Positions 1 through 64,000 of a stretch of DNA of 64,000 bases are shown here, in pieces. This DNA is from Candidatus Krumholzibacteriota bacterium. Lineage in GTDB: Bacteria > Krumholzibacteriota > Krumholzibacteriia > JAJRXK01. The notes under the pieces are model-generated. The model made no database searches, was not told the DNA's origin, and saw only the letters and a program-made list of their open reading frames with translations. Position 1 is the first letter of the stretch; each line of letters begins with the position of its first letter. The stretch lies in the NCBI GenBank assembly GCA_029262065.1, contig JAJDAC010000014.1, forward strand, positions 186,001 to 250,000, written 5' to 3'. Made by a program: the position numbers and the translations under genes.

Positions 1-950
1 CGGGTGACGTGACGTTCGTCGCGCAGTCCCGGTACGTGCCGCGACTGGATGACACCGGGGCAAGCGCCGTGATCCTGGCCGAGGGTGTCGAAACCAATTT
101 GCCGGCGATCCGGGTCAAGGATCCGTACCTGGCTTTTCTGAAGGCGATCGAGGCGTTCGCCCGACCGATCGAGGACTCCTTCCCCGAGGGTGTGCACGCC
201 AGCGCCGTAGTCGATCCCACGGCTAAACTGGGCGAAGGAGTTCGGATTGGTCCCCACGTGGTCGTCGATGCGCGATGTGAAATCGGACGTGACACCGTTC
301 TCGGCGCCGGCACCGTGGTCATGCGTGACGCTCGCGTTGGCGAGCGTTGTCTCATCTATCCCAACGTTACGATTCGCGAAGACTGCTCGGTGGGTAACCG
401 CGTGATCCTGCACCCCGGAGTGGTGGTGGGCAGCGACGGCTTTGGTTTTGCCAAGGGCGAGGGCATCTACCACAAGATTCCGCAGATCGGCCGCGTCATC
501 CTGGAAGATGACGTGGAAGTAGGGGCCAACAGTTGCATCGATCGAGCGACTACCGGTCGCACGATCGTGGCCAAGGGAACCAAGCTGGACAACCTGGTGC
601 AGGTGGCGCACAACGTCCGCATCGGACAGCACTGCGTCATATCAGCCCAGAGTGGTATATCCGGCAGCGCTTCGGTGGGTGACGATGTCGTCATGGCCGG
701 ACAGGTGGGTGTGGCCGGTCACATCCACGTTGGCGACCGCGTCCAGATCGGCGGTAAAGCCGGGGTTCCGAACAACATTCCCGCCGACCAGGCGGTGTCG
801 GGCATTCCCGCCCGCGACCATCGTGAGTGGCGTCGTTCCAACGTCCACATAAGCCGTCTCCCGCGCTACGCGGAGGAGCTGGCTGAACTACGCCAACGCC
901 TGGAAGAGTTGGAGAAAGCGAATCGTGCTTCGTCCTCAACGAACGCTTAA
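1..950 (+). CDS. lpxD: UDP-3-O-acylglucosamine N-acyltransferase LpxD (5' end outside window)
   Basis: LpxD adds the second 3-hydroxyacyl chain (N-linked, at C2) to UDP-3-O-acylglucosamine in lipid A synthesis; it is a cytoplasmic trimer. The reading frame is open from base 3 and reads GDVTFVA, the usual LpxD N-domain motif, so the GTG at 9 is internal and roughly 30 N-terminal residues lie off the window. A long run of left-handed beta-helix hexapeptides follows, with the HNVRIG and [10 protein letters not shown] segments that hold the catalytic histidine region. The C-terminal helix ends in a Glu/Leu-rich coil. The stop overlaps the start of the next gene by 26 nt, so it heads the lipid A operon seen here. 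Confidence 0.95.
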
Positions 951-2238
951 GGCCACCGCCGAGTTCGAGGGCGTCGGAATCCACACCGGGGAGCAGTCGC
1001 TTCTCCGTATGACTCCGGCCGAGCCCAACACCGGTGTGGTTTTTCGTGCGCAATCCAATGGCAAGACCGTGGAAATTCCCGCCACGGTCGAGTCGGTGCC
1101 CGAGAACGAACCGTTCCGGCGCAATACCACGCTCATGCACGATGGCGCCAAGGTGCACACCGTCGAGCACGTGCTGGCGACGTTGTCGGGCCTATCCATC
1201 GACAACTGCATCCTGGAGATCGACGGTCCCGAGGCACCTGAACCCGAAGACGGAAGCTGTCGTCCCTTCGTGGACCTCATCCTCGAAACGGGTGTAGAAG
1301 ATCAGGGGGTGCCCGCGCCGTTCTACGAGGTGCGTAAACCCGTGCAGTGGAGCCGCGAGGGAATTGGCATCACGGCCATTCCGTACGATGGATTTCGCGT
1401 GAGCTTCACCATCCAGTACGACAACGAAGTCATCGGCACCCAGTACGCGAGTTTCGATATCTCACCCGACGTCTTCGCGCGCGAGATCGCGCCGGCCCGT
1501 ACGTTCGCGCTGCGGAGCGAAATCGATCACCTGCGGAGCCAGGGTCTCATTCGCGGTGGGACTCTACGCAACGCCGTGGTGGTGGATGAGGACAAGATCC
1601 TCAACGAGGAACCACTTCGGTTTCCCGATGAATTCGTGCGGCACAAGATCCTGGACCTGCTCGGTGACCTGAGCTTGTTGGGGATGCCCATCAAGGGGCA
1701 CATCATCAGCCTGAAGAGCGGTCACCAGCCCAACGTGTCGTTCGTGCGAAAGATCGCGGCCATGGAGCGGGGTGCCAATCGACTGTTCTCGTCGAAGAAG
1801 CCCACGCACTGGGACATTCGGGCGATCATGGACATTCTGCCCCACCGATATCCTTTTTTGTTGATCGACCGCATCCTTGAGCTTGTTCCTGGCGAAAGCG
1901 TCAAGGGTCTCAAGTGCGTTTCGATCAACGAGCCGTTCTTCCAGGGCCATTTTCCCGGCCATCCGATCATGCCGGGAGTTCTGATCATTGAATCCATGGC
2001 TCAGGCGGGCGGTGTGTTGCTCATGAACATGCTGGAGCAGCCAGAAACAAAACTCGTGTACTTCAGCTCCATCAACCGCGCTCGTTTTCGACGCCCAGTT
2101 CTACCCGGTGATCAGTTGATCTTCGAGATCGAGCTACTGAAGTTTCGCAGGAACACTTGCAAGATGGCGGGCACCGCGACGGTCGACGGGGAAATCGTCG
2201 CCGAAGCGGAACTGCTCGCAGCCGTCGTGGATCGCTAG
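925..2238 (+). CDS. lpxC-fabZ: Bifunctional LpxC-FabZ: UDP-3-O-acyl-GlcNAc deacetylase / 3-hydroxyacyl-ACP dehydratase
   Basis: A 437-residue fusion. Residues 1-285 are LpxC, the zinc deacetylase that commits to lipid A: VEHVLATL (His82), [10 protein letters not shown] (His240, Asp244) and the GHQPN segment (His267) match the zinc ligands and general acid/base. Residues 295-437 are FabZ, the fatty-acid elongation dehydratase: [10 protein letters not shown], then [11 protein letters not shown] with catalytic His342 and Glu356. The two domains use and make 3-hydroxyacyl-ACP at the branch between lipid A and fatty acid synthesis. Known fusions of this kind are typical of Bacteroidota, Chlorobi and related FCB lineages. 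GTG start with GGAG 10 nt upstream; the start lies inside lpxD. Confidence 0.96.
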
Positions 2239-2264
2239 GCGTTCGCGGCGGGAAGGAGACGGCA

Positions 2265-3077
2265 TTGTCCGCAAAGGATCCGGGGTCTCAGCGTCAACCG
2301 CTGGTGCTCCATCAGGTACATCCCACCGCCCTCGTTCATCCGGGGGCCCGGTTGGCGCGCGGTGTAGTCATTGGGCCGTACAGCATCATCGGCCCCGATG
2401 TGGTAGTGGGTGAAGAGACCGAAATCGGCTCGAACGTGATTGTGGAGAACCGCGTTTCCATTGGGGCACGCAACCACATCTTCCACGGAGCGGTCATCGG
2501 TACCGCGCCCCAGGACCTGAAGTATGAGGGGGCTGACTCGATGGTGGTGATCGGTGACGACAACACCATTCGCGAGTACGTCACCATCAACATCGCGACC
2601 AACCACGGCGAGCAGACGCGCATTGGCAATCACTGCCTGCTCATGGCCTATGCCCATGTGGCGCACAATTGTGTGCTGGGCGACTGGGTCATCATGGCCA
2701 ACTCGGTGAACCTGGCCGGACACGTGGCGGTGGATGACCACGCGATCATTGGCGGCATGACGGCCGTACACCAGTTCGTGAGCATCGGCGCACATAGTTT
2801 CATTGGCGGCCTCAGCCGACTCTCCAAAGACGTACCGCCGTACGTCAAGGTGGCGGGCAGCCCGCCGGTACCCGCGGGCATCAACAGTGTCGGCCTGGAG
2901 CGGCGCGGCTTCAGCGCCGAGATGATCGCCGAGGTGAAGGAGGCGTATCGTCTCATCTACCGTCGGGGACTGCGGCGTGACGAGGCCATGACCCAAATGG
3001 CCGAACACGGACAGACCGAAGTGGTGCACGTGCTCGAGGACTTCTTCTCGCGGAGCACACGCGGCATCGTGCGTTGA
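2265..3077 (+). CDS. lpxA: UDP-N-acetylglucosamine O-acyltransferase LpxA
   Basis: LpxA catalyses the first step of lipid A synthesis, transfer of a 3-hydroxyacyl chain from ACP to UDP-GlcNAc. The product is a left-handed beta-helix protein with repeated hexapeptides (GVVIGPYSIIGPDVVVGE). It has the AVHQFVSIG segment with the catalytic histidine and a C-terminal helical domain ending near TRGIVR. I chose the TTG at 2265, giving 270 residues (the family is about 255-265), because GGAAGGAG sits 7 nt upstream. The frame opens at 2157, but that start would add a non-homologous stretch inside lpxC-fabZ. The stop overlaps the lpxB ATG by one base. Confidence 0.94.
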   Translation: MSAKDPGSQRQPLVLHQVHPTALVHPGARLARGVVIGPYSIIGPDVVVGEETEIGSNVIVENRVSIGARNHIFHGAVIGTAPQDLKYEGADSMVVIGDDNTIREYVTINIATNHGEQTRIGNHCLLMAYAHVAHNCVLGDWVIMANSVNLAGHVAVDDHAIIGGMTAVHQFVSIGAHSFIGGLSRLSKDVPPYVKVAGSPPVPAGINSVGLERRGFSAEMIAEVKEAYRLIYRRGLRRDEAMTQMAEHGQTEVVHVLEDFFSRSTRGIVR

Positions 3078-4201
3078 TGGCGGCGCATCCTCCCTGCGTA
3101 TTTCTTTCGGCGGGCGAGACCAGCGGCGAACTCTACGCGACTGAAGTGGCCCGCGCGCTGCGCGCGCGCAATCCCGATCTACAACTCGTGGGAGTCGGTG
3201 GTGATCGACTGGCCGCGGCTGGCGTCGAGTTATGGGCGAGGTCTGAAGATCTCGCCGTAATGGGATTTCTCGAAGTGGTGAAGCATCTGCCGCGGTTGCG
3301 AAGACTCGCCACCCAACTGGCGGAGCGCGCATCGCAACGCGGCGTTGACCTATTCCTTCCTGTCGACTACCCAGGCTTCCATATTCACGTCGCGCAGCAG
3401 TTGCGCAAGCGAGAGATTCCCACGCTTGATTTCATTCCGCCCAAGACCTGGTCGTGGGGTAGATGGCGGCTTCGCGCGCTGCGGCGCGCGGTTCGGCGCT
3501 GCGCCGTCATTTTTCCCTTCGAGCAAACGTACTATCGACAGCATGGGATCGACGCGCATTTCGTGGGGCATCCGCTCATGGACCTGCATCAGGCCGAGCT
3601 GGATGCACCCCGCACCCGCCGCGACGGCGAGCTGTTGTTGGTACCGGGCAGCCGTCGCCAGGAGCTGGCGAATGTCGGACCCGTCCTGGGCCGCGTAGCC
3701 GCGTCCTTGTTGGCTGACGGGTCAGTTCGTCGTGTCGTGGTGAGCCAGGCGCCGCATGTCGAGGATGCTTGGCTCGCACCCCTGATGGACGCATGCCCCC
3801 AGGCCCAAGTGTCCAATGACGAGTTGTTCGGCCGGTTGCTGGGTTCTTCGGCCGCGATCGTGACCAGTGGCACGGCGAGTCTGGAAGCGGCCTTGGCTGG
3901 CGTACCCCACGCCATCGTCTATCGAACCAGCCCGGTTACCTACGCCATTGCGCGGCGCCTGGCCACCGTGAGCCATATCGGCATGGCCAACATTGCGCTC
4001 GAGCGAAGAGCCTTTCCCGAGTTCTTGCAGGGTGACTTCCGGGTCGAACCCTTGACCCGGTGCATGGCCGGACTGCTGGACCCAGCGTCGGCAAGCCGGC
4101 AAGATCAACGGGCGTCGTCCCACGAGCTGCGCGGGCTTCTGGGTGGTACTGGCGCATTCGGCCTGGTGGCCGATATGGCCCTGGGGATGCTCTCGACCTG
4201 A
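3077..4201 (+). CDS. lpxB: Lipid-A-disaccharide synthase LpxB
   Basis: A GT19 glycosyltransferase that joins UDP-2,3-diacylglucosamine and lipid X to form the lipid A disaccharide at the inner membrane. The N-terminus carries the family signature AGETSGELYA. Later segments VDYPGFH, PPKTWSWGRWR, FVGHPLMD, LLVPGSRRQE and TSGTASLEAALAGVPHAIVYR follow the order expected of LpxB. Length is 374 residues, close to the usual 380. ATG at 3077 overlaps the lpxA stop (TTGATG); a TTG at 3074 is also possible. An oxidoreductase sometimes sits between lpxA and lpxB in other genomes and is absent here. Confidence 0.95.
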   Translation: MAAHPPCVFLSAGETSGELYATEVARALRARNPDLQLVGVGGDRLAAAGVELWARSEDLAVMGFLEVVKHLPRLRRLATQLAERASQRGVDLFLPVDYPGFHIHVAQQLRKREIPTLDFIPPKTWSWGRWRLRALRRAVRRCAVIFPFEQTYYRQHGIDAHFVGHPLMDLHQAELDAPRTRRDGELLLVPGSRRQELANVGPVLGRVAASLLADGSVRRVVVSQAPHVEDAWLAPLMDACPQAQVSNDELFGRLLGSSAAIVTSGTASLEAALAGVPHAIVYRTSPVTYAIARRLATVSHIGMANIALERRAFPEFLQGDFRVEPLTRCMAGLLDPASASRQDQRASSHELRGLLGGTGAFGLVADMALGMLST

Positions 4202-4251
4202 CGGCACCCGCGACCGTATACTTCCCTCAAGGCGGACCCCAACGGCGACCC

Positions 4252-4941
4252 ATGTTCTACAATTCTTCACAACAGTTACTTGTTCCTCTCGTGCACGCCA
4301 CGTATGCGGTGCTACGCCGGGTGGTGACGTGGTCGGTCCACGATCCGCATGGCATCCTGGCCCGGGCCCGGGATGGCGAGCCGTTCGTGTTCGCCTGTCG
4401 CCACGGGCAGTTGGTGCCGTTGCTATGGGCCATGGAGGAAACCGATCTGAACGTGGTGGTCAGCGAGAGTCGCGATGGTGCCCTGCTCGCCGCGGTGCTC
4501 GAGCGGCGTGGCTACAACCTCGTCCGGGGCAGCACGAGCCGCGCTGGGCGCCGGGCCGCCAGTGAAGCACTTCGGGTGTTGCGCGCCGGCGGAAGATTGG
4601 GCGTGGCCGTGGACGGTCCGCGGGGGCCGCGGGGCAAGGTCCAGGACGGATTTCTGCGGTTGGCACGGGCCGCCGGGGCTCCGGTCATTCCCCTGTGGAC
4701 CGAGGGTGGCAATCACTGGGTGGCGCCAGGTAGCTGGGATTCGTTTCAGGTGCCGCTGCCTCCGGGGCGGCCGCGGATCTGCGTGGGCGCGCCAATCGTC
4801 GTGGGCCCGGGTTCGGACGGGCTGCACGAGGCGGGCGCGCAAGTCGCCGCGGGCCTGGGTGGATGGCGCCCGGAGCCTCCCCAACCCAGGGTCGACGAGG
4901 CCGTCAATTCTCCCGCCCACCCGTCCTATGGACATTCTTGA
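4252..4941 (+). CDS. DUF374 lysophospholipid acyltransferase-like protein
   Basis: A 229-residue protein of the DUF374 group within the LPLAT acyltransferase superfamily. It has CRHGQLVP near residues 47-54, where the superfamily's H-x4-D box normally lies; the second acidic residue is not obvious. VSESRDG and AVDGPRGPRG are DUF374 hallmarks, and a C-terminal substrate-pocket segment follows. The gene sits between lpxB and lpxK, so a role in acylating lipid A or a related lipid is likely but inferred. Start is the ATG 50 nt after lpxB; the 3' end overlaps lpxK by 14 nt. No Kdo transferase (waaA) is present where it often occurs. Confidence 0.85.
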   Translation: MFYNSSQQLLVPLVHATYAVLRRVVTWSVHDPHGILARARDGEPFVFACRHGQLVPLLWAMEETDLNVVVSESRDGALLAAVLERRGYNLVRGSTSRAGRRAASEALRVLRAGGRLGVAVDGPRGPRGKVQDGFLRLARAAGAPVIPLWTEGGNHWVAPGSWDSFQVPLPPGRPRICVGAPIVVGPGSDGLHEAGAQVAAGLGGWRPEPPQPRVDEAVNSPAHPSYGHS

Positions 4942-5938
4942 CCAGCGTCCGTGGCCTGCGCGGGCACTGGATCATCTGGAAGCCCGGGGTGAGGTTCTGG
5001 CCCCTCTGGGATACCTGTACGCAATAGGGGCCCGTCTGCGTCGTCGTGTGCGCAAGAGCACGCCGTTGGTGTCTCCTCCGCTGAGTGTAACCGTGGGCAA
5101 TTTGCGGGTCGGGGGCACGGGAAAGACCCCGGTCGTCGCCGATCTCGCGGTTCGCTGGCAGAAAGAGGGCCGCAAGGTGGCGGTGGCCAGCCGCGGCTAC
5201 CGGGCGGCCAGCGGTGGCGATGAGCCAGGATGGTTGCGGGATCAACTCGGCATTCCGGTGTATCTGGGCGCCGATCGCGCGGCTTCGTTCGCGCAGGCGT
5301 GCAGCGATGGGGTCGAGGTGCTCTTGCTCGACGACGCGTTCCAGTCGTCGGTGCGCGCCGCGGTCCAGCTGGTGATCGTTCTCGATCGCGACATCGATCG
5401 TCCACCACGCGTGCTACCGGCGGGCCCCGCGCGAGAGGGCGCCGAGACTCTGCAACGCGCCCACGCGGTGTTGGTTCGAAGTGAAGATGGTACCTGGCCG
5501 CCAACCCCGGCCGATCGGTGGAGGTACCAGCGCTTCGCGGAAAAGGTCTGTGGAGGCCGCGCCTTCGCGTTCCGGCTGCGCCCCGATGCACTGGTCGATA
5601 CCGACGACAACGAGGTGGCGACGTCGCGACTGCGGCGGCCCGTGGTTCTCGCCAGCGGTTTGGCAAGACCCGAGAGCTTTGAACGGTCGGCGCAACGCAT
5701 GGGGTTGCGACCCGTGGCCAGTGTGCGCCTGGCCGATCATGCCGCATTCGATGCGCGCGAGATGAAGCGCATTGCGAATGCCATGCGCGAGTACGAGGCG
5801 CGAACCCTGGTGTGTCCCGAGAAGAACTTCAGGCGGTTGACATCAATGCCCACGGGCTGGACGACGCTGGGGCTGCGGGCCAAGTTGGAATGGGATCGCG
5901 ATCCGCTCGAGCTGTTGGCCGCGCTGATCGGTGACTGA
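4928..5938 (+). CDS. lpxK: Tetraacyldisaccharide 4'-kinase LpxK
   Basis: LpxK phosphorylates the 4' position of the tetraacyl disaccharide to give lipid IVA at the inner membrane. The P-loop VGGTGKTPVV lies near residues 61-70, with the ASRGYR and LLLDDAFQ segments that follow in the family. The C-terminal half contains LADHAAFD and CPEKNFRRL, where other members have a DHH and a T-EKD motif. Length 336 residues is normal. The ATG at 4928 overlaps the DUF374 gene; a much longer open frame from 4475 lies in another frame of that gene and is not homologous. It is the last gene of the lipid A operon. Confidence 0.94.
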   Translation: MDILDQRPWPARALDHLEARGEVLAPLGYLYAIGARLRRRVRKSTPLVSPPLSVTVGNLRVGGTGKTPVVADLAVRWQKEGRKVAVASRGYRAASGGDEPGWLRDQLGIPVYLGADRAASFAQACSDGVEVLLLDDAFQSSVRAAVQLVIVLDRDIDRPPRVLPAGPAREGAETLQRAHAVLVRSEDGTWPPTPADRWRYQRFAEKVCGGRAFAFRLRPDALVDTDDNEVATSRLRRPVVLASGLARPESFERSAQRMGLRPVASVRLADHAAFDAREMKRIANAMREYEARTLVCPEKNFRRLTSMPTGWTTLGLRAKLEWDRDPLELLAALIGD

Positions 5939-6001
5939 GCGCCTACCGCTTGGTCTGCCCTCGCACGCCTACTGGCCTGCGGCGAACAACTACGGCGAAT
6001 G

Positions 6002-6036
6002 AAAAAACGGCGGCAGTCACGTAGACCGCCGCCGTT
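6002..6036 (-). terminator. Rho-independent terminator of the minus-strand lipoprotein gene
   Basis: Nine-base-pair arms (6006-6014 with 6028-6036; AACGGCGGC/GCCGCCGTT), extended by three inner pairs past a mismatch, close a short loop. Read on the minus strand, the stem is followed by six U residues (A-run at 6002-6007). It sits 24 nt beyond the stop of the gene at 6060-6671. It could also slow + strand transcription leaving lpxK, but no T-run follows in that direction. Confidence 0.82.
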
Positions 6037-6059
6037 CTCAAGCTACTCGTGTGATCGCG

Positions 6060-6671
6060 CTACTGGACGATGACGCCGATGAATTCGACGATGACCGAAC
6101 CTTCCACTTCGTACTCGCGAGTCGAACCGCTTTCGTGGCCGGTAAGGGTCACGTGGGCCGAGGCCGAGAACGAGGGCACCTGAGGGCTGTAAGCCGGTCC
6201 GCTGAGTGCCGTCCCCAGCAGGTCCTGGAAGTAGGTCGATTGCTTCATGTTGAAGGGCACGACCATGACGTTGAACGTGATCTGTTCCCCCTGGGGGATG
6301 GTCACGTCGTATCCGCCCGCGTAGTTGAACGGAGCCAATTCGCTCAACGGGCTAGCGCCCGTACTACGCCACTCCACCGCGACATCGGTCACGTGGAAGT
6401 GACTGAAGGGCCCCGTGTCCGGCGCGGAAATGAATTGGTTATACGAACGATTGTTCACCGTGATCGCCACATGGCCAGCCGGGGTGAAGTCGTCCGAGGT
6501 GCCAACGATACGGTCAGCGCCCGCGTCCAGCATGCCGGCCACGTAGACACCGCCTTCGGCTACGAAGGCGATCTCGACCGCGCTGCGTTGGCGTTCGCTA
6601 TTTTCCTCGCATGAGGTCAGCAGGGGAGTCACGCTCAGTGCGAGCGCGAGAATCCAGGTACTTCTAAGCAC
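6060..6671 (-). CDS. Predicted lipoprotein of unknown function
   Basis: I do not recognise this 203-residue protein. The GTG at 6671 follows a strong AGGAGGCC site (6677-6684) and gives a classic lipoprotein signal: a short basic N-terminus, a hydrophobic stretch and LLTSC with lipobox Cys21. The mature part is rich in beta-forming, polar sequence (VHITVNNRS-like segments, repeated Phe/Ser/Thr) and ends in a hydrophobic strand. It stands alone on the minus strand, diverging from nadB and converging on lpxK, with its own terminator. An upstream extension of the frame to 6923 lacks a signal and is unlikely. Likely a lipid-anchored envelope protein. Confidence 0.75.
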   Translation of the reverse strand: MLRSTWILALALSVTPLLTSCEENSERQRSAVEIAFVAEGGVYVAGMLDAGADRIVGTSDDFTPAGHVAITVNNRSYNQFISAPDTGPFSHFHVTDVAVEWRSTGASPLSELAPFNYAGGYDVTIPQGEQITFNVMVVPFNMKQSTYFQDLLGTALSGPAYSPQVPSFSASAHVTLTGHESGSTREYEVEGSVIVEFIGVIVQ

Positions 6672-6981
6672 GAAAGGCCTCCTGAATCGACGGGGCAGAA
6701 CGCGGAACTCAACCCCGACGTTCGTTCCGTCCAGTCCAATGTCGATTGGGCTTCGAGCAAACGATATGCCATGACGGACAATCGTGTAAGTATTGGAAAG
6801 ATAGAGCGTTGTCTGTGTTTGCGAAGCTGGCCCGGTAAGAATGAACGGGCAGGGTGCGCGGACTTTCCCATCTGGGGGCTGCAACGTGCAACTTTGACCT
6901 CGGGCGGGCCGAACCTCCTTCATCGCGGAGCAGAAGGGAATCTCCTACCATGGATGGGTCCAACGCCACGGGGAGCGGGGT
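6672..6981. other. Intergenic spacer between the divergent lipoprotein gene and nadB
   Basis: A 310-base region that must hold promoters for both divergent genes. I see the ribosome binding sites at each end (AGGAGGCC for the minus gene, GGGAGCGGGG for nadB) but no pair of boxes close enough to sigma-70 consensus to name a promoter. A + strand ORF from 6771 runs into nadB in another frame and looks like chance. Confidence 0.4.
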
Positions 6982-8604
6982 TTGAGCCACGATCAAGAGA
7001 AGACCGACGTCCTGGTCGTCGGCAGCGGCATTGCCGGTCTGAGCGCAGCTTTGGCGCTGGCTCGCCACCATCGCGTGACCCTGGTCACCAAGAAACGCCT
7101 CTCCGAGAGCAACACGAACTACGCGCAGGGTGGAATCGCGTCGGTCCTGTCGCCCGACGACACCTTCGAGGCGCACGTTCAGGACACCCTGGAAGCGGGG
7201 GCGGGATTGTGCCACGTGGGGATTACCCGCAAAGTGGTCGAAGCCGGCCCCGACCTCATCTACGGCCTGGTCGCGCAGGGTATGGAATTCACCCGCTTGG
7301 GTGAAGGCAAGTTCGAACTGGGCCGAGAGGGTGGTCACTCGGCGCGTCGCATCGTGCACGCGGGAGATTTCACCGGCCGGGAGCTGGAGTCGGCGCTGGT
7401 CGAGTGGGCACGTAGTACCGAGAACCTGAACATCCTGGAGGATCACTTCGCCGTCGACCTGCTGCAGGACGACAACGCGAGGGTAGTGGGCGCATTGGTC
7501 CTGGACCGGCGTTCGCGCAAGTTGGAGCGGCACCTGGCGAAGTTTACGCTGTTGGCGAGCGGCGGCAGCGGCAAGGTGTATCGCTACACCAGCAATCCCG
7601 ACATCGCCACGGGCGACGGGTTGGCCATGGCCTATCGCGCGGGGGCCACGGTCGCCAATCTGGAGTTCTTCCAGTTCCATCCCACGTGTCTGTTCCACCC
7701 CGAAGCCAAGAACTTCCTGATCAGCGAAGCCGTCCGCGGCGAGGGTGCCATCCTGCGCAACCAGTCGGGCGAAGCGTTCATGACGCGGTACCACGAGCTG
7801 GCCGATCTGGCCCCGCGCGATGTGGTGGCCCGCGCAATCGATCAGGAAATGAAGCAACGCGGTGAAGAATACGTGCTGTTGGATACCACGGTGCTCGAAG
7901 CCGATCGGGCGCTGGCGCGGTTTCCCAACATTGCGCGTCAGTGTCGTGAGTTTGGTCTGGATCTGACGAAGCAGGCGCTTCCCGTGGTACCGGCCGCGCA
8001 CTACCAGTGCGGCGGCGTGGTGGTTGACGAGCATGGTGCCAGCAACCTCGATGGTCTCTACGTGATCGGCGAGGCCGCTTGCACGGGGTTGCATGGAGCC
8101 AATCGGCTGGCCAGCAACAGCCTGCTCGAGGCGCTCTATTTCGCGACGGCCGCGAGCCGGCAGGTGAGCGAACGGTTGGGTTCGGTCGCTGAACCCAACT
8201 GTCCGCCGGATCCCGTGAAGTTTGGTACCGACGATTGCGCCCTGGTTACGCTTCGCCACGACTGGGAAGTGGCCCGCCGCACCATGTGGGAGTACGTGGG
8301 CGTCGTCCGCGACGACGAACGTCTACGGGTAGCCCAACAACGCATGGCCGGCATGGCCAAGGACGCCAACGATCAGGTTCGACGCCATCTCCCCGATGCG
8401 GATCGCCTCGAGTTGCGCAATGTGGCTCTGCTAGGTGAGCTGGTCATCAACAGCGCGCTGTTCCGGCAGGAGAGTCGTGGGCTCCACACCATGCTCGATC
8501 ACCCTTCCACGGACCCACGGTTCGCGGGTGATACATACCTGCGCATCGGTCTCGCGCCGTGGTTGGCCCCGTTGCCACCGGCCGAAATCGCGGAAGAAGG
8601 TTGA
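6982..8604 (+). CDS. nadB: L-aspartate oxidase NadB
   Basis: NadB oxidises L-aspartate to iminoaspartate with FAD, the first step of de novo NAD synthesis. The N-terminal dinucleotide fold reads VVGSGIAGLSAALAL (about residues 12-26). SESNTNYAQGGIA, EGGHSARRIVHAGD, FFQFHPTCL, LAPRDVVARAID and HYQCGGVVVDEHG follow in family order, and a helical C-terminal domain ends the protein. Length 540 residues is normal. The TTG start has GGGAGCGGGG just upstream. The next gene starts 5 nt after the stop, so nadB probably leads the transcript that also carries the bacillithiol genes. nadA and nadC are not in the window. Confidence 0.95.
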   Translation: MSHDQEKTDVLVVGSGIAGLSAALALARHHRVTLVTKKRLSESNTNYAQGGIASVLSPDDTFEAHVQDTLEAGAGLCHVGITRKVVEAGPDLIYGLVAQGMEFTRLGEGKFELGREGGHSARRIVHAGDFTGRELESALVEWARSTENLNILEDHFAVDLLQDDNARVVGALVLDRRSRKLERHLAKFTLLASGGSGKVYRYTSNPDIATGDGLAMAYRAGATVANLEFFQFHPTCLFHPEAKNFLISEAVRGEGAILRNQSGEAFMTRYHELADLAPRDVVARAIDQEMKQRGEEYVLLDTTVLEADRALARFPNIARQCREFGLDLTKQALPVVPAAHYQCGGVVVDEHGASNLDGLYVIGEAACTGLHGANRLASNSLLEALYFATAASRQVSERLGSVAEPNCPPDPVKFGTDDCALVTLRHDWEVARRTMWEYVGVVRDDERLRVAQQRMAGMAKDANDQVRRHLPDADRLELRNVALLGELVINSALFRQESRGLHTMLDHPSTDPRFAGDTYLRIGLAPWLAPLPPAEIAEEG

Positions 8605-8609
8605 GCCGC

Positions 8610-9362
8610 GTGGCCGATTGGTACGAAAGCTCGTTCGGGGAACGCTACGTCGAACTCTACGCGCATCGTGACGAACGCGAAGCGAGTCAGGCCCTGCGCA
8701 CCGTTTTGTCCGACCAGGAGCGGCGGACGGCCCGGATTCTCGATCTGGGTACCGGAACCGGGCGGCATCTGCGGCAACTGACCGACGAAGGCGCAGAGGT
8801 GATCGGCCTGGATCTGTCTTCGGTACTCCTGGGATACGCGCGCCGGGCCAAGGCCGACTCCTGGTTGGTGCGGGCCGACATGCGATACCTGCCCCTGCGC
8901 GCGAAGAGCGTCGATGTGACGGTTTCGATGTTCACCTCCTACGGCTACTTCGAAACTGACGCGCAACATCGGGCTTTGGCGGCCGAGATGGCGCGCGTAA
9001 CCCGACATGCGATCGTCGTCGACGTTCCCAATCGACATCGATTGACCCAGACCCTGGTCCCCGAAAGTCGTCGCGAGTTGGCTGACGGCTGGGCGACGGA
9101 GCAACGTTGGCTGGAAACTGCACCGCCCCGCGTTTGCAAACGAATCACCGTGTTCGACCGGGCCAGCGGTCAATCGATTGAGGAGTACGAGGAGAGGGTC
9201 ATGCTATTCGAGCCGGACGAACTGGAAGACCACTTTCGTGCCGCCGGTTTCTCGCGGGAGTGGTGGCGGGGCGACTACGCTGGAAGCCAATTCAGCCCGC
9301 GCGAAAGTCCCCGTATGATCGGGCGTTTCGTGCGCGCGGTGGGCATTGGAGCCGGCGAATGA
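8610..9362 (+). CDS. Class I SAM-dependent methyltransferase coupled to the bacillithiol genes
   Basis: A 250-residue Rossmann methyltransferase. Motif I ILDLGTGTGRHL lies near residues 45-56 and the acidic loop GLDLSS follows. A small-molecule-type C-terminal half contains a YEERVMLFEPDEL segment. GTG at 8610 has GGAAGAAGG about 9 nt upstream; a TTG at 8601 overlapping the nadB stop is possible. Its stop overlaps the bshC start (ATGA), so it is translated with the bacillithiol enzymes. Known biology: in Chlorobium the methyltransferase NmbA converts bacillithiol to N-methyl-bacillithiol. That this gene has the same role is inference from position only; other small-molecule substrates are possible. 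Confidence 0.88.
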   Translation: MADWYESSFGERYVELYAHRDEREASQALRTVLSDQERRTARILDLGTGTGRHLRQLTDEGAEVIGLDLSSVLLGYARRAKADSWLVRADMRYLPLRAKSVDVTVSMFTSYGYFETDAQHRALAAEMARVTRHAIVVDVPNRHRLTQTLVPESRRELADGWATEQRWLETAPPRVCKRITVFDRASGQSIEEYEERVMLFEPDELEDHFRAAGFSREWWRGDYAGSQFSPRESPRMIGRFVRAVGIGAGE

Positions 9363-10921
9363 ACTGGCGCGTGGAAGCAATCGACGTGAAGGCGGCACCG
9401 GGCCTGGACGAACTGTCCCGGCTTCTCCAATCGGGCTCACGCGATCTGGGTGCGGCCGCTCCCATGGTGCGTGACCTCGACCTGGAAATCGGGCCGGGAC
9501 CGGCGTGGACCGACGAACAACTTGGCAACGAGCTTGAGGCTGCGCACCGACGTTTCGGGGCTTCGGACGCCAGCTTGGACTCTCTGCGCGAATTGCGCGC
9601 GGGTCGGGCGGGGTGCGTAATTACCGGGCAGCAGCCAGGGCTGTTGGGTGGTCCGCTGTTCTGTGCCTACAAGATCGCCGGAGCGGCGGCGCTGGCGCGG
9701 GCGCTGACCGCGAAAACCGGCAAGTCCGTGGTTCCGGTGTACTGGTGCGGAGCGGACGATTCCGATTTCGAAGAGGCTCGCCGCATGTGGGTCTGGGGTG
9801 CGAAGCACGCCGCGTTTCGAGTGGAGATGCCCCAAGCGTGGTGGAGCCCGGGCCAACGTGTCGGGTCGATCGATGGCGCCCGGGTTGACGGGCTCGAGAA
9901 CGTGGCTCTGTCGCACGCGGAAGCTTCGCTACCTTCCCCGGGTGGATCCCTGGACTTTGGCGAGCGCATGCAGGCGTTCCATCTTCGCTTGTTTGCCGCC
10001 GACGGATTGGTCGTGATCGACGCGCGCTCGGCGCGCCTGCGTTCGTTGGGGCATGATCTGTTTGCACGATACGTTCGCGACCATGAGAAACTGACCGCGG
10101 CGCTCTTGCACCGACGCGAACAATTGAAGGAGCGGGGCGAGCCGGTGCCGATCGCAGCCAACTCATTGCGCAGTGCCCTGTTCATTCTGCGCGGTGAACA
10201 TCGCAAGAAGCTGGATAGCCACGAGTTGAGTCGATTGTCGGCGTCGGCGGTTTCCGACCTGGCCGCTTCGGTCGTGTTGCGACCCGTTTGGCAGGACGCG
10301 TTGTTGTCGCCGGCGGCATCGATTCTTGGTCCCACCGAGCTTGCGTACCACGCACAGCTGGCACCCTTGTACGAAGGGTTGGGCGTCACGGCCTGTCGCC
10401 CGGCTCCGCGTCCACATGTCACCGTGTGGCCGCGTCAATTACCCTGGTCGATGGACCCAAGCGTGCAGGCGCGGTTGCTGGCGGGCGGGACCTTCACCGG
10501 CGAAGCGCTTGGCGATATGGCGATCCCGTCTTCGTGGACCGAGTCTTTGTCGGATGCACGAAAGCGCATCGACGCGGCCCTGGTCGAGCTGGCGTCGGCG
10601 TTGGAATCGGCCGAGGCCGAGCGCACGGTACGCACGGCTCGCGAACGGTTGGATCAGGAGTTGGACCGGTTGCGACGTGACCTGAAGGCGCCGGCGGTGA
10701 ATGCCCGTATCGGCGCGGCCGAAGTGTGGCGCTGGGCGCCGGATTGGATCGCGGTGCGCGGTACTCCCCAAGAGCGGGCTCTGGCCGCCAGTACGGGTTG
10801 GCAGCGGTGGGGCGAGGGCTTTCCGAGCCTGCTCCGTGCCATTGGAGACGGTTACCTGCGCGGCTTGCTCGACGGTCCGTCCACGAGCATGGTTGCCTTC
10901 GAGGGAGCAGCAGATGACTGA
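9359..10921 (+). CDS. bshC: Putative cysteine ligase BshC (bacillithiol synthesis)
   Basis: BshC is the enzyme assigned to the last bacillithiol step, adding cysteine to glucosaminyl-malate. The family core CVITGQQPGLLGGP lies near residues 85-98, followed by PVYWCGADDSDFEE, which corresponds to the PVFW-x4-DHDFEE segment of other BshC proteins. A long central coiled coil and a C-terminal extension follow. Length 520 residues is typical. The ATG at 9359 overlaps the methyltransferase stop by 4 nt, and bshB starts inside its 3' end. The longer frame from 9260 is inside the methyltransferase gene and is not used. Confidence 0.93.
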   Translation: MNWRVEAIDVKAAPGLDELSRLLQSGSRDLGAAAPMVRDLDLEIGPGPAWTDEQLGNELEAAHRRFGASDASLDSLRELRAGRAGCVITGQQPGLLGGPLFCAYKIAGAAALARALTAKTGKSVVPVYWCGADDSDFEEARRMWVWGAKHAAFRVEMPQAWWSPGQRVGSIDGARVDGLENVALSHAEASLPSPGGSLDFGERMQAFHLRLFAADGLVVIDARSARLRSLGHDLFARYVRDHEKLTAALLHRREQLKERGEPVPIAANSLRSALFILRGEHRKKLDSHELSRLSASAVSDLAASVVLRPVWQDALLSPAASILGPTELAYHAQLAPLYEGLGVTACRPAPRPHVTVWPRQLPWSMDPSVQARLLAGGTFTGEALGDMAIPSSWTESLSDARKRIDAALVELASALESAEAERTVRTARERLDQELDRLRRDLKAPAVNARIGAAEVWRWAPDWIAVRGTPQERALAASTGWQRWGEGFPSLLRAIGDGYLRGLLDGPSTSMVAFEGAADD

Positions 10922-11657
10922 CATGGAATGGGCGCGACCACTGGATGCCCTGTTCATTTCGCCCCACGCTGACGACGTGGAAGTGTTTTGTGGGGCCACG
11001 GTGGCGAAGCTGGCGGCTACAGGGTATCGCGTGGGTATTGCCGATCTCACGGCGGGTGAACTTGCCACCAATGGTACGCCCGAAGACCGGCGTCGAGAGA
11101 GCCTGAACGCGGCCGCGGCGCTGGGTGTTACGTTGCCGCGGCCGGTGTTGACGTTGCCCGACGGAGGCGTGGACGAACACGATCCGGCGCAGGTTTGCGC
11201 GGTGGTTGAGGTATTGCGCGCGGCGCGGCCGCGACTGCTGTTCGGGCCGTTTCCGCGCGATCGTCACCCCGACCACGAGGCGGCGGGCCGTTTGTTGCGG
11301 CGCGCGGTGTTTCTGGCCGGGCTGTCCCACTTCGACGCGGCCGGAGAGGCGCATCGCCCCCGAGCTCTGGTGTTCTATCCGTGTCATGCGCCGGTCGAGC
11401 CCGACTTCCTGGTAGACGTCAGCCAGTTCATGCCGGCGCGCGATGCGGCGCTGGCGTGCTATGTGAGTCAACTTTCGTCGGGTGGCGATCGCGCCGGTAC
11501 GTACATCAATGCGCCGACGTTCGCGGCCCGGGGTGTCGCCCGTAGGGTGGAGTGGGGCGGCCGGGTCGGCGTCGAGGCCGCGGAAGGATTCGTGGTCGAA
11601 TCGGCCCCCTTGATCGGTGACCCCGTCGACTTCTTCGATCCCCAGGAGAGACCATGA
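10914..11657 (+). CDS. bshB: Bacillithiol deacetylase BshB (PIG-L family)
   Basis: A zinc-dependent PIG-L/LmbE deacetylase that removes the acetyl group from GlcNAc-malate. The zinc motif SPHADDVE (family HPDD) lies near residues 17-24. DLTAGELATNGTPEDR, which follows in BshB1 proteins, comes next, and HPDHEAAG supplies the third metal ligand. Length 247 residues. Start ATG 10914 is preceded by GAGGGAG; an in-frame ATG at 10923 is an alternative. The gene overlaps bshC by 8 nt and bshA by 4 nt, so the three bacillithiol enzymes form one translationally coupled set. Confidence 0.93.
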   Translation: MTDMEWARPLDALFISPHADDVEVFCGATVAKLAATGYRVGIADLTAGELATNGTPEDRRRESLNAAAALGVTLPRPVLTLPDGGVDEHDPAQVCAVVEVLRAARPRLLFGPFPRDRHPDHEAAGRLLRRAVFLAGLSHFDAAGEAHRPRALVFYPCHAPVEPDFLVDVSQFMPARDAALACYVSQLSSGGDRAGTYINAPTFAARGVARRVEWGGRVGVEAAEGFVVESAPLIGDPVDFFDPQERP

Positions 11658-12817
11658 CTTCGGGCGCGCCACCTCGGGTGGGTATCACCAGCTTCGCGAC
11701 GCAGGGCGGCAGTGGCATCGTAGCCACGGAACTGGGTATCCACCTGGCCCAACGCGGCTACGAGATCCACTTCATCAGTAACGCCATGCCGGTTCGTCTG
11801 CCGGCCTTCGAGCCCAACGTGATTTTCCATGAGGTAGAGACGAGCAGCTACCCTCCGTTTCCGCACGCACCCTATTCTTTGGCATTGGCCACCAAGATGA
11901 CCGAGGTGGCTCGCTTCCACGAGCTCGACATCCTGCACGTGCACTACGCGATTCCGCATGCGGCCAGTAGTTACCTGGCGAAGCAGATGCTTCGTCCGAC
12001 GCCTATCGCCACGGTGACCACGTTGCACGGCACCGACATTACGCTGGTGGGGCGCGAGCCCAGCTTTTTTCCGCTGACCCGTTTCGTCATCGAAGAGAGC
12101 GATGCGGAGACCGCGGTGAGTTCCTTTCTGGAACGCGAGACGCGCGAGGTGTTCGACGTGCAGCGCGATATCAAGGTCATTCCCAACTTCGTGGACACGC
12201 ATGTGTTCGTGCCCCAGCCAAAACTTCGCGAGAAGAATCCGCTGAAGGAGCCCGGGCAGAAGTTGATTGTGCACGCCAGCAACTTTCGCAAAGTGAAGAA
12301 CGTGGACCGCGTGGTTCAGGTGTTCGCGCAGGTCAGGCAAACCCACGATTGTCGTTTGGTAATGGTAGGCGACGGACCCGAGCGCGGACCGGCGCAACGC
12401 CTGGGTCGCGAATTGGGGGTGGCCGACCACATGGTCTTCCTGGGCCATCAGGAATCAATGGCCGAGCTGATGGCCATGGCCGACGTGATGCTACTTCCCA
12501 GCGAGACGGAAAGCTTCGGTCTGGTGGCGCTCGAAGCCATGAGTTGTGAGACGCCCGTTGTGGCCAGCGATCGCGGTGGACTGCCCGAGGTGATCGAAGA
12601 CGGTAAGACCGGATTCCTGCACGACCCCCACGATGTGGACGCGCTCAGCGCCTCGGTCCGGCGCATCCTGGAGGACCCGGCGCTGGCGCGACAAATGGGG
12701 CTTCTGGGGCGCGCGAGAGCCGTCGAGACCTACTGCATCCGTTGCGTAATCCACGACTACACGCGGCTTTACGACGATCTGTTGGACCGGGTGTGCCACA
12801 AACGGTCGGCGGGTTGA
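11654..12817 (+). CDS. bshA: N-acetyl-alpha-D-glucosaminyl L-malate synthase BshA
   Basis: A GT4 glycosyltransferase that makes GlcNAc-malate from UDP-GlcNAc and L-malate, the first bacillithiol step. The N-terminus GITSFATQGGSGIVATELG and the segments DILHVHYAIPHA, TTLHGTDITLVG and TETESFGLVALEAM (E-x7-E nucleotide-sugar motif) match BshA closely. Length 387 residues is normal. ATGA overlap with bshB. The three-gene order C-B-A in one operon differs from Bacillus, where the genes are dispersed. Confidence 0.94.
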   Translation: MTSGAPPRVGITSFATQGGSGIVATELGIHLAQRGYEIHFISNAMPVRLPAFEPNVIFHEVETSSYPPFPHAPYSLALATKMTEVARFHELDILHVHYAIPHAASSYLAKQMLRPTPIATVTTLHGTDITLVGREPSFFPLTRFVIEESDAETAVSSFLERETREVFDVQRDIKVIPNFVDTHVFVPQPKLREKNPLKEPGQKLIVHASNFRKVKNVDRVVQVFAQVRQTHDCRLVMVGDGPERGPAQRLGRELGVADHMVFLGHQESMAELMAMADVMLLPSETESFGLVALEAMSCETPVVASDRGGLPEVIEDGKTGFLHDPHDVDALSASVRRILEDPALARQMGLLGRARAVETYCIRCVIHDYTRLYDDLLDRVCHKRSAG

Positions 12818-12884
12818 CAGGCGCTGTTCGTGGTGCAACCTTGTAGGGCGTCTCTTGCGCTGAACCAAAGGCTGTCTGGTATCC

Positions 12885-13268
12885 ATGGAATCGGTTGAAC
12901 TGCAAAAGCTGATTGCGGACGGACCCTACCGCGCCGCGGCATACGATTTCGTCATGCGGGCGTTGGACTACACCATCCAACGCTACGACGAAGTTCGTCA
13001 TGTTACCGGCGCCGAGCTTTCCGAGGGACTACGCGATTTCGCCATGCTCGAGTTCGGGCCCATGGCCAAGTACGTCCTGAACGAATGGGGCGTGAAGGGG
13101 ACGCGTGACTTCGGCGAAATCGTCTTCCGCCTGGTCGATCACGGCGTGCTTCGGAAAACCGAAGAGGACAGCATCGAAGACTTCGAGAAGGTGTTCGTAT
13201 TCGCCGACGTCTTTGAGGGTCAGTACTACCAGCATCGCTCCAAGCTGGGAGATCAGGCCTCGGTTTGA
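12885..13268 (+). CDS. Minf_1886 family conserved protein
   Basis: A 127-residue protein of the uncharacterised Minf_1886 family, known mostly from Planctomycetes, Verrucomicrobia, Acidobacteria and relatives. The family pattern is visible: HVTGAELSEGLRDFA, then LNEWGVKGTRDFGEIVFRLV and a basic KTEEDSIEDFE stretch. No function is established. The protein is soluble, helical and acidic, with no signal peptide. The start ATG at 12885 lies 67 nt after bshA; the stop overlaps the mobA start (TTGA). The link to bacillithiol or molybdopterin genes is only positional. Confidence 0.82.
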   Translation: MESVELQKLIADGPYRAAAYDFVMRALDYTIQRYDEVRHVTGAELSEGLRDFAMLEFGPMAKYVLNEWGVKGTRDFGEIVFRLVDHGVLRKTEEDSIEDFEKVFVFADVFEGQYYQHRSKLGDQASV

Positions 13269-13813
13269 TCGCCGTTGTCCTGGCCGGCGGCCGTTCGCGT
13301 CGTATGCAACGAGATAAGCGACTGCTCGAGCACGAGGGACTCCCCCTGGTGCGCGCGTTCGCGGGCCGGGTTCATAGTCTCGGTCTGCCCTGCTTCATGA
13401 TGTCCCCGTTCCCCGCGGTGGTCTGTCCGGTTCCTGGATTCGCGGTCATTCACGACGAGCAAGCCGGCCGCGGGGCCGCACCGTCGCTGCGTCAGGTGCT
13501 GACCTGGATGGGCGAGGATGTCCTCTTGCTCGCGGCCGACCTACCTCGACTGTCGGTCGCCGACCTGTCGGAGCTCCTGGCGGCGGCCGCGCGATCACCG
13601 TCTGCCCCCGCGGTAGCCGCCTGGACCGGGAACTGGGAGCCGCTGTGCGCGGTGTACCGACCGGCTGCGCTGCCGTCTCTGGTCAAGATGTCGCACGGCA
13701 GTCTCAACCGCTGGCTACACGGCGAAGCGGGCGCAGTACGCCATGAAATGCCGCCCGAAAATCTGGTTAATCTCAATTCTCCAGACGACCTGCGGTATCT
13801 CCAGGCTGACTGA
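13265..13813 (+). CDS. mobA: Molybdenum cofactor guanylyltransferase MobA-like protein
   Basis: A 182-residue nucleotidyltransferase of the MobA/MocA group, which attaches GMP to molybdopterin. The N-terminal GTP-binding motif reads VLAGGRSRRMQRDK (family LAGG-x-S-x-RMG-x-DK, with Gln in place of the second Gly). LLLAADLPRLS holds the metal-binding Asp. EPLCAVYRP and LVNLNSPDDL complete the usual C-terminus. The TTG start overlaps the preceding stop. A related nucleotidyltransferase function (CTP/MPT) cannot be ruled out. moaC lies 8 kb downstream in another transcript; other Moco genes are outside the window. Confidence 0.85.
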   Translation: MIAVVLAGGRSRRMQRDKRLLEHEGLPLVRAFAGRVHSLGLPCFMMSPFPAVVCPVPGFAVIHDEQAGRGAAPSLRQVLTWMGEDVLLLAADLPRLSVADLSELLAAAARSPSAPAVAAWTGNWEPLCAVYRPAALPSLVKMSHGSLNRWLHGEAGAVRHEMPPENLVNLNSPDDLRYLQAD

Positions 13814-13864
13814 GAGCGGCTGGCCGCCAGGGCGACGCAAGGATCGTTGTCGGTGGTGAAATTC

Positions 13865-13900
13865 GTGACCGTGTGTCACAGTGTGCCGGTTGGTCACACT
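13865..13900. promoter_or_regulatory. Clustered GTGAC/GTCAC half-sites upstream of the Omp85-two-component operon
   Basis: GTGAC at 13865-13869 pairs with GTCAC at 13875-13879. AGTGTG at 13880-13885 pairs with CACACT at 13895-13900, which contains another GTCAC. The three half-sites lie in 36 bp of the only sizeable gap before the operon, about 110 bp from the chosen start at 14012. It could be an operator; no regulator is identified. Confidence 0.35.
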
Positions 13901-14011
13901 CCGCGGCCGGAACCGAATCGCAGCCATGCCGGTAACATCAAGCAATAGAATCAGTTGAAATTCTGTTCGCCCAACTCGACAACGGCACGGGACTTGGTGT
14001 TCAACCCTCGC

Positions 14012-15376
14012 ATGAACTGTCTTCCGCACAACCATTTCGGGCGCCTCGCACGGGTGCTCTTGCCGTCGCTGCTGATTCTCAGCGCATGGTGGGGGACGTG
14101 TCTGCCACAGACGGCAGCTTCGTCCCAGACGTCGTCGGTGGACCGCCGGCTACGTCTGGAGGCGATCGAAATCGACTCGTCCGAGCGTGGCGCCGAGGCC
14201 GCCGTGGACCAGTGGCTGGGACTGGCGAACGGCCAGGTCATTACGCCTGAAGTCCTGGTAGCCGCGCGGTTGCGACTGGAAAACTCCGGCTACTTCCGAA
14301 GCGTCGATCTGTACACCCGCCGTGGTTCGGCGCCGGGGCAGGTCGTATTGCTGGCCGACGTGGAGCTCGATCGCAGTGCGCATCTCGAAACCGGATTCGG
14401 CCACGAACCGATACGCGGCTGGTACCTCAATCTCATTGGCGTTCGCTGGAACAGTCCCCTGCGCCAAGGCGATCGAATCAGTCTGGGCCTACGCGGCGGT
14501 CAACGTAGCGGTGGCTTCTACAGTTCGTTGCTGTTACCCGACGCGTTCGGTCGAGGCCGCGACTTCGTGGCCGATCTGGAGACGATCGAAGAGCAGTGGC
14601 TCGTGTACTCGGGATCGGACCAGCGACAGTTGGCGATCGCGCGCGCCGAATTCCTGTTGGGTGTTCGCAACCGCGTAGCTCCGGGAGTGTCCTGGGCGTT
14701 TCGGGTCGGAGCCGTGAACGCGGACCCGGGCGAAACGCTGGCGGGTGTCGATGGCGCTTCGAATATCGATTCGGCGGGCGTGGTACCGCAGATCGACGGC
14801 CAACAGAAGTTCCGCCATGCGCGGCTCGACCTGGCCGTGGGGTCGGTAGCGTCGGATTGGCGCCGAGCGGCCGGCGCGAACCTGCGCGTGGGCGGCTATT
14901 TCCCCGAGAACGGCGCATCCTTCTGGCGCGGAGACGCCCGGTGGTCGTTGGTGCGGCCATTGTCATCGACGGTGGCCGGTGGCTTGAGAATGTCGGGGAC
15001 CTACATCGGCCCCGGCGCACCGTACCACCTGAACGCGGTGGTCGGTGGTACCGGCAGCGTGCGCGGTTTTCGCGACGCGAGCCTGAGCGGAGCCCTGGGA
15101 GCTCGTGGGTCATGGCTTGCCACCGCCGAGGTTCGAGCCTCGGTGCTGGGACGTGGACGACCCAATCCGCGCGTGGTCGGAGTGTTGTTCGCCGACCTTG
15201 GCGACCATTGGGATGCCCAGGGGCAGCGCGTCGGTGTCTCGGCGGGCGTGGGCTATGGCCTGCGCATCCGGGTGCCGTGGATCCAGGTGTTCTCGCTCGA
15301 CGTGGGTATCCCGGTTACGCCTCAGAGCACCGGTGACGCGTTCTGGGGTCACGCCAGCCTGGGATTCGGCTTCTGA
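14012..15376 (+). CDS. Omp85/BamA-superfamily outer-membrane protein with one POTRA domain
   Basis: About 454 residues. A signal-like hydrophobic stretch (residues 14-30) leads into one POTRA-like domain (LRLEAIEID through a RLENSGYFRSVDL segment, about residues 45-110). A C-terminal bacterial surface antigen barrel follows, with the lid-lock motif GTGSVRGFRD and a final aromatic residue (GFGF). Superfamily members insert outer-membrane proteins (BamA, TamA) or translocate lipid or protein; a single POTRA argues against canonical BamA. Start uncertain: I use ATG 14012, but TTG 13955 is open upstream and neither has a good ribosome site. The stop overlaps the DUF4390 gene (TGATG). Confidence 0.8.
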   Translation: MNCLPHNHFGRLARVLLPSLLILSAWWGTCLPQTAASSQTSSVDRRLRLEAIEIDSSERGAEAAVDQWLGLANGQVITPEVLVAARLRLENSGYFRSVDLYTRRGSAPGQVVLLADVELDRSAHLETGFGHEPIRGWYLNLIGVRWNSPLRQGDRISLGLRGGQRSGGFYSSLLLPDAFGRGRDFVADLETIEEQWLVYSGSDQRQLAIARAEFLLGVRNRVAPGVSWAFRVGAVNADPGETLAGVDGASNIDSAGVVPQIDGQQKFRHARLDLAVGSVASDWRRAAGANLRVGGYFPENGASFWRGDARWSLVRPLSSTVAGGLRMSGTYIGPGAPYHLNAVVGGTGSVRGFRDASLSGALGARGSWLATAEVRASVLGRGRPNPRVVGVLFADLGDHWDAQGQRVGVSAGVGYGLRIRVPWIQVFSLDVGIPVTPQSTGDAFWGHASLGFGF

Positions 15377-15999
15377 TGCAGCGCTGGGTCAGGATCCTCG
15401 GCCTGTTCTGGGCGCTGGCGTGGGTGGACGTCGCGCTTGGAGTTGACGTCGAAGGTATTGAACTGGGGCGCCGTGACGGTTGGGTCTTGCTGAACCTTCG
15501 GGCCCGGGAATTACTGGATACAAAGATCACCAGCACGATCGAGAGCGGGTTGCCCGGCACGTGCGTGTATCGCGTCGTGTTGCGCGAACGAGCCGGGCCT
15601 ACCGTGGTGCAGCGTCTGATGGAATTCAGCCTGCGACTCGATCTGTGGGAAGAACTCTACATTCTCGAAACGCCCGCGCGGTCGCGGACGTTTGCGTCGT
15701 TGGAGGAAGCCGACGCCGCGTGGTCTCGATTGCACGAGCTGCGGTTGTTCCCCACGGCCGAGTTGCGTGCGTCGGCCACCTACGAAGTGGCCGTTGAGGT
15801 GATCGTGCGCCCGCTGGCTGCGGCCGATCGCGCTCGGGTCGCCGAGTTCGTGCGGCAGACCAGCAGCGGAGATACGCAGGAGTTCGCGTTGGACGTGGGC
15901 AGCGTGCTATCGAGACTGCTGGGAGGCGACCGCCAGAGCTCGGCGACACCAATGGCGAGCGTGACCTTTGTTGTCGGCGAACTGGAGCAATGGCCTTGA
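15376..15999 (+). CDS. DUF4390 family exported protein
   Basis: A 207-residue protein with a cleavable signal (hydrophobic residues 6-21) and a periplasmic body matching DUF4390: GWVLLNLRARELLDTKITSTIE, then RFSLRLDLWEEL-type and LHELRLFPT segments. DUF4390 genes commonly stand just before NtrY-type sensor kinases, as here, and may pass an envelope signal to the kinase; function is not established. The ATG overlaps the stop of the Omp85-like gene, and its 3' end overlaps the kinase start by 10 nt, so all three are translated together. Confidence 0.8.
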   Translation: MQRWVRILGLFWALAWVDVALGVDVEGIELGRRDGWVLLNLRARELLDTKITSTIESGLPGTCVYRVVLRERAGPTVVQRLMEFSLRLDLWEELYILETPARSRTFASLEEADAAWSRLHELRLFPTAELRASATYEVAVEVIVRPLAAADRARVAEFVRQTSSGDTQEFALDVGSVLSRLLGGDRQSSATPMASVTFVVGELEQWP

Positions 16000-17492
16000 A
16001 ACTCTCCTGGCGATTGGCTCTGCTCATGGTGCTGCTGACATTGCTGCCGGCGTTGGCCACCTCGATGGTGGGACGCCAACTGCTACGCCAGAGCCTCGAG
16101 CTTGGCCTGAACGATGACATGGATGCGGCACTCGAAGCCGGCGTACGACGCACGGCCGAACTGTATCGACGCGATCGCGACGCGTTGCGGCGGGTGGTCG
16201 CGGCCTGGCCGTTGGCCGGGGTGCGCCCCGATGCATCTCCCGACGAACTGGCCCGGGCATTGGATACAAGCATGCCCCAGGAAATCGGCGCCGCGGCCCA
16301 CGTGACGTTGGTCGCGCCCGACGGGACCAAGCGCGTGTTGCAAGAAGGCACCACGGTCGAGCCGCCAAGCGAGGGGGCTCCACCGGTCGTGCTCACCGCG
16401 CGTCGCGAACTGGTTGCGCGTTGGCGGGTGGATGTCGAGGTGCCCGTCGAGAAAGCCTGGCGCGAGGATGCGCAGCGAACCGCGTCGGCGCTTCAGATGA
16501 CCCGGGTCCTGCGCACCCAGCAAGCTCAGGTGGAGCGATCGTTCTGGTTGTTGCTTCTGGGAATCTACGGCGTGGTCCTGGTGTTGGGTCTGGTGGCCGC
16601 CTGGTGGTTGGCCCATGGTATCACGCGCCCGGTAACCAAGCTGGTCCGGGCCACCGATAAGGTGGCCGCGGGTGATTGGACCATCCAGGTGGTGGACTCC
16701 GCCGCGGGGGAGTTGGGACGCCTGAATCGTGGTTTCAACGACATGGTGCGAACGCTCGACGCGCAGAGCCGCACGCTCATCGATCTGGAGACCATGGCCG
16801 GTTGGCGGGAGATGGCCCGTGCATTGGCGCACGAGGTCAAGAACCCGCTTACTCCCATCCAACTGACGGTCGAAGAGATGCAACAACGCTATAAGGGGGA
16901 CGATGCCCAGTACCGCGCGTTGCTTGAGGAGTGCACTCGTATCGTGGTGGAAGAAGTAGAGAGCCTTCGCAATGTGGTGGGAAGATTCCGCGAATTCTCT
17001 CGCCCGGTTGAACTTCGGCTGCGGCCGCTGGCGCTGAACGACCTCGTGCGCGACGTAGCCGCACTCCAGCGGGATCTTCGCAGTACCACCGAATTGGATG
17101 CGAAGGTGGGAGAGATCTTCGGCGACGGCGACCGCCTGCGTCAGGTGCTCATGAATCTGGCTGAAAACGCCCGCGCCATTCTCGCGGCGCAGACCGATCG
17201 TCAACTACTTCTGAAGACCGTGGCCCACGAGCATGCGGTGGAGGTCATCGTGGCCGACAACGGCCCGGGCATTCCCGAGGCGGAACGAGAGAGGGTGTTC
17301 GAGCCGTATCGCACCGGTACCAGCGGTGGCCTGGGTCTGGGAATGGCGCTGGTGAAGGGAATCGTGCTGGCCCACGAAGGCTCCATTCGAGTCGAGTCGA
17401 GCACCCTGGGAGGCGCGGCCATCCACATGACATTTCCGCGGAAATTGAACGATACTTCGAAGCAAGCCCAAGGGGGAGTCGACAGCCCATGA
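15990..17492 (+). CDS. NtrY-type sensor histidine kinase
   Basis: A 500-residue inner-membrane kinase. TM1 lies at residues 8-27, a periplasmic sensing region at about 28-183 and TM2 at about 184-208. A HAMP domain (210-262) follows. The HisKA box ALAHEVKNPLTPIQL has phospho-acceptor His281. The ATPase domain carries NLAENARAI, ADNGPGIP and GGLGLGMALVKG boxes. Domain order and the NPLTPIQ box are typical of NtrY-like kinases. It overlaps the downstream response regulator by 4 nt (ATGA), its evident partner. The signal is unknown; envelope status is plausible given the upstream exported proteins. Confidence 0.92.
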   Translation: MALKLSWRLALLMVLLTLLPALATSMVGRQLLRQSLELGLNDDMDAALEAGVRRTAELYRRDRDALRRVVAAWPLAGVRPDASPDELARALDTSMPQEIGAAAHVTLVAPDGTKRVLQEGTTVEPPSEGAPPVVLTARRELVARWRVDVEVPVEKAWREDAQRTASALQMTRVLRTQQAQVERSFWLLLLGIYGVVLVLGLVAAWWLAHGITRPVTKLVRATDKVAAGDWTIQVVDSAAGELGRLNRGFNDMVRTLDAQSRTLIDLETMAGWREMARALAHEVKNPLTPIQLTVEEMQQRYKGDDAQYRALLEECTRIVVEEVESLRNVVGRFREFSRPVELRLRPLALNDLVRDVAALQRDLRSTTELDAKVGEIFGDGDRLRQVLMNLAENARAILAAQTDRQLLLKTVAHEHAVEVIVADNGPGIPEAERERVFEPYRTGTSGGLGLGMALVKGIVLAHEGSIRVESSTLGGAAIHMTFPRKLNDTSKQAQGGVDSP

Positions 17493-18868
17493 AACCTACC
17501 ATTCTCATCGTCGATGATGAGCGGAACATCCGGCGTAGCCTCAAGCTCATACTCGACGGCGAAGGCTTCGTTTGCCGTGAGTCGGGATCGGGGGAAGACG
17601 CGGTGGCTCGCGTCGCCGAGGGCGACGTGGACGCAATGTTCCTGGACGTGAACCTTCCTGGTATTGACGGCATGGAGGTATTGCGCCGCGTGCGCGCATC
17701 GCATCCTCAGCTGGCGGTGATCATGATCAGCGGCCATGCAACGGTCGAGCGCGCGGTCGAGGCTACGCGGCTGGGTGCGTTCGATTTTCTTGAGAAGCCG
17801 TTTTCACGCGACCGGGTCGTGCTGTTGGCACGCAACGCTACCGAGTCGGTGCGGTTGCGCCGCGAGAACGAACGATTGCGCCAGGGCGATGGGCAGGATG
17901 AAATCCTGGGCGAGAGCGACGGAATCCGGGCGCTGCGAGAGACGATCGATCGAGTTGCGGCCACCGAGGCGCGTGTGCTGATTCTGGGCGAGAGTGGCAC
18001 GGGCAAGGAACTGGTGGCCAAGGCTCTGCATCGACTCAGTCCCCGCGCCAAGCAACCGTTCGTGCGCGTGAACTGTGCGGCGATTCCCGAAGAGTTGATC
18101 GAAGCCGAACTGTTCGGAGCGGTGAAGGGCGCCTATACCGGCGCTTCGGCCAGTCGCGAGGGTCGCTTCGCGGCGGCCGATGGGGGCACCCTGCTGCTCG
18201 ACGAGATTGGCGACATGAGTCTGCGCGCCCAGGTAAAGGTATTGCGCGTGTTGCAGGAGGGCGAATTCGAACCGGTAGGCAGTACATCCACGCACAAGGT
18301 CGACGTGCGGGTCATCGCCGCCACGCACCAGGACCTGCAACGCAGGGTCGAAGAGGGTGGGTTCCGTGAAGACCTACTGTTCCGATTGAACGTGATTCCC
18401 TTGCATGTCCCGCCGTTGCGCGAACGTCCCGGTGACGTTGCGCGGCTGGTTACCGCCTTCGTGGAACAGTACGCGAACCAACACGAGTTCCCGGTTCCGA
18501 CCATCGAACCCGCGGCCATGAAACTGCTGGAGGCACACGCGTGGCCCGGAAACATTCGCGAGTTGAAGAACGTGGTGGAGCGATTGGTCATTCTGGGACA
18601 CGGCAAGAGTCTGGGCGTAGCCGATCTGTCGCCCGAGCTGCGCGGCGCCGCGGCATCGGCCACGGGGACCGCCGCCGGCGGGAATCCCTACGCCAATCTA
18701 CCGCTGCGGGAAGCCAAGGAGGCGCTGGAGCGCGACCTGGTACGCGCCGCGCTGCTGGACTCCGGCGGCAACGTCACCCAGGCCGCCCGGGCCCTGGGAT
18801 TGGAGCGAACGCACCTGCACAAGCGCATCCGGGCCCTCGGAATCGACCCCGCCGATGTGGTGGTGTGA
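17489..18868 (+). CDS. NtrC-family sigma-54-dependent response regulator
   Basis: A 459-residue activator. The receiver domain (1-120) has acidic pocket DDE at 9-11 and phospho-acceptor Asp53. The AAA+ domain has Walker A GESGTGKE at 167-174, the sigma-54 contact loop GAYTGA at 214-219 (usual GAFTGA, Tyr for Phe) and Walker B LLLDEIGDM. A C-terminal Fis-type helix-turn-helix reads GNVTQAARALGLERTHLHKRI. Phosphorylated by the adjacent kinase, it would drive sigma-54 promoters. I did not find a convincing sigma-54 promoter (-24 GG, -12 GC) inside the window, so its targets are unknown. Confidence 0.93.
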   Translation: MKPTILIVDDERNIRRSLKLILDGEGFVCRESGSGEDAVARVAEGDVDAMFLDVNLPGIDGMEVLRRVRASHPQLAVIMISGHATVERAVEATRLGAFDFLEKPFSRDRVVLLARNATESVRLRRENERLRQGDGQDEILGESDGIRALRETIDRVAATEARVLILGESGTGKELVAKALHRLSPRAKQPFVRVNCAAIPEELIEAELFGAVKGAYTGASASREGRFAAADGGTLLLDEIGDMSLRAQVKVLRVLQEGEFEPVGSTSTHKVDVRVIAATHQDLQRRVEEGGFREDLLFRLNVIPLHVPPLRERPGDVARLVTAFVEQYANQHEFPVPTIEPAAMKLLEAHAWPGNIRELKNVVERLVILGHGKSLGVADLSPELRGAAASATGTAAGGNPYANLPLREAKEALERDLVRAALLDSGGNVTQAARALGLERTHLHKRIRALGIDPADVVV

Positions 18869-19023
18869 CGATTGTCCGGGCCATCACAGCACACCGTGGC
18901 GATTCGGCACACCGGTTGGGGTTCGCTGAATACATGCACGATGGCTTGTAATAGATTGAATAACTGTACGTTACGGGTTCGTTTCCGGAGGGCGACGCCT
19001 TGGCGTTCGACTTGATATGGGAG

Positions 19024-19056
19024 CACGTGGGCGGGATGAACAACACAACCCACGTG
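19024..19056 (+). promoter_or_regulatory. Inverted repeat just upstream of the lipoprotein ribosome site
   Basis: CACGTGGG at 19024-19031 pairs with CCCACGTG at 19049-19056 around a 17-nt spacer, 7 nt before the AGGAGA ribosome site at 19064. It could be an operator with E-box-like half sites or a 5' UTR hairpin affecting translation. Confidence 0.4.
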
Positions 19057-19076
19057 TATACCCAGGAGAAAGAACG

Positions 19077-20723
19077 ATGAACTTCAAGATCAACCCCAAG
19101 AACATGCGACGGCTGGCGGCCACGGCCCTTTTGCTGGCCGCGGGCTGTAGCAACGACACCACCACGCCTACCGGTACGGTGAGCGCGGAATCCGAGAACG
19201 CGGCCATGGATCAGGGCAAGATTGCCCTGCAGACCACGCGCGCCCTGAACAACGAGCAACTCGTCGAGGATCTGACCGGCGGGTTCGAGCAGGGCCTGGC
19301 GGGCGAAGCCGCTGGTATCGAGATGGAATTCGGATCGGAGCTTCCCGACCTGAATCTGGGTGTGGCGGAGTACACGCTGGGCGCGCGCCTGGCGCAGTCG
19401 CGTCGTTCGCATCCCGCGCGCGCCGCCCGGGCGCCGCAGATCGCGGGCAAGGACTTTGGTGACCTGCTGTACCAGGACACCGAAGAGAACTTCGATGGCA
19501 GCATCACGGTCATCTCGGTCTACCAGGATGCGCCGGAAAGCGTCGTTCGGGTGGAAGCCGTAAGCACCTGGCCGCAGGGTAACCTGTTGCTGACCAGCTC
19601 GACCGACGAAGTCGTGATCGATCGCGGTGCTGACTACGAAAGCGAAGCCGATGACATCTGGTTCAGCTTCCGTAGCAAGCTGGAGTTCACCTGGGGCGCC
19701 GAGCTCGAGCGTGTGCTGGATGCGCGTGCCCAGGGCGGCTTCCAGGACAACCTTCAGGTTCCCGTCGTCTCCACCTTCAAGCCGCGTGCGAACCATCCCC
19801 GCCTGCTCGATCAGGTGACCACCTTGGTCGTCGATCTGCAGCTGCTCGAGGTGGATAACGACGAACTGTTCGTGTCGGTGGATCGCATCACGCGTTTCAA
19901 GGGTCAGGCTCACGACGGCGGTCAACCCCGCGTCGTGGAGTCGTTGGAGCCGTCGTCGCCGGTAGCCGAGGGCGAAGAGCCCTGTGGCGGTTCGGCGTCG
20001 CGCGCGGTGAGCTTCGACAGCAAGAGTCCCCTGGTGGACTGGACCGATCAGATTGATTGGGCCTGCGACGACACCGGTACCGTGAGCCGTACCGTCAACT
20101 ACTCCGACGACACCACGGATTCCCTGTCTCTGTCACGCGCGGCCAACGGCATCGTGACCCTGCAGGCCGCCGATCGCGATGGCAGCACCGCGACGGGTTC
20201 GTTCGACGAAGCCGCGGGCACCTTCACGGTCAGCAAGCAGTGCCCCGCGGGTTCCGATCCTGTGGGCGCCACCATCTCCGGTCAGTCGAACGCCGACGGC
20301 ACCCAGTGGTCGCTGGACGAAGAGATCGAGTACGCCGACGGCTTCATGGAGCGCAACCACCTGGAAGGCTCCGAGACCGCGGATCGTCGTGAACTGTCGG
20401 GCTACACCGTGAATCGTGACGGACGCACCGACTTCTCGCTGGCCAGCAACCTGGAAGAGACCGTGTTCGAGGGCATGGTGAGCAACGACCAGGGTGAGAG
20501 CCTCGAGTTCCGCGTGGAGACGCTGGCCGATGGTGGCTACCTGCTGGACTTCGTGGCCGAAGATGCCACGGCGCGCGTCGAGGGCCACTTCGCGGTGGAC
20601 GCGGCGGGCTGCGGTGAGGGCACGCTGATCATCGACGAGGGCGAGAATCACGCCGAGATCAAGGTGACCTTCTGTGAGAACGAGATGCAGGACGACACCG
20701 GTCGCCTGACGCGCTCGCTCTAG
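19077..20723 (+). CDS. Large predicted lipoprotein of unknown function
   Basis: A 548-residue protein I do not recognise. ATG 19077 follows AGGAGA and gives a lipoprotein signal: basic N-terminus, LLLAAG and lipobox Cys24. The mature protein starts Thr/Ser-rich and is strongly acidic. The second half alternates Thr/Gly/Asp-rich beta segments with repeated phrases such as FDEAAGTF, DGTQWSLDE and DGRTDFSLA, suggesting beta-repeat architecture. Neighbours are a two-component system upstream and a small beta-barrel protein downstream. Probably lipid-anchored in the outer membrane. It is not recognisably an enzyme. Confidence 0.75.
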   Translation: MNFKINPKNMRRLAATALLLAAGCSNDTTTPTGTVSAESENAAMDQGKIALQTTRALNNEQLVEDLTGGFEQGLAGEAAGIEMEFGSELPDLNLGVAEYTLGARLAQSRRSHPARAARAPQIAGKDFGDLLYQDTEENFDGSITVISVYQDAPESVVRVEAVSTWPQGNLLLTSSTDEVVIDRGADYESEADDIWFSFRSKLEFTWGAELERVLDARAQGGFQDNLQVPVVSTFKPRANHPRLLDQVTTLVVDLQLLEVDNDELFVSVDRITRFKGQAHDGGQPRVVESLEPSSPVAEGEEPCGGSASRAVSFDSKSPLVDWTDQIDWACDDTGTVSRTVNYSDDTTDSLSLSRAANGIVTLQAADRDGSTATGSFDEAAGTFTVSKQCPAGSDPVGATISGQSNADGTQWSLDEEIEYADGFMERNHLEGSETADRRELSGYTVNRDGRTDFSLASNLEETVFEGMVSNDQGESLEFRVETLADGGYLLDFVAEDATARVEGHFAVDAAGCGEGTLIIDEGENHAEIKVTFCENEMQDDTGRLTRSL

Positions 20724-20752
20724 AGGCACCCGAAGGTAGGACGTGGGTTGGA

Positions 20753-20784
20753 GGCGGGTGGAGCCGGTGTAGGCTTCACCCGCC
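20753..20784. terminator. Strong hairpin after the lipoprotein gene, possible terminator
   Basis: GGCGGGTG (20753-20760) pairs with CACCCGCC (20777-20784) and continues inward through GAGCC/GGCTT to a 6-nt loop, giving about 13 pairs with one G-U. It lies 30 nt after the lipoprotein stop. No T-run follows, so termination may be Rho-assisted, or the hairpin may protect an mRNA 3' end. Confidence 0.5.
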
Positions 20785-20871
20785 CACCTACGAAAGAGAC
20801 GGATCAATCGCAGACAACGTATCGCAAACGCAACCAAGCTTCGCAACGGATGAGCCCCCAGGAGAGACGCC

Positions 20872-21540
20872 ATGAAATCGATGAACAACCAACCCAACTT
20901 CCCGACTCTGCCTGGTCGTTTTCCCATTGTCACAATCTGCCTTGCGGTGGCCCTCATGGCTGGCCCGTCCAGCCGGGCCGCGGCCCAGACGGTCGAGCTG
21001 GACTCGAAGCGCCCGGGGCTCACCCTGTCTTTGGGACTGGTGGGTACGCACATCGACCTGGCCAACATCGACCTGTTCGACAGCGGTCTCGAAATCGCCG
21101 AAACCGGCAACGGCGTGGAGGTCCAATTGGGCTACGCGTTCACGCCGACGTTCGGTCTGGAATTGCGCATCGTGGGGGCCGAGCACGCTTCCGGGGAGCC
21201 AAACGTGAAGACCACCCTGGCGCAGGTTCATCTGGATGCGGTAGTGGGGCTCTTGTCGCATGGTCGCGTACGCCCGTACTTCGCGGGAGGAATTGGCGCC
21301 GGTGAGTTGAGGGCAGAGGATGCCAACGGCGCAAGCCTCGCCTACGACGGCGGTTTGATCGACATGGGGGGTGGGGTCGAAGTGTTCCTGAGTCGTCGTT
21401 TCGCGGTGTCGCTGAACTATCGCTACGCCCTCATGGACCTCATGACGGTCGAGCGCACCGGAGCCGCCCCCTTCCAACGCGACGTCGACCTGTCGTCCGA
21501 CACACACGTATGGGGTGTGCGTTCCACGTTCAGTTTTTGA
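20872..21540 (+). CDS. Outer-membrane beta-barrel protein (OmpA/OmpW-like fold)
   Basis: A 222-residue protein with an extended N-terminus, a hydrophobic signal (residues 18-31) and an Ala-Gln cleavage region near 38. Eight or so amphipathic beta strands follow, ending in the terminal Phe typical of barrel proteins (RSTFSF). Segments such as VEVQLGYAFTPTFGLELRIVG and RVRPYFAGGIGAGE are typical of the beta-barrel family PF13505. CCCAGGAGAGACG stands before the ATG. Function beyond being a small barrel is unknown; it may serve with the lipoprotein encoded upstream. Confidence 0.8.
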   Translation: MKSMNNQPNFPTLPGRFPIVTICLAVALMAGPSSRAAAQTVELDSKRPGLTLSLGLVGTHIDLANIDLFDSGLEIAETGNGVEVQLGYAFTPTFGLELRIVGAEHASGEPNVKTTLAQVHLDAVVGLLSHGRVRPYFAGGIGAGELRAEDANGASLAYDGGLIDMGGGVEVFLSRRFAVSLNYRYALMDLMTVERTGAAPFQRDVDLSSDTHVWGVRSTFSF

Positions 21541-21590
21541 TTCGTGCGCGGGTGGACGCGCGCGGACGGATGCGCAATAGTTCCCAGACC

Positions 21591-22124
21591 ATGACCGACG
21601 ACAAGAAACCCCCACCATCGACGCCCGCGGCCCTGACCCATCTGGACGCTCAGGGACTTCCCCGCATGGTCGACGTCAGCGCCAAGAGCGTCACCGCCCG
21701 GCGCGCCATCGCCCGCGGCCGGCTTTCGATGTCGGCCTCGGGGTGGCAGGCTCTGGCGTCTCCGGAAGGCACGGGGAAGGGGTCACCGCTGGCCGTGGCC
21801 CACGTGGCCGCCGTACAGGCCGCCAAGCGAACCGCCGATTGGATTCCCCTGGCCCATCCGCTACCCATCGCTGGCGTCGAGGTCGCCTGGACCCAGCACG
21901 ACGCCCTGCATGTCCTGGAGGTTGCGGTGGCGGTCACCGTCGACGCCCGCACGGGCGTGGAGATGGAAGCCCTGACTGCCTGTAGCGCCGCTCTGCTCAC
22001 CGTGTACGACATGCTCAAGGCCGTGGATCGTGGCATGCGGGTTGGACCCATATGGCTGGCCCGGAAAGAGGGCGGTCGCAGCGGGCTCATCGAGAACCCC
22101 GATCCGCCCCTGATTTCTGCTTGA
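21591..22124 (+). CDS. moaC: Cyclic pyranopterin monophosphate synthase MoaC
   Basis: MoaC converts the MoaA product to cyclic pyranopterin monophosphate in molybdenum cofactor synthesis. Diagnostic segments are LTHLDAQGLPRMVDVS, KGSPLAVAHVAAVQAAKRT, IPLAHPLPI (catalytic His) and TACSAALLTVYDMLKAVDRG (Asp and Lys of the active site), ending in KEGGRSG. With ATG 21591 the length is 177 residues; the frame is open to 21510 and ATG 21570 is also possible, but neither has a clear ribosome site. No other Moco gene adjoins it. It may be read from the transcript of the gene upstream (51 nt gap). Confidence 0.93.
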   Translation: MTDDKKPPPSTPAALTHLDAQGLPRMVDVSAKSVTARRAIARGRLSMSASGWQALASPEGTGKGSPLAVAHVAAVQAAKRTADWIPLAHPLPIAGVEVAWTQHDALHVLEVAVAVTVDARTGVEMEALTACSAALLTVYDMLKAVDRGMRVGPIWLARKEGGRSGLIENPDPPLISA

Positions 22125-22138
22125 CCGTCTCGCGGCAC

Positions 22139-22189
22139 GCTAACTACGGTGGCGCCCACCGGGAACCCGGTTGTCCCCTGGAGCGTTAG
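22139..22189. other. Multi-hairpin structured segment between moaC and tolQ
   Basis: CTAAC (22140-22144) and GTTAG (22185-22189) can close a stem around two adjacent hairpins, GGTGG/CCACC (22148-22160, loop CGC) and ACCGGG/CCCGGT (22158-22171, loop AA); the two share bases, so they are alternatives or partly exclusive. It starts 15 nt after moaC. It could be a terminator region or a leader element of the Tol-Pal operon. No T-run follows. Confidence 0.35.
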
Positions 22190-22295
22190 TCAAGGACTCG
22201 GGGCGCGTATGATCCCGCCCATTCGCCCCGTCTGGCTCTCAGCCTGAAGGCTCCGTGCGTTCGGGCCAGTGTCACAGAACACGTGAGGACTTTGG

Positions 22296-23027
22296 ATGTC
22301 ACCAGAATTTGCTCCCTTCGCTTCGCTCATGGGCGAGGTGTTGGAACTCATCCTGCGCAGCGGGATCTTCGCCAAGATCATCATCTTCATATTGGCGACG
22401 CTTTCGATTCTATCGTGGGCCATCATGGCGCAGCGAGCCCGCTCGCTCACGGCCACTGAAATCCAGGACCGCAAGTTCTGGACGAAGTTCGAGGCCACGC
22501 GCAAGGGAACCATGACCATGTCCGAGCTTTCGACGTGGTGCGCGGGCCAGGGCCGCTCGTCGTTGGCCGAGATCTTTCGCTACTTCGCCGACGAATACTG
22601 GCCTCTCTATCGGCAGAAGGGTGGCGGCCCCAACGGCGATCGGTTGTTGTTGACCATGCTCGAGCGGGGCGTCGATCGCATCGTGGCAAAGCGCATAGAA
22701 ACATTCGAGCGTCCGCTGACGTGGTTGGCCACGTTCGCTTCGGTATCGCCATTCCTTGGGTTGCTGGGAACGGTGTGGGGCATCATGGGCAGCTTCCTTC
22801 AGTTGGGTAAACAGGGGTCGGCCACGCTCGACGTGGTGGGACCGGGCATCGCCGAAGCGTTGATCACCACCGTCTGCGGTCTGGCCGTGGCCATTCCGGC
22901 GGTGGTTGGTTACAACGCGTTCATGCGTCGCGTTGCGCACCACGAGGGCGAGATGGTTCGACTCAGTTCGGTGCTCGCCGACGTTGTCACCGAAGAAGCG
23001 CTCGAAGGAATGACCGTGGGCGCCTGA
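22296..23027 (+). CDS. tolQ: TolQ/ExbB family proton channel subunit
   Basis: A 243-residue MotA/TolQ/ExbB protein. Three membrane segments lie at about residues 16-42, 142-165 and 178-205, with the cytoplasmic loop between TM1 and TM2. The SPFLGLLGTVWGIMGSF and GIAEALITTVCGLAVAIPAV segments are the conserved channel region. With TolR it turns proton flow into force on the TonB/TolA-like partner to keep the outer membrane drawn in during division. It heads the Tol-Pal operon; GTGAGGAC precedes the ATG. Identification as TolQ rather than ExbB rests on the tolB-pal genes downstream. Confidence 0.94.
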   Translation: MSPEFAPFASLMGEVLELILRSGIFAKIIIFILATLSILSWAIMAQRARSLTATEIQDRKFWTKFEATRKGTMTMSELSTWCAGQGRSSLAEIFRYFADEYWPLYRQKGGGPNGDRLLLTMLERGVDRIVAKRIETFERPLTWLATFASVSPFLGLLGTVWGIMGSFLQLGKQGSATLDVVGPGIAEALITTVCGLAVAIPAVVGYNAFMRRVAHHEGEMVRLSSVLADVVTEEALEGMTVGA

Positions 23028-23049
23028 CGCGCCGGTCAAGGAAGTACAA

Positions 23050-23463
23050 GTGGCAGGTAGAATCTCAACAACGCGGCGACATCAGGTCATGGCCGACGTG
23101 AACGTGACGTCGTTGGTCGATGTGACGCTCGTGCTGCTCATCATCTTCATGCTTACCGCGCCGTTCATCCAGGGCGGTATCGACGTCGACCTGCCTTCGG
23201 CGCCCACGTCGGCGGTAGCCACCGTCGAGGGACCGGTCATCAGTCTCGACAAGAACCGCAAGGTGTACATCGACGATGACCCCGTGCCCATGAGCCAGCT
23301 TTCCGACGTGCTGCGCGAGCTCCATCCCGCGTCCGACACGCGACCGGTGTACCTGCGCAGCGACGAGGATGTTCCGTACGGATTCGTGGTCAGGGTGATG
23401 GGCGTGGTCAAGGAGGCCGGGATCAACAACCTGAGCCTGGTGGCCATTCCCGACAACAACTAG
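23050..23463 (+). CDS. tolR: TolR/ExbD family protein
   Basis: A 137-residue protein with one N-terminal membrane segment (about residues 20-40). It holds the channel-lining motif VTSLVDVTLVLLIIFMLTAP, whose Asp is the proton-carrying residue. A periplasmic domain of the ExbD type follows (VYLRSDEDVPYG and VVKEAGINNLSLVA). GTG start 22 nt after tolQ with AAGGAAG upstream. It partners TolQ in the proton-driven motor of the Tol-Pal system. Confidence 0.94.
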   Translation: MAGRISTTRRHQVMADVNVTSLVDVTLVLLIIFMLTAPFIQGGIDVDLPSAPTSAVATVEGPVISLDKNRKVYIDDDPVPMSQLSDVLRELHPASDTRPVYLRSDEDVPYGFVVRVMGVVKEAGINNLSLVAIPDNN

Positions 23464-23472
23464 GCGAAGGCC

Positions 23473-24255
23473 ATGCGCAACTACATCGTGGGTTCCGTGG
23501 TTGGCCATGCGTTGGCCATTGCGTTGGGCGGGTGGGTCGCGTCCTACACGTCGGCGGCCACGCCATTGGCACCGGTGATGAAGGTCGATCTGACCCAACT
23601 GGATCTGCCGTCGTTGCCCAATGAACCGGAGCCGCTTCCCGAGGCGCCGGCCGAGCCCGAGGCGCCCGCTCCCGAGTTGGTGCCCGAAACCATTCCGCCC
23701 GATCCTGAGCCCGAGGTGGAGATCGCTCCTCCCGACCCGGAGTTGCCGCCCGAACCCAAACCGCTCGAGCCCGAGCCCGAACCCGAGCGGCCACCGGTCG
23801 AAGAGCTGCCGGACCCCGAAGAAGTCAAGCCCGACCCCAAGCCCGAGAAGCCCAAACAGCCGGAGACGCCCGAGCGCACGGAAGAGGCGCTTCCCGAGCC
23901 CGCGAAGGGCCCTGAACCCGAACGGGTGAGCTCCCTGGCCAGCGTGCAAGCGGCCTCGTCAGACGAGGGGGTGGACGACTATTTCCTGGTGTTGGTACAG
24001 CGGAAGATCGCCCGACGCTGGGATCCCACCCAGGCGAGTGCGAGGGGGCGGCAGGGAGTGACCGCGGTGGTGAAATTCCGGGTGGGGCCGGGGGGCGAAA
24101 TCATTGCCCCGGAATTGGAAACCTCGAGTGGGCTTTCGGTGTTTGATCGACAAGCCCTGGGGGCCATCATGGCGGCCAATCCGCTACCCGCACCACCGCC
24201 GCGGTTTCGGAAGTCGGGTCTGAATATTCGTTTCTCTTTTGTCTACAACCCCTAG
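23473..24255 (+). CDS. TonB/TolA-like energy transducer with Pro-Glu spacer
   Basis: A 260-residue protein taking the tolA position. One N-terminal membrane helix carries the Ser-x3-His motif (Ser8, His12) that engages TolQ/TolR. A very long Pro-Glu-Lys-rich periplasmic spacer (about residues 50-155) spans the periplasm. A C-terminal TonB-type domain follows (DDYFLVLVQRKIARRWDP, VVKFRVGPGGEI and SGLSVFDRQALGAI). In many non-gammaproteobacterial Tol operons this TonB-family protein replaces TolA. The spacing to tolR (9 nt) and tolB (1 nt) indicates one transcript. Confidence 0.88.
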   Translation: MRNYIVGSVVGHALAIALGGWVASYTSAATPLAPVMKVDLTQLDLPSLPNEPEPLPEAPAEPEAPAPELVPETIPPDPEPEVEIAPPDPELPPEPKPLEPEPEPERPPVEELPDPEEVKPDPKPEKPKQPETPERTEEALPEPAKGPEPERVSSLASVQAASSDEGVDDYFLVLVQRKIARRWDPTQASARGRQGVTAVVKFRVGPGGEIIAPELETSSGLSVFDRQALGAIMAANPLPAPPPRFRKSGLNIRFSFVYNP

Positions 24256-24256
24256 G

Positions 24257-25618
24257 ATGCGTCCCTTCATGTTCTTTCGAGTCTGCCGAAGCGCAAAGCT
24301 GAGCGTACCCATCCTGGCGGTGGCATTGGGCGCGTTGGCTTTGGCGCCGCCGGCCGCGGCCCAGGACACCGTGGACCTTGGCGTAACCCGCAGTGGGGCT
24401 CGGCGGATCCGCGTGGAGGTCATGCCCCTCCAGGTCGGCAGTTCGCGGGCGGAAGTGCGGGCTGGCGCGACCCAGTTGGCCGACCGGCTGGTGCGCGACC
24501 TTATCTATAGCGGCCACGTCGCCACGAAGGATCCACTGCCGCAGGGCGTTCGATTCCCGCGCTATGGGCCCTCGTCGGCTCGCTTCGCGGATACGCCGGC
24601 TGATCATTCACTTGAACTGGAATTGCAGGAAGAGGGCGGCGGTCGCCTGGCCTGGGTGGCGCGAATGCGCGATCCAAGTGGGTTGCAGATCCTGGGCAAG
24701 CGCTACACCGTGAATCTGGCCGACCCTTCACAGACCGTTCATCACCTGGCCGACGAAATCGTGCACGCCCTCACGGGCGACCAAGGCATTGCCCAGACGC
24801 GCATCATCTTCAGCCGTGGATCGAACGCACAACGCGAGCTGTTCATGGTGGACTACGACGGCGAGAACGTGAAACAGGTCACGCGTAACGGCAGCCTGAA
24901 CCTGGCTCCGCGTTGGTCACCGCGCGGTGATCGTGTGTGCTACACGTCGTACCACCGTGGTCGGCAGCGCCTGTTGGTGCTGGACGGGTCCACGGGCAAG
25001 AGTGCCAATGTGGCCGAGTTCGACGGACTGAACATCGGCGCCAGCTGGCATCCCGACGGCAAGGAACTGGTGGTTACGCTGTCGCGCGACGGTGACCCCG
25101 AAATCTATCGCATGACGCCATCGGGAACCATCGTGCAACAGCTGACGTTCCACGATGCGATCGATTGCAGTCCCTACTTCGACCCCACGGGAAGGCAGGT
25201 CGTGTATACCAGCGACCGCACGGGCGTGCCGCAGATCTACGTCATGGATCGCGAGGGCGCGAACCGCCGCCGCTTGACCTACGAGGGCCGCTACAACGAC
25301 AGCGCGGCGTGGTCGCCCAAGTCCAGCCAGATCGCCTACGTGAGTCGGCGGGAAGGCCGATTCCAGATCTTTACGATCGAGCCCGACGGCAGCAATTTGC
25401 AGGAGATCACCGTCTCAGGTGACGGAAACAACGAAGACCCGTCCTGGGCCAGCGATGGTCGTCACCTCGTGGTGAGCAGCGACCGCACCGGGGCCACGTT
25501 GCTGTGGATTCTCGATACCGAGACGGGTGTAGCCCGGCCATTGACGTTTGGCGAAGGGTCAGATACCACTCCCCATTGGAGTGGGTCGCCCCCGGCCTCG
25601 AGTGCCAGCGGTCGTTGA
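24257..25618 (+). CDS. tolB: Tol-Pal system beta-propeller protein TolB
   Basis: A periplasmic protein that links Pal to the Tol motor. A signal peptide (hydrophobic residues 18-31, cleavage near PPAAAQD) precedes the N-terminal TolB domain. A six-bladed WD40-like propeller with repeated PD40 units follows: SPRGDRVCYTS, HPDGKELVVTLSRDGDPEIY, DPTGRQVVYTSDRTG, SPKSSQIAYVSRREG and SDGRHLVVSSDRTG. About 453 residues. Start uncertain: ATG 24257 directly follows the previous stop, and ATG 24269 with AGGA upstream is an alternative; both keep the signal. Confidence 0.93.
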   Translation: MRPFMFFRVCRSAKLSVPILAVALGALALAPPAAAQDTVDLGVTRSGARRIRVEVMPLQVGSSRAEVRAGATQLADRLVRDLIYSGHVATKDPLPQGVRFPRYGPSSARFADTPADHSLELELQEEGGGRLAWVARMRDPSGLQILGKRYTVNLADPSQTVHHLADEIVHALTGDQGIAQTRIIFSRGSNAQRELFMVDYDGENVKQVTRNGSLNLAPRWSPRGDRVCYTSYHRGRQRLLVLDGSTGKSANVAEFDGLNIGASWHPDGKELVVTLSRDGDPEIYRMTPSGTIVQQLTFHDAIDCSPYFDPTGRQVVYTSDRTGVPQIYVMDREGANRRRLTYEGRYNDSAAWSPKSSQIAYVSRREGRFQIFTIEPDGSNLQEITVSGDGNNEDPSWASDGRHLVVSSDRTGATLLWILDTETGVARPLTFGEGSDTTPHWSGSPPASSASGR

Positions 25619-25716
25619 GCCGAGCGCGCGGGTAGAAGGCCCCGGATACGAATTTGAATCGGACAGGAATGCAGGATTCGATGGAACCAGAAACGATAAA
25701 ACAGGAGGCGAGAGCC

Positions 25717-26304
25717 ATGATTCGCAGCACGGAGCCCAGAGGAAGCGCTCTTCGGACGTTGCTGTTGGTGTTGGTGTGTGGGTTGGCCCTTACGTTGGCC
25801 GTTGGTTGCGGTGGCAACAATCAGGAAATCGAGACCGATCCAAACACAGAGCTCCCCGACGATCTGAACACCGAAGACGTTGCCGTTCCCGAGCAACCTG
25901 ACTTTGGAGACATCGACGATGGGACCGCCAACAACGATGATGTCGGTGAAACGGTTCCCTTGCTCGTCTTCCAGGACGTGTTCTACGACTTCGATCAGTT
26001 CACGCTGAGCGGCGCGGCCATGGACGCGTTGGCCAACAACGGCCGGATTCTGCGCGAGAACCCACGCAGTACCGTGCTCATCGAGGGCCACTGCGATGAG
26101 CGGGGCACCATCCAGTACAACCTGGCCCTGGGCGAAAAGCGCGCCAAGGAAGCGCGGACGTATCTGATCAACCTGGGCATCTCGCCCAGTCGCATCCAGA
26201 CCGTGAGCTACGGTAAGGAGAAGCCTTTCGTTTCGGGTCACAGCGAGGCGGCCTGGTCGCAGAACCGTCGTGCCCACTTCGTCTCGCAGAGCCAGGGTCG
26301 ATGA
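25717..26304 (+). CDS. pal: Peptidoglycan-associated lipoprotein Pal
   Basis: A 195-residue outer-membrane lipoprotein that binds peptidoglycan. ATG 25717 follows ACAGGAGGCG and yields a signal ending LTLAVGC, with lipobox Cys31. An acidic linker leads to the OmpA-like domain with the peptidoglycan motif [20 protein letters not shown], characteristic of Pal rather than OmpA. An upstream extension of the frame to 25654 is not needed. A 98-nt gap separates it from tolB; its stop overlaps cpoB (ATGA). Confidence 0.95.
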
Positions 26305-27107
26305 CCATGAACGTCGCGGCGTTGCGTCGGGTACTGCTGCTGGGGCTCGTGCCGGTCCTGATGACCGGCTGCGCCCAGCAGCTGACTCGCATCGAGACCA
26401 GGGTCGACGAGGTGGGTCGCGTGCAGGACCAGACCTCGCGTAAGCAGGACGTGCTCGCCGCCGATGTGGAGCAGGTGCGCAGCCTACTGGAAGACACCGG
26501 CATCAGCGGCGATGAGCGTCGCGCGGCCCTGCAGTCGCAGATCCAGAACCTCGAGCGAGCGGTGACCCGGTTGACCGCCCAGGCGGAAGAGCAACAGCAA
26601 CTGCTGCGACGCATCAGCGCATCATTGGCGCTTCTGCAGGAGATGCCCAGCGGGCGTGTCCCGCCAGGAGCGTCCAACGATCCACCGCCGCGTACCGACT
26701 CGGCGTCCAACGCTGCCCCGTCCTCGGGTTCTGCGTCCACGGGGGCCGAGGTGTTCGACGCGGCCTTCGCCGATTTCAGCCGGGGTAGCTACAGTCTGGC
26801 GCGTGCCGGTTTCCAGGAAATGCTTCAACGATTTCCGCGCAGCGACCTGGCCGATGACGCGACCTACTGGATCGCCGAAACGCACTACGCGCAGGCCAGC
26901 TACGATGAGGCGTTGAGTGGCTTCGAGAGCGTATTGCAACGGTATCCGCGGGGCGATACACTGGCCCCGGCTCTATTGAAAATGGGCTACTGTATGCTTG
27001 AGCTCAAAGACGAAACGCGCGCTCGCGCTACGTTCGAACGGCTCAAGCAGGAGTACCCCGACAGCGAGGAAGCCCTCATCGCCGAGCACAAGCTTACCTC
27101 GATGTAG
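26301..27107 (+). CDS. cpoB: Tol-Pal accessory protein CpoB/YbgF, lipoprotein form
   Basis: A 268-residue protein ending the Tol-Pal operon. The N-terminus is a lipoprotein signal (LVPVLMTGC, Cys24) rather than the plain signal of E. coli CpoB. A coiled-coil trimerisation region (about residues 28-115, heptads with [12 protein letters not shown]) and a Ser/Pro/Ala-rich linker follow. Tetratricopeptide repeats occupy the C-terminus ([53 protein letters not shown]). CpoB coordinates Tol with peptidoglycan synthesis at division. An ATG at 26307 is a second possible start. Confidence 0.92.
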
Positions 27108-27160
27108 AATCGCTCCCATTCCTTCGATCAACCCCGGACCCAACCAGGACGAGCATCGTA

Positions 27161-27493
27161 ATGCCCAAGATCCCCGTGCTGCAGGTCGCGCGCAAACTCG
27201 AGCGCGCGTTCCGTCCCCATGACCTGGTGTCGGTGGACAACGGTTACCACGTATTCACTGTCGCCTATCAGGGTGTGTACGCCGAACATCAACACAGCGG
27301 CGACGAGTTCATCTACGTGCTCGAAGGCGTGCTCAACGTACAAATGGCCGGCGAGGTGGTCGAGCTCCGGCAGGGTGAGGGCATGTTGATTCCCGCCGGC
27401 GTGCGGCACAAGCCGTCGGCGAGCGGGCGCGCGCTGGCCATGATCTTCGAACGTCGCGGGCTGCAAGCCGAGAACGGGCTGAGCGAAGACTAG
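27161..27493 (+). CDS. Small single-domain cupin protein
   Basis: A 110-residue cupin. The first metal motif is EHQHSGDEFIYVLEG with His43, His45 and Glu49, and the second is PAGVRHKPS with His83, so a metal site is intact. Such stand-alone cupins act as small isomerases, dioxygenases or sugar or ligand sensors; the substrate cannot be read from sequence. AGGACG precedes the ATG. It stands between the Tol-Pal operon and lexA, with 53 nt to cpoB. Confidence 0.85.
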   Translation: MPKIPVLQVARKLERAFRPHDLVSVDNGYHVFTVAYQGVYAEHQHSGDEFIYVLEGVLNVQMAGEVVELRQGEGMLIPAGVRHKPSASGRALAMIFERRGLQAENGLSED

Positions 27494-27564
27494 CCCCGTT
27501 TGTGGGGAAAACCCCCCTTGGGAATGGTTTAGAAGAATCGTCGGTCCGCGGGGACGGGCGGCGT

Positions 27565-27578
27565 CGAACCGGGGTTTC
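27565..27578. promoter_or_regulatory. Candidate LexA box (CGAAC-N4-GTTTC) upstream of lexA
   Basis: Half-sites CGAAC (27565-27569) and GTTTC (27574-27578) are spaced by 4 nt, close to the Gram-positive LexA consensus CGAAC-N4-GTTYG/C with one asymmetric base. It lies about 96 bp before the chosen lexA start, a reasonable place for autoregulation. One copy only was found, so this is tentative. Confidence 0.4.
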
Positions 27579-27673
27579 GCGTGAGTATTGCCTTCGGGCA
27601 GTGCATAGCCTACGCTGGTGGTTCGACAGAAACGTGGTTTGCCGGACCAGCCGCCTCAACAACGGGGAGTTCG

Positions 27674-28276
27674 GTGTTTCTGACCAAACGGCAATCACAG
27701 ATTCTCGAATATCTGCGCAAGACGCTGGCGACGCAGGGGTACGCACCCAGTCTCGAAGAGACAGCCGCGCATTTCAATCTTTCCAGCGTGGGAACCGTCC
27801 ACAAGCACCTGAAGGCGCTTGAGGACAAGGGACTCATCCGCCGACAGTGGAATCGTAGTCGAGCCATTGAAATCGTCGATGTGCCCGACGGCAAAGCGCG
27901 TCGGGTACCGCTGCTGGGACTCGTCAGCAACGGGAAACCCATCGAGGCTATCACTGAGCTCGAAAGCGTGGGAGTCCCCGAAGAGATGCTCGGTCGAGCC
28001 AAGGCCTTCTTGCTACGCGCAAAAGGTGACGGCATGTGCGACGAAGGCATTCTCGACGGAGACTATCTGGTGGTGGAGCAGCGCGAAGATCCGCGCGACG
28101 GCGAAACCGTGGTGGCGCTCATCGATGGTGAGTCGGTCTCGGTTAGGCGCTACGCGGCGAACGGCGCCGGTATTCGACTTGAATCCAACAACTCTCGCAA
28201 TTCACCGCGGCACCTTGATTCCGATCGCTGCCAGATCCAGGGCGTGATCGTAGGGGTACTGCGACACTTTCGTTGA
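27674..28276 (+). CDS. lexA: LexA-family repressor lacking self-cleavage residues
   Basis: A 200-residue LexA homologue with an N-terminal winged helix (LTKRQSQILEYLR; SSVGTVHKHLKALEDKGLI) and a full-length C-terminal S24-type domain (AKAFLLRAKGDGM, DGDYLVVEQ, VVALIDGES). All three features of autoproteolysis are altered. The scissile Ala-Gly is Asn86-Gly87 (VSNGKP), the catalytic Ser of GDSM is Gly120 (GDGM), and the catalytic Lys of VTVKR is Arg158 (VSVRR). So it probably binds DNA but cannot cleave itself in response to RecA; Cys122 is next to the lost serine. GTG 27674 follows GGGGAG; the frame is open to 27581, but LexA homology starts here. Confidence 0.9.
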   Translation: MFLTKRQSQILEYLRKTLATQGYAPSLEETAAHFNLSSVGTVHKHLKALEDKGLIRRQWNRSRAIEIVDVPDGKARRVPLLGLVSNGKPIEAITELESVGVPEEMLGRAKAFLLRAKGDGMCDEGILDGDYLVVEQREDPRDGETVVALIDGESVSVRRYAANGAGIRLESNNSRNSPRHLDSDRCQIQGVIVGVLRHFR

Positions 28277-28280
28277 CCTC

Positions 28281-28317
28281 GGTCCTGGTTGACGGGGCTT
28301 GCCCCGCCGTCCGGACC
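28281..28317. terminator. Possible bidirectional hairpin between convergent lexA and DUF72 genes
   Basis: CGGGGC (28293-28298) and GCCCCG (28301-28306) form a tight stem, with outer GGTCC (28281-28285) and GGACC (28313-28317) arms. It lies in the 73-nt gap between convergent stops. No T-run on either side. Confidence 0.4.
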
Positions 28318-28349
28318 AAACTGGTTCAACAATCTCGCCTCTCTCGCCT

Positions 28350-29288
28350 TCAACCAAACAACTCACCTTGACGCGGCGGTGGCTCGTCCACCGCCCGCGT
28401 TTCCACCAGGTCCGGGTGAGAGCCTAGCCGCGCCAGTCTGTCCGCCAGGTCGGGGAACTCCCGCGCGAGAGGAGCCGGAATCTCGGTGACCTCGGCTTCC
28501 AGCTTCGCGCGTAGTTCGAAAGCATTCGCCACGGCCTGACCACGGAAGTGGTTGTTGGTGATGACGAAGGTCGATCCGGTGGCGTGGATCGACTCGATTC
28601 GGCGCGCCCATTCGTCCAGTTCGTTCGAGCTGTAGTGGTAGTCGTAGCGGGCATCGCGTCCGGCTTGGCGGTCGAACCAGGCCGTTGCGTTGCGTCCGTG
28701 CAGGCGGAAGTAGGAGCTTGGAGTGTCGTCCAGCCAGGAGGCGTCCAGGCTATCGCCGACCATCGGCTGATCGACACCCACGACAATCATGCCGGCGTCC
28801 ACGATTCGCTGCAGGTTGCCGTCGCGTTGCCAGGCGCCGTGGCGGACCTCCACGGCCAGCGAATATGGTGTGAGCGCGCGCTGCAGTGTTTCCAGGTAGC
28901 GCAGGGCGGCGCGGTCGGGCCGGTACGACCAGGGGAACTGCGCCAGGACGGGTCCGAGTCTACCGGCCTCGCGCAGGGGTTTCAGGAACTCCAGCATGGA
29001 TCGTGTGGATGCGAGTGACGGAGTACGGAGGTGTGTGAATTCCCGGTTGAGTTTGGCGGTGAAGCGAAACTCCGGGAAAGGCTCCACCTGACGCAACCAC
29101 CCCTCGGCCATCCGGGGCTCGGGGATGCGGTAGAAACTGACGTTCACTTCGACCAGGTCGAAGAAGCGCGCGATCCACGGCAGGGGGCGGAAGCTCCGGG
29201 GCGGCGACGGCGGGTACACCCGACCGGCCCAGTCGCGGTAGCTCCAGCCGGCCGGACCTACGTATACGCGTGGATGGTCGTTGGGCAT
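28350..29288 (-). CDS. DUF72 (YecE-like) protein
   Basis: A 312-residue DUF72 protein, a TIM-barrel-like family of unknown function. Family segments are YVGPAGWSYRDWAGRVYPP at the N-terminus, then VEVNVSFYRIPE, FRFTAKLNREFTH, GPVLAQFPWSY, AVEVRHGAWQ, SYFRLHGRN and YHYSSNELDEWA, where the family's aromatic and acidic residues cluster. I chose the ATG at 29288 because AGAGGA lies just upstream. The gene is divergent from hsp20-lon and convergent with lexA. No biochemical role is established for the family. Confidence 0.87.
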   Translation of the reverse strand: MPNDHPRVYVGPAGWSYRDWAGRVYPPSPPRSFRPLPWIARFFDLVEVNVSFYRIPEPRMAEGWLRQVEPFPEFRFTAKLNREFTHLRTPSLASTRSMLEFLKPLREAGRLGPVLAQFPWSYRPDRAALRYLETLQRALTPYSLAVEVRHGAWQRDGNLQRIVDAGMIVVGVDQPMVGDSLDASWLDDTPSSYFRLHGRNATAWFDRQAGRDARYDYHYSSNELDEWARRIESIHATGSTFVITNNHFRGQAVANAFELRAKLEAEVTEIPAPLAREFPDLADRLARLGSHPDLVETRAVDEPPPRQGELFG

Positions 29289-29343
29289 GTCGATCCTCTT
29301 GGGTTCGACGAGCATAACACCATTTCCCGCAACGGGTCGGGCG

Positions 29344-29372
29344 TTGACGGCCGCTGGTGGGCGGCCTACCAT
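29344..29372 (+). promoter_or_regulatory. Sigma-70-type promoter for hsp20-lon
   Basis: TTGACG (29344-29349), a 17-nt spacer and TACCAT (29367-29372) give full -35 and partial -10 boxes, placing a start site about 32 nt before the hsp20 ATG. A heat-shock-like pair CTTGGG (29298-29303) and CACCAT (29318-29323) lies upstream but is weaker. Confidence 0.55.
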
Positions 29373-29410
29373 GCGGCAAATGACGAGTCCTGACCCTTGA
29401 AGGAGCCTGG

Positions 29411-29893
29411 ATGAAGGCCACGACCACTTTTCGATTCAAGACCGACGAGGTGGACCGGGTTCACACGGCCGATCGTCCGCCGGCCGACGAGTTCGAGATC
29501 TTCTTTGCGGGGTCCGGGCGAGCGAACAAGGCCATCAGCATGCAGGGGGACATCGGGTGGCGACCCGCTACCGATGTCTACGAGACCGCCGAAGAATTCA
29601 TCATCCAAATGGACCTGGCCGGCATGCGACGCCAGGAAATCCATGTGTTCATCGAGGACGACTTCGTGCTTATCAAGGGCCTTCGTTCCAACATCGCGCC
29701 CGGCGGCAAGAAGCACTTCCACAAGATGGAGATTCAAGTGGGTCCCTTCGAGCGGCACGTGCGTATTCCGGCCGGACTGGACACCACCACCACGCGCGCC
29801 GACTACACGGCGGGATTCCTCTTCGTTCGTATCCGCCAGGGCGATGGCCGCTGGGGCGAGCGGCGAACCGTGACGATCGAAGACAGGAGCTGA
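29411..29893 (+). CDS. Small heat-shock protein Hsp20 (alpha-crystallin family)
   Basis: A 160-residue ATP-independent holdase chaperone. The alpha-crystallin domain spans about residues 50-145: GWRPATDVYETAEEFIIQMDLAGM, HVFIEDDFVLIKG and FERHVRIPAGLD. The last strand GFLFVRI stands where the family has the A-x-x-x-n-GVL motif. The C-terminal I-x-I anchor is only approximate (VTIEDRS). AAGGAG precedes the ATG. lon starts one base after its stop, so the chaperone and the protease are made together; a protein-quality-control pair is the natural reading. Confidence 0.9.
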   Translation: MKATTTFRFKTDEVDRVHTADRPPADEFEIFFAGSGRANKAISMQGDIGWRPATDVYETAEEFIIQMDLAGMRRQEIHVFIEDDFVLIKGLRSNIAPGGKKHFHKMEIQVGPFERHVRIPAGLDTTTTRADYTAGFLFVRIRQGDGRWGERRTVTIEDRS

Positions 29894-29894
29894 G

Positions 29895-32297
29895 GTGGCC
29901 ACCGAGCAGGAACACAGCGAATCCGACGCGGTCGAATCGGTTCAGATTCCGCGCACGCTTGCCATCCTTCCCATCAGTGATGCCGTCATCTTCCCCTACA
30001 TGATGGTGCCGTTGGTCCTGTCCGACGAATACCTGATCCAATTGGCGGACGACGTTCTCGCCGACTCGAAGATCCTGGGCACGTTCGCGCAACGCCCGCT
30101 TGAAGATGACGAAGACGAAGATCCCGACGCCGAGCCCGATGGCGAAGACGTCTACGAGGTCGGCACGGCCGTGGTCATCCAGAAGATGCTACGGTTTCCC
30201 GACGGGAGCATGCGGTTGTTGGGACAGGGGATTGCTCGCATCCGCCGCAAGAAGTACGTGAGCACCGAACCGTACTTCGTGTCGGAAGTCGAGGTGCTCC
30301 CCGAGATCGAGTCCAAAGACGCGAAGACGCTGGCCTACAGCCGTGGCGTGGCCAACAACTTCGTGAAGATCGTCGATGCGTCTGAACAGCTCAGCGATGA
30401 GCTGAAGATCGTGGCCATGAACATCGACGATCCCGGGCGTCTGGCCGATATGGTGGCTACCAATCTCGACATCGATGTGGCTGAGAAGCAGCACGTGCTC
30501 GAGGAGCTGGCGCCGCGCGCGCGCCTCGAATATCTGAGCAAGGTGGTGTTGCGCGAGCTGGAGGTAGTGGAGCTGGGCGAGAAGCTTCAGAGCCGCGTGC
30601 GCAAATCGATCGACAAGGACCAGCGCGAGTACTATCTGCGCCAGCAGCTCAAGGCCATCCAGCGCGAGTTGGGTGACGTCGATCAAGGTACGGTCGAGTT
30701 GGACGAGTTGCGCGAGCAGATCGAAGCCGTCGAGTTGCCCGACCACGTGCATGAAGTGGCCCTGAAGGAATACGACCGACTCACGCGCATGAGTCCGGGG
30801 GCCAGCGAGTACACCGTGAGCAAGACCTACGTAGACTGGCTGCTCGAGCTGCCGTGGATGGTGAACAGCAAGGACAACCTGAACCTCAAGCGGGCGCAGA
30901 AGATTCTCGACCGGGATCACTACGGTCTCGAAGATGTGAAGGAACGCATTCTCGAATTTCTCGCGGTCAAGAAGCTCAAGGATGACATGCGTGGTCCCAT
31001 TCTGTGCCTGGTGGGACCGCCGGGCGTGGGCAAGACCAGTCTGGGCAAGTCCATCGCCGCCGCCATGGGCCGGGAATTCTACCGGTTGAGTCTGGGCGGC
31101 ATGCGCGACGAGGCCGAGATCCGCGGACATCGCCGTACGTACGTGGGCGCCATGCCTGGTCGCCTGATCCACGGGTTGAAGGTCACAGGCACCAACAACC
31201 CGGTCATCATGCTCGACGAGATCGACAAGCTGGGGCAGGACTTCCGCGGTGATCCCGCCAGTGCTCTGCTCGAAGTACTCGACCCGGCGCAGAACAGCAC
31301 GTTTACCGATCACTACCTGAATCTTCCCTTCGACCTGTCGAACGTGTTCTTCATGACCACGGCCAACATGCTCGACACGATCCCGCGGCCGTTGCGCGAT
31401 CGCATGGAGATCACTCAGCTGAACGGGTACACACCGCAGGAAAAGTTGGAGATCGCCCGTCGCTATCTGTTGCCGCGGCAGATCGAGGAAAACGGACTCA
31501 CGCCGAAGCAGATCGCGGTATCGAACGCGGCCCTGCGGGAAATCATCACCGACTACACGGCCGAATCCGGCGTGCGTACGCTCGAGCGCACCATCGGCAA
31601 GGTATGTCGCAAGGTGGCGCGCGGGTTCGCCACGGGCAAGCGCAAGAAGGTGAGTGTCTCGGTGAAGAATATCGAGGACTTCCTGGGCAGCAGCCGGTAC
31701 AGCGACGAGGAGCGCAAGTCCAAGCCCATGGTGGGGGTCTGCGCGGGCCTGGCCTGGACCCCCGTGGGTGGCCGAATCCTATTCGTGGAGGCGGTCGCCG
31801 TTCGCGGTAAGGGCGGACTGCGGCTTACCGGCCAGCTGGGTAGCGTCATGCAGGAGTCGGCCCAGGCGGCGTTGAGTTATCTGCGCAGCCGGTACGCCAA
31901 GTCCAACGAGGACGCGGCCTGGTTCAGCGCCTACGAGATCCACGTGCATTTTCCCGCGGGGGCCGTGCCCAAGGACGGCCCCAGCGCGGGCATCGCGCTG
32001 GCCACCGCGCTCATGTCGCTGTTCCGGGGGATCCCGGTCCACAACCGCGTGGCCATGACCGGTGAGATCTCGTTGACCGGTGAGGTCATGCCCATCGGCG
32101 GTCTGGTGGCCAAGATTCTCGCGGCCCACCGGGTGGGTATGCAGGAAATCATCATTCCTCTGTCGAACGAGGAAGACCTGGAGGAGCTGCCCGAAGAGGT
32201 GCTCGACGCGCTCACCATTCATACCGTGTCCCGGGTAGAGCAAGTATGGGATATTGCTCTCACGCGGGACTATCGGGCGGTCGTGGCTTCCCGCTGA
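29895..32297 (+). CDS. lon: ATP-dependent protease Lon
   Basis: An 800-residue endopeptidase La. The N-terminal substrate domain (21-215) includes LAILPISDAVIFPYMMVPL. A central coiled coil is followed by the AAA+ module with Walker A GPPGVGKT at 374-381, SLGGMRDEAEIRGHRRTYVG and VIMLDEIDKLG. The peptidase domain has catalytic Ser697 (KDGPSAGIA) and Lys740 (AKILAAHRVG), 43 residues apart as expected. An acidic DEDED stretch near 70-85 is an oddity of the N-domain. GTG start with AGGAGC upstream. Lon degrades misfolded and regulatory proteins in the cytoplasm. Confidence 0.97.
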   Translation: MATEQEHSESDAVESVQIPRTLAILPISDAVIFPYMMVPLVLSDEYLIQLADDVLADSKILGTFAQRPLEDDEDEDPDAEPDGEDVYEVGTAVVIQKMLRFPDGSMRLLGQGIARIRRKKYVSTEPYFVSEVEVLPEIESKDAKTLAYSRGVANNFVKIVDASEQLSDELKIVAMNIDDPGRLADMVATNLDIDVAEKQHVLEELAPRARLEYLSKVVLRELEVVELGEKLQSRVRKSIDKDQREYYLRQQLKAIQRELGDVDQGTVELDELREQIEAVELPDHVHEVALKEYDRLTRMSPGASEYTVSKTYVDWLLELPWMVNSKDNLNLKRAQKILDRDHYGLEDVKERILEFLAVKKLKDDMRGPILCLVGPPGVGKTSLGKSIAAAMGREFYRLSLGGMRDEAEIRGHRRTYVGAMPGRLIHGLKVTGTNNPVIMLDEIDKLGQDFRGDPASALLEVLDPAQNSTFTDHYLNLPFDLSNVFFMTTANMLDTIPRPLRDRMEITQLNGYTPQEKLEIARRYLLPRQIEENGLTPKQIAVSNAALREIITDYTAESGVRTLERTIGKVCRKVARGFATGKRKKVSVSVKNIEDFLGSSRYSDEERKSKPMVGVCAGLAWTPVGGRILFVEAVAVRGKGGLRLTGQLGSVMQESAQAALSYLRSRYAKSNEDAAWFSAYEIHVHFPAGAVPKDGPSAGIALATALMSLFRGIPVHNRVAMTGEISLTGEVMPIGGLVAKILAAHRVGMQEIIIPLSNEEDLEELPEEVLDALTIHTVSRVEQVWDIALTRDYRAVVASR

Positions 32298-32371
32298 GGG
32301 GGGCGCGGGGACGATTCTTGCTTATCGTCTGGTAAGGCCCTGACGAGTTGGTTTGATCCCAAGGAGTGAGC

Positions 32372-32548
32372 GTGGAACGAGCTGCACCCCTGACGCGTCT
32401 GATCACGGTGATGGCGGCGGTCGGCCGGCAACGTGCCCTGGAAGAGGCGGCTGGCGCCGGATGGCCCCTGCCGGACTCTGTCGCGGTCCATCTGTGGTTG
32501 TACTCCAATGGTTGGTTCTCACCGACCCCGCCTGAGCACGACGAGTGA
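32372..32548 (+). CDS. Possible small protein after lon
   Basis: A 58-residue ORF beginning GTG 6 nt after AAGGAG (32361-32366), reading VERAAPLTRLITVM and ending PTPPEHDE. It is half hydrophobic, with LITVMAAV followed by an Ala/Glu-rich turn and a Trp-rich tail (HLWLYSNGWFS). No family is recognised. It fills most of the 334-bp gap between lon and the LPS locus. The good ribosome site supports it; lack of homology leaves it uncertain. Confidence 0.45.
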   Translation: MERAAPLTRLITVMAAVGRQRALEEAAGAGWPLPDSVAVHLWLYSNGWFSPTPPEHDE

Positions 32549-32581
32549 CGATAACTTCTTGTATGACAACAGTTTGACTCT

Positions 32582-32610
32582 TTGACTTTCGAGCTTCCGG
32601 CTGCTAGGTT
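32582..32610 (+). promoter_or_regulatory. Sigma-70-type promoter of the LPS core operon
   Basis: TTGACT (32582-32587), a spacer of 17 and TAGGTT (32605-32610) match -35 and -10 boxes, with the first GT9 ATG at 32632. A second TTTGACT lies 8 nt upstream as a direct repeat. It would drive the operon from 32632. Confidence 0.55.
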
Positions 32611-32631
32611 GCCGGCGTCGAAAGGGCGGGC

Positions 32632-33687
32632 ATGGCCAAGGCGATACTTCAGCGGTTTCTCAAGTCTTCTCCGGAACCCAAAGTGGCTCCGAAAGCATTC
32701 ACGTTGCCGGGCATGCTCCACGACGAGGTCCGCCTGCTGTTCATCAGCTCGGGGGACCTTACCGACCTGCTCTTCGCCATCCCCTTCATTTCCCGGGTGC
32801 GTGAGACCTACCCCCGGGCCCACGTGGGTCTGGTCTGTGATGAAGACACCAGCCAGCTGGCGCTGACCTGCGATTGTTTCCAGGACCTGGTGATCTACGA
32901 CGAAGAGCAGATGAAGCCGGGCACCAAGGCGTTTCAGAAGCTCGAAGCGTTGCTGCGTAAGGAAGATTGGGAGGCGGCGGTCCTGCTGTCCCGGAAGCCC
33001 GACGCCCAACGTGAGGCGTTGGCGTTCGCCAGCGGCGCTACCCTACGCCTGGGGCCGGGCCATGAAGGCGCCTTCCCGAGTATCAACTGCGAGTTGCGCA
33101 CGCCCGAGAACGGCCGGTACCCGTACCATCGTACGGCTACCTGGGGACGCCTCCTGGGGGTGTCGCTCGATGGCGTGCCCTTGAGCTGGCCTCTGACACC
33201 AGAGCGTCAGCGCCAGGCCGCGCAGTTGGTTCATTTCAACAAGCCCCGTAAAGACCAGCTTCTGATCGGCATCGATCCCGGCATCGGCAAGGAGGGCACG
33301 GTCTTCGCGCCGCAGAACCTGGCCTTCCTGGTGAACCACCTGGCCAGCCACGTTCGCTGCAAGACCATGCTGCTGACCGCCGATCTACACGGTGATCGCA
33401 TCGATGGGCTTACCGAATTGTTGCGCTCGGATCAGCTGGATCTGCCGCGAACTACGCTGCGGGAAATGCTGATGTACGCGGGCCAATGCGATCTGTTCCT
33501 TTCGGGAAACACCGATCTCTTCCACTACACTGCATCGATGGGCGTACCCTGTCTTTCGATCTTCACCCCCCGGGACCAGGATCGTTGGGTACCCGAGGGT
33601 TCGAACGTTGCCATCCTACGCTCGCAAGAAGGCGAACGGCTCAGCCTGACCGACCTCATGGGCAAGGTCGACGAACTCCTGGGTTGA
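32632..33687 (+). CDS. GT9-family (heptosyltransferase-like) glycosyltransferase
   Basis: A 351-residue protein of the GT9 fold, which transfers heptose or related sugars to LPS core at the inner membrane. It has the ISSGDLTDLLFAIPFI start segment (family GD-x4-P), SRKPDAQREALAF in the first domain, and IGIDPGIGKEG with FLSGNTDLFHYTASMGVPCLSIFTPRD in the second domain, where GT9 enzymes bind ADP-heptose. It is more diverged than the three GT9 genes downstream, so the sugar or even activity is uncertain. It leads the operon, with TGATG coupling to msbA. Confidence 0.75.
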   Translation: MAKAILQRFLKSSPEPKVAPKAFTLPGMLHDEVRLLFISSGDLTDLLFAIPFISRVRETYPRAHVGLVCDEDTSQLALTCDCFQDLVIYDEEQMKPGTKAFQKLEALLRKEDWEAAVLLSRKPDAQREALAFASGATLRLGPGHEGAFPSINCELRTPENGRYPYHRTATWGRLLGVSLDGVPLSWPLTPERQRQAAQLVHFNKPRKDQLLIGIDPGIGKEGTVFAPQNLAFLVNHLASHVRCKTMLLTADLHGDRIDGLTELLRSDQLDLPRTTLREMLMYAGQCDLFLSGNTDLFHYTASMGVPCLSIFTPRDQDRWVPEGSNVAILRSQEGERLSLTDLMGKVDELLG

Positions 33688-35663
33688 TGCCGCCGCGAAA
33701 CGGGGCCATGTCCGACTACCTACGTGTCCTCCGGTTACTGTTGCCGTATCGCGGTCGTCTGATCGCGTTGGCCGTGTGCGTGGTACTTGCTTCGGTGTTG
33801 TCCAGCGTGGGCATGACGTTCGTATCACCACTGCTGAAGATCGTGTTCGAAGAGGGTCTGCAGCCGCAGGTGGAAACCACGCTCGAGGCTGATGAGTCGG
33901 TCGTCACTGCGCCCGCCAATCCGAGCGCGTTGGAGACCTACATGCCGTCGGGCCTGGCGCGAGCCCGGCAAGCGGTGAACAACTGGCTGGACGCTCACCT
34001 GTACAAGGGAACGCCGCGAGACATGTTGAAGCGGCTGTGTGTGTGGCTGCTCGCGCTGTTTCTGGCCAAGAACCTGTTTACCGTGCTTCAGTCGTACTTC
34101 CAGGTCAGCCTGGAACATCGCGTGATCTACGACGTGCGCCAACGGCTCTTCGTCGCCGTCAAACGGCTTCCCATGTCGTTCTTCACCAACGAACGCACCG
34201 GGTATCTCATGAGCCGTATCATCATAGATGTGGACATGATGCGCGGCGCAATCGTGGGCGGGCTGGTGATCATCGTCAGCAATCTGCTCATGATCATCGT
34301 CGCTCTCACCATCGTCGTGGCCACGAGCTGGCAGCTGAGCCTGGCTACCCTGGTCATCGTGCCGCCCAACATGTTGCTCATGGGACTCATCAGCAAGCGT
34401 CTGCGTCGCGGTAGCCATCGCGTGCAAGAGGAAATGGGCGAGGCGGCCTCGGTACTGCAGGAAACCATCGCCGGTATTCGGGTGGTGAAGTCGTTTGGGC
34501 GGGCCGATGCCGTTGGCGACCGGTTCCAGGTTCGGAACTGGCGTTACTACCGTGCCTACGTGCACCTGAAATTGTTGGAGGCGTTGAGCAGCCCGGTGAG
34601 CGAAGTGCTTGGTGTGGTAACCGCGGTCCTGATCATCGCATTCGGCGGCAACATGGTCTTGCAGGGTCGCCTGGCCGCGCACGAATTGTTTCTGTTCCTG
34701 GGACTCATGTTGTGGGTCATTGGTCCGATCAAGAGTCTGATCAAAGTGAACAGCACCATCCAGCAGAGCCTGGCCGCGGCGGTGCGCGTCTTCGCCATCC
34801 TGGATCATGTCAGCGAGCCCGACGTGGTGGGAGGCAAGACCGACGTTACCACCGTCGAGGAGGGGTTGCGTTTCGAGCAGGTGAGCTTTGCCTACCGCGA
34901 CGACGAGCCGGTGCTCAGAGACATCGACCTGGATGTGCCCGCCGGCCAGGTCGTGGCCATTGTCGGCCCTTCCGGCGCGGGCAAGTCGACGCTCGTGGAC
35001 CTGGTGTCGCGCTTCTACGATCCCACGCACGGGCGGGTCACGCTCGACGGTGTGGACCTGCGAGAGCTTCGTCTGGCCACGCTGCGCGACCTGGTGGGTA
35101 TGGTGGCGCAGGAGGTCATTCTGTTCCACGACACCGTGGCCGCCAATATCACCTATGGCGCGACGGAGTCCTCTCCGGCGGCGATCGAGGCCGCGGCTCG
35201 CGCGGCCAATGCCCACGAATTCATCGAGCGCTTGCCGCACGGCTACGATACCGTGGTGGGCGAGCGGGGAACCCAACTCTCGGGCGGACAACGTCAGAGG
35301 CTGGCGATCGCGCGGGCGGTGTTGAAGGATCCTCCGATTCTCATCCTGGACGAAGCCACCAGCGCGCTCGATACGGCCAGCGAGAGACAGGTTCAGGAGG
35401 CCATGGAGCGGCTCATGCGCGGCCGCACCACGCTGGTCATCGCGCACCGGTTGTCCACGGTGACGCGGGCGAACCGTATCGTGGTGCTCGAAGAAGGACG
35501 CATCATCGAGTCTGGCACGCACGCCGAGTTGATGGCACAGACGGGCCCTTACCGGAGATTGTATGAACTCCAGTTCGAGCGACAGACCCCACTGCCTGGC
35601 GATCCTTCCGAACTGGCTGGGGGACCTGGTCATGAGTCTTCCCGCGCTGGCGGAGCTGCGTAG
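33687..35663 (+). CDS. msbA: MsbA-type ABC exporter (lipid A flippase family)
   Basis: A 658-residue half-transporter. The membrane domain (about 20-370) has six helices, with a long periplasmic loop between TM1 and TM2 carrying PVETTLEADESVVT-type sequence. The ATPase has Walker A GPSGAGKST at 427-435, signature LSGGQ at about 531 and Walker B ILILDEA at 551-557. The sequence resembles MsbA, and the LPS genes around it support flipping of core-lipid A to the periplasm. ATG at 33687 overlaps the previous stop; ATG 33708 is possible. The last 30 or so residues overlap the next gene out of frame. Confidence 0.87.
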   Translation: MPPRNGAMSDYLRVLRLLLPYRGRLIALAVCVVLASVLSSVGMTFVSPLLKIVFEEGLQPQVETTLEADESVVTAPANPSALETYMPSGLARARQAVNNWLDAHLYKGTPRDMLKRLCVWLLALFLAKNLFTVLQSYFQVSLEHRVIYDVRQRLFVAVKRLPMSFFTNERTGYLMSRIIIDVDMMRGAIVGGLVIIVSNLLMIIVALTIVVATSWQLSLATLVIVPPNMLLMGLISKRLRRGSHRVQEEMGEAASVLQETIAGIRVVKSFGRADAVGDRFQVRNWRYYRAYVHLKLLEALSSPVSEVLGVVTAVLIIAFGGNMVLQGRLAAHELFLFLGLMLWVIGPIKSLIKVNSTIQQSLAAAVRVFAILDHVSEPDVVGGKTDVTTVEEGLRFEQVSFAYRDDEPVLRDIDLDVPAGQVVAIVGPSGAGKSTLVDLVSRFYDPTHGRVTLDGVDLRELRLATLRDLVGMVAQEVILFHDTVAANITYGATESSPAAIEAAARAANAHEFIERLPHGYDTVVGERGTQLSGGQRQRLAIARAVLKDPPILILDEATSALDTASERQVQEAMERLMRGRTTLVIAHRLSTVTRANRIVVLEEGRIIESGTHAELMAQTGPYRRLYELQFERQTPLPGDPSELAGGPGHESSRAGGAA

Positions 35664-36612
35664 GCGCGGGCCGTTGTTGGCCGTGGGCTCGCGTGGCTTC
35701 CTGGATCTGCTCGAGGACAGCGGTCTCGTGGATCGAGCCCTCGCCTACGAGACGTTCGGCCCGCGCCGATCCTGGCGTACCACGTGGCGGGTGGCGCGCG
35801 CGGCGCGAAGCGTTGGCGTAGGCCAGTCCGTAGCGTTCCCGCCCAGCCTGCGCGCGGCGATACTTACATTTCTTACGGGTGCACCCGTGCGTCGTGGATT
35901 CACCGGCGATGGCGGCGGCCCCTTCCTGAATTTCTCGCGACCGGGGCCGGTCAGTCGAACTCGGCACCTGGTCGATCAGTGGCTGGAGCTCGTGGAGTCC
36001 GAGGCCAACGCCAGTTCCACGCCTTCACTTGTCGTTGGACCCAAGGGGACGGCGGGGTACGCGCGTCTGGCGACCGAGTTGGCCGCGAGCGGTCATCAGT
36101 TGTCGGACAATTGGTTGGTGTTGGCCCCGGGAGCCACGTACGGACCCACGAAGCGGTGGCCCGCGCGACACTTCGTATCGGTCGCGCAGCAACTGCGGGG
36201 GCGGTTCGGGTGGCGGGTTCTGGTGGTTGGCGGTTCCGACGTCGACGAGAAGAAACTGTGCGGGGAACTGGCGATGGCAACCGACGGAGTTTCCCTGGCC
36301 GGGCAAACCGACCTGCCGACGTTGGCGGCGGTGCTTTCCCGGGCCCGCGCTTTCGTGGGCAACGACAGCGGTCCGATGCACCTGGCCGCCGCGGTCGGAA
36401 CCCCCACGTTGGGGATCTTCGGTTCGACCAGTCCGGTCTGGACGGCACCGCGGGGACCGTTGGCGGCGGTATGGGGGCCCCACGCGGTTCCCTGCAGTCC
36501 CTGCTTTCGCAAGACCTGCCCGACGCAGATCGAGTGTCTGGAACAGCTGCCACCCGACGGTGCGGTGTCGGCGGTCGAAGGGCTGTTGGCGTCGGCGGGG
36601 AGCGCCTCGTGA
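35563..36612 (+). CDS. waaF: ADP-heptose:LPS heptosyltransferase (WaaF-like, GT9)
   Basis: A 349-residue GT9 enzyme. AILPNWLGDLVMSLPAL at the N-terminus, GAPVRRGFTGD, APGATYGPTKRWP, FVGNDSGPMHLAAAVGTPTLGIFG and CSPCFRKTCP are close to heptosyltransferase II (WaaF) signatures. The role, adding the second heptose to the inner core, is by family. It begins inside msbA, overlapping by 101 nt, and the LPNWLGD core cannot be moved downstream, so the overlap is real. It is linked to the next gene by GTGA. Confidence 0.88.
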   Translation: MNSSSSDRPHCLAILPNWLGDLVMSLPALAELRRRGPLLAVGSRGFLDLLEDSGLVDRALAYETFGPRRSWRTTWRVARAARSVGVGQSVAFPPSLRAAILTFLTGAPVRRGFTGDGGGPFLNFSRPGPVSRTRHLVDQWLELVESEANASSTPSLVVGPKGTAGYARLATELAASGHQLSDNWLVLAPGATYGPTKRWPARHFVSVAQQLRGRFGWRVLVVGGSDVDEKKLCGELAMATDGVSLAGQTDLPTLAAVLSRARAFVGNDSGPMHLAAAVGTPTLGIFGSTSPVWTAPRGPLAAVWGPHAVPCSPCFRKTCPTQIECLEQLPPDGAVSAVEGLLASAGSAS

Positions 36613-37646
36613 GTGCGACGCCGCCGGCCGCTTCCGACGTCCGACGCATCGTCGTAACCAGGCTGAGGTTCCTGGGCGACGTGGTCTTGAGTACGCCGTT
36701 GCTATCCGCGTTGCGCGCGGTGGCACCGACCGCACGCATCGACTACATCACGGACGCGCGATTCGCACCGGTTCTCGAGCACCATCCTGACGTCGATGTT
36801 GTGCACCCGATGGATCCGCGGGCGGGGATCGTTTCAACCTGGCGGTTGGCGCAACGCGTGCGCCGAGCGGATTGGTGGTTTGATCTTTTCGGCAACCCGC
36901 GCAGCGCAATGCTCACGGCCATGGCTCGCCCCCGATACTCGGTGGGGCCGGCCCGTGGACTGCGTAGCCGCGTATTCCACGAGCGGCGAGCTCGACCAGA
37001 GGGGGATCGCTCGGCCATCTTGCATCATCTGGACAAGCTGCGCCCCGTGCTCGGCCCACGGTATTCGACCCTGGACCTCGCAGACATCTCACTGGTGGTC
37101 ACGCCCGACGAAAGGGCGCGGGTCCTCGCGCAGGTACTCGGAGACGAGGTTCCGGGTGTGCTGCTGCACCCGGGAAGCAAGTGGCCGGACAAGGCCTGGC
37201 CGGCGGCCCGGTGGGTGGAGCTGGCGGCCTCGCTGCGCGAAGCGGGTGTGGGGCCCATGTGGCTGGTCACGCCGCCGGGTGAAGAGGCCATGGCCGATTC
37301 GGTAGCTCGACAGGCCGGTGCTGGACTGAGACGGTTGCCATTGCTGCCGCTTCGTGATCTCATGGCCGTAGTTGCCTTGAGCCGCGCGTACGTGGGCAAC
37401 GATGGCGGAATCCTGCACTGTGCAGTAGCGCTGCGTACGCCCAGCGTCGGGCTATTCGGACCAACGGATCCCGACATCTGGTTTCCCTACGAAAAGACGG
37501 GGCCATTCCGAGTGATTCACAACGATGTGGCTTTCGACGACCCGCGACGCAGTAGACTGGTGGAGCTACCCGTGAATGTGGTGGTGGCCGCTTTGCACGA
37601 GGTCTTGTCCCTCGCTCCCCCAGGTACGAGCCATGCCGCATCCTAA
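36609..37646 (+). CDS. GT9 heptosyltransferase family protein
   Basis: A 345-residue GT9 enzyme. Segments VVTRLRFLGDVVLSTPLL, LHPGSKWPDKAWPAARWVEL and AYVGNDGGILHCAVALRTPSVGLFGPTD are the family's donor-binding landmarks. It could be heptosyltransferase I (WaaC-like) or a core-branch enzyme; the family is too broad to choose. The GTG start overlaps the preceding stop, and its end overlaps the next GT9 gene by 14 nt. Confidence 0.86.
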   Translation: MSATPPAASDVRRIVVTRLRFLGDVVLSTPLLSALRAVAPTARIDYITDARFAPVLEHHPDVDVVHPMDPRAGIVSTWRLAQRVRRADWWFDLFGNPRSAMLTAMARPRYSVGPARGLRSRVFHERRARPEGDRSAILHHLDKLRPVLGPRYSTLDLADISLVVTPDERARVLAQVLGDEVPGVLLHPGSKWPDKAWPAARWVELAASLREAGVGPMWLVTPPGEEAMADSVARQAGAGLRRLPLLPLRDLMAVVALSRAYVGNDGGILHCAVALRTPSVGLFGPTDPDIWFPYEKTGPFRVIHNDVAFDDPRRSRLVELPVNVVVAALHEVLSLAPPGTSHAAS

Positions 37647-38682
37647 GCGCGTATTGCTCATCCGACGTAAGGCCATTGGAGACGTCATGGTCTCGCTGGC
37701 CGTGGCGGGGGCGCTGCGTCGGGCGTGGCCCGAGGCTCGTATCCACATGGTGGTGGATCTGTTCGCCGCCGACGCGGCCCGTGGCTGCCCGTACCTTGAC
37801 CAGGTGATCGTCTACGACCGTCGCGAGTACGCCACGGGCGACTCCCTGCGTCGCCTGCGCGCCGCAACCCAGTGGTTGCAACGGCTTCGACGCATGGAGT
37901 ACGACGCCGTGTTCGACCTCATGGGTACACCCCAGACTGCTCTTTGGACGCGGGTTACCGGCGCGCCGATTCGTGTGGGGAGGGTTCGCCGATTCCGATC
38001 GTGGGCCTATACCGATCGATTGCCGCAGAACCCCATTCCCCGTTTCGCGGGCGAGGAGTTCCTGGACTGGGTCCGTGTTCTGGGAATCGATCCTGGTCCG
38101 TGGCAGCCGGTACGGGTGTCGCGTTCCGATGACCTCGATCTCGACGTTCGCGCCGATCTGGCCGACCTGCGGCGCGGCGGCGGACCCTTGGTGGTAATCA
38201 ACCCCAGCGCATCGTGGAGTGCCAAGGCGTGGCCGGCACGATCCTTCGCGCGACTGGCGCAGCTTCTGGTTGAACAGGCAGATGCGTCGGTTCTGGTAGC
38301 GTGGGGACCGGGGGAAGAAACGGTGCGCGACGCGATTGTCCGGTTGGCCGACGGTGCCGCGCGTCCTCTACCCCAGACCGATCTGGCCAGTCTGGCGTGC
38401 TACCTGTCGGCGGCGGATCTCATGGTCACCACCGACAGCGGGCCCAAGCACATTGCCGTGGCCGAGGACACGCCTACGCTCACGGTTTTCGGAAGTACCG
38501 ATCCGCGCGGTTGGCAGCCGCCGGGGGCCGCGCACCGGTGGATCAGCCACGACGTACCGTGCCGGCCGTGCAACCTGACGGAGTGCACGGTGCCAGGCCA
38601 CCCGTGCCTGGACGACCTCACGCCCGAGCAGGTCCTGGCCGAAGCACTTCGCATGTTGTCGGCGTCGAGCGCTGCATCATGA
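37633..38682 (+). CDS. GT9 heptosyltransferase family protein
   Basis: A 349-residue GT9 enzyme: VLLIRRKAIGDVMVSLAVAGAL, VDLFAADAARGCPYLDQVI, VINPSASWSAKAWP, and MVTTDSGPKHIAVAEDTPTLTVFGSTD with CRPCNLTECTVPGHPCL. The Cys-rich CNLTEC tail is common in WaaQ-like core enzymes. The ATG at 37633 lies inside the previous gene. This is the third of three adjacent GT9 genes and the fourth in the locus, so each probably adds a different core sugar. Confidence 0.86.
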   Translation: MPHPKRVLLIRRKAIGDVMVSLAVAGALRRAWPEARIHMVVDLFAADAARGCPYLDQVIVYDRREYATGDSLRRLRAATQWLQRLRRMEYDAVFDLMGTPQTALWTRVTGAPIRVGRVRRFRSWAYTDRLPQNPIPRFAGEEFLDWVRVLGIDPGPWQPVRVSRSDDLDLDVRADLADLRRGGGPLVVINPSASWSAKAWPARSFARLAQLLVEQADASVLVAWGPGEETVRDAIVRLADGAARPLPQTDLASLACYLSAADLMVTTDSGPKHIAVAEDTPTLTVFGSTDPRGWQPPGAAHRWISHDVPCRPCNLTECTVPGHPCLDDLTPEQVLAEALRMLSASSAAS

Positions 38683-38692
38683 GCGAGAAGCG

Positions 38693-39553
38693 ATGAGCGG
38701 AGATACGCGTCCTTCCATTGGCGCGCTGATCATCACGTTCAATGAAGCCCATCGCATTGAGCAGTGTCTCCAATCGCTGGCGTTCTGCGACGAGCGCGTG
38801 GTGGTGGATTCGTTCAGCCAGGATGACACGGTCGAACGCGCATGCCGTGGCGCCGAACACGTCTACCAGCGTCGCTTCACCACGCACGCTGACCAGAAGA
38901 ACTGGGGCATGGCGCAGTTGCGAACCGATTGGATCCTGATCGTCGATGCCGACGAACGCGTGCCGGAGATGCTCGCGGCCGAGCTGGTTGCACTGACGCG
39001 ATCAGCGAAGGCATCGGGGTACTGGATCTACCGCGAGAACTGGTTCTTTGGAAGACGCATTCGCCACGCCGGTTGGGGGCGCGATCGTGTGCTGCGCTTC
39101 CTGAGGGCCCAAACCGGACGCTATACCGACCAGGCGGTGCACGAGGAGATACAGTTGGCGCCGGGGCATGAGCCGGGATTCACCCAGCACCGGCTCCGCC
39201 ACGAGAGCTTCACCGATTGGCCCACCACGTGGGAACGGGTCCTGCAATATTCCACCCGAGGTGCATTCGATATGTCCATGGCAGGAAAGAAGTTTCGGCT
39301 ATGGAAGCTCGTGATGTCGCCTCTCGTCCGCTTTTTCCGGCAGTATTTGGTCCAAGGGGGATTTCGCGAAGGAATCCACGGCCTGGTCCTTTGCGGCTTG
39401 GGGTCCACCGCGGTGTTCTTGCGCTGGGCCAAGCTGGGATTGGGCGAAACCAAGTTGATTCCTCCTGGGTCCCGTGCGATCTCTGGTGGAGGGGGACAAC
39501 TGCCCCCGCCGCGCGTAGAAGTAGTTCAGGGGCGGACGATCGCAGGGGCCTGA
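38693..39553 (+). CDS. GT2 glycosyltransferase (WaaE/LgtF-like)
   Basis: A 286-residue inverting glycosyltransferase. The GT-A fold shows ALIITFNEAHRIEQCLQSL, the DSFSQDDTVE loop and the LIVDADERVP motif, which coordinates the donor nucleotide. It resembles the WaaE/LgtF group that adds glucose to inner-core heptose. A C-terminal hydrophobic helix (YLVQGGFREGIHGLVLCG) may hold it at the membrane. It follows the heptosyltransferases by 10 nt. Confidence 0.85.
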   Translation: MSGDTRPSIGALIITFNEAHRIEQCLQSLAFCDERVVVDSFSQDDTVERACRGAEHVYQRRFTTHADQKNWGMAQLRTDWILIVDADERVPEMLAAELVALTRSAKASGYWIYRENWFFGRRIRHAGWGRDRVLRFLRAQTGRYTDQAVHEEIQLAPGHEPGFTQHRLRHESFTDWPTTWERVLQYSTRGAFDMSMAGKKFRLWKLVMSPLVRFFRQYLVQGGFREGIHGLVLCGLGSTAVFLRWAKLGLGETKLIPPGSRAISGGGGQLPPPRVEVVQGRTIAGA

Positions 39554-39566
39554 CCCGAGGAGCGGT

Positions 39567-40346
39567 GTGAAGATCTGGTCGATAGTACTTCTTGCGGGGC
39601 TCACCACGCAGGCGCCGACGGTGATGGCCGATTCGGGCGCCTTGATGCCGTTCGGTCCCGGTGAGGCCTGCACGTTCAGCATCGGGTACGGCGTCGTGAA
39701 CGCGGGCGAGGCTACCATTTCCGTGGAAGAGAACCGCGACTACTACGGCAAGCCCGTGTATCACGTGCGGACTCGGGCCCGCAGCAACCGCTTCTTCAGC
39801 ACGTTCTTCAAGGTGCGGGACCAGGTCGACAGCTACATCGACCGCGAGGAATTGTATTCGCACTACTACTCCAAGCAGTTGCGGGAAGGGGGGTATCGCC
39901 GCGACGTGGAAATCCACTTCGATCACGACGCGCAGATTGCCTACTTTCCCGACGGTCGCGAGGGCGAGATTCCCGCCGGCGTCCACGATGTTCTTTCGGC
40001 CTTCTTCCGCGTGCGCACGCTGGAATTGGAAACCGGGGCCGAGATCGAACTACCCACGCACGGCGACAAGGAGATGTACCAGCTCGTGGTCAAGGTGCAC
40101 GGCCGCGAAGAAATGGATACGGTGCTGGGTCTGGTCCGCTGCGTGAAGGTCCAACCAATGCTGAGGGACGAAGGCTTGTTCAAGCATCAGGGGGATCTGT
40201 TCGTGTGGCTTACCGACGATCCGCGCCATATTCCGGTTCGCATGCGCGCGAGCATTCCGGTAGGGGCCATCGAGGCCAAGCTAACCAAGTATCAGCCGCC
40301 GAACGAACGCGCCGCGGTTGATGAAACCGCGAGTCGCCAGCGCTGA
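39567..40346 (+). CDS. DUF3108 exported protein
   Basis: A 259-residue exported protein with a signal peptide (residues 3-21) and the DUF3108 body: MPFGPGEACTFSIGYG, VVNAGEATISVEE, RSNRFFSTFFKVRDQVDSYID, DVLSAFFRVRTLELETG and VRCVKVQPMLRDEGLFKHQG. DUF3108 proteins are periplasmic or outer-membrane beta proteins of unknown role. GTG start 14 nt after the GT2 gene, so it is likely part of the LPS operon. Confidence 0.82.
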   Translation: MKIWSIVLLAGLTTQAPTVMADSGALMPFGPGEACTFSIGYGVVNAGEATISVEENRDYYGKPVYHVRTRARSNRFFSTFFKVRDQVDSYIDREELYSHYYSKQLREGGYRRDVEIHFDHDAQIAYFPDGREGEIPAGVHDVLSAFFRVRTLELETGAEIELPTHGDKEMYQLVVKVHGREEMDTVLGLVRCVKVQPMLRDEGLFKHQGDLFVWLTDDPRHIPVRMRASIPVGAIEAKLTKYQPPNERAAVDETASRQR

Positions 40347-40352
40347 ACGGCG

Positions 40353-41630
40353 GTGTCGTTCTTGGCTCCTGAACATCGGATACGCGCCGATGTCGTCGTT
40401 TTCGGCGGCGGCATTGCGGGGCTATGGGCCCTGGCGCAAGCGGTCGCGGCCGGGCATGACGCCATCCTGCTGGAGAATCAGTCCCTTGGATACGGACAGT
40501 CGCGGCAGGCGCAGGGCATCATCCACGGTGGTGGCAAGTACGCGCTGCGCGGCGTGGGTGATGTAGCCGCCATGCGAGCCATCCGTGACATGCCAGCGCG
40601 ATGGCGCTCGCATCTGAGTGGCGAAGCGGAGCCCGATCTTTCCGCGGCCACCACACTATCGTCGGTGTGTCACCTGTGGCTGCCGCGGGGAAGTTGGCGT
40701 GCCCGACTGGAGAGTTGGGGAATGGTTCCCGTTCTCACAAGCGCCAACGTTCTGGCGTCGCGTCCCCGCAAGCTCGCACGATCAGAATGGCCGTCGCCGC
40801 TGGACACCAGCGCGGTCGCGGTGATGCAGATGGATGAGCCGGTCCTGGATACGCGCTCGGTGCTGTCGGCCTTGGCCACTCCGTTGCTGAACCGGGTGTT
40901 TGCCTACCAGGGTCCCGGCGAAGACGACACCCAAAGCGATGCCGCCGTGCAGTTCATGCGCCGCGATGACATCTGGAACGAGGTCCACGTTCGACCGGCC
41001 GCGGACGAACGCCCGGTGGCGATCGAGGCGGGTGCCTTCGTGTTGGCCGCCGGACGCGGGAACGCGGCGTTGCTATCGCGGGCCGACGTGGACCCTTCGA
41101 TCATGCAGACGCGTCCGCTGCGCATGGTCATGTTGCGCGGGAATCTACCCAAGATGTACGGGCACTGCGTGTTCGGGGGCAAGACGCGGATCACGATCAC
41201 CTCGGCCACCATGAGCGACGGTTCAACTTGCTGGCAGTTGGGTGGCGAGATCGCCGAGGCCGGTGTGGATGACGAATCAATGAAGCAGACGCTGCGACGG
41301 ACGAAGAGCGAACTGGCGCGGTGCCTGCCGGGGTTCTCACTGAGTGGGTTGCGGATCGCCAGCTATCGAGCGGTTCGCGCCGAGGCGAAGGACCCGCAGA
41401 ATCGGCGGCCAAGTGGCGTGCATCTGGAACGCGTGGGCGCGAATGCGTGGGTCGTGTGGCCCACGAAGTGGGCGCTCGCACCATTGCTCGCCGAAGAAAT
41501 CGTGGCGCAACTGCCAGCGCCGGCGGTACCAGCGGTGGGGGCCGACCGTGCCATGGCCCAGTTTGGTTTTCCGGTTCCCGAATTGGCCCCCTTTCCCTGG
41601 GAAGAGGCACGATGGATCGACGTCGACTAG
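40353..41630 (+). CDS. FAD-dependent oxidoreductase (DAO superfamily)
   Basis: A 425-residue flavoprotein. The Rossmann motif FGGGIAGLWALAQA lies near residues 17-30. SRQAQGIIHGGGKYAL is the loop found in glycerol-3-phosphate dehydrogenase-like and related DAO enzymes. RPLRMVMLRGN and VWPTKWALAPLLAEE occur later. The substrate is not predictable. Only 6 nt follow DUF3108, and the end overlaps the aldo/keto reductase by 19 nt, so it is co-expressed; a role in making or modifying a sugar or glycerol moiety of LPS is conjecture. Confidence 0.85.
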   Translation: MSFLAPEHRIRADVVVFGGGIAGLWALAQAVAAGHDAILLENQSLGYGQSRQAQGIIHGGGKYALRGVGDVAAMRAIRDMPARWRSHLSGEAEPDLSAATTLSSVCHLWLPRGSWRARLESWGMVPVLTSANVLASRPRKLARSEWPSPLDTSAVAVMQMDEPVLDTRSVLSALATPLLNRVFAYQGPGEDDTQSDAAVQFMRRDDIWNEVHVRPAADERPVAIEAGAFVLAAGRGNAALLSRADVDPSIMQTRPLRMVMLRGNLPKMYGHCVFGGKTRITITSATMSDGSTCWQLGGEIAEAGVDDESMKQTLRRTKSELARCLPGFSLSGLRIASYRAVRAEAKDPQNRRPSGVHLERVGANAWVVWPTKWALAPLLAEEIVAQLPAPAVPAVGADRAMAQFGFPVPELAPFPWEEARWIDVD

Positions 41631-42382
41631 GCCGGACGGACATCGAGGTGTCTCGCTTGGGCTTGGGCACCGTGAAGTTCGGCCGCAATACCGGAGTCAA
41701 GTATCCGCGGGCGTTCGAATTGCCGAGTGATCGTGAGATCCTCGAGCTGCTCGAGCTGGCGGTGGCCGGTGGCATCAACCTGCTCGATACCGCTCCCGCC
41801 TACGGTACCAGTGAGGAACGATTGGCTCCGTTTCTGCGCCAACATCGCGATGATGTGGTTTTGTGCACCAAGGCCGGAGAGGTCTACGGTCCGTCGGGTT
41901 CCCATTTCGATTTTTCTCCGGCCGCACTCACCACCAGTGCCGAGAACAGTTTGCGGCGCCTGGGGGTTGAAGTGGTGGACCTGCTTCTGTTGCACTCCGA
42001 CGGTCGCGACGTTGCACGGCTGGTTGACGACGGCGCCGCCGATACCCTCCTTGAATTGAAACGGCGGGGCCTGGTCCGCGCCGTGGGCATATCGGCGAAG
42101 ACGGTGGCGGGCATTGAGGCCGGCGCCGCGGTGTTGGACGTCGTGATGGCACCACTCAGCGCGGCCGAGCAAAGCCTGGCGTCGGCGCTGGCGCAGGCTC
42201 ACGCCGATGGATCTGGCGTGCTGGCCATTAAAACCATGGCCAGTGGCCACGCGGCGGTGGCGTCGACACCAACGGAGTCGTTGCGTGGGGTACTGAACGA
42301 ACGGTTCGTGGATTGCGCCGTGCTGGGGACAATTTCGCCGGCGCATCTGCGGGACGCCATGGCGCTCTTGCCAAGCGACTAG
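41612..42382 (+). CDS. Aldo/keto reductase family protein
   Basis: A 256-residue protein of the aldo/keto reductase superfamily. The N-terminus LGRTDIEVSRLGLGTVKFG is typical. The catalytic set is present: Asp and Tyr in LLDTAPAYGTSE, Lys in LCTKAG and His in LLLLHSDG. It has a shorter C-terminus than most members. The substrate is unknown. It starts inside the FAD oxidoreductase, so the two may act in sequence. Its TAG stop shares the CTAG palindrome with the stop of the convergent glycosyltransferase. Confidence 0.87.
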   Translation: MDRRRLGRTDIEVSRLGLGTVKFGRNTGVKYPRAFELPSDREILELLELAVAGGINLLDTAPAYGTSEERLAPFLRQHRDDVVLCTKAGEVYGPSGSHFDFSPAALTTSAENSLRRLGVEVVDLLLLHSDGRDVARLVDDGAADTLLELKRRGLVRAVGISAKTVAGIEAGAAVLDVVMAPLSAAEQSLASALAQAHADGSGVLAIKTMASGHAAVASTPTESLRGVLNERFVDCAVLGTISPAHLRDAMALLPSD

Positions 42383-43593
42383 TCGTGGGTCCGGCGGGCC
42401 CATTTCTCATAGGTGTCGGCGATCTGGGGCGCGCGCGTCGTGGCGTCCAGTTCGCGCTCGGCAAACGCACGCACCGCGGCCGATTGCCGGCGCCACGATT
42501 GGGAATCGGCCAGCAGTTCCACGCATGCCGCGGCGAAGGCTTCATCATCTTGGGCCACGGCGATCTCTTCGCTCTTGGCCGGAATGCCTTCGATGCCCAC
42601 GGGAGTGGTGACCACGGGTAGTCCAAGTCCCGCCGCGGTCAGGACCTTGATCTTGATGCCCGATCCTACCCAAAGGGGAACGATGGCCACGGTCGAAGCG
42701 CGCAGGCGGGAATCGAGATCGTTGCCGAAAGCTTCGAACTGGATACTGTCATCGTCCGCGGTGGCCGCGCGCAGCACGGGCGGTGGATCACCGCCTCGAA
42801 TGACCAGGCGCGCACGCGGCACGGCGCGTTTGATGGCCGGATAGATACTGCGGACGAAGCGTAAAAGCCCTTGCAGGTTCGCCGGGCGGGGAATGTTCCC
42901 GAAGTAGATGAGGGTACATTCTTCGAATCCGTGACAGAGCGAGTCGGCCGGCGCGATGGGAAGCACCGGAAAGACGACGTCCGGACGGGGTTCGCACCAG
43001 GCGCTCACCCGCTCGGCGTCGGCATCGCTGATGCATGCTACGCGCTCGAAGTGTTGACAGGCTCGGCGTTCGTGGGGCGCCCGCAGCCAGGCGCGCCAAC
43101 GGGCCCAAAGCCGGGCCGGTCCCGGCGCCGCTTCATGGACGGCGCGCGCATTCGATGTGAATTCGGCGTCGTGTTTCAGCAGCAGACGACGTCGGCCCGC
43201 GAGCGACCGCGCGGTTGGGTAGAGGTACCAGTACTCGAACTGCACCAGGTCGGCGTTGGTCGCGGCGGTGGCCACGGCGCGACGGAAGGCGGGAAAATTG
43301 TAGTACCAAAGGTCCATGGGAGTACGCGTGACGGTCGCACAGATCGCGTACCAGAACTTGTACATGACGCGGTGGAGGGACGTGCGCCGGTTGGGCATGG
43401 GCACGCCGACCAACGAGATGCCCATGTCGGCCAACGGTTGGCGGTGGACCGCCCAATCGGGCTCGGTTACGGCCACCACCAGGGTCACCTCGTGCCGCGT
43501 GGCCAGGGCCCGTAGCAGGTGGAACGTCACCTGATCGCTGCCGAAGTTCGGCGGGTAGGGCAGGTTGTTCTTGGCGACGACGATCCGGGCCAT
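42379..43593 (-). CDS. GT4-type glycosyltransferase
   Basis: A 404-residue retaining glycosyltransferase. The N-terminal domain starts IVVAKNNLPYPPNFGSDQV and contains QFEYWYLYP. The C-terminal GT-B half has CTLIYFGNIPRPANLQGL and VIVPLWVGSGIKIKVL-type sequence, followed by LTAAGLGLPVVTT, the usual nucleotide-sugar site. The pattern resembles WsaF/PslF-like enzymes that find acceptor lipids. It is on the minus strand, convergent with the LPS operon and divergent from the GT39-like gene. Sugar and acceptor are unknown. Confidence 0.85.
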   Translation of the reverse strand: MARIVVAKNNLPYPPNFGSDQVTFHLLRALATRHEVTLVVAVTEPDWAVHRQPLADMGISLVGVPMPNRRTSLHRVMYKFWYAICATVTRTPMDLWYYNFPAFRRAVATAATNADLVQFEYWYLYPTARSLAGRRRLLLKHDAEFTSNARAVHEAAPGPARLWARWRAWLRAPHERRACQHFERVACISDADAERVSAWCEPRPDVVFPVLPIAPADSLCHGFEECTLIYFGNIPRPANLQGLLRFVRSIYPAIKRAVPRARLVIRGGDPPPVLRAATADDDSIQFEAFGNDLDSRLRASTVAIVPLWVGSGIKIKVLTAAGLGLPVVTTPVGIEGIPAKSEEIAVAQDDEAFAAACVELLADSQSWRRQSAAVRAFAERELDATTRAPQIADTYEKWARRTHD

Positions 43594-43744
43594 GGACTCC
43601 AGCGATCCCGCTCAGCGCAAGGGGCAGGTTTCGGTTCTCGGCGAACTCGCCGCGAGTGTATATCATGCGGCACGTTGCGACGCCACGGGAAACGCCAGTT
43701 CGGGTGGTGGCCTATACTTGGTTCGCAACCCACGAAAGGTCTTC

Positions 43745-45307
43745 ATGTCCAATCAGCTCGCAAGCACCAGCCTGGGGCAGCCACGGCAGATCCTGGCTCC
43801 GGACACCGCGCCGCTTGCGCTTCTGCTCATTACGTTGCTGGCGCTGTTGCTTCGGCTGTTTCGGTTGGGCGCGAACAGCCTGTGGGTAGATGAGCTGATT
43901 ACGCTGTGGCAGGGGACGGTCCTGGGCGATTCGCTCTGGCGGCAGTTTCTCGATGATCCGCAGGCGCCGCTTCCGATGGTCATCGTCAGCGCCGTATCGC
44001 AGGCCTCGTCGGCCGAAGCCTGGCTGCGCCTGCCCGGGGCGGTTCTCGGCGCCGCGTCACCGGTCCTGTTGTATTTCGCCGGTCGTCGATGGGTGGGTGA
44101 GCGCGCGGCCTTGTTCGCGGCGTTCCTTCTGGCGGTGCACCCGTTTCATATCCTTCACTCCCAGGAGGTGCGTGGGTACGCCTATATGCTCTTCTTCGGG
44201 CTGGCGGCCATTGCGCTCGCGTCGCACTCGCGTGGGCGCTTGGGAGTGGGACGCATGGTGGCCATTGCCACGTTGGGCACCGCGGCCTGCCTGAGCAACC
44301 AACAGGCCTTGCCCTGGATGGGTGGGTTGGCCCTGGCGTTGTTGTTGGCGGGACAACTTCAGCGGGAGAACCTGCTGCGGTGGACGCTATGTTTTCTGTT
44401 GATGCTGGTGTCCACCGCGCCCTGGTGGACGGCGAGTCTGGGTATCCACGAGAGCGACCGACTGCTTCCGGGCAGCGAGACCGGAGAGCCATTGCGGGGC
44501 GATTCGACGTGGTCGGCGTGGTCACTTCCCTACAGCGGATTCGTCCTGAGCATTGGACCCACGCTGGGTCCTTCGGATGCCGAACTTCATGAGAATATCA
44601 CCGCCGGTTCAATGCGCTTGCCAACGAAGCATGTTCCGCTGACGGTCGTGGTGGCCGTGCTCACCCTGGTCTTGTTCGCGGCGGGTCTGCGCAAGTTGGG
44701 GCGTCGATCGTGGCCGTTGTTGGCGCTGGCCGCCATACCGGTCGCAATCGCGGTATTTTTGGCCATGCGAAACGTGAAACCGTTCAACCCGCGGTACGTC
44801 CTGGCCGCGTTGCCCACGTTGTTGCTGATCGTGGGCGCGGGTTTCCACTCGTTGGCTCCGCGTAGTGCCGTGGTCATTCTGGCCGCGTGGTTGGGGCTGT
44901 CCGCGTTCGCGTTGCAGCGGCACTACTTCGACCCACAGTACATGCGTGAAGATGTCCGGTCGGCGGCCCGACTGGTCGCCTCGCGCGAGGGAAGCGACGA
45001 CGTGGTCCTGGTGCCTACCGTCTACCGGGTCTTCGATCACTACTATCGCGGGAATAGCCCGGTCCACAACATGTTTGGCGTGCCGGGCAGCGACCCCGAG
45101 CGGCTGACGGTCACGCTGGCCGACCTGGACCCTCAACGACGCTACCTTTGGTATGTGCGGTCGCGACCGTGGTTCAACGATCCAAATGGCCGATTGCTGG
45201 CCTCGCTCGAAGAGAAGTACGCCACCGATGCCCGCTTCACGCTGCCCGGGGTCGAGGTGTATCTCTTCGATCGCGAATCCCATGCCGACGGTTCCGGGTC
45301 CGATTGA
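43745..45307 (+). CDS. Polytopic glycosyltransferase (GT39/ArnT-like)
   Basis: A 520-residue integral membrane protein with about ten predicted helices, including the N-terminal ALLLITLLALLLRLFRL. The first periplasmic loop has SLWVDELITLW, the Asp-Glu motif typical of lipid-linked sugar transferases (PMT/ArnT). HPFHILHSQEVRGYA follows. Such enzymes move a sugar from polyprenyl phosphate to an acceptor in the periplasm. The ATG follows AAAGG. TATACT at 43713-43718 could be a -10 box for it, with no good -35. The frame is open to 43565 but starts in the divergent gene. Confidence 0.82.
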   Translation: MSNQLASTSLGQPRQILAPDTAPLALLLITLLALLLRLFRLGANSLWVDELITLWQGTVLGDSLWRQFLDDPQAPLPMVIVSAVSQASSAEAWLRLPGAVLGAASPVLLYFAGRRWVGERAALFAAFLLAVHPFHILHSQEVRGYAYMLFFGLAAIALASHSRGRLGVGRMVAIATLGTAACLSNQQALPWMGGLALALLLAGQLQRENLLRWTLCFLLMLVSTAPWWTASLGIHESDRLLPGSETGEPLRGDSTWSAWSLPYSGFVLSIGPTLGPSDAELHENITAGSMRLPTKHVPLTVVVAVLTLVLFAAGLRKLGRRSWPLLALAAIPVAIAVFLAMRNVKPFNPRYVLAALPTLLLIVGAGFHSLAPRSAVVILAAWLGLSAFALQRHYFDPQYMREDVRSAARLVASREGSDDVVLVPTVYRVFDHYYRGNSPVHNMFGVPGSDPERLTVTLADLDPQRRYLWYVRSRPWFNDPNGRLLASLEEKYATDARFTLPGVEVYLFDRESHADGSGSD

Positions 45308-45415
45308 CCACTCCGGCCCCCCGGTGATATTCTTGCCATCTCCGTCGCAACCCACGATCTTGCACGTTGCTCCCCGCTGGTCGCAGCTATCGCCCGCGCC
45401 GAGAGAGGCACTTCG

Positions 45416-46099
45416 ATGACCACCGTGACGCCCGCCGAAGGAGTCAACTCCGACTTCGTCGTGGACCCGTCCGAGTTTGCCGAGGTGCAGAGCAAGCCGG
45501 TGTACGAGGCCATCAAGCGTGTGTTGGACATCGTGGCCGCGAGCCTGGGGCTCCTGCTCTTTCTGCCGCTCCTGCCTTTCCTTGCGATTCTGACCCAGCT
45601 CGAAACCAAAGGGCCGCTCTTCTTCCGACAGAAGCGCGTGGGGCAGAATGGCCGCTTGTTCAACTGCTACAAGATCAGATCGATGGTGCCCAACGCCGAA
45701 CAGCTGAAGGTGGAGTACGCCCACCTGAACGAGGCGACCGGCGCTGCGTTCAAGATCCGTGACGACCCCAGGATCACGCGGGTTGGCAAGTTCGTGCGTC
45801 GCAGTTCGCTCGACGAGTACCCCCAGCTGTTCAACGTGCTGAAGGGCGACATGTCGATCGTGGGGCCGCGTCCCCAGATCCCGGCCGAGGTGAAGGAATA
45901 CCGTCCCGAGCATCGGATTCGATTGCTGGTGCGCCCGGGAATCACCTGCTTGTGGCAGATATCGGGGCGCAATGACGTGGATTTCGAGGAGTGGATGAGA
46001 CTGGACCGCGATTATGCGCTGCGTCGAAGTCTGGCCTTGGACATATCCATCCTTGTTCGTACCTTGCCGGCGGTCATCGCCCGCCGCGGTGCCTACTGA
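45416..46099 (+). CDS. Polyprenyl-phosphate sugar-1-phosphate transferase (bacterial sugar transferase family)
   Basis: A 227-residue initiating transferase of the WbaP/PglC type. It has an N-terminal amphipathic or membrane segment (LDIVAASLGLLLFLPLLPFL, about residues 37-56). GPLFFRQKRVGQNGRLF, YKIRSM, RVGKFVRRSSLDEYPQLFNVL (Asp-Glu pair) and GDMSIVGPRP follow. It loads the first sugar phosphate onto undecaprenyl phosphate, starting an O-antigen or exopolysaccharide unit. It lacks the long N-terminal multi-helix domain of WbaP. The gap of 108 nt to the GT39-like gene holds no clear promoter. Confidence 0.92.
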   Translation: MTTVTPAEGVNSDFVVDPSEFAEVQSKPVYEAIKRVLDIVAASLGLLLFLPLLPFLAILTQLETKGPLFFRQKRVGQNGRLFNCYKIRSMVPNAEQLKVEYAHLNEATGAAFKIRDDPRITRVGKFVRRSSLDEYPQLFNVLKGDMSIVGPRPQIPAEVKEYRPEHRIRLLVRPGITCLWQISGRNDVDFEEWMRLDRDYALRRSLALDISILVRTLPAVIARRGAY

Positions 46100-46143
46100 T
46101 CGCATCGCCGCCGCATGGGTCTCGGGGGAGAAACACCGTAGTC

Positions 46144-47058
46144 ATGGCATCGTCTCGCTGGGCTGACCGCCTGAGAACCTACGTCCGCTTCTCGCGACCT
46201 TTCACGCTCTGGCCACCCGCCTTGGGAATGGTCAGCGGTGGCATCACCGCGTTCGGCGCCGCGCCTCGGAGTCTTCTCGACGTGGGGCTCGTAGTCGACG
46301 TCGCGGTAGGGGCCGTGATGGCCGCCGTGCTCAATGCCGCGTCCAATGCGATCAACCAGATCTACGATCTGGAGGTTGATCGCATCAACAAACCGCATCG
46401 GGCGCTGCCTTCCAACGCCATGACCATCGGCGAGGCCAAACGCGTAACCGCGGTCTTCTATGTTGTTGCTCTGGCGCTGGCCGCGGTGGTCAACTGGCAG
46501 TGTTTCCTGCTGGCCTTCGTGGCCGCGGTACTCACCTGGGCCTACTCGGCACCGCCGTTTCGTACCAAACGTCACGCGCTCGCAGCAAATTTCACGATCG
46601 CGCTGCCGCGAGGGCTCATGCTGAAGGTGGCGGGTTGGACCACGGTGAAGAGTTTCATGGCGGCCGAGCCGTGGTACATCGGATCGATCTTCTTCCTGTT
46701 CCTGCTGGGGGCGGCAACCACGAAGGACTTTGCCGACATGGAAGGCGACCGCGCCAACGGTTGCTACACGCTTCCGGTGCGCTACGGCGTAAAGGCAGCC
46801 GCCTGGATGATCGCTCCGTTTTTCGTTCTGCCTTTCGTGCTCATGCCGTTGGGTGTCCATTGGGGAATCCTCACGGGTCATGCCACGTTCATCAACGTCA
46901 TGGGTCTGGTCCTTGCGGCTTGGGGTATGTACACCGTGTGGTTGTTGGTGCGGCGGCCCGAAGAATTGGCCAGTACTGAAAACCATCCGTCGTGGACCCA
47001 CATGTACCTGATGATGATGGCACTGCAGGTTGGCTTTGCGGTGGCCTATCTTATTTGA
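46144..47058 (+). CDS. UbiA-family prenyltransferase
   Basis: A 304-residue integral membrane prenyltransferase. Its two Asp-rich Mg-prenyl-diphosphate sites are NAINQIYDLEVD (68-79) and DFADMEGD (195-202); KPHRALPSNAMT follows the first. Eight or nine membrane helices. Family members attach isoprenoid chains to aromatic acids, haem, chlorophyllide or glycerol-phosphate. The acceptor cannot be read from sequence. The neighbouring prenol kinases and dehydrogenase point to salvage of the prenyl donor rather than ubiquinone synthesis. The ATG lacks a strong ribosome site; GGGGGAG lies 20 nt upstream. acpS follows 16 nt later. Confidence 0.9.
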   Translation: MASSRWADRLRTYVRFSRPFTLWPPALGMVSGGITAFGAAPRSLLDVGLVVDVAVGAVMAAVLNAASNAINQIYDLEVDRINKPHRALPSNAMTIGEAKRVTAVFYVVALALAAVVNWQCFLLAFVAAVLTWAYSAPPFRTKRHALAANFTIALPRGLMLKVAGWTTVKSFMAAEPWYIGSIFFLFLLGAATTKDFADMEGDRANGCYTLPVRYGVKAAAWMIAPFFVLPFVLMPLGVHWGILTGHATFINVMGLVLAAWGMYTVWLLVRRPEELASTENHPSWTHMYLMMMALQVGFAVAYLI

Positions 47059-47074
47059 GGGTCGAAGGAGCTTC

Positions 47075-47458
47075 ATGATTCTGGGCTTGGGTGTTGATGT
47101 TTGCAGCGTGGAACGCATCGCTGACCTCCACGGTCGTTACGGCGAACGCTTCCTGGACCGAATCTTCACGACGGCCGAGCGCTCGCGTTGCCGCAACCCA
47201 CGCCGTCTACACGAGTGTCTGGCCGGACGATTCGCGGCCAAGGAAGCGGCGCTCAAGGCACTGGGTACCGGGCTGTCGCAGGGCATTGCCTGGCGCGACG
47301 TGGAGTTGGTGGGGAGCGAGTCGCAGCCACCCTCCATTGCATTTCATCGCCGCGCGCTCGAGATTTTCCGTCGGCGAGGTGCACACCGAAGCGTAGTAAG
47401 CGTCACCCACGATGCGGGTCTGGCCATCGCGGTGGTTGCCATTGAGGACGGCGCGTGA
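47075..47458 (+). CDS. acpS: Holo-[acyl-carrier-protein] synthase AcpS
   Basis: A 127-residue phosphopantetheinyl transferase that converts apo-ACP to holo-ACP. The N-terminus LGLGVDVCSVERI carries the Mg-binding Asp of GVD, and FAAKEAALKALGTG carries the second acidic residue and the Lys. SVTHDAGLAIAVVAIE is the normal C-terminus. GAAGGAG precedes the ATG. It sits between the prenyltransferase and the kinase-like gene with a 4-nt GTGA overlap, an arrangement I cannot explain by a shared pathway. Confidence 0.93.
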   Translation: MILGLGVDVCSVERIADLHGRYGERFLDRIFTTAERSRCRNPRRLHECLAGRFAAKEAALKALGTGLSQGIAWRDVELVGSESQPPSIAFHRRALEIFRRRGAHRSVVSVTHDAGLAIAVVAIEDGA

Positions 47459-48126
47459 ATCCCGACCTGCGAGGTCTCCTGGCGTCGGGCGCCTTCGTGG
47501 TGCTCGTGCTGGGATTGGCCGAAGCGCTGCGGCGCCGGGGAATGGATTCGCGTGACACACGCAAGGTGGTCCACATCGCGGTCGGTTTGTGGATCGTGCC
47601 CACGTTCCTTCTTTTCGATACCCGGATCTGGGCGGTAGCGCCGCCGGCGCTCTTCGTGGTGTTCAACGCTCTGAGCCTGCGATTCCGATGGTTGCGCAGT
47701 ACCGAAGGCGAGCCGCGAAGCCTGGGCACCGTGTTCTATCCGTTCAGTGTCGCCCTTCTGTTGTTTGTCGCCTGGGGCACCGTCTATGCGGCGGCGGCGG
47801 CCGCGGCCGTTTGGGTCATGGCGTTGGGCGACGCGGCGGCGTCGTTGGTCGGACGGCGCTGGGGGCGGCACCTCTATCATGTGCGCGGGCACCCACGCAG
47901 CTGGGAGGGAAGCGCGGCCATGTTGGTGGTATCGGTGATGGCCATCGTGGCGGCGTTCGCTGCCCTGGGGCAACCGTTGCCTTCGACGTTGTGGGTTGCG
48001 GCGGCCGCCGCCGCGGTGGTGGCCACGGGTTTCGAAGCCGTGTCCCTTTGGGGCATGGACAATCTTTTGGTGCCGATGGCATCGTTCGCCACGCTGGCGC
48101 TGTTGCACGGAAGGTTTTGGGGATGA
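47455..48126 (+). CDS. Phytol/dolichol kinase family integral membrane protein (VTE5/SEC59-like)
   Basis: A 223-residue, six-helix membrane protein of the CTP-dependent polyprenol kinase group (phytol kinase VTE5, dolichol kinase SEC59). Family marks: DTRKVVHIAVGLWIVP with the conserved His, EPRSLGTVFYP, WVMALGDAAASLVGRRWG and HPRSWEGSAAM. The group phosphorylates isoprenoid alcohols at the membrane. No related bacterial CDP-DAG synthase signature is present. GTG start overlaps the acpS stop; its end overlaps the SDR gene (ATGA). Confidence 0.8.
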   Translation: MNPDLRGLLASGAFVVLVLGLAEALRRRGMDSRDTRKVVHIAVGLWIVPTFLLFDTRIWAVAPPALFVVFNALSLRFRWLRSTEGEPRSLGTVFYPFSVALLLFVAWGTVYAAAAAAAVWVMALGDAAASLVGRRWGRHLYHVRGHPRSWEGSAAMLVVSVMAIVAAFAALGQPLPSTLWVAAAAAAVVATGFEAVSLWGMDNLLVPMASFATLALLHGRFWG

Positions 48127-49127
48127 CGCCGCTGCGATTCGGTAGGGTTTTCGTGACCGGCGCGACCGGGTACCTGGGCCAGAAGATCGCCGCGGCGCTT
48201 GCGGCGGCGGGGCACGACCTGGTGTTGCTGGCTCGTCCGGGCGCCGAGCGCAACCTGCCCGCCTCGGCCAACGTCACCTGGGTCGAAGGTGATCTGCTGG
48301 ACGCGAACAGCTACGCCCAGCATCTGGCTCCGGTGGATGCCGTGGTTCATACCGCGGGCATGGTCAAGAACTGGGACCGTGATCCGGCTCGTTTCGATCG
48401 CGTCAACGTGCAGGCGTTCTCTGATCTTCTCGAACGTGCGGGAGACGCGGGCGTTCAGCGCGTGCTCTATACGTCGAGCTTCTTCACGCTGGGACCGTCG
48501 GGTGGGCCCGACCCGCACGACGAGACGGCTCCGCGCCCAACCAGTTGGTTCAACGACTACGACCGCACCAAGCTGGCGTCGCTGAAGCTCGTGGACCGTG
48601 CACGCGCGGCCGGCCATGACGTGGTGTGTTGCCTGCCCACGGTCATCTACGGACCCGGCGCACGAACTCAGGGCAACCACGTCGCGAACATCCTGGAAGA
48701 CCTCATGGCGCGCAAACTTCCCGGACTCATCGGAAGCGGCGAGCAGGTGTGGAACTACGCTTTCGTCGACGATGTCGCCGATGGCCACCGTCTGGCTCTC
48801 GAACGGGGCACGACGAACGCTTCTTATCTGCTCGGTGGCGAAAACGCCACGCTCGCCGAATTCGTGCAGGTGGCGAGCGGGTTGGCGGGGGTGCCGCCCG
48901 TGCGGCGCAAGGTTCCGCTGGCCGTACTGGGAGTGTTGGCCCGGGTACAGGTGCTTCGTGCGCGATGGCTGAACATTCCGCCCGACCTCACGCCGGGCAT
49001 GGTTCGCACCTACGGCCAACACTGGGCGTGCACCGATCAACTGGCCCAGAACGAATTGGGGTACCGCGGACGTAGCCTGAAGGATGGGTTGGACACCACC
49101 ATTCGATGGTTACGGGAGGAGTCGTGA
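48123..49127 (+). CDS. NAD-dependent epimerase/dehydratase resembling farnesol dehydrogenase
   Basis: A 334-residue extended SDR. FVTGATGYLGQKIAAAL is the dinucleotide motif near residues 10-26; the catalytic pair Tyr146 and Lys150 is in YDRTK. RVLYTSSFFTLGPSGG and IGSGEQVWNYAFVDDVADGH follow, and YLLGGENATL and YRGRSLKDGL end it. From memory, this order and wording resemble plant farnesol dehydrogenase (FLDH), an SDR oxidising prenyl alcohols; a sugar epimerase remains possible. It is coupled to both neighbours by 4-nt overlaps. Confidence 0.78.
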   Translation: MTPLRFGRVFVTGATGYLGQKIAAALAAAGHDLVLLARPGAERNLPASANVTWVEGDLLDANSYAQHLAPVDAVVHTAGMVKNWDRDPARFDRVNVQAFSDLLERAGDAGVQRVLYTSSFFTLGPSGGPDPHDETAPRPTSWFNDYDRTKLASLKLVDRARAAGHDVVCCLPTVIYGPGARTQGNHVANILEDLMARKLPGLIGSGEQVWNYAFVDDVADGHRLALERGTTNASYLLGGENATLAEFVQVASGLAGVPPVRRKVPLAVLGVLARVQVLRARWLNIPPDLTPGMVRTYGQHWACTDQLAQNELGYRGRSLKDGLDTTIRWLREES

Positions 49128-49888
49128 CGACCGATTCACTGACTCTCGAGCGCCTTGGGGTGGCTCTGGCCGTGAACCTGGCGTTGGGCGGCGCGGCATT
49201 CGCGGCGGGCAAGGTCAGCCGCAGCGGCTGGGTTGGCGGCACCATCGTGGGCACATGGCTGCTATGGTTTGGCGGCTGGGGGGCGTACCTGGCGCTGGTG
49301 GGGTTCTTCATCCTGGGCACGGTCGCCACCAGCATCGGCTATGGCCGCAAGGCCGCGCGTGGGCTGGCGCAGGAGGACGAGGGTCGCCGTGGCAGCAAGC
49401 ACGCCGCAGCCAACTGTGCCACTGCCTGCGTGTTGGCGACCACCGTGCCGTTCTGGCCATCGAGTCTGCCCCTGTTGGGCATCGTCGGAGCCTTCGCTAC
49501 CGCTCTGAGCGACACCCTGGGCAGCGAAATCGGCCAGTTGTACGGGAAGCGTCCCTATCTGCCCACGACGTTCCGCCGGGTCCCTCCTGGAACCGAGGGC
49601 GCCGTATCGTTCGAGGGAACGGCGGCCGGGGTCCTGGGATCGTTCGTTCTGTCGCTGGTTGGCTTTGCTGGCGGACTTTATGCTCTCTCATGGGTATGGC
49701 TTCCGGTGGTGGGCGCCTTTGTCGGTACCACGTTCGAGAGCTATGTAGGCGCGATCTGGGCCCAAGATGCCGCCGAGAATGACCTGGGGGCGTCTCAGAA
49801 GCCCAGGATCGGCAATGAAACCATGAATTTCCTGAATACGGTCGTGGGCGCGGCCGCCGCCATGGCCGTGGGATGGTGGATTTTCTGA
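49124..49888 (+). CDS. DUF92 family membrane protein (phytyl-phosphate kinase VTE6-like)
   Basis: A 254-residue, about six-helix membrane protein of the DUF92 family: ILGTVATSIGYG, FATALSDTLGSEIGQLYG, GTEGAVSFEGTAAG and NETMNFLNTVVGAAAA. In plants and cyanobacteria VTE6, a DUF92 member, phosphorylates phytyl phosphate to the diphosphate, the second step of phytol salvage. A like role here, after the kinase-like gene upstream, is inference. The GTG at 49124 has GGGAGGA upstream and overlaps the previous stop; an ATG at 49106 is the alternative. Confidence 0.83.
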   Translation: MTTDSLTLERLGVALAVNLALGGAAFAAGKVSRSGWVGGTIVGTWLLWFGGWGAYLALVGFFILGTVATSIGYGRKAARGLAQEDEGRRGSKHAAANCATACVLATTVPFWPSSLPLLGIVGAFATALSDTLGSEIGQLYGKRPYLPTTFRRVPPGTEGAVSFEGTAAGVLGSFVLSLVGFAGGLYALSWVWLPVVGAFVGTTFESYVGAIWAQDAAENDLGASQKPRIGNETMNFLNTVVGAAAAMAVGWWIF

Positions 49889-50289
49889 CGTGGCTACTCT
49901 GGTTGTTTCCCGGGCGCACGGCATGGTATGATTTTCCCTGAAGTTTCACCTTGGCCTGATCGTCCTGACTCGATCTGTCCGGGTGAAACGCGGCCAGAGG
50001 CAGACCGGTGGTCCGTTTCAGACCGGTCGCAAAACGTACGCAGCGGAGGCAAGCAACGGCTTGAAGCTATCGAGCGTCGATCCTCGTGGAGGGCGACGTC
50101 TGGGGGGAGACATCGAGGGCCGCGGCATTGGCTGCGGGGCACAGTATTCTCAGGGTGGGAATACGGCTCGATCCCTTTACCCAGGTTCGATGGCATCCGG
50201 ATGGTTTGCTCGCAGCGGCATCTCCGTTCCGGCGCCCGCCCCTGGCAAGGGTAGCCCTCCCGACAACAAACCGGCACGGAGCACGTACC
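49889..50289 (+). other. Long leader region upstream of the exopolysaccharide operon
   Basis: A 401-base stretch without a supported gene. With the promoter at 49903-49932, it implies a 5' UTR of about 350 nt. It contains GTTTCACC/GGTGAAAC (49943-49950 with 49982-49989), a 9-bp direct repeat CAGACCGGT (50001-50009 and 50019-50027), and a GTATTC/GAATAC hairpin (50144-50164, loop of nine). An open frame from 49928 overlaps the -10 box and is not a convincing gene. I found no match to the common c-di-GMP riboswitch core. Confidence 0.5.
49903..49932 (+). promoter_or_regulatory. Sigma-70-type promoter of the exopolysaccharide operon
   Basis: TTGTTT (49903-49908), 18-nt spacer and TATGAT (49927-49932) give a near-consensus -10 and a partial -35, with start near 49939. 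The first gene, at 50290, is far downstream, so the transcript has a long leader. Confidence 0.55.
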
Positions 50290-51081
50290 ATGTGGAACCC
50301 CTCGTCCGCACGGGCCCTTCGTAGGGCCTCGTTGGGCATGTTGCTGGCGTTTCTCACCTCTGGGTGTGGGGCATCGGCGAAGAGCGACTTCGACGTCAAC
50401 AACGGCGAGGTCGAAGACCCCAATGACGCCGAGTTGAGCGCCATTTTCCAGGTCAAATCTGAAGACGCGTATCGGATCACCGAGTACGACCAGTTGGAGA
50501 TCGTGTTCTTCACGCATCCGGAACAGAACCGGTTCGTGCGCGTGCGTCCGGACGGCAAGATCAGTATGCCGTTCTTGGGCGATGTCGATGCCGCGGGCCG
50601 GGCGCCGGTTGCCCTGGCGCAGGAAATCCAGGAGCGGTATGCGGAAGTGCTGGTAGCGCCACGGGTTGATGTACTCGTGCAGGAAAGCGGAGCCCGGTAC
50701 TACGTGTTTGGCGAGGTGAACGATCCCGGTGAGTTTGCCTACGAACGTCGCGTCGACCTGTTCCAGGCGGTGGCGCGAGCATCGGGTTACAACACGAGCG
50801 CTCGGCTCAACAACCTGGTCTTGCTACGAAAGGCTCCGGACGGGACGGGCGCCGTCGCGGTGCTTGACCTTCGAACCTACATGAACGATCCCACCAAGCG
50901 GGGGCAGATCGAGATCCAGCCGTTCGACATCGTGTGGGTGCCCAAGGACAACGTGAGCCGCTGGGACAACTTCACCCGCAAGTTGTTCGAGGGGGTTCTT
51001 TCAGCCGAGGAGACCGTCATCAAGGGCTGGAGCCTGGGCAATTTCAACGAGGTCTTTCGGCGGGACGGGAACAACCCCTGA
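50290..51081 (+). CDS. Wza-like polysaccharide export lipoprotein
   Basis: A 263-residue outer-membrane lipoprotein. The signal ends AFLTSGC with lipobox Cys26. The Poly_export domain follows (YRITEYDQLEIVFFTHPEQNRFVRV, PDGKISMPFLGDVDAAG) with an SLBB-like part (ARYYVFGEVNDPGEFAYERRVDLFQAVARA). Such proteins form the outer-membrane channel for capsule or exopolysaccharide. It is shorter than Wza, like the export proteins of Wzx/Wzy and XrtA loci. Start ATG 50290 has no strong ribosome site; the frame is open to 50086. Confidence 0.87.
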   Translation: MWNPSSARALRRASLGMLLAFLTSGCGASAKSDFDVNNGEVEDPNDAELSAIFQVKSEDAYRITEYDQLEIVFFTHPEQNRFVRVRPDGKISMPFLGDVDAAGRAPVALAQEIQERYAEVLVAPRVDVLVQESGARYYVFGEVNDPGEFAYERRVDLFQAVARASGYNTSARLNNLVLLRKAPDGTGAVAVLDLRTYMNDPTKRGQIEIQPFDIVWVPKDNVSRWDNFTRKLFEGVLSAEETVIKGWSLGNFNEVFRRDGNNP

Positions 51082-51137
51082 GCCGATCTGGTACAACGAG
51101 CATCGATACGCTGGCACACCGAGGAGAATTCGAAACC

Positions 51138-52565
51138 ATGTCGGGCCTCTATTCACAGGGAAACAACAATTTCGAGCGCGATACCACGCTACGCGACCTG
51201 CTGGGCGTGGTATTTCGGCGGAAATGGCTCATTCTGGGGATTTTTCTGGCGACCACGGTCTTCGTGGGCTGGAATACGCTCACCAGTCCGGTCACGTACA
51301 CGGCGCACGCCAAGATCATGCTGAATCGCGCCGGCGCCCGGGCCAGCATGCTCGAGCGCCCCAGCAATGCGTTGCCCTGGGTCGAGGTGATCGAATCGGA
51401 AGTCGAAGTGGTGGGTAGCTCGCCCGTCCTGCAGGGGGCATTGGATCGTCTGGCCGCCGGCGAGGAAGATCTGGGCCTGGACGCACGCCAGTTGGCCAAG
51501 AGCATCAAGGTTGGCGTGATCGGCGAGTCCAACGTGCTCTATGTGTCGTGCACCGCGCGCCGGCCATCGGTGGCCATTCGTATCTCGAATGCCGTGGCCG
51601 ACAGTTACGTGGAGTATCACGACGTGCTGTACAAGCTTCCCGACGCGTCGGGTCTCATCAAGACGCGGGTCGACAGCACCTTCACGATTCTCAGTGAGCT
51701 CCAGTCGAGACGAGGGGCGCTCCTTTCAAGCGTGGGCCTCACCAACCTGGAAGAAGAAGAGCACGAACTCATTCGCCAGAGATACCGGCTGATCGATCGG
51801 TTGTCGGGTAGCGAAGTCATCAGCTCCCGGCTCGACACCGAGATTCGTGACATGGATCGCTTCCTGGCCGAAGGCAACCTCAGCATGCCCATCAACGTGA
51901 ACACGGGCTCGGCCAAGGGCACCAACCTGAGCCAATCGATTCGGGATGCCAAGGTCAAGCGTGACATCGCCGAGAACCTGAGTCTCAAGTACACGGACAA
52001 GCATCCGCCGCTGCAGGAAGCCAAGGCCAGCCTGGCGTTGGCCGAACGGACCACCATCGATCTGGTGCGCCAGATTCTCGAGGAAAAGCGACACGAGCTA
52101 CGCGTGAGCAGGGCCGAGCAGTACAAGATGCGTTCGTTGCTGGCGGGCATCGAGGGGCAGCTCGCCACCTTGCCGGATTTGACGCAGCAGTTGGCCGTGC
52201 TCGATACCAAGATCAAAGCCACGACACGCCAGTACGAGGAGCTTTCGAAGCAATCCACGAGTTCCGACGTGTCCGCGGCCAGCATGCGCAAGTACGGCGT
52301 GAAGCTGCTGTCGCCGGCCGTGAACGCAGATCAGAACAAGCGGGGGGACATGGTGCGTCTGGCCCTGGGGCCGTTGCTCTCCCTGGTGGCCGGCCTGGGA
52401 CTTGCGTTCTACCTGGAGAACCTGGATCACTCGTTGCAGAACCGCGAAGACGTTGAGCGGCACCTTGAAATCCCGGTGTTGGCCAGTTTTCCGGATGTGG
52501 CCATCCCCGAAGAAGAAACCAGCCAGTCGAGTCGAACACCGTTCCAGCGGGGCAAGTCCAGGTAG
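51138..52565 (+). CDS. GumC/Wzz-like polysaccharide chain-length determinant
   Basis: A 475-residue inner-membrane protein. TM1 lies at about residues 30-49 (WLILGIFLATTVFVGW) and TM2 near 414-432 (LALGPLLSLVAGLGLAFYLE). A large periplasmic coiled coil in between has the ALDRLAAGEE and SDVSAASM regions. It governs polymer length and links the cytoplasmic partner to the export protein. The C-terminal tail after TM2 is short and lacks the tyrosine-kinase domain, which is a separate gene here. GAGGAG precedes the ATG. Confidence 0.88.
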   Translation: MSGLYSQGNNNFERDTTLRDLLGVVFRRKWLILGIFLATTVFVGWNTLTSPVTYTAHAKIMLNRAGARASMLERPSNALPWVEVIESEVEVVGSSPVLQGALDRLAAGEEDLGLDARQLAKSIKVGVIGESNVLYVSCTARRPSVAIRISNAVADSYVEYHDVLYKLPDASGLIKTRVDSTFTILSELQSRRGALLSSVGLTNLEEEEHELIRQRYRLIDRLSGSEVISSRLDTEIRDMDRFLAEGNLSMPINVNTGSAKGTNLSQSIRDAKVKRDIAENLSLKYTDKHPPLQEAKASLALAERTTIDLVRQILEEKRHELRVSRAEQYKMRSLLAGIEGQLATLPDLTQQLAVLDTKIKATTRQYEELSKQSTSSDVSAASMRKYGVKLLSPAVNADQNKRGDMVRLALGPLLSLVAGLGLAFYLENLDHSLQNREDVERHLEIPVLASFPDVAIPEEETSQSSRTPFQRGKSR

Positions 52566-52608
52566 AGTATTCGCTCGCTGAGACCGCCCAGCCAAAGGAC
52601 CGTAGAAG

Positions 52609-54240
52609 ATGTATCGCGCGCATTTCGGGCTGAGGGACAAGCCGTTCCAGATCGTGCCCAGTCCGAAGTTCCTTTTTCCGTCGGAAACGCACGACGAGGG
52701 CCGCGCGCGCTTGCACTACGGTATCCGCGAGTCCCGCGGCTTCGTGGTGGTTACCGGAGACGTGGGTTTGGGCAAGACCACGGTCATGCTATCGGTGCTC
52801 GAAGAGCTGGACGCAACCGTGCGTACCGCCCTGATCTTCTCGCCCGTGGATACCTTCGTTCAGTTGCTTCGTCTGGCCTCGCACGAGTTCGGTCTACCCG
52901 GCGACAGCGACGACGAGGTTCACCTACTGAACCAGCTCAACACGTTTCTCGTAGAGCAACTCGCGCAGAATCGAACCTGCGTACTCATCATCGATGAGGC
53001 CCAGAACCTGCCGGTGCCGTTGCTCGAAAAAATCCGGCTGTTGAGCAATCTGCAGACTGAAGAGACTTCGTTGCTTCAGATCGTGCTGATCGGCCAACCC
53101 GAACTATACCAGTGTCTGCAGGACCCGGGGTTGCGCCAGCTTCGACAGCGCATCGGTGTGTGGTACGAGATGCGGCCGCTTGACCGCGAAGAAACGTCAG
53201 ACTACGCCCATCACCGTCTCCGTCTGGCTGGGGCCCGTAGGCCCAAAGAGATCTTTCCCACCTCAGCCTGTGATAACGTGCACGCATATACTGGCGGCAT
53301 TCCGCGGCTCATCAACCAGCTCTGCGACACGACGCTGGTGATTGCATTCGGGCAGGACGCCCAGGTGGTTACCGTCGGCCACGTGGACGAAGCGGCCTTG
53401 GAGCTGCATCTGGTGAACGCTCCCGTGGCTATCAGTCGGCCGCCGGCATCGGCTCCTGGACCCGCCCCCTCGCTCCCGCAACGGCCGCTGCTTCCGGGTA
53501 GGGTCGCTGAGTCATCGGGGTCCTGGGCCGGGCTGCGGCAGTGGGCGGCCCTGGCCGCCATTGCGGCCCTGGTCGTGGTGGCCGTGGCCCTGGCGAGTTC
53601 AGAAGATGAGCCCTCGCCGCCGACCCTGAGCGATGAACCCGAACAGTCGGTGTCGCAAACCGGCCCGATTGAGCCGGATTCGGCCGAAGGGGACGCCGAT
53701 GGCGCGGTCCTTGCCCCTCACGAGCCGGAGGTGGCGGAAGGGGACGGTATCGAACCCGAAGCCGCGGTTTCAACTTCAGACGAGGGTCAGGGACAATCTG
53801 ATACCAACGATCTAAGCTCTTCAGTGACAGTCGGTTCAAGTGCCGATCGGGTGGGCGCGGCGGTCGCCGTGCCCGATCCGGCGCAAGAGCCCGCGAGCGC
53901 GGTTTTTCCCCCGTCCGAAGTTGAAGGGTGGCGGAGTCAGGGACGCGCCGTTTATTCAGTGCACCTCGCGAGTTTTCTGGATCGGGCCAACGCCGAGGCC
54001 TTTGCGAACGATTGGTCGGGCGAACCCGGGCAGGCTGATACGCCATTGTTCCTGGAGCCCACCGATGGTTCTCCGGTTTGGTACCGGGTCATGGGCGGGG
54101 GATTCCTGGATCGGTCGGCTGCCAAGGCCTGGTTGGGAATTCTGAAACGGGAGCAACGGGTGACCTACGCCCAGGTGGATCGATTGGCAGCTACTGCGCA
54201 GTCGTTCGCGTCGTTCGAGTTAGGGGAGAATCGACGGTGA
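52609..54240 (+). CDS. ExeA-like AAA+ ATPase with transmembrane segment and C-terminal SPOR domain
   Basis: A 543-residue protein. The AAA+ domain (about 1-275) has Walker A GDVGLGKTT at 50-58 and Walker B VLIIDEAQNL near 124-133. The N-terminal YRAHFGLRDKPFQIVPSP segment marks the ExeA/GspA group, also found as the ATPase of XrtA/PEP-CTERM polysaccharide loci. A Pro-rich linker, one TM helix (about 311-329), an acidic Glu/Asp/Ser spacer and a SPOR-type domain (about 440-530, YSVHLASFLDRANAEAF; GSPVWYRVMGGGF) follow. SPOR domains bind denuded glycan. It likely couples the polysaccharide machinery to the cell wall. Confidence 0.87.
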   Translation: MYRAHFGLRDKPFQIVPSPKFLFPSETHDEGRARLHYGIRESRGFVVVTGDVGLGKTTVMLSVLEELDATVRTALIFSPVDTFVQLLRLASHEFGLPGDSDDEVHLLNQLNTFLVEQLAQNRTCVLIIDEAQNLPVPLLEKIRLLSNLQTEETSLLQIVLIGQPELYQCLQDPGLRQLRQRIGVWYEMRPLDREETSDYAHHRLRLAGARRPKEIFPTSACDNVHAYTGGIPRLINQLCDTTLVIAFGQDAQVVTVGHVDEAALELHLVNAPVAISRPPASAPGPAPSLPQRPLLPGRVAESSGSWAGLRQWAALAAIAALVVVAVALASSEDEPSPPTLSDEPEQSVSQTGPIEPDSAEGDADGAVLAPHEPEVAEGDGIEPEAAVSTSDEGQGQSDTNDLSSSVTVGSSADRVGAAVAVPDPAQEPASAVFPPSEVEGWRSQGRAVYSVHLASFLDRANAEAFANDWSGEPGQADTPLFLEPTDGSPVWYRVMGGGFLDRSAAKAWLGILKREQRVTYAQVDRLAATAQSFASFELGENRR

Positions 54241-55052
54241 GCAGCATTCGTGACGCACTCAAACGCGCCGAGCAGCAACGGCTGAAGCGACTCGGCTCTG
54301 ACTCTGAGGTGCCGCAGAGTTCCGAACCCGCGCATGAGGCACCGGACGAAGCCGCTCCTTCGACCGAGCCGGCCACGTCGGATCTCCACGTGGTGGGTTC
54401 TGCACCGCTGCCGCTGATCGAAGTTCCGATCGAATTCACGCAGGAGATCGCGCTGTTTCGGCAGGCGGTGGAAACCGCGCTGCCCCAGCCACGTCGCTCA
54501 TTGGTCATGACGAGTGCCACCGACTCCGAAGGCACCACGCTCATCAGTACATTCCTGGCCATCAATCTGGCTATTCGCGATTCCAAGCGGACCTGCCTGA
54601 TCGATGGGAATTTCCAGTCGCCCAAGTTGTCGCGTCTGTTCGGGATACTGGGCAAACCGGGATTCTCCGATTACTGCACGGGCCGGGCCGAACTGGGCGA
54701 CGTCATCCAACGTACCGAGTCGCCTGACCTGTTCGTGCTGGGCCTGGGGACGGACGTCTACAACCCCTCCCTCATCCTGAGCAACGAACGCGCGCGCGGC
54801 CTGGCCAGCGAGTTGGGGCAGCGGTTCGACTACGTCATCTACGACACGGGAGCGGTCCTCGGCAATGCCGAGACCTCCATGCTCGTGCCTACCGTGGACG
54901 GGGTGGTCCTGGTCGTGCGGGCCAACAAGACCAAGCGAGAGGTGCTGGCCAAAGCCGAGAAGCTCATTCGGTTCAGTGGGGGAACCGTCATTGGCACCGT
55001 GCTGAATCGACGGACGTTCCCCATTCCGGACACCATCTACAAGCGGCTGTGA
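54237..55052 (+). CDS. CpsD/BY-kinase-like ATPase homologue with degenerate P-loop
   Basis: A 271-residue cytoplasmic homologue of polysaccharide co-polymerase kinases. The N-terminal helix SSIRDALKRAEQQRLKRL resembles XrtA-associated kinases. The Walker A region reads MTSATDSEGTTLISTFL (92-107), where the canonical GEGKST lysine is replaced by Thr100. The Walker A' Asp is in LIDGNFQSP, the Walker B-like DYVIYDTGA lacks the full pattern, and there is no C-terminal tyrosine cluster (PIPDTIYKRL only). So it may regulate without kinase activity. GTG start overlaps the ExeA-like gene; 4-nt overlap follows. Confidence 0.8.
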   Translation: MSSIRDALKRAEQQRLKRLGSDSEVPQSSEPAHEAPDEAAPSTEPATSDLHVVGSAPLPLIEVPIEFTQEIALFRQAVETALPQPRRSLVMTSATDSEGTTLISTFLAINLAIRDSKRTCLIDGNFQSPKLSRLFGILGKPGFSDYCTGRAELGDVIQRTESPDLFVLGLGTDVYNPSLILSNERARGLASELGQRFDYVIYDTGAVLGNAETSMLVPTVDGVVLVVRANKTKREVLAKAEKLIRFSGGTVIGTVLNRRTFPIPDTIYKRL

Positions 55053-56230
55053 CCGATCCCAACCCCGATTCGGCCGGCCTGGTGGCCGCTTCGGCCGACC
55101 TCGACACACGCGTCGCCGTGCTTATCGATCATTTGGTTGAGCGCATCAAGGAATCCGTTCCCCATCGTCTGTGCGCCGTGGTCCTGGGCGGGAGTCTGGC
55201 GCGCGGTCAGGGCGTGAGCGTGATCGAGTCTCTGGGAACCGAGTGCCTGCTGAGTGACATCGATCTATACGTCGTCGTGTCGCAATCCATGCCGACCGAC
55301 AACGCCGTGGCGCACGAGCTGCGCACCATGGTGTCGGAGAGTCGCTACGTGTTGCCGCCATTGGATGTGGGGTTCGTGGATCCCGAGTACTTCAAGTCGA
55401 TCGTGGGAACCGTCCCCGCGGCGCAGTTGGCCAGCGGACACCGGGTGTTGTACGCAACCGCCGGCTTCGAGCTGGTCATTCCTGACGCACCGGCCACGCT
55501 CGATCCCGATGACGCGCTGATGCTGTTGCACAATCGCCTGGCGGAGAACCTGCTGACCCGTCGCCGTGACGATTCGGCGGCGGCGTTTCACGATTGGAAG
55601 GTGTGGATCGACGCACCGCTGGCGCTGGTATCGGCGTTGGGGCAGTATTCGCCGCAACGCGACGAACAGCTGGATCGGCTGGCGGGCCTTGTTCCGGCGT
55701 GTCCAGGGCGGTCGCGTCTCGAGTTGCAATCGGGGATGGACGTGGTCCGGGGGTTGGTGGCAGCCATGCGATCGCGGTCGTTGCCAAGCGGGGAATTGCA
55801 ATCCATGATGCGGCCGGCCGGGATAGAAGCGCCGTCGCTGCAACGTTGGGTGGAACTCATATATCCCGCGGTGCTGGTACGGGCGCTGGGCGGATCACAG
55901 GACGAAGCTTTGGCAACCGTGGGTGACTCAGAATCTGTTTCGGTGCTCCAGGACCGGTGGCTACGGCGCCGCTCGTGGTGGTGCTCGCTGCGTGAGGCGC
56001 GTCGATGGGCACCGCTGGCGGGCACGCCGATTACGCCATGGTGGCGACACGGATGGGGCGGAAGTGGTCCCGACCGGGTGTACGTGTCGGCGGCCCGGGC
56101 CTGGCTGGGGCGCGAAGACTGGGGCGCTCCCCTTGGCAACCTTGTATCGAAGCCAGGCCCTGGTGAAGAGCCGGACGCGTGGGTGGGCCAACTCTGGTCG
56201 CAGTGGATCATGGGAGGAAATCGTTCGTGA
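55049..56230 (+). CDS. Nucleotidyltransferase-fold protein of unknown substrate
   Basis: A 393-residue protein. The N-terminal MNT/Pol-beta-like fold shows VVLGGSLARGQG (GGS-x2-RG) followed after an insertion by LLSDIDLYVVV, the paired Asp metal ligands. The rest is a long helical, Trp/Arg-rich domain (LHNRLAENLLTRRRDDS, RWLRRRSWWCSLREARRW) with no family I recognise. It could transfer nucleotide or phosphate to a small molecule or polymer. It is coupled by 4-nt overlaps to the CpsD-like gene and to the phosphatase-superfamily gene, so it probably works with the latter. Confidence 0.75.
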   Translation: MTDPNPDSAGLVAASADLDTRVAVLIDHLVERIKESVPHRLCAVVLGGSLARGQGVSVIESLGTECLLSDIDLYVVVSQSMPTDNAVAHELRTMVSESRYVLPPLDVGFVDPEYFKSIVGTVPAAQLASGHRVLYATAGFELVIPDAPATLDPDDALMLLHNRLAENLLTRRRDDSAAAFHDWKVWIDAPLALVSALGQYSPQRDEQLDRLAGLVPACPGRSRLELQSGMDVVRGLVAAMRSRSLPSGELQSMMRPAGIEAPSLQRWVELIYPAVLVRALGGSQDEALATVGDSESVSVLQDRWLRRRSWWCSLREARRWAPLAGTPITPWWRHGWGGSGPDRVYVSAARAWLGREDWGAPLGNLVSKPGPGEEPDAWVGQLWSQWIMGGNRS

Positions 56231-57381
56231 AGCGCAAGCGCCTGGCACTGTTCGTGATGATTGATGCTCTGGGGTCGCGATACCTCCAGAACAATGACTT
56301 TCTCACCGAGTTGCCGTACCGGGGTTCGCTGCGCGCGGTGCTTGGATTCAGCTGTGCGTGCCAGCCTACGTTGCTGAGCGGGGTGGATCCGCACGAGCAC
56401 GGACATGGTCCGATGTATCGCCGGCGACAAGGGCCAAGTGTTCTCGATCCGGCGCGCGCCTACGGCTGGTTACCTTCCCGGATCGCCGACAACCATCGTG
56501 TGCGTCAGCGCATCTACGGCAAGGTGTCGGCGCAGGTGGATGGCTACTTCAGCCTGTACGAATGTCCCACCCGCCTCCTGCCCGAGTTCGATCTGGTGGA
56601 GAAGAAGACGATCTTCAGGCCGGGGGGATTGCGCAATCACCACAGCATCTTTGATCGTCTGACCGAGCTCGATCTCGAGTATCGATCCTACTACTGGGAT
56701 CGCTCGGAGGAAGAGAATCTGCTGGCGACAGAAAGCGATATCAAAGGTGGGGAGGTGGACTTCATCTTTCTCTACCTGCCACGACTCGACGGGTTCCTTC
56801 ACGCCGAGGGCTCCGACGGCCAGACCGTGCGCGATCATCTGTCGTGGTACGAAGGGTGGTTGCTTCGACTCCAGGCGCTGGCCCACGAAGCGGCCGAGGA
56901 GGTCGACTTCTTTGTCTTCAGTGATCACGGTATGACCGACGTTCACGGTAGTGCCGATCTGATCACGCCGGTGGAAGCGCAGTTCGGCCGCAACGGGGAT
57001 CGGTACCTGGCGTTCTACGACTCGACCATGGCGCGGTTCTGGAGTGATGACGCGGCAACGCGCGACGAAATCGAGGCGTTCCTGCAAGGTAGGCCGGAAG
57101 GACGCATCATTCCTCCCGATGAGTTGAAGGAGCTGGGAGTCGGCTTCGAAGACCGCAGTCAGGGGGACGTGGTGTTCGCGCTGCACGAAGGTCTGATTCT
57201 GGTGCCCAGCTACATGGGCCGGTCGATGTTGGCTGGTATGCATGGTTACCATCCCGACGCCAAGGATGCTAGCGCCTGCCTGTTGGGCGAGCGTCCACCG
57301 TCCCGGGACATGAGTCACATCCGCGACCTGTTCTTTCTGATGGAGGACGCGGCTCTCGAACTCGTACGAGCACGAGCTTGA
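56227..57381 (+). CDS. Alkaline-phosphatase superfamily enzyme (phosphodiesterase/sulfatase-like)
   Basis: A 384-residue hydrolase or transferase fold. The N-terminal metal site ALFVMIDALGSRYL holds the Asp, and FSCACQPTLLSGVDPHEHGHG supplies a nucleophile Thr/Ser and His-rich segment. FIFLYLPRLDGFLHAEG and FFVFSDHGMTDVHGS carry the second metal site (Asp and two His). This is the pattern of type I phosphodiesterases. No signal peptide, so it acts inside the cell. Pairing with the nucleotidyltransferase suggests removal of a phosphoryl or nucleotidyl group from an intermediate of polysaccharide synthesis; this is a guess. Confidence 0.8.
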   Translation: MKRKRLALFVMIDALGSRYLQNNDFLTELPYRGSLRAVLGFSCACQPTLLSGVDPHEHGHGPMYRRRQGPSVLDPARAYGWLPSRIADNHRVRQRIYGKVSAQVDGYFSLYECPTRLLPEFDLVEKKTIFRPGGLRNHHSIFDRLTELDLEYRSYYWDRSEEENLLATESDIKGGEVDFIFLYLPRLDGFLHAEGSDGQTVRDHLSWYEGWLLRLQALAHEAAEEVDFFVFSDHGMTDVHGSADLITPVEAQFGRNGDRYLAFYDSTMARFWSDDAATRDEIEAFLQGRPEGRIIPPDELKELGVGFEDRSQGDVVFALHEGLILVPSYMGRSMLAGMHGYHPDAKDASACLLGERPPSRDMSHIRDLFFLMEDAALELVRARA

Positions 57382-58907
57382 AGTCATCGCTGGCGGGCTA
57401 CGCACGCTCGGGCGCGCTGAGCATGGTGGCCCAGCTGTTCCAGATGCTGGGCGCGGTCGTGTTGAGCGTGTTCGTGGTGGCCGCGCTCAGCGATCGGGAA
57501 TTCGGCGTCTTGAGCCTGGCCCGACAAGTCACCGCGTTGGTGGTGGTGGCTAGCGGTCTGGCGCTCGAACGCGTGGCGCTGCGATTCCTACCCGAACTCA
57601 TCGAGCGACACGGGCCAGCCATGGCACGTTCGTTTTTCACCCGCACGCTGATGGCGCGGGCGTTGTTGTGGGTTCCGTTGGCCGCGACGACCTATGCACT
57701 ACGCGGTTGGCTCGATACGACCTTTCGTACCGAGCTGGGTGACTTTGCGCTGGTCGGCGTCCTGACCGCTCTCGTGTTCTCGCTCCACAACCACGTACGC
57801 GCGTCGGCGACGGCGCATTTCGCGATGCACCTCGTGGCCTGGGCCAGCATTGTGAATACCGTGGTGGGAATTGCAGTGACGCTGGGACTGTTGCGGTCGG
57901 GGTACGGAATCAACGCGGCATTGATTGGTCCGGCGGTGGGCCTGGGGGTGGCCACGCTGGTCATGTTGCCCGGCGCGTTGCCTCGCTCGCGCCCCGGCGC
58001 AAACGCCGATGGGGGCTCCTTCTCGTTGCGCGATCGTGCGTTTCTCTCGTACACGTTTCCGTTCGCGGGCATCGCCCTGCTCAATTTCGTCGTGCACAGC
58101 CCCTCTGAGATCTTTTTTCTGGGGTATTTCCATTCGGATGAAGTAGCCGGCTTCTTCCAGTTGGGGTTCACGCTCTCCCAGCGCGTCATAGACTTCGTTC
58201 CCTTGGCGCTTTGGGAGGTTTCCCTGGCCGGCTTCAGTCAGATTGCCGCACGTGACGCCGCGCGACTGCCCCGCGCCATGGAAACCTATCTTACGCTGCT
58301 GTATCTGATCATTGCTCCGTTGGCCATGTTGGGCATTGCCTTTTCGCCCTCGGCCATCCGGGTGCTGTATCGACCCGAGATGCTACCGGCCGCCATCGTA
58401 AGCCAGGCGTACTTCGTCATGGCCGCGTACGCCGCGCTGGGAGCGCCCATCGGCATGATCGTCTATACCCGCAATCGCGTGGGCGCTGCGCTCCGGGCCT
58501 ACGTGGTGTTTGCCGTGGTCAACGTTGGTCTGAATCTACTGTTCATTCCGCGCTGGGGATTGTGGGGGGCAATCGCGGCGCTGGCGCTGGCCAAGTTGCT
58601 CTCGGTGCTTCTCATGGCGCGTATCGCCTGGCACGAGATTCCTCACCTACGCGTGCCTTGGCGTGTCATCGTCCGTGCGTTCGCCGCCAGTGCATCGGTC
58701 TTGATCTGGTTGCTGTTTGACGACCGCTTCATCGAACCATGGCAGATCTTCACCGCGGTGGTCGCGGCCCTCTTCGCGATAGTGCTGGGATATCGAGTGT
58801 TCGGCGTGGTGGGTCAGCAGGAGCAAGAGCTGATTCGCGCGACGCGACTGCCGTTGCGCGAACAACTCCTGTGGTTGGTGGGCGCGAACCCGGGTGGAAC
58901 TGCATGA
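57378..58907 (+). CDS. Wzx-like polysaccharide flippase
   Basis: A 509-residue protein with about 13-14 membrane helices in the MATE-like/polysaccharide transport fold. It starts AGYARSGALSMVAQLFQMLG, has RQVTALVVVASGLALERVALRF in TM2-3, and FFQLGFTLSQRVIDFVPLALWEV in the middle. It would turn lipid-linked repeat units to the periplasm. TTG start overlaps the preceding stop by 4 nt; ATGA overlap with the following gene. No closer type can be read from sequence. Confidence 0.85.
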   Translation: MKSSLAGYARSGALSMVAQLFQMLGAVVLSVFVVAALSDREFGVLSLARQVTALVVVASGLALERVALRFLPELIERHGPAMARSFFTRTLMARALLWVPLAATTYALRGWLDTTFRTELGDFALVGVLTALVFSLHNHVRASATAHFAMHLVAWASIVNTVVGIAVTLGLLRSGYGINAALIGPAVGLGVATLVMLPGALPRSRPGANADGGSFSLRDRAFLSYTFPFAGIALLNFVVHSPSEIFFLGYFHSDEVAGFFQLGFTLSQRVIDFVPLALWEVSLAGFSQIAARDAARLPRAMETYLTLLYLIIAPLAMLGIAFSPSAIRVLYRPEMLPAAIVSQAYFVMAAYAALGAPIGMIVYTRNRVGAALRAYVVFAVVNVGLNLLFIPRWGLWGAIAALALAKLLSVLLMARIAWHEIPHLRVPWRVIVRAFAASASVLIWLLFDDRFIEPWQIFTAVVAALFAIVLGYRVFGVVGQQEQELIRATRLPLREQLLWLVGANPGGTA

Positions 58908-60019
58908 CCCGCGACGTCTGGCTTTTCAGCGACGCCGCGTACGCCGGCGGAGCCGAATCGTATCTTCGCTGGCATCTGGACGCGGCTGGTCCATCGCGCA
59001 TGGGGTTGGCCTACGTCGATCACCCCGGCCTGTTGCCCTGGATTGACGAAATCCGGACGGCGGGGTTTACAACGCACGCCATCGAAGGAACATCGTTGTT
59101 GTCGCGCTGGCGCGCGTTGCTGAGCTTCCTGCGTGCCGAACGACCGCGCGTGCTGCACGTGAATCTTCCCGGACCATACGATGGATTGCTGACGCTTGCC
59201 GTCTTGGCCGCTCGCATGGCCGGAACGGAGCGTGTGGTTACAACCGAGCACCTGCCCAGCGTGGGTAGGGTGGGCCGTCGCTATTGGGCCAAGCGGTTGT
59301 TGCTGCGCTACGTGGATGAAACCATCGTGCTTTGCCCGCGGCACCGGAAAATCCTCGAGGAAGTCTTTGGAGCTGACCCCGCTCGCGTGAACGTTATCGT
59401 CAACGGGGTCCCCGAACCGGCGCACCGTGCTCATGGCTTTCCGGCTCATGGGTTTCCGGCCGACCTGGCTGCGCAGGAGCAATTCGACGGGCCCCGGCTG
59501 GTGCAGGTCGGGGCACTCGACGACCGCAAGGGGGGCGTTGAACTCCTGACCGCGGCGGCCGAGCTTGCCCGGCAAGGACTACGGTTTCGTCTGTGGTTCG
59601 TGGGTGAGGGTCCTCAGCGCGAGGCCTGGCGGCGGCTTGCCCGAAACGAAGGCATCGGACATATGGTGTACTTCGCGGGGCATCGTCGCGATGTCGACGC
59701 GATCCTGGCGGGCTCCGACGTTGTGGTCCTGGCCAGCCATCGTGAAGGCGTACCGTTATCGTTGCTCGAGGCCATGGCTTTGGGCAAGCCGGTGATCGCT
59801 ACCGATGTGGATGGCGTTCCGAGCATCGTCTCGCACCAGGTGACCGGCCTTCTCGTCCCTGCCGGAGATCCCCGGTCTCTGGTGTTTGCGCTGAAGGAGC
59901 TCGCGTTCGATGAGATGCGGCGCGCCGAGTACGGCGCTCGCGCCAGACGTGTCTACGAGAATGGTTTGCGGGCCGACCGCATGGTCGCAGAGACATTTGC
60001 AGTCTACGGGTGGCGTTGA
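58904..60019 (+). CDS. GT4-type glycosyltransferase of the exopolysaccharide locus
   Basis: A 371-residue retaining GT-B enzyme. The N-terminus has YAGGAESYLRWHL. The C-terminal half has RLVQVGALDDRKGG, LWFVGEGPQREAW, and the E-x7-E motif in HREGVPLSLLEAMALGKPVIATDVDG. It is coupled to the flippase and to the large membrane protein. The sequence RAHGFPAHGFPAD near residues 177-188 comes from a tandem 15-bp duplication (59429-59458), probably a recent in-frame change in a loop. Confidence 0.88.
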   Translation: MTRDVWLFSDAAYAGGAESYLRWHLDAAGPSRMGLAYVDHPGLLPWIDEIRTAGFTTHAIEGTSLLSRWRALLSFLRAERPRVLHVNLPGPYDGLLTLAVLAARMAGTERVVTTEHLPSVGRVGRRYWAKRLLLRYVDETIVLCPRHRKILEEVFGADPARVNVIVNGVPEPAHRAHGFPAHGFPADLAAQEQFDGPRLVQVGALDDRKGGVELLTAAAELARQGLRFRLWFVGEGPQREAWRRLARNEGIGHMVYFAGHRRDVDAILAGSDVVVLASHREGVPLSLLEAMALGKPVIATDVDGVPSIVSHQVTGLLVPAGDPRSLVFALKELAFDEMRRAEYGARARRVYENGLRADRMVAETFAVYGWR

Positions 60020-60020
60020 G

Positions 60021-62417
60021 ATGATGGCCGTCGCCGCAATCGTGGCCGCCATGTGGGCCTTGTTGATCCTGGTACCCGGCGCCCTCTGGATGGCCGGCGC
60101 ATCGCGTCGCGGAATGAGCGCCATCGCAGGTGTACTGGTGGCGGGCGCACTGCACGATCTGGTCTTGTTGCTGGCTCTGTCGCTGCTTCCGGTGGGGTTG
60201 CAACTGGGCGCGTGGATATGGGGATCGTCGCTGACCGTACCGTTGTTCGTTGCCTGGCGCGGCCGTCGCCGTTGGCAGTTGCGTCTGGACCGACCGGCGG
60301 CAACGGCCCTGGTGCTGGCCGTGTTGTTGGGAGTGTGGGTGGCGTCGAACCAGCGCTCGCATGATCTTGGAAGTGATGCGCCGGCGCACCTGGGCGGGAT
60401 TCGCGACGCGCTCAATGCCGACCGGTTCCAGCCCCCCGATCGTTCGGTGGACAACGAGACCACGCACTCCGATCCACGTTTTGGCGTTGCGCACGGCGTC
60501 TATGCCGCGCTGTCATCGGCCCTGGACCTCGATCCTTCCGCTGTCCTCGCTTCGTCGTCGGTGTTCTGGTGTCCAGTATGGTTCCTCGCCCATGCCTGGC
60601 TGTTTCATGCCCTGGGGCTTGGTATCTGGCCGTCGCTTCTGGCTTCATTGCTATTCACGTTGGCCGGGTCGAGTGGGCGAGCGTTTGGCACGTGGAGCGC
60701 TACCTACCCCGGCAACCAGGCGCTTGCGTTGGCCGCCCTCGCGGTGGGCCAGGTCGTGGATTCGTTGCGCCAGCATGGGTCGTCGGCCCGGCTCGGTGCT
60801 TGGCTTCTGGGCGCGACGGTGCTGATCCATCCATTTGCCTGGTTTGGCTGGTTGGTGGCATTGGCGCACGCCGTGTTGTTGTGGTTTCTGGTACGTCAAC
60901 ATCGACCGTGGGTGTTGCCTTTGTTGGGCGCGATGGCGTGGAGCATGGGGGTGGGTACCTTGTTGATGTTGCCGCGTCTCCTGGCCCGCGGCGCGGCGAG
61001 TGGCCTGCACTATCAGGTTACCGACGCGATGTTCCTGGGTGGTTCGTGGTTCATCGCCGATCCGTTGGTGGTGACCTGGTGGGGAGGCACCACTGCCCTC
61101 CTGGCGTTGCCGGTAGCCTTGATTCTATGGCGTCCACTTCGCAATGAGCGCGGCGCCTTGCTGGCGGTGGGTGCGGCCCTGACGGTATGGACGATCAGTT
61201 GGAATCCCGTAGTCGAACCGGTAGCCTGGCGTGCCGTGAGCTATCTTTCCGTGCGACTATTGCGCCTTACGTATCCTCCCTTGTTCTGGATAGGCGGTCT
61301 GATTCTGGCGTGGCGACTGAGGCACGCCTACGGGCAAAGGGTTGGGGCGATTGTCGTGGCCACGGCGTGTTCGCTCATGCTGTTTGAAGAGGCCACGATG
61401 TCCTGGGCCATGTTGCGGGAGAACCGCCCGCATCGCTGGGACGACGCCTGGGAGGTGTTCGGCGAAATGGCCGAGCAGCTGCCTCCGGTGGGGGACGAGA
61501 AGGTGTGGACGGACCCTCGCACCAGCTATGGACTTCGGGCGTTGCGGGGAGGGCCAATGCCCACCTACCCGGTCGCTCATGCGAGCCCTCGTGATGACGC
61601 CCTGCCCGAGCGTCTCGCGGCCTACCGCGAGCTGTTTGATGTTGGTCGACCGTGGGCTCAGCGTATTGCGGGTTTGTCATCGGGAATCCTTTTGCTGAAC
61701 CTCGAACTCCAGGAACTGTACGGTGGCTCGGAGTGGGGTTTCGTTCCCGATGTCAGCGCCCACCGCGCGCTGGATACGGCGCTGCGGGCCGCGGGCGCTT
61801 CGGCCAGGGCCCAAGGCAGAACGTGGAGCATGTACGACGTGGGCGAGCTGGCGCGGCTGGGTGTCGTGTCCGAACCACGTCCCGAGGCAGAGCTCCAGGG
61901 TCGACTCGAACCGCCCATCCAAGGTCCCGGATTCGACATCGTGGGGATTCACCCGCTGCCACCGACCACGTTGGTCCCGGGTGATACCGCCCGGGTTCGG
62001 GTATGGTACCAGGCGCAAGCAGGGGGCCCCGAAGACCCCTTTGCGGCCCAATCCTGGTCGCAGGTTCACGTGCGCCTGGAGGGGCCGACGCCACGGGCCC
62101 CCGCATGGGCTACCGGGTTTGATAAGCTCTATCGAAAGTTCTTCCAGGAGAGGAAAGGGCGCAGCGCGACACGCTTTGGCCGGGGTTGGATTCCCTTCGA
62201 CGGCGTGCGGCCGCCGCACCGATGGGCAGGTGAAGTCGTGAGTGAAGTCCGATCGATTCCGGTCCCGACCTACATCCGTCCGGGCAAGTACGTCATGCAA
62301 CCAACCACCCAGCCCACAGCCTGGCGCGCCAATCGGCATTGGCGGGACTATCTGCGCAATGCGGATCGCTTCGCGGGCCCCGGCGTGGTCGAGTTCACGG
62401 TGGAGGTGGGACAATGA
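60021..62417 (+). CDS. Large polytopic membrane protein of unknown function
   Basis: A 798-residue protein I do not recognise. Residues 1-500 hold about eleven or more hydrophobic helices with Trp-rich and Leu-rich sequence (LLILVPGALWMAG; LVLLLALSLLPVGL). An early loop SDAPAHLGGIRDAL carries Asp and His, reminiscent of GT-C sugar transferases. The C-terminal part (about 550-798) is soluble, with GFDIVGIHPLPPTTLVPGD and beta-rich tail segments. It starts one base after the GT4 stop and overlaps the ligase gene. A periplasmic lipid-linked sugar transferase is possible but not shown. Confidence 0.75.
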   Translation: MMAVAAIVAAMWALLILVPGALWMAGASRRGMSAIAGVLVAGALHDLVLLLALSLLPVGLQLGAWIWGSSLTVPLFVAWRGRRRWQLRLDRPAATALVLAVLLGVWVASNQRSHDLGSDAPAHLGGIRDALNADRFQPPDRSVDNETTHSDPRFGVAHGVYAALSSALDLDPSAVLASSSVFWCPVWFLAHAWLFHALGLGIWPSLLASLLFTLAGSSGRAFGTWSATYPGNQALALAALAVGQVVDSLRQHGSSARLGAWLLGATVLIHPFAWFGWLVALAHAVLLWFLVRQHRPWVLPLLGAMAWSMGVGTLLMLPRLLARGAASGLHYQVTDAMFLGGSWFIADPLVVTWWGGTTALLALPVALILWRPLRNERGALLAVGAALTVWTISWNPVVEPVAWRAVSYLSVRLLRLTYPPLFWIGGLILAWRLRHAYGQRVGAIVVATACSLMLFEEATMSWAMLRENRPHRWDDAWEVFGEMAEQLPPVGDEKVWTDPRTSYGLRALRGGPMPTYPVAHASPRDDALPERLAAYRELFDVGRPWAQRIAGLSSGILLLNLELQELYGGSEWGFVPDVSAHRALDTALRAAGASARAQGRTWSMYDVGELARLGVVSEPRPEAELQGRLEPPIQGPGFDIVGIHPLPPTTLVPGDTARVRVWYQAQAGGPEDPFAAQSWSQVHVRLEGPTPRAPAWATGFDKLYRKFFQERKGRSATRFGRGWIPFDGVRPPHRWAGEVVSEVRSIPVPTYIRPGKYVMQPTTQPTAWRANRHWRDYLRNADRFAGPGVVEFTVEVGQ

Positions 62418-63880
62418 ACCTACGCCGTATCCTGCCCTACCGCGCTCCGTCCCCCGTGCGTGGTCAGTCCACTTCGGGCGGTGGGGGTCCGGCCTGGCGC
62501 GCGTTCGTGACCATCGTGTTGGTGCTGGGGGCCAGTTACCTGCTGGCCAGCATCATCCTGCAGCCAACCAAGCGCAACGTAGAGGCCCTGGCCGGTATCA
62601 TCTTCATTTGTATTGCGCTGGTAGCCGACCCGTTCAAGGCCTTGATCTTTACCGTGCTGGTGGTTCCGTACCCCGCGTACACGTCGATAGGTACCACGAA
62701 CACGCTTCTGATCTTCGCGGTCGCGGGCCTCGTCATGGTGAAGAGTCGCCAGCTTCGCCTGGAGAGTCCCTTCGTAAAGCGCGACGTGGACCTGGCCATG
62801 ATGGGGTGGATGATCATGGTCGCGCTGAGTTTCTACGCGCAGCCGAAGTCGGAGATGGGGGGTGCGGTCTATACCGCCCTGGGCCTGACGTCGGCGGTAG
62901 TCCTCTTCTACATGGTCGTACAGCTCTGCAACACACGGGCCCGGGTCTGGCGACTGCTGTGGGCATCACAGTTGGGAGCCGCCACGCTGGCTCTGTTGGG
63001 CGTGATGCAGTACGTGTTCCCGGACAAGAAGCTGCTGCCCGAGTTCTTTTCGTTTTCGCGCCGCGTGGCCAACATGGAGGAGATCCGGCGCGGTACCGTG
63101 CGCGTCATGGGTACCTTCAGCGGGCAGGAGTTGTACGCGGAGTACATCGCATGTTGCATCATTTTCCAGTTTTTTCTCATGCAGCGGGCGCGCACCATCA
63201 ACGGGAAGTTGTTCTGGGGTTTCGTCATGCTGCTGTCGCTGGCTGCATTGTTCGCGACGGCGACCCGCGGCAGCTTGATCGTGCTCATCCTGGGGTTCGG
63301 GTATATGACGGTGTTCGGCAACCGAGCGGTGCCGCGCGCGACGTTTCTCAAGCTTATCTTCGTGGCCATCGCGGTCTTCTACCTGAGCTTGGGTTTCATC
63401 GAGCCACTGGTTTCGCACATGATGGATCGCGTGGCCAATATCGGATCGGCCGATGAAAGTATCCAGGCTCGCTCGGTCGTGCTTACCCAGGCAATCGATG
63501 CGGTGGCCGACAGTCCCATCATAGGACACGGCCTGGCGGTTCCGCCGGGGACATTCCGCGGCTACGTGACCATGAACATCCACAACCTGTACGTTACGTT
63601 GGCCTACACCATTGGATTGGTCGGGCTGACGGCTTTCGTGGCATTGTTGGTGGGGCTCTTTCGCGCCGGCTGGACAACGATGCGTGATCCACGTGTCGAC
63701 GCCGACGCGCGGCGCTTGGGGCTGGCGTTGAACACGGCCCTGGTGATGTTCATCGTGGACGAAATCAAGATCGAGTTCACGCGGCAAGCATTGTACATGC
63801 ATCTCGTGTTCTTGATGTTTGGCATGATCGTGGCCACCTGGCGGACACGGTTTGAAGACTCTTCCAACGAGACGTGGTGA
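62414..63880 (+). CDS. O-antigen ligase/Wzy-type polymerase
   Basis: A 488-residue integral membrane protein with about eleven helices and the O-antigen ligase/polymerase core (PF04932-like). The periplasmic region has ATRGSLIVLILGF (conserved Arg), and IIGHGLAVPPGTF and MNIHNLYVTLAYTIGLVGL carry the His-Asn motif typical of the family. It joins polysaccharide units to each other or to a lipid acceptor. ATGA overlap with the upstream gene; its stop overlaps the next GTG. Confidence 0.87.
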   Translation: MNLRRILPYRAPSPVRGQSTSGGGGPAWRAFVTIVLVLGASYLLASIILQPTKRNVEALAGIIFICIALVADPFKALIFTVLVVPYPAYTSIGTTNTLLIFAVAGLVMVKSRQLRLESPFVKRDVDLAMMGWMIMVALSFYAQPKSEMGGAVYTALGLTSAVVLFYMVVQLCNTRARVWRLLWASQLGAATLALLGVMQYVFPDKKLLPEFFSFSRRVANMEEIRRGTVRVMGTFSGQELYAEYIACCIIFQFFLMQRARTINGKLFWGFVMLLSLAALFATATRGSLIVLILGFGYMTVFGNRAVPRATFLKLIFVAIAVFYLSLGFIEPLVSHMMDRVANIGSADESIQARSVVLTQAIDAVADSPIIGHGLAVPPGTFRGYVTMNIHNLYVTLAYTIGLVGLTAFVALLVGLFRAGWTTMRDPRVDADARRLGLALNTALVMFIVDEIKIEFTRQALYMHLVFLMFGMIVATWRTRFEDSSNETW

Positions 63881-64000
63881 GGGGGGCGGCGATGGAAACG
63901 GAAGCTGAGGGGGAGACCGCACGACACGAGAGCGTGTGGCGAATGATCATAGAGTGCGGCGCCATCATTTTTGTCTACGCCATTCTGCACAAGCTCGTGT
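63877..64000 (+). CDS. Partial protein with N-terminal membrane segment, possibly signal peptidase I
   Basis: The last 124 bases contain a start (GTG 63877, or ATG 63892 with GGGGGG upstream) followed by an acidic stretch and SVWRMIIECGAIIFVYAILHKLV, cut by the window end. An N-terminal acidic tail before one membrane helix is common in signal peptidase I, but too little is present to be sure. GTGA overlap places it in the exopolysaccharide operon. Confidence 0.45.
   Translation, partial: MRGAAMETEAEGETARHESVWRMIIECGAIIFVYAILHKLV

Follow-up and report, generated by a model that had tools for sequence, protein, structure and literature searches.

LexA proteins with altered cleavage residues

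A catalytic Ser-Lys dyad and a scissile Ala-Gly bond are required for the cleavage of LexA, as established for the Escherichia coli protein (restated in PMC7567884). In the LexA of Synechocystis sp. PCC 6803, both the Ala-Gly site and the Ser are missing, and the protein is reported to control genes outside the SOS regulon (PMC3091678, PMC7567884). In Leptospira interrogans, two paralogues named LexA1 and LexA2 differ in their recognition residues and operators; both retain the Ser-Lys dyad, and their levels fall after UV, presumably because they cleave themselves (PMC3789691).

The lexA1 gene described here lies in a stretch of 64,000 nucleotides (the window) on a Candidatus Krumholzibacteriota contig (JAJDAC010000014.1). 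Its product has the two-domain architecture of the canonical LexA (TIGR00498), without the Ala-Gly, Ser and Lys that serve RecA-stimulated self-cleavage. The nearest precedent is the Synechocystis protein, as both keep the LexA fold and the helix-turn-helix and have lost the cleavage site and a catalytic residue. In Synechocystis, however, Gly-Gly and Asp stand in place of the site and the Ser, whereas in lexA1 the Lys is lost too. Moreover, the cyanobacterial LexA is discussed with no canonical paralogues described, whereas lexA1 coexists with two canonical LexAs and, unlike in Synechocystis, a canonical sister allows its changes to be followed. As in Leptospira, LexA paralogues with differing recognition residues and operators are found in one organism, but the Leptospira proteins keep the dyad that lexA1 of the window genome has lost. 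To our knowledge, non-cleavable LexAs have been described mainly from cyanobacteria, and a literature search found no paper naming both LexA and Krumholzibacteriota.

The preferred reading, to which a probability of about 0.72 is given, is that lexA1 encodes a former SOS LexA paralogue that is non-cleavable, has been kept for DNA binding and is uncoupled from RecA.

Identity of lexA1 and replacement of its cleavage residues

The gene and the segments that bear on cleavage are the following:

27674..28276, + strand: lexA1, candidate non-cleavable LexA paralogue of 200 aa, read from a GTG start behind a GGGAG-like ribosome site
27737..27877, + strand: helix-turn-helix and wing, residues 22-68 of lexA1, nearly invariant in four family members
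27926..27934, + strand: former cleavage site, Ser85-Asn86-Gly87 replacing Ala-Ala-Gly (translation, orthologue comparison)
28031..28033, + strand: Gly120 codon ggc replacing the catalytic Ser (translation, orthologue comparison)
28145..28147, + strand: Arg158 codon agg replacing the catalytic Lys (translation, orthologue comparison)

Descent and fold make the protein a LexA, and its profile scores exceed curated cut-offs. It matches the Pfam families LexA_DNA_bind (PF01726, 7e-19) and Peptidase_S24 (PF00717, 3e-23) as well as the NCBIfam equivalog TIGR00498 lexA (182 bits for a cut-off of 111), the latter over its full length, from the N-terminal winged helix-turn-helix to the C-terminal S24 domain. 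An AlphaFold model computed with an alignment of 14 orthologues has a mean pLDDT of 84.6, and its best PDB matches by Foldseek are full-length LexA structures. These matches and the predicted structure agree with the initial annotation, which had described the DNA-binding and fold segments of this LexA homologue as intact.

Judged from its residues, the protein falls outside the self-cleaving SOS LexAs: the defining features, the Ser-Lys dyad and the scissile Ala-Gly, were looked for and are absent. Indeed, Asn86-Gly87 stands at the place of the scissile bond (Ser85-Asn86-Gly87 within VPLLGLVSNGKPIEA), and the dyad positions are occupied by Gly120 (within AKGDGMCDEG) and Arg158 (within GESVSVRRY). 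Translation confirms these three replacements as first proposed, together with the remark that the Ser and Lys codons, now ggc and agg, are each one base off AGC and AAG. In E. coli LexA, the change of this Lys to Arg leaves weak cleavage at high pH only. The locus also carries a warning for annotation, since TIGR00498 scores lexA1 as a full equivalog though no DNA-damage response is expected of it.

Altered and canonical LexA1 in related genomes

Of 80 related LexAs found in other genomes, 78 retain Ala-Ala-Gly, Ser and Lys; the two exceptions are that of G002 and one from Sumerlaeota, which has Ser-Ala-Gly, Ser and Arg. Within the class Krumholzibacteriia, 27 of 31 LexA1 orthologues keep Ala-Gly, Ser and Lys, and the four altered ones belong to the window genome, G002, G003 and, in another family (f6), G019. 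Together with G001, whose LexA1 is canonical, the first three make up the four genomes of family f1 that were compared. The G002 protein has Glu-Met-Gly at the site and Ala for Lys, and the G003 protein has Lys-Gly-Gln and Arg; both keep the Ser, so that all three determinants are lost only in the window genome. The G019 protein (L220, 995-1630, + strand) displays Lys-Asn-Gly at the site and Arg for Lys, with the Ser kept. The alignment across relatives that the initial annotation had suggested therefore shows a loss of site and Lys common in kind to G002 and G003. Because these two independently assembled relatives have lost the same functions through different residues, a sequencing or assembly error at the three lexA1 sites is insufficient to account for the losses.

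In the gene tree, the LexA1 proteins of the window genome, G002 and G003 are monophyletic (100/98 support) with the canonical G001 protein as sister; one Gemmatimonadota outgroup row, badly extracted and giving a long branch, was ignored. The dinB-linked LexA2 proteins likewise place G001 outside the trio. This topology fits a single cleavage-loss event in the ancestor of the trio after its split from G001, followed by further decay. In that ancestor, LexA1 would have lost its RecA-stimulated self-cleavage off-switch, with neither the site nor the general-base Lys remaining in any of the three descendants and the Ser missing in the window genome only. The G019 protein groups with the canonical one of G012, so that a further, separate loss is implied, although the G019 branch is long. 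Within Krumholzibacteriia, altered LexA1 would then have arisen independently at least twice, once in f1 and once in f6 (G019).

In the Sumerlaeota LexA (L107:5938-6609), Ala-Gly and Ser are kept, Lys is changed to Arg and Ser-Met to Ser-Leu; both of these changes recur in altered Krumholzibacteriota LexAs.

The same alignment bears on whether another switch has replaced cleavage. The initial annotation had suggested redox sensing by Cys122, a proposal that is not supported, as the three family orthologues have Arg, Arg and Ile there. A repressor switched by redox state or by modification, with Cys186 or phosphorylation as the off-switch, could be envisaged, since all three altered family orthologues have Cys186, a position taken by Met in G001 and by Val in the remaining orthologues of the class. 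A Ser173 phosphorylation change dependent on salt is also reported for the Synechocystis LexA, without site and Ser (PMC7567884). However, Val stands at position 186 of the altered G019 protein, and Cys is found at this position in some canonical LexA paralogues as well, which, with the variability of position 122, makes such a switch highly improbable.

A candidate ancestral operator and the lexA1 neighbourhood

A direct repeat, TTTCG-N6-TTTCG, is found, with 8-10 of 10 positions matching, upstream of lexA1 in all 26 class relatives examined. In many of these genomes it is part of a TTGACT-N17-TATACT-like promoter; its period is 11, and several f5 genomes carry as many as three copies of TTTCG (promoters L010-L035). 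This repeat is a candidate LexA operator for Krumholzibacteriia; a literature search for it found nothing. LexA1 was probably an SOS repressor ancestrally, because in G012, whose only detected LexA is a canonical LexA1, the same element occurs on a dinB promoter and because lexA1 adjoins translesion-polymerase genes in f3 and in G012 (f6). The lexA1 of the window would thus descend from an ordinary self-cleaving repressor. The repeat was not seen in the recA promoters of canonical relatives, which places recA outside the old LexA1 regulon there.

In the window, the corresponding segment is degenerate:

27588..27616, + strand: promoter-like TTGCCT-N17-TACGCT with one remaining half-site, CTTCG (promoter inferred from alignment with relatives)

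One half-site of the operator is lost, and the best upstream matrix score is 5.4, compared with 12.5-31.2 for the sites from which the matrix was built, 14.3 in G001, 13.2 in G002 and a value below zero in G003. The lineage-specific repeat that would mark a LexA box at its own promoter is therefore no longer intact at the window lexA1. Against the preferred reading, G002, whose LexA1 should also be non-cleavable, retains a recognisable operator at this promoter.

Neither a target gene nor an operator was found for the altered lexA1 protein, as non-exhaustive motif searches of the genome and the window were negative or ambiguous and returned mainly coding or chance sites. Exact TTTCG-N6-TTTCG occurs at 15 sites in the window genome versus 5 for the control, mostly inside genes, the promoter-embedded variant has few intergenic matches forming no coherent set, and the best weight-matrix matches in the window (59584 and 39993) are inside genes. 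The initial annotation had proposed a non-SOS or differently triggered repressor. The absence of the autocleavage residues and the presence of canonical LexAs speak for the former, whereas a different trigger stays conjectural, neither an inducer nor an operator having been found.

The neighbouring genes hsp20 and lon are the following:

29411..29893, + strand: hsp20, neighbour of lexA1
29895..32297, + strand: lon, neighbour of lexA1

The lexA1-hsp20-lon synteny is common to the other f1 genomes and f5, and hsp20-lon has a conserved TTGACG-N17-TACCAT promoter. Repression of this operon by LexA1 was considered and set aside, no LexA-like box being found there. In G001, a Y-family-polymerase-like (IMS_C) gene lies 3 bp behind the canonical lexA1 (L047:7800-8918, - strand), and an ImuB-like/Y-family polymerase gene of this type is absent genome-wide from the altered trio. 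A tie between the loss of cleavage and that of this co-transcribed polymerase was rejected, as many canonical f5 loci are also devoid of the gene. A PADLOC scan gave weak HTH-type matches only.

Selection on the two domains

Among the altered trio, the N-terminal DNA-binding domains are 85-87% identical and the C-terminal domains 39-48%. In canonical orthologue pairs both domains evolve alike, the N-terminal minus C-terminal identity being on average -4.5 points in f5 and +2.5 in f3. Rough NG86 estimates of dN/dS in the trio, with dS near saturation, are about 0.05-0.1 for the N-terminal domain and 0.24-0.45 for the C-terminal one. Constraint has moved off the catalytic domain while the DNA-binding domain has been held, with a helix-turn-helix and wing almost invariant in all four f1 members.

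Such relaxation could also be expected of a decaying relic, made superfluous when the dinB-linked LexA took over and now drifting to loss. The faster evolution of the catalytic domain, the decayed operator at the gene's own promoter, the disappearance of the ImuB-like polymerase partner from the three altered genomes and the lack of any LexA1 match in several class families with a LexA2-type gene would all suit it. A relic, however, would drift in both domains, whereas the identity and low dN/dS of the DNA-binding domain persist across three genomes in two genera, all with full-length open reading frames. A relic is thus regarded as unlikely.

Under the preferred reading of a retained DNA-binding protein, a non-cleavable LexA is predicted still to fold, dimerise and bind DNA, and would most likely keep some set of genes permanently repressed (or activated). 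A point against it is that the dimer interface of known LexAs is borne by the C-terminal domain, the very one that evolves fast here.

Canonical paralogues and the apparent transfer of SOS control

The search for a second canonical lexA in the genome, another suggestion of the initial annotation, revealed two, so that three LexAs coexist there. One is in an operon with dinB and a 459-aa gene (contig C49), and the other is beside an imuA-like gene (contig C41). The dinB-type LexA (LexA2) has an intact site and dyad in all four f1 genomes. The palindrome CCAAAC-N4-GTTT is located upstream of recA (contig C7) and, in two copies, upstream of the dinB-lexA operon; it also precedes dinB in G002 and is upstream of the LexA2 locus in G003. 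In the window genome it occurs at 17 sites versus 3 for a reversed-pattern control. Most simply, it is a candidate operator of the dinB-linked LexA. Because of its presence upstream of recA and of the dinB-lexA operon, this paralogue seems to have taken on the SOS role.

Control of recA and dinB would then lie with the canonical LexA of the dinB operon, probably reading a palindromic box different from that of LexA1. Devoid of the scissile bond and of the general base, the lexA1 protein should stay intact during DNA damage, so that any SOS genes it governs would remain repressed; the box found at recA and dinB is indeed that of the other LexA. Not DNA damage but the amount of the protein or some other signal would control it, its activity being set by expression level, by modification, as proposed for the Synechocystis LexA, or by nothing.

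The presence of three LexAs of the same fold family in one cell could also suggest that lexA1 is a non-inducible SOS partner, damping the response or setting its basal level through heterodimers or competition with canonical LexA. The recognition helices nevertheless differ (SSVGTVHKHLKAL versus ASTRSVHDYLLRL), as do the operators (TTTCG direct repeat versus CCAAAC-N4-GTTT), and no TTTCG repeat is present at the dinB operon, nor did visual inspection reveal one upstream of recA. A partnership of this type is accordingly held to be quite improbable.

With lexA1 released from SOS duty, as preferred here, the locus and its relatives provide a stepwise record: the sister is still canonical, the trio is altered, a paralogue has apparently taken over recA and dinB, and the old operator has decayed. 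A master damage repressor would thus be able to lose its trigger and yet keep its DNA-binding part.

A LexA2-type gene is present in 7 of the 31 genomes, and LexA1 is altered in 4 of these 7 versus none of the 24 others (one-sided Fisher about 0.001, calculated by hand and indicative only, as there are only two independent origins). Its presence is not sufficient for alteration, because G001, G004 and G026 keep a canonical LexA1 alongside it. Whether this is a recurrent route, by which a multi-LexA genome frees one LexA from DNA-damage control for another regulatory purpose, is doubtful, though conceivable. If true, the repeated release of LexA in Krumholzibacteriia would be a natural, repeated experiment in transcription-factor rewiring.

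The LexA2-type gene itself varies in the class. In G019 (L221), it has no normal cleavage region (LGANGECY), and the imuA-type LexA of that genome is intact. In G025 (L211), the nucleophile Ser is replaced by Cys (GDCM), with Lys and Ala-Gly kept, possibly giving a cysteine-based LexA.

Besides, the 459-aa protein encoded between dinB and the canonical lexA (L004:1584-2963, + strand, contig C49) belongs to no Pfam family; an open reading frame stands at the same place in other f1 genomes, so that it is probably an SOS-controlled gene. In G000, two genes with similar N-terminal regions, at C5:76002 (L174) and C22:53930 (L183), lie directly behind good CCAAAC-N4-GTTTG boxes and probably also belong to the SOS genes under the canonical LexA.
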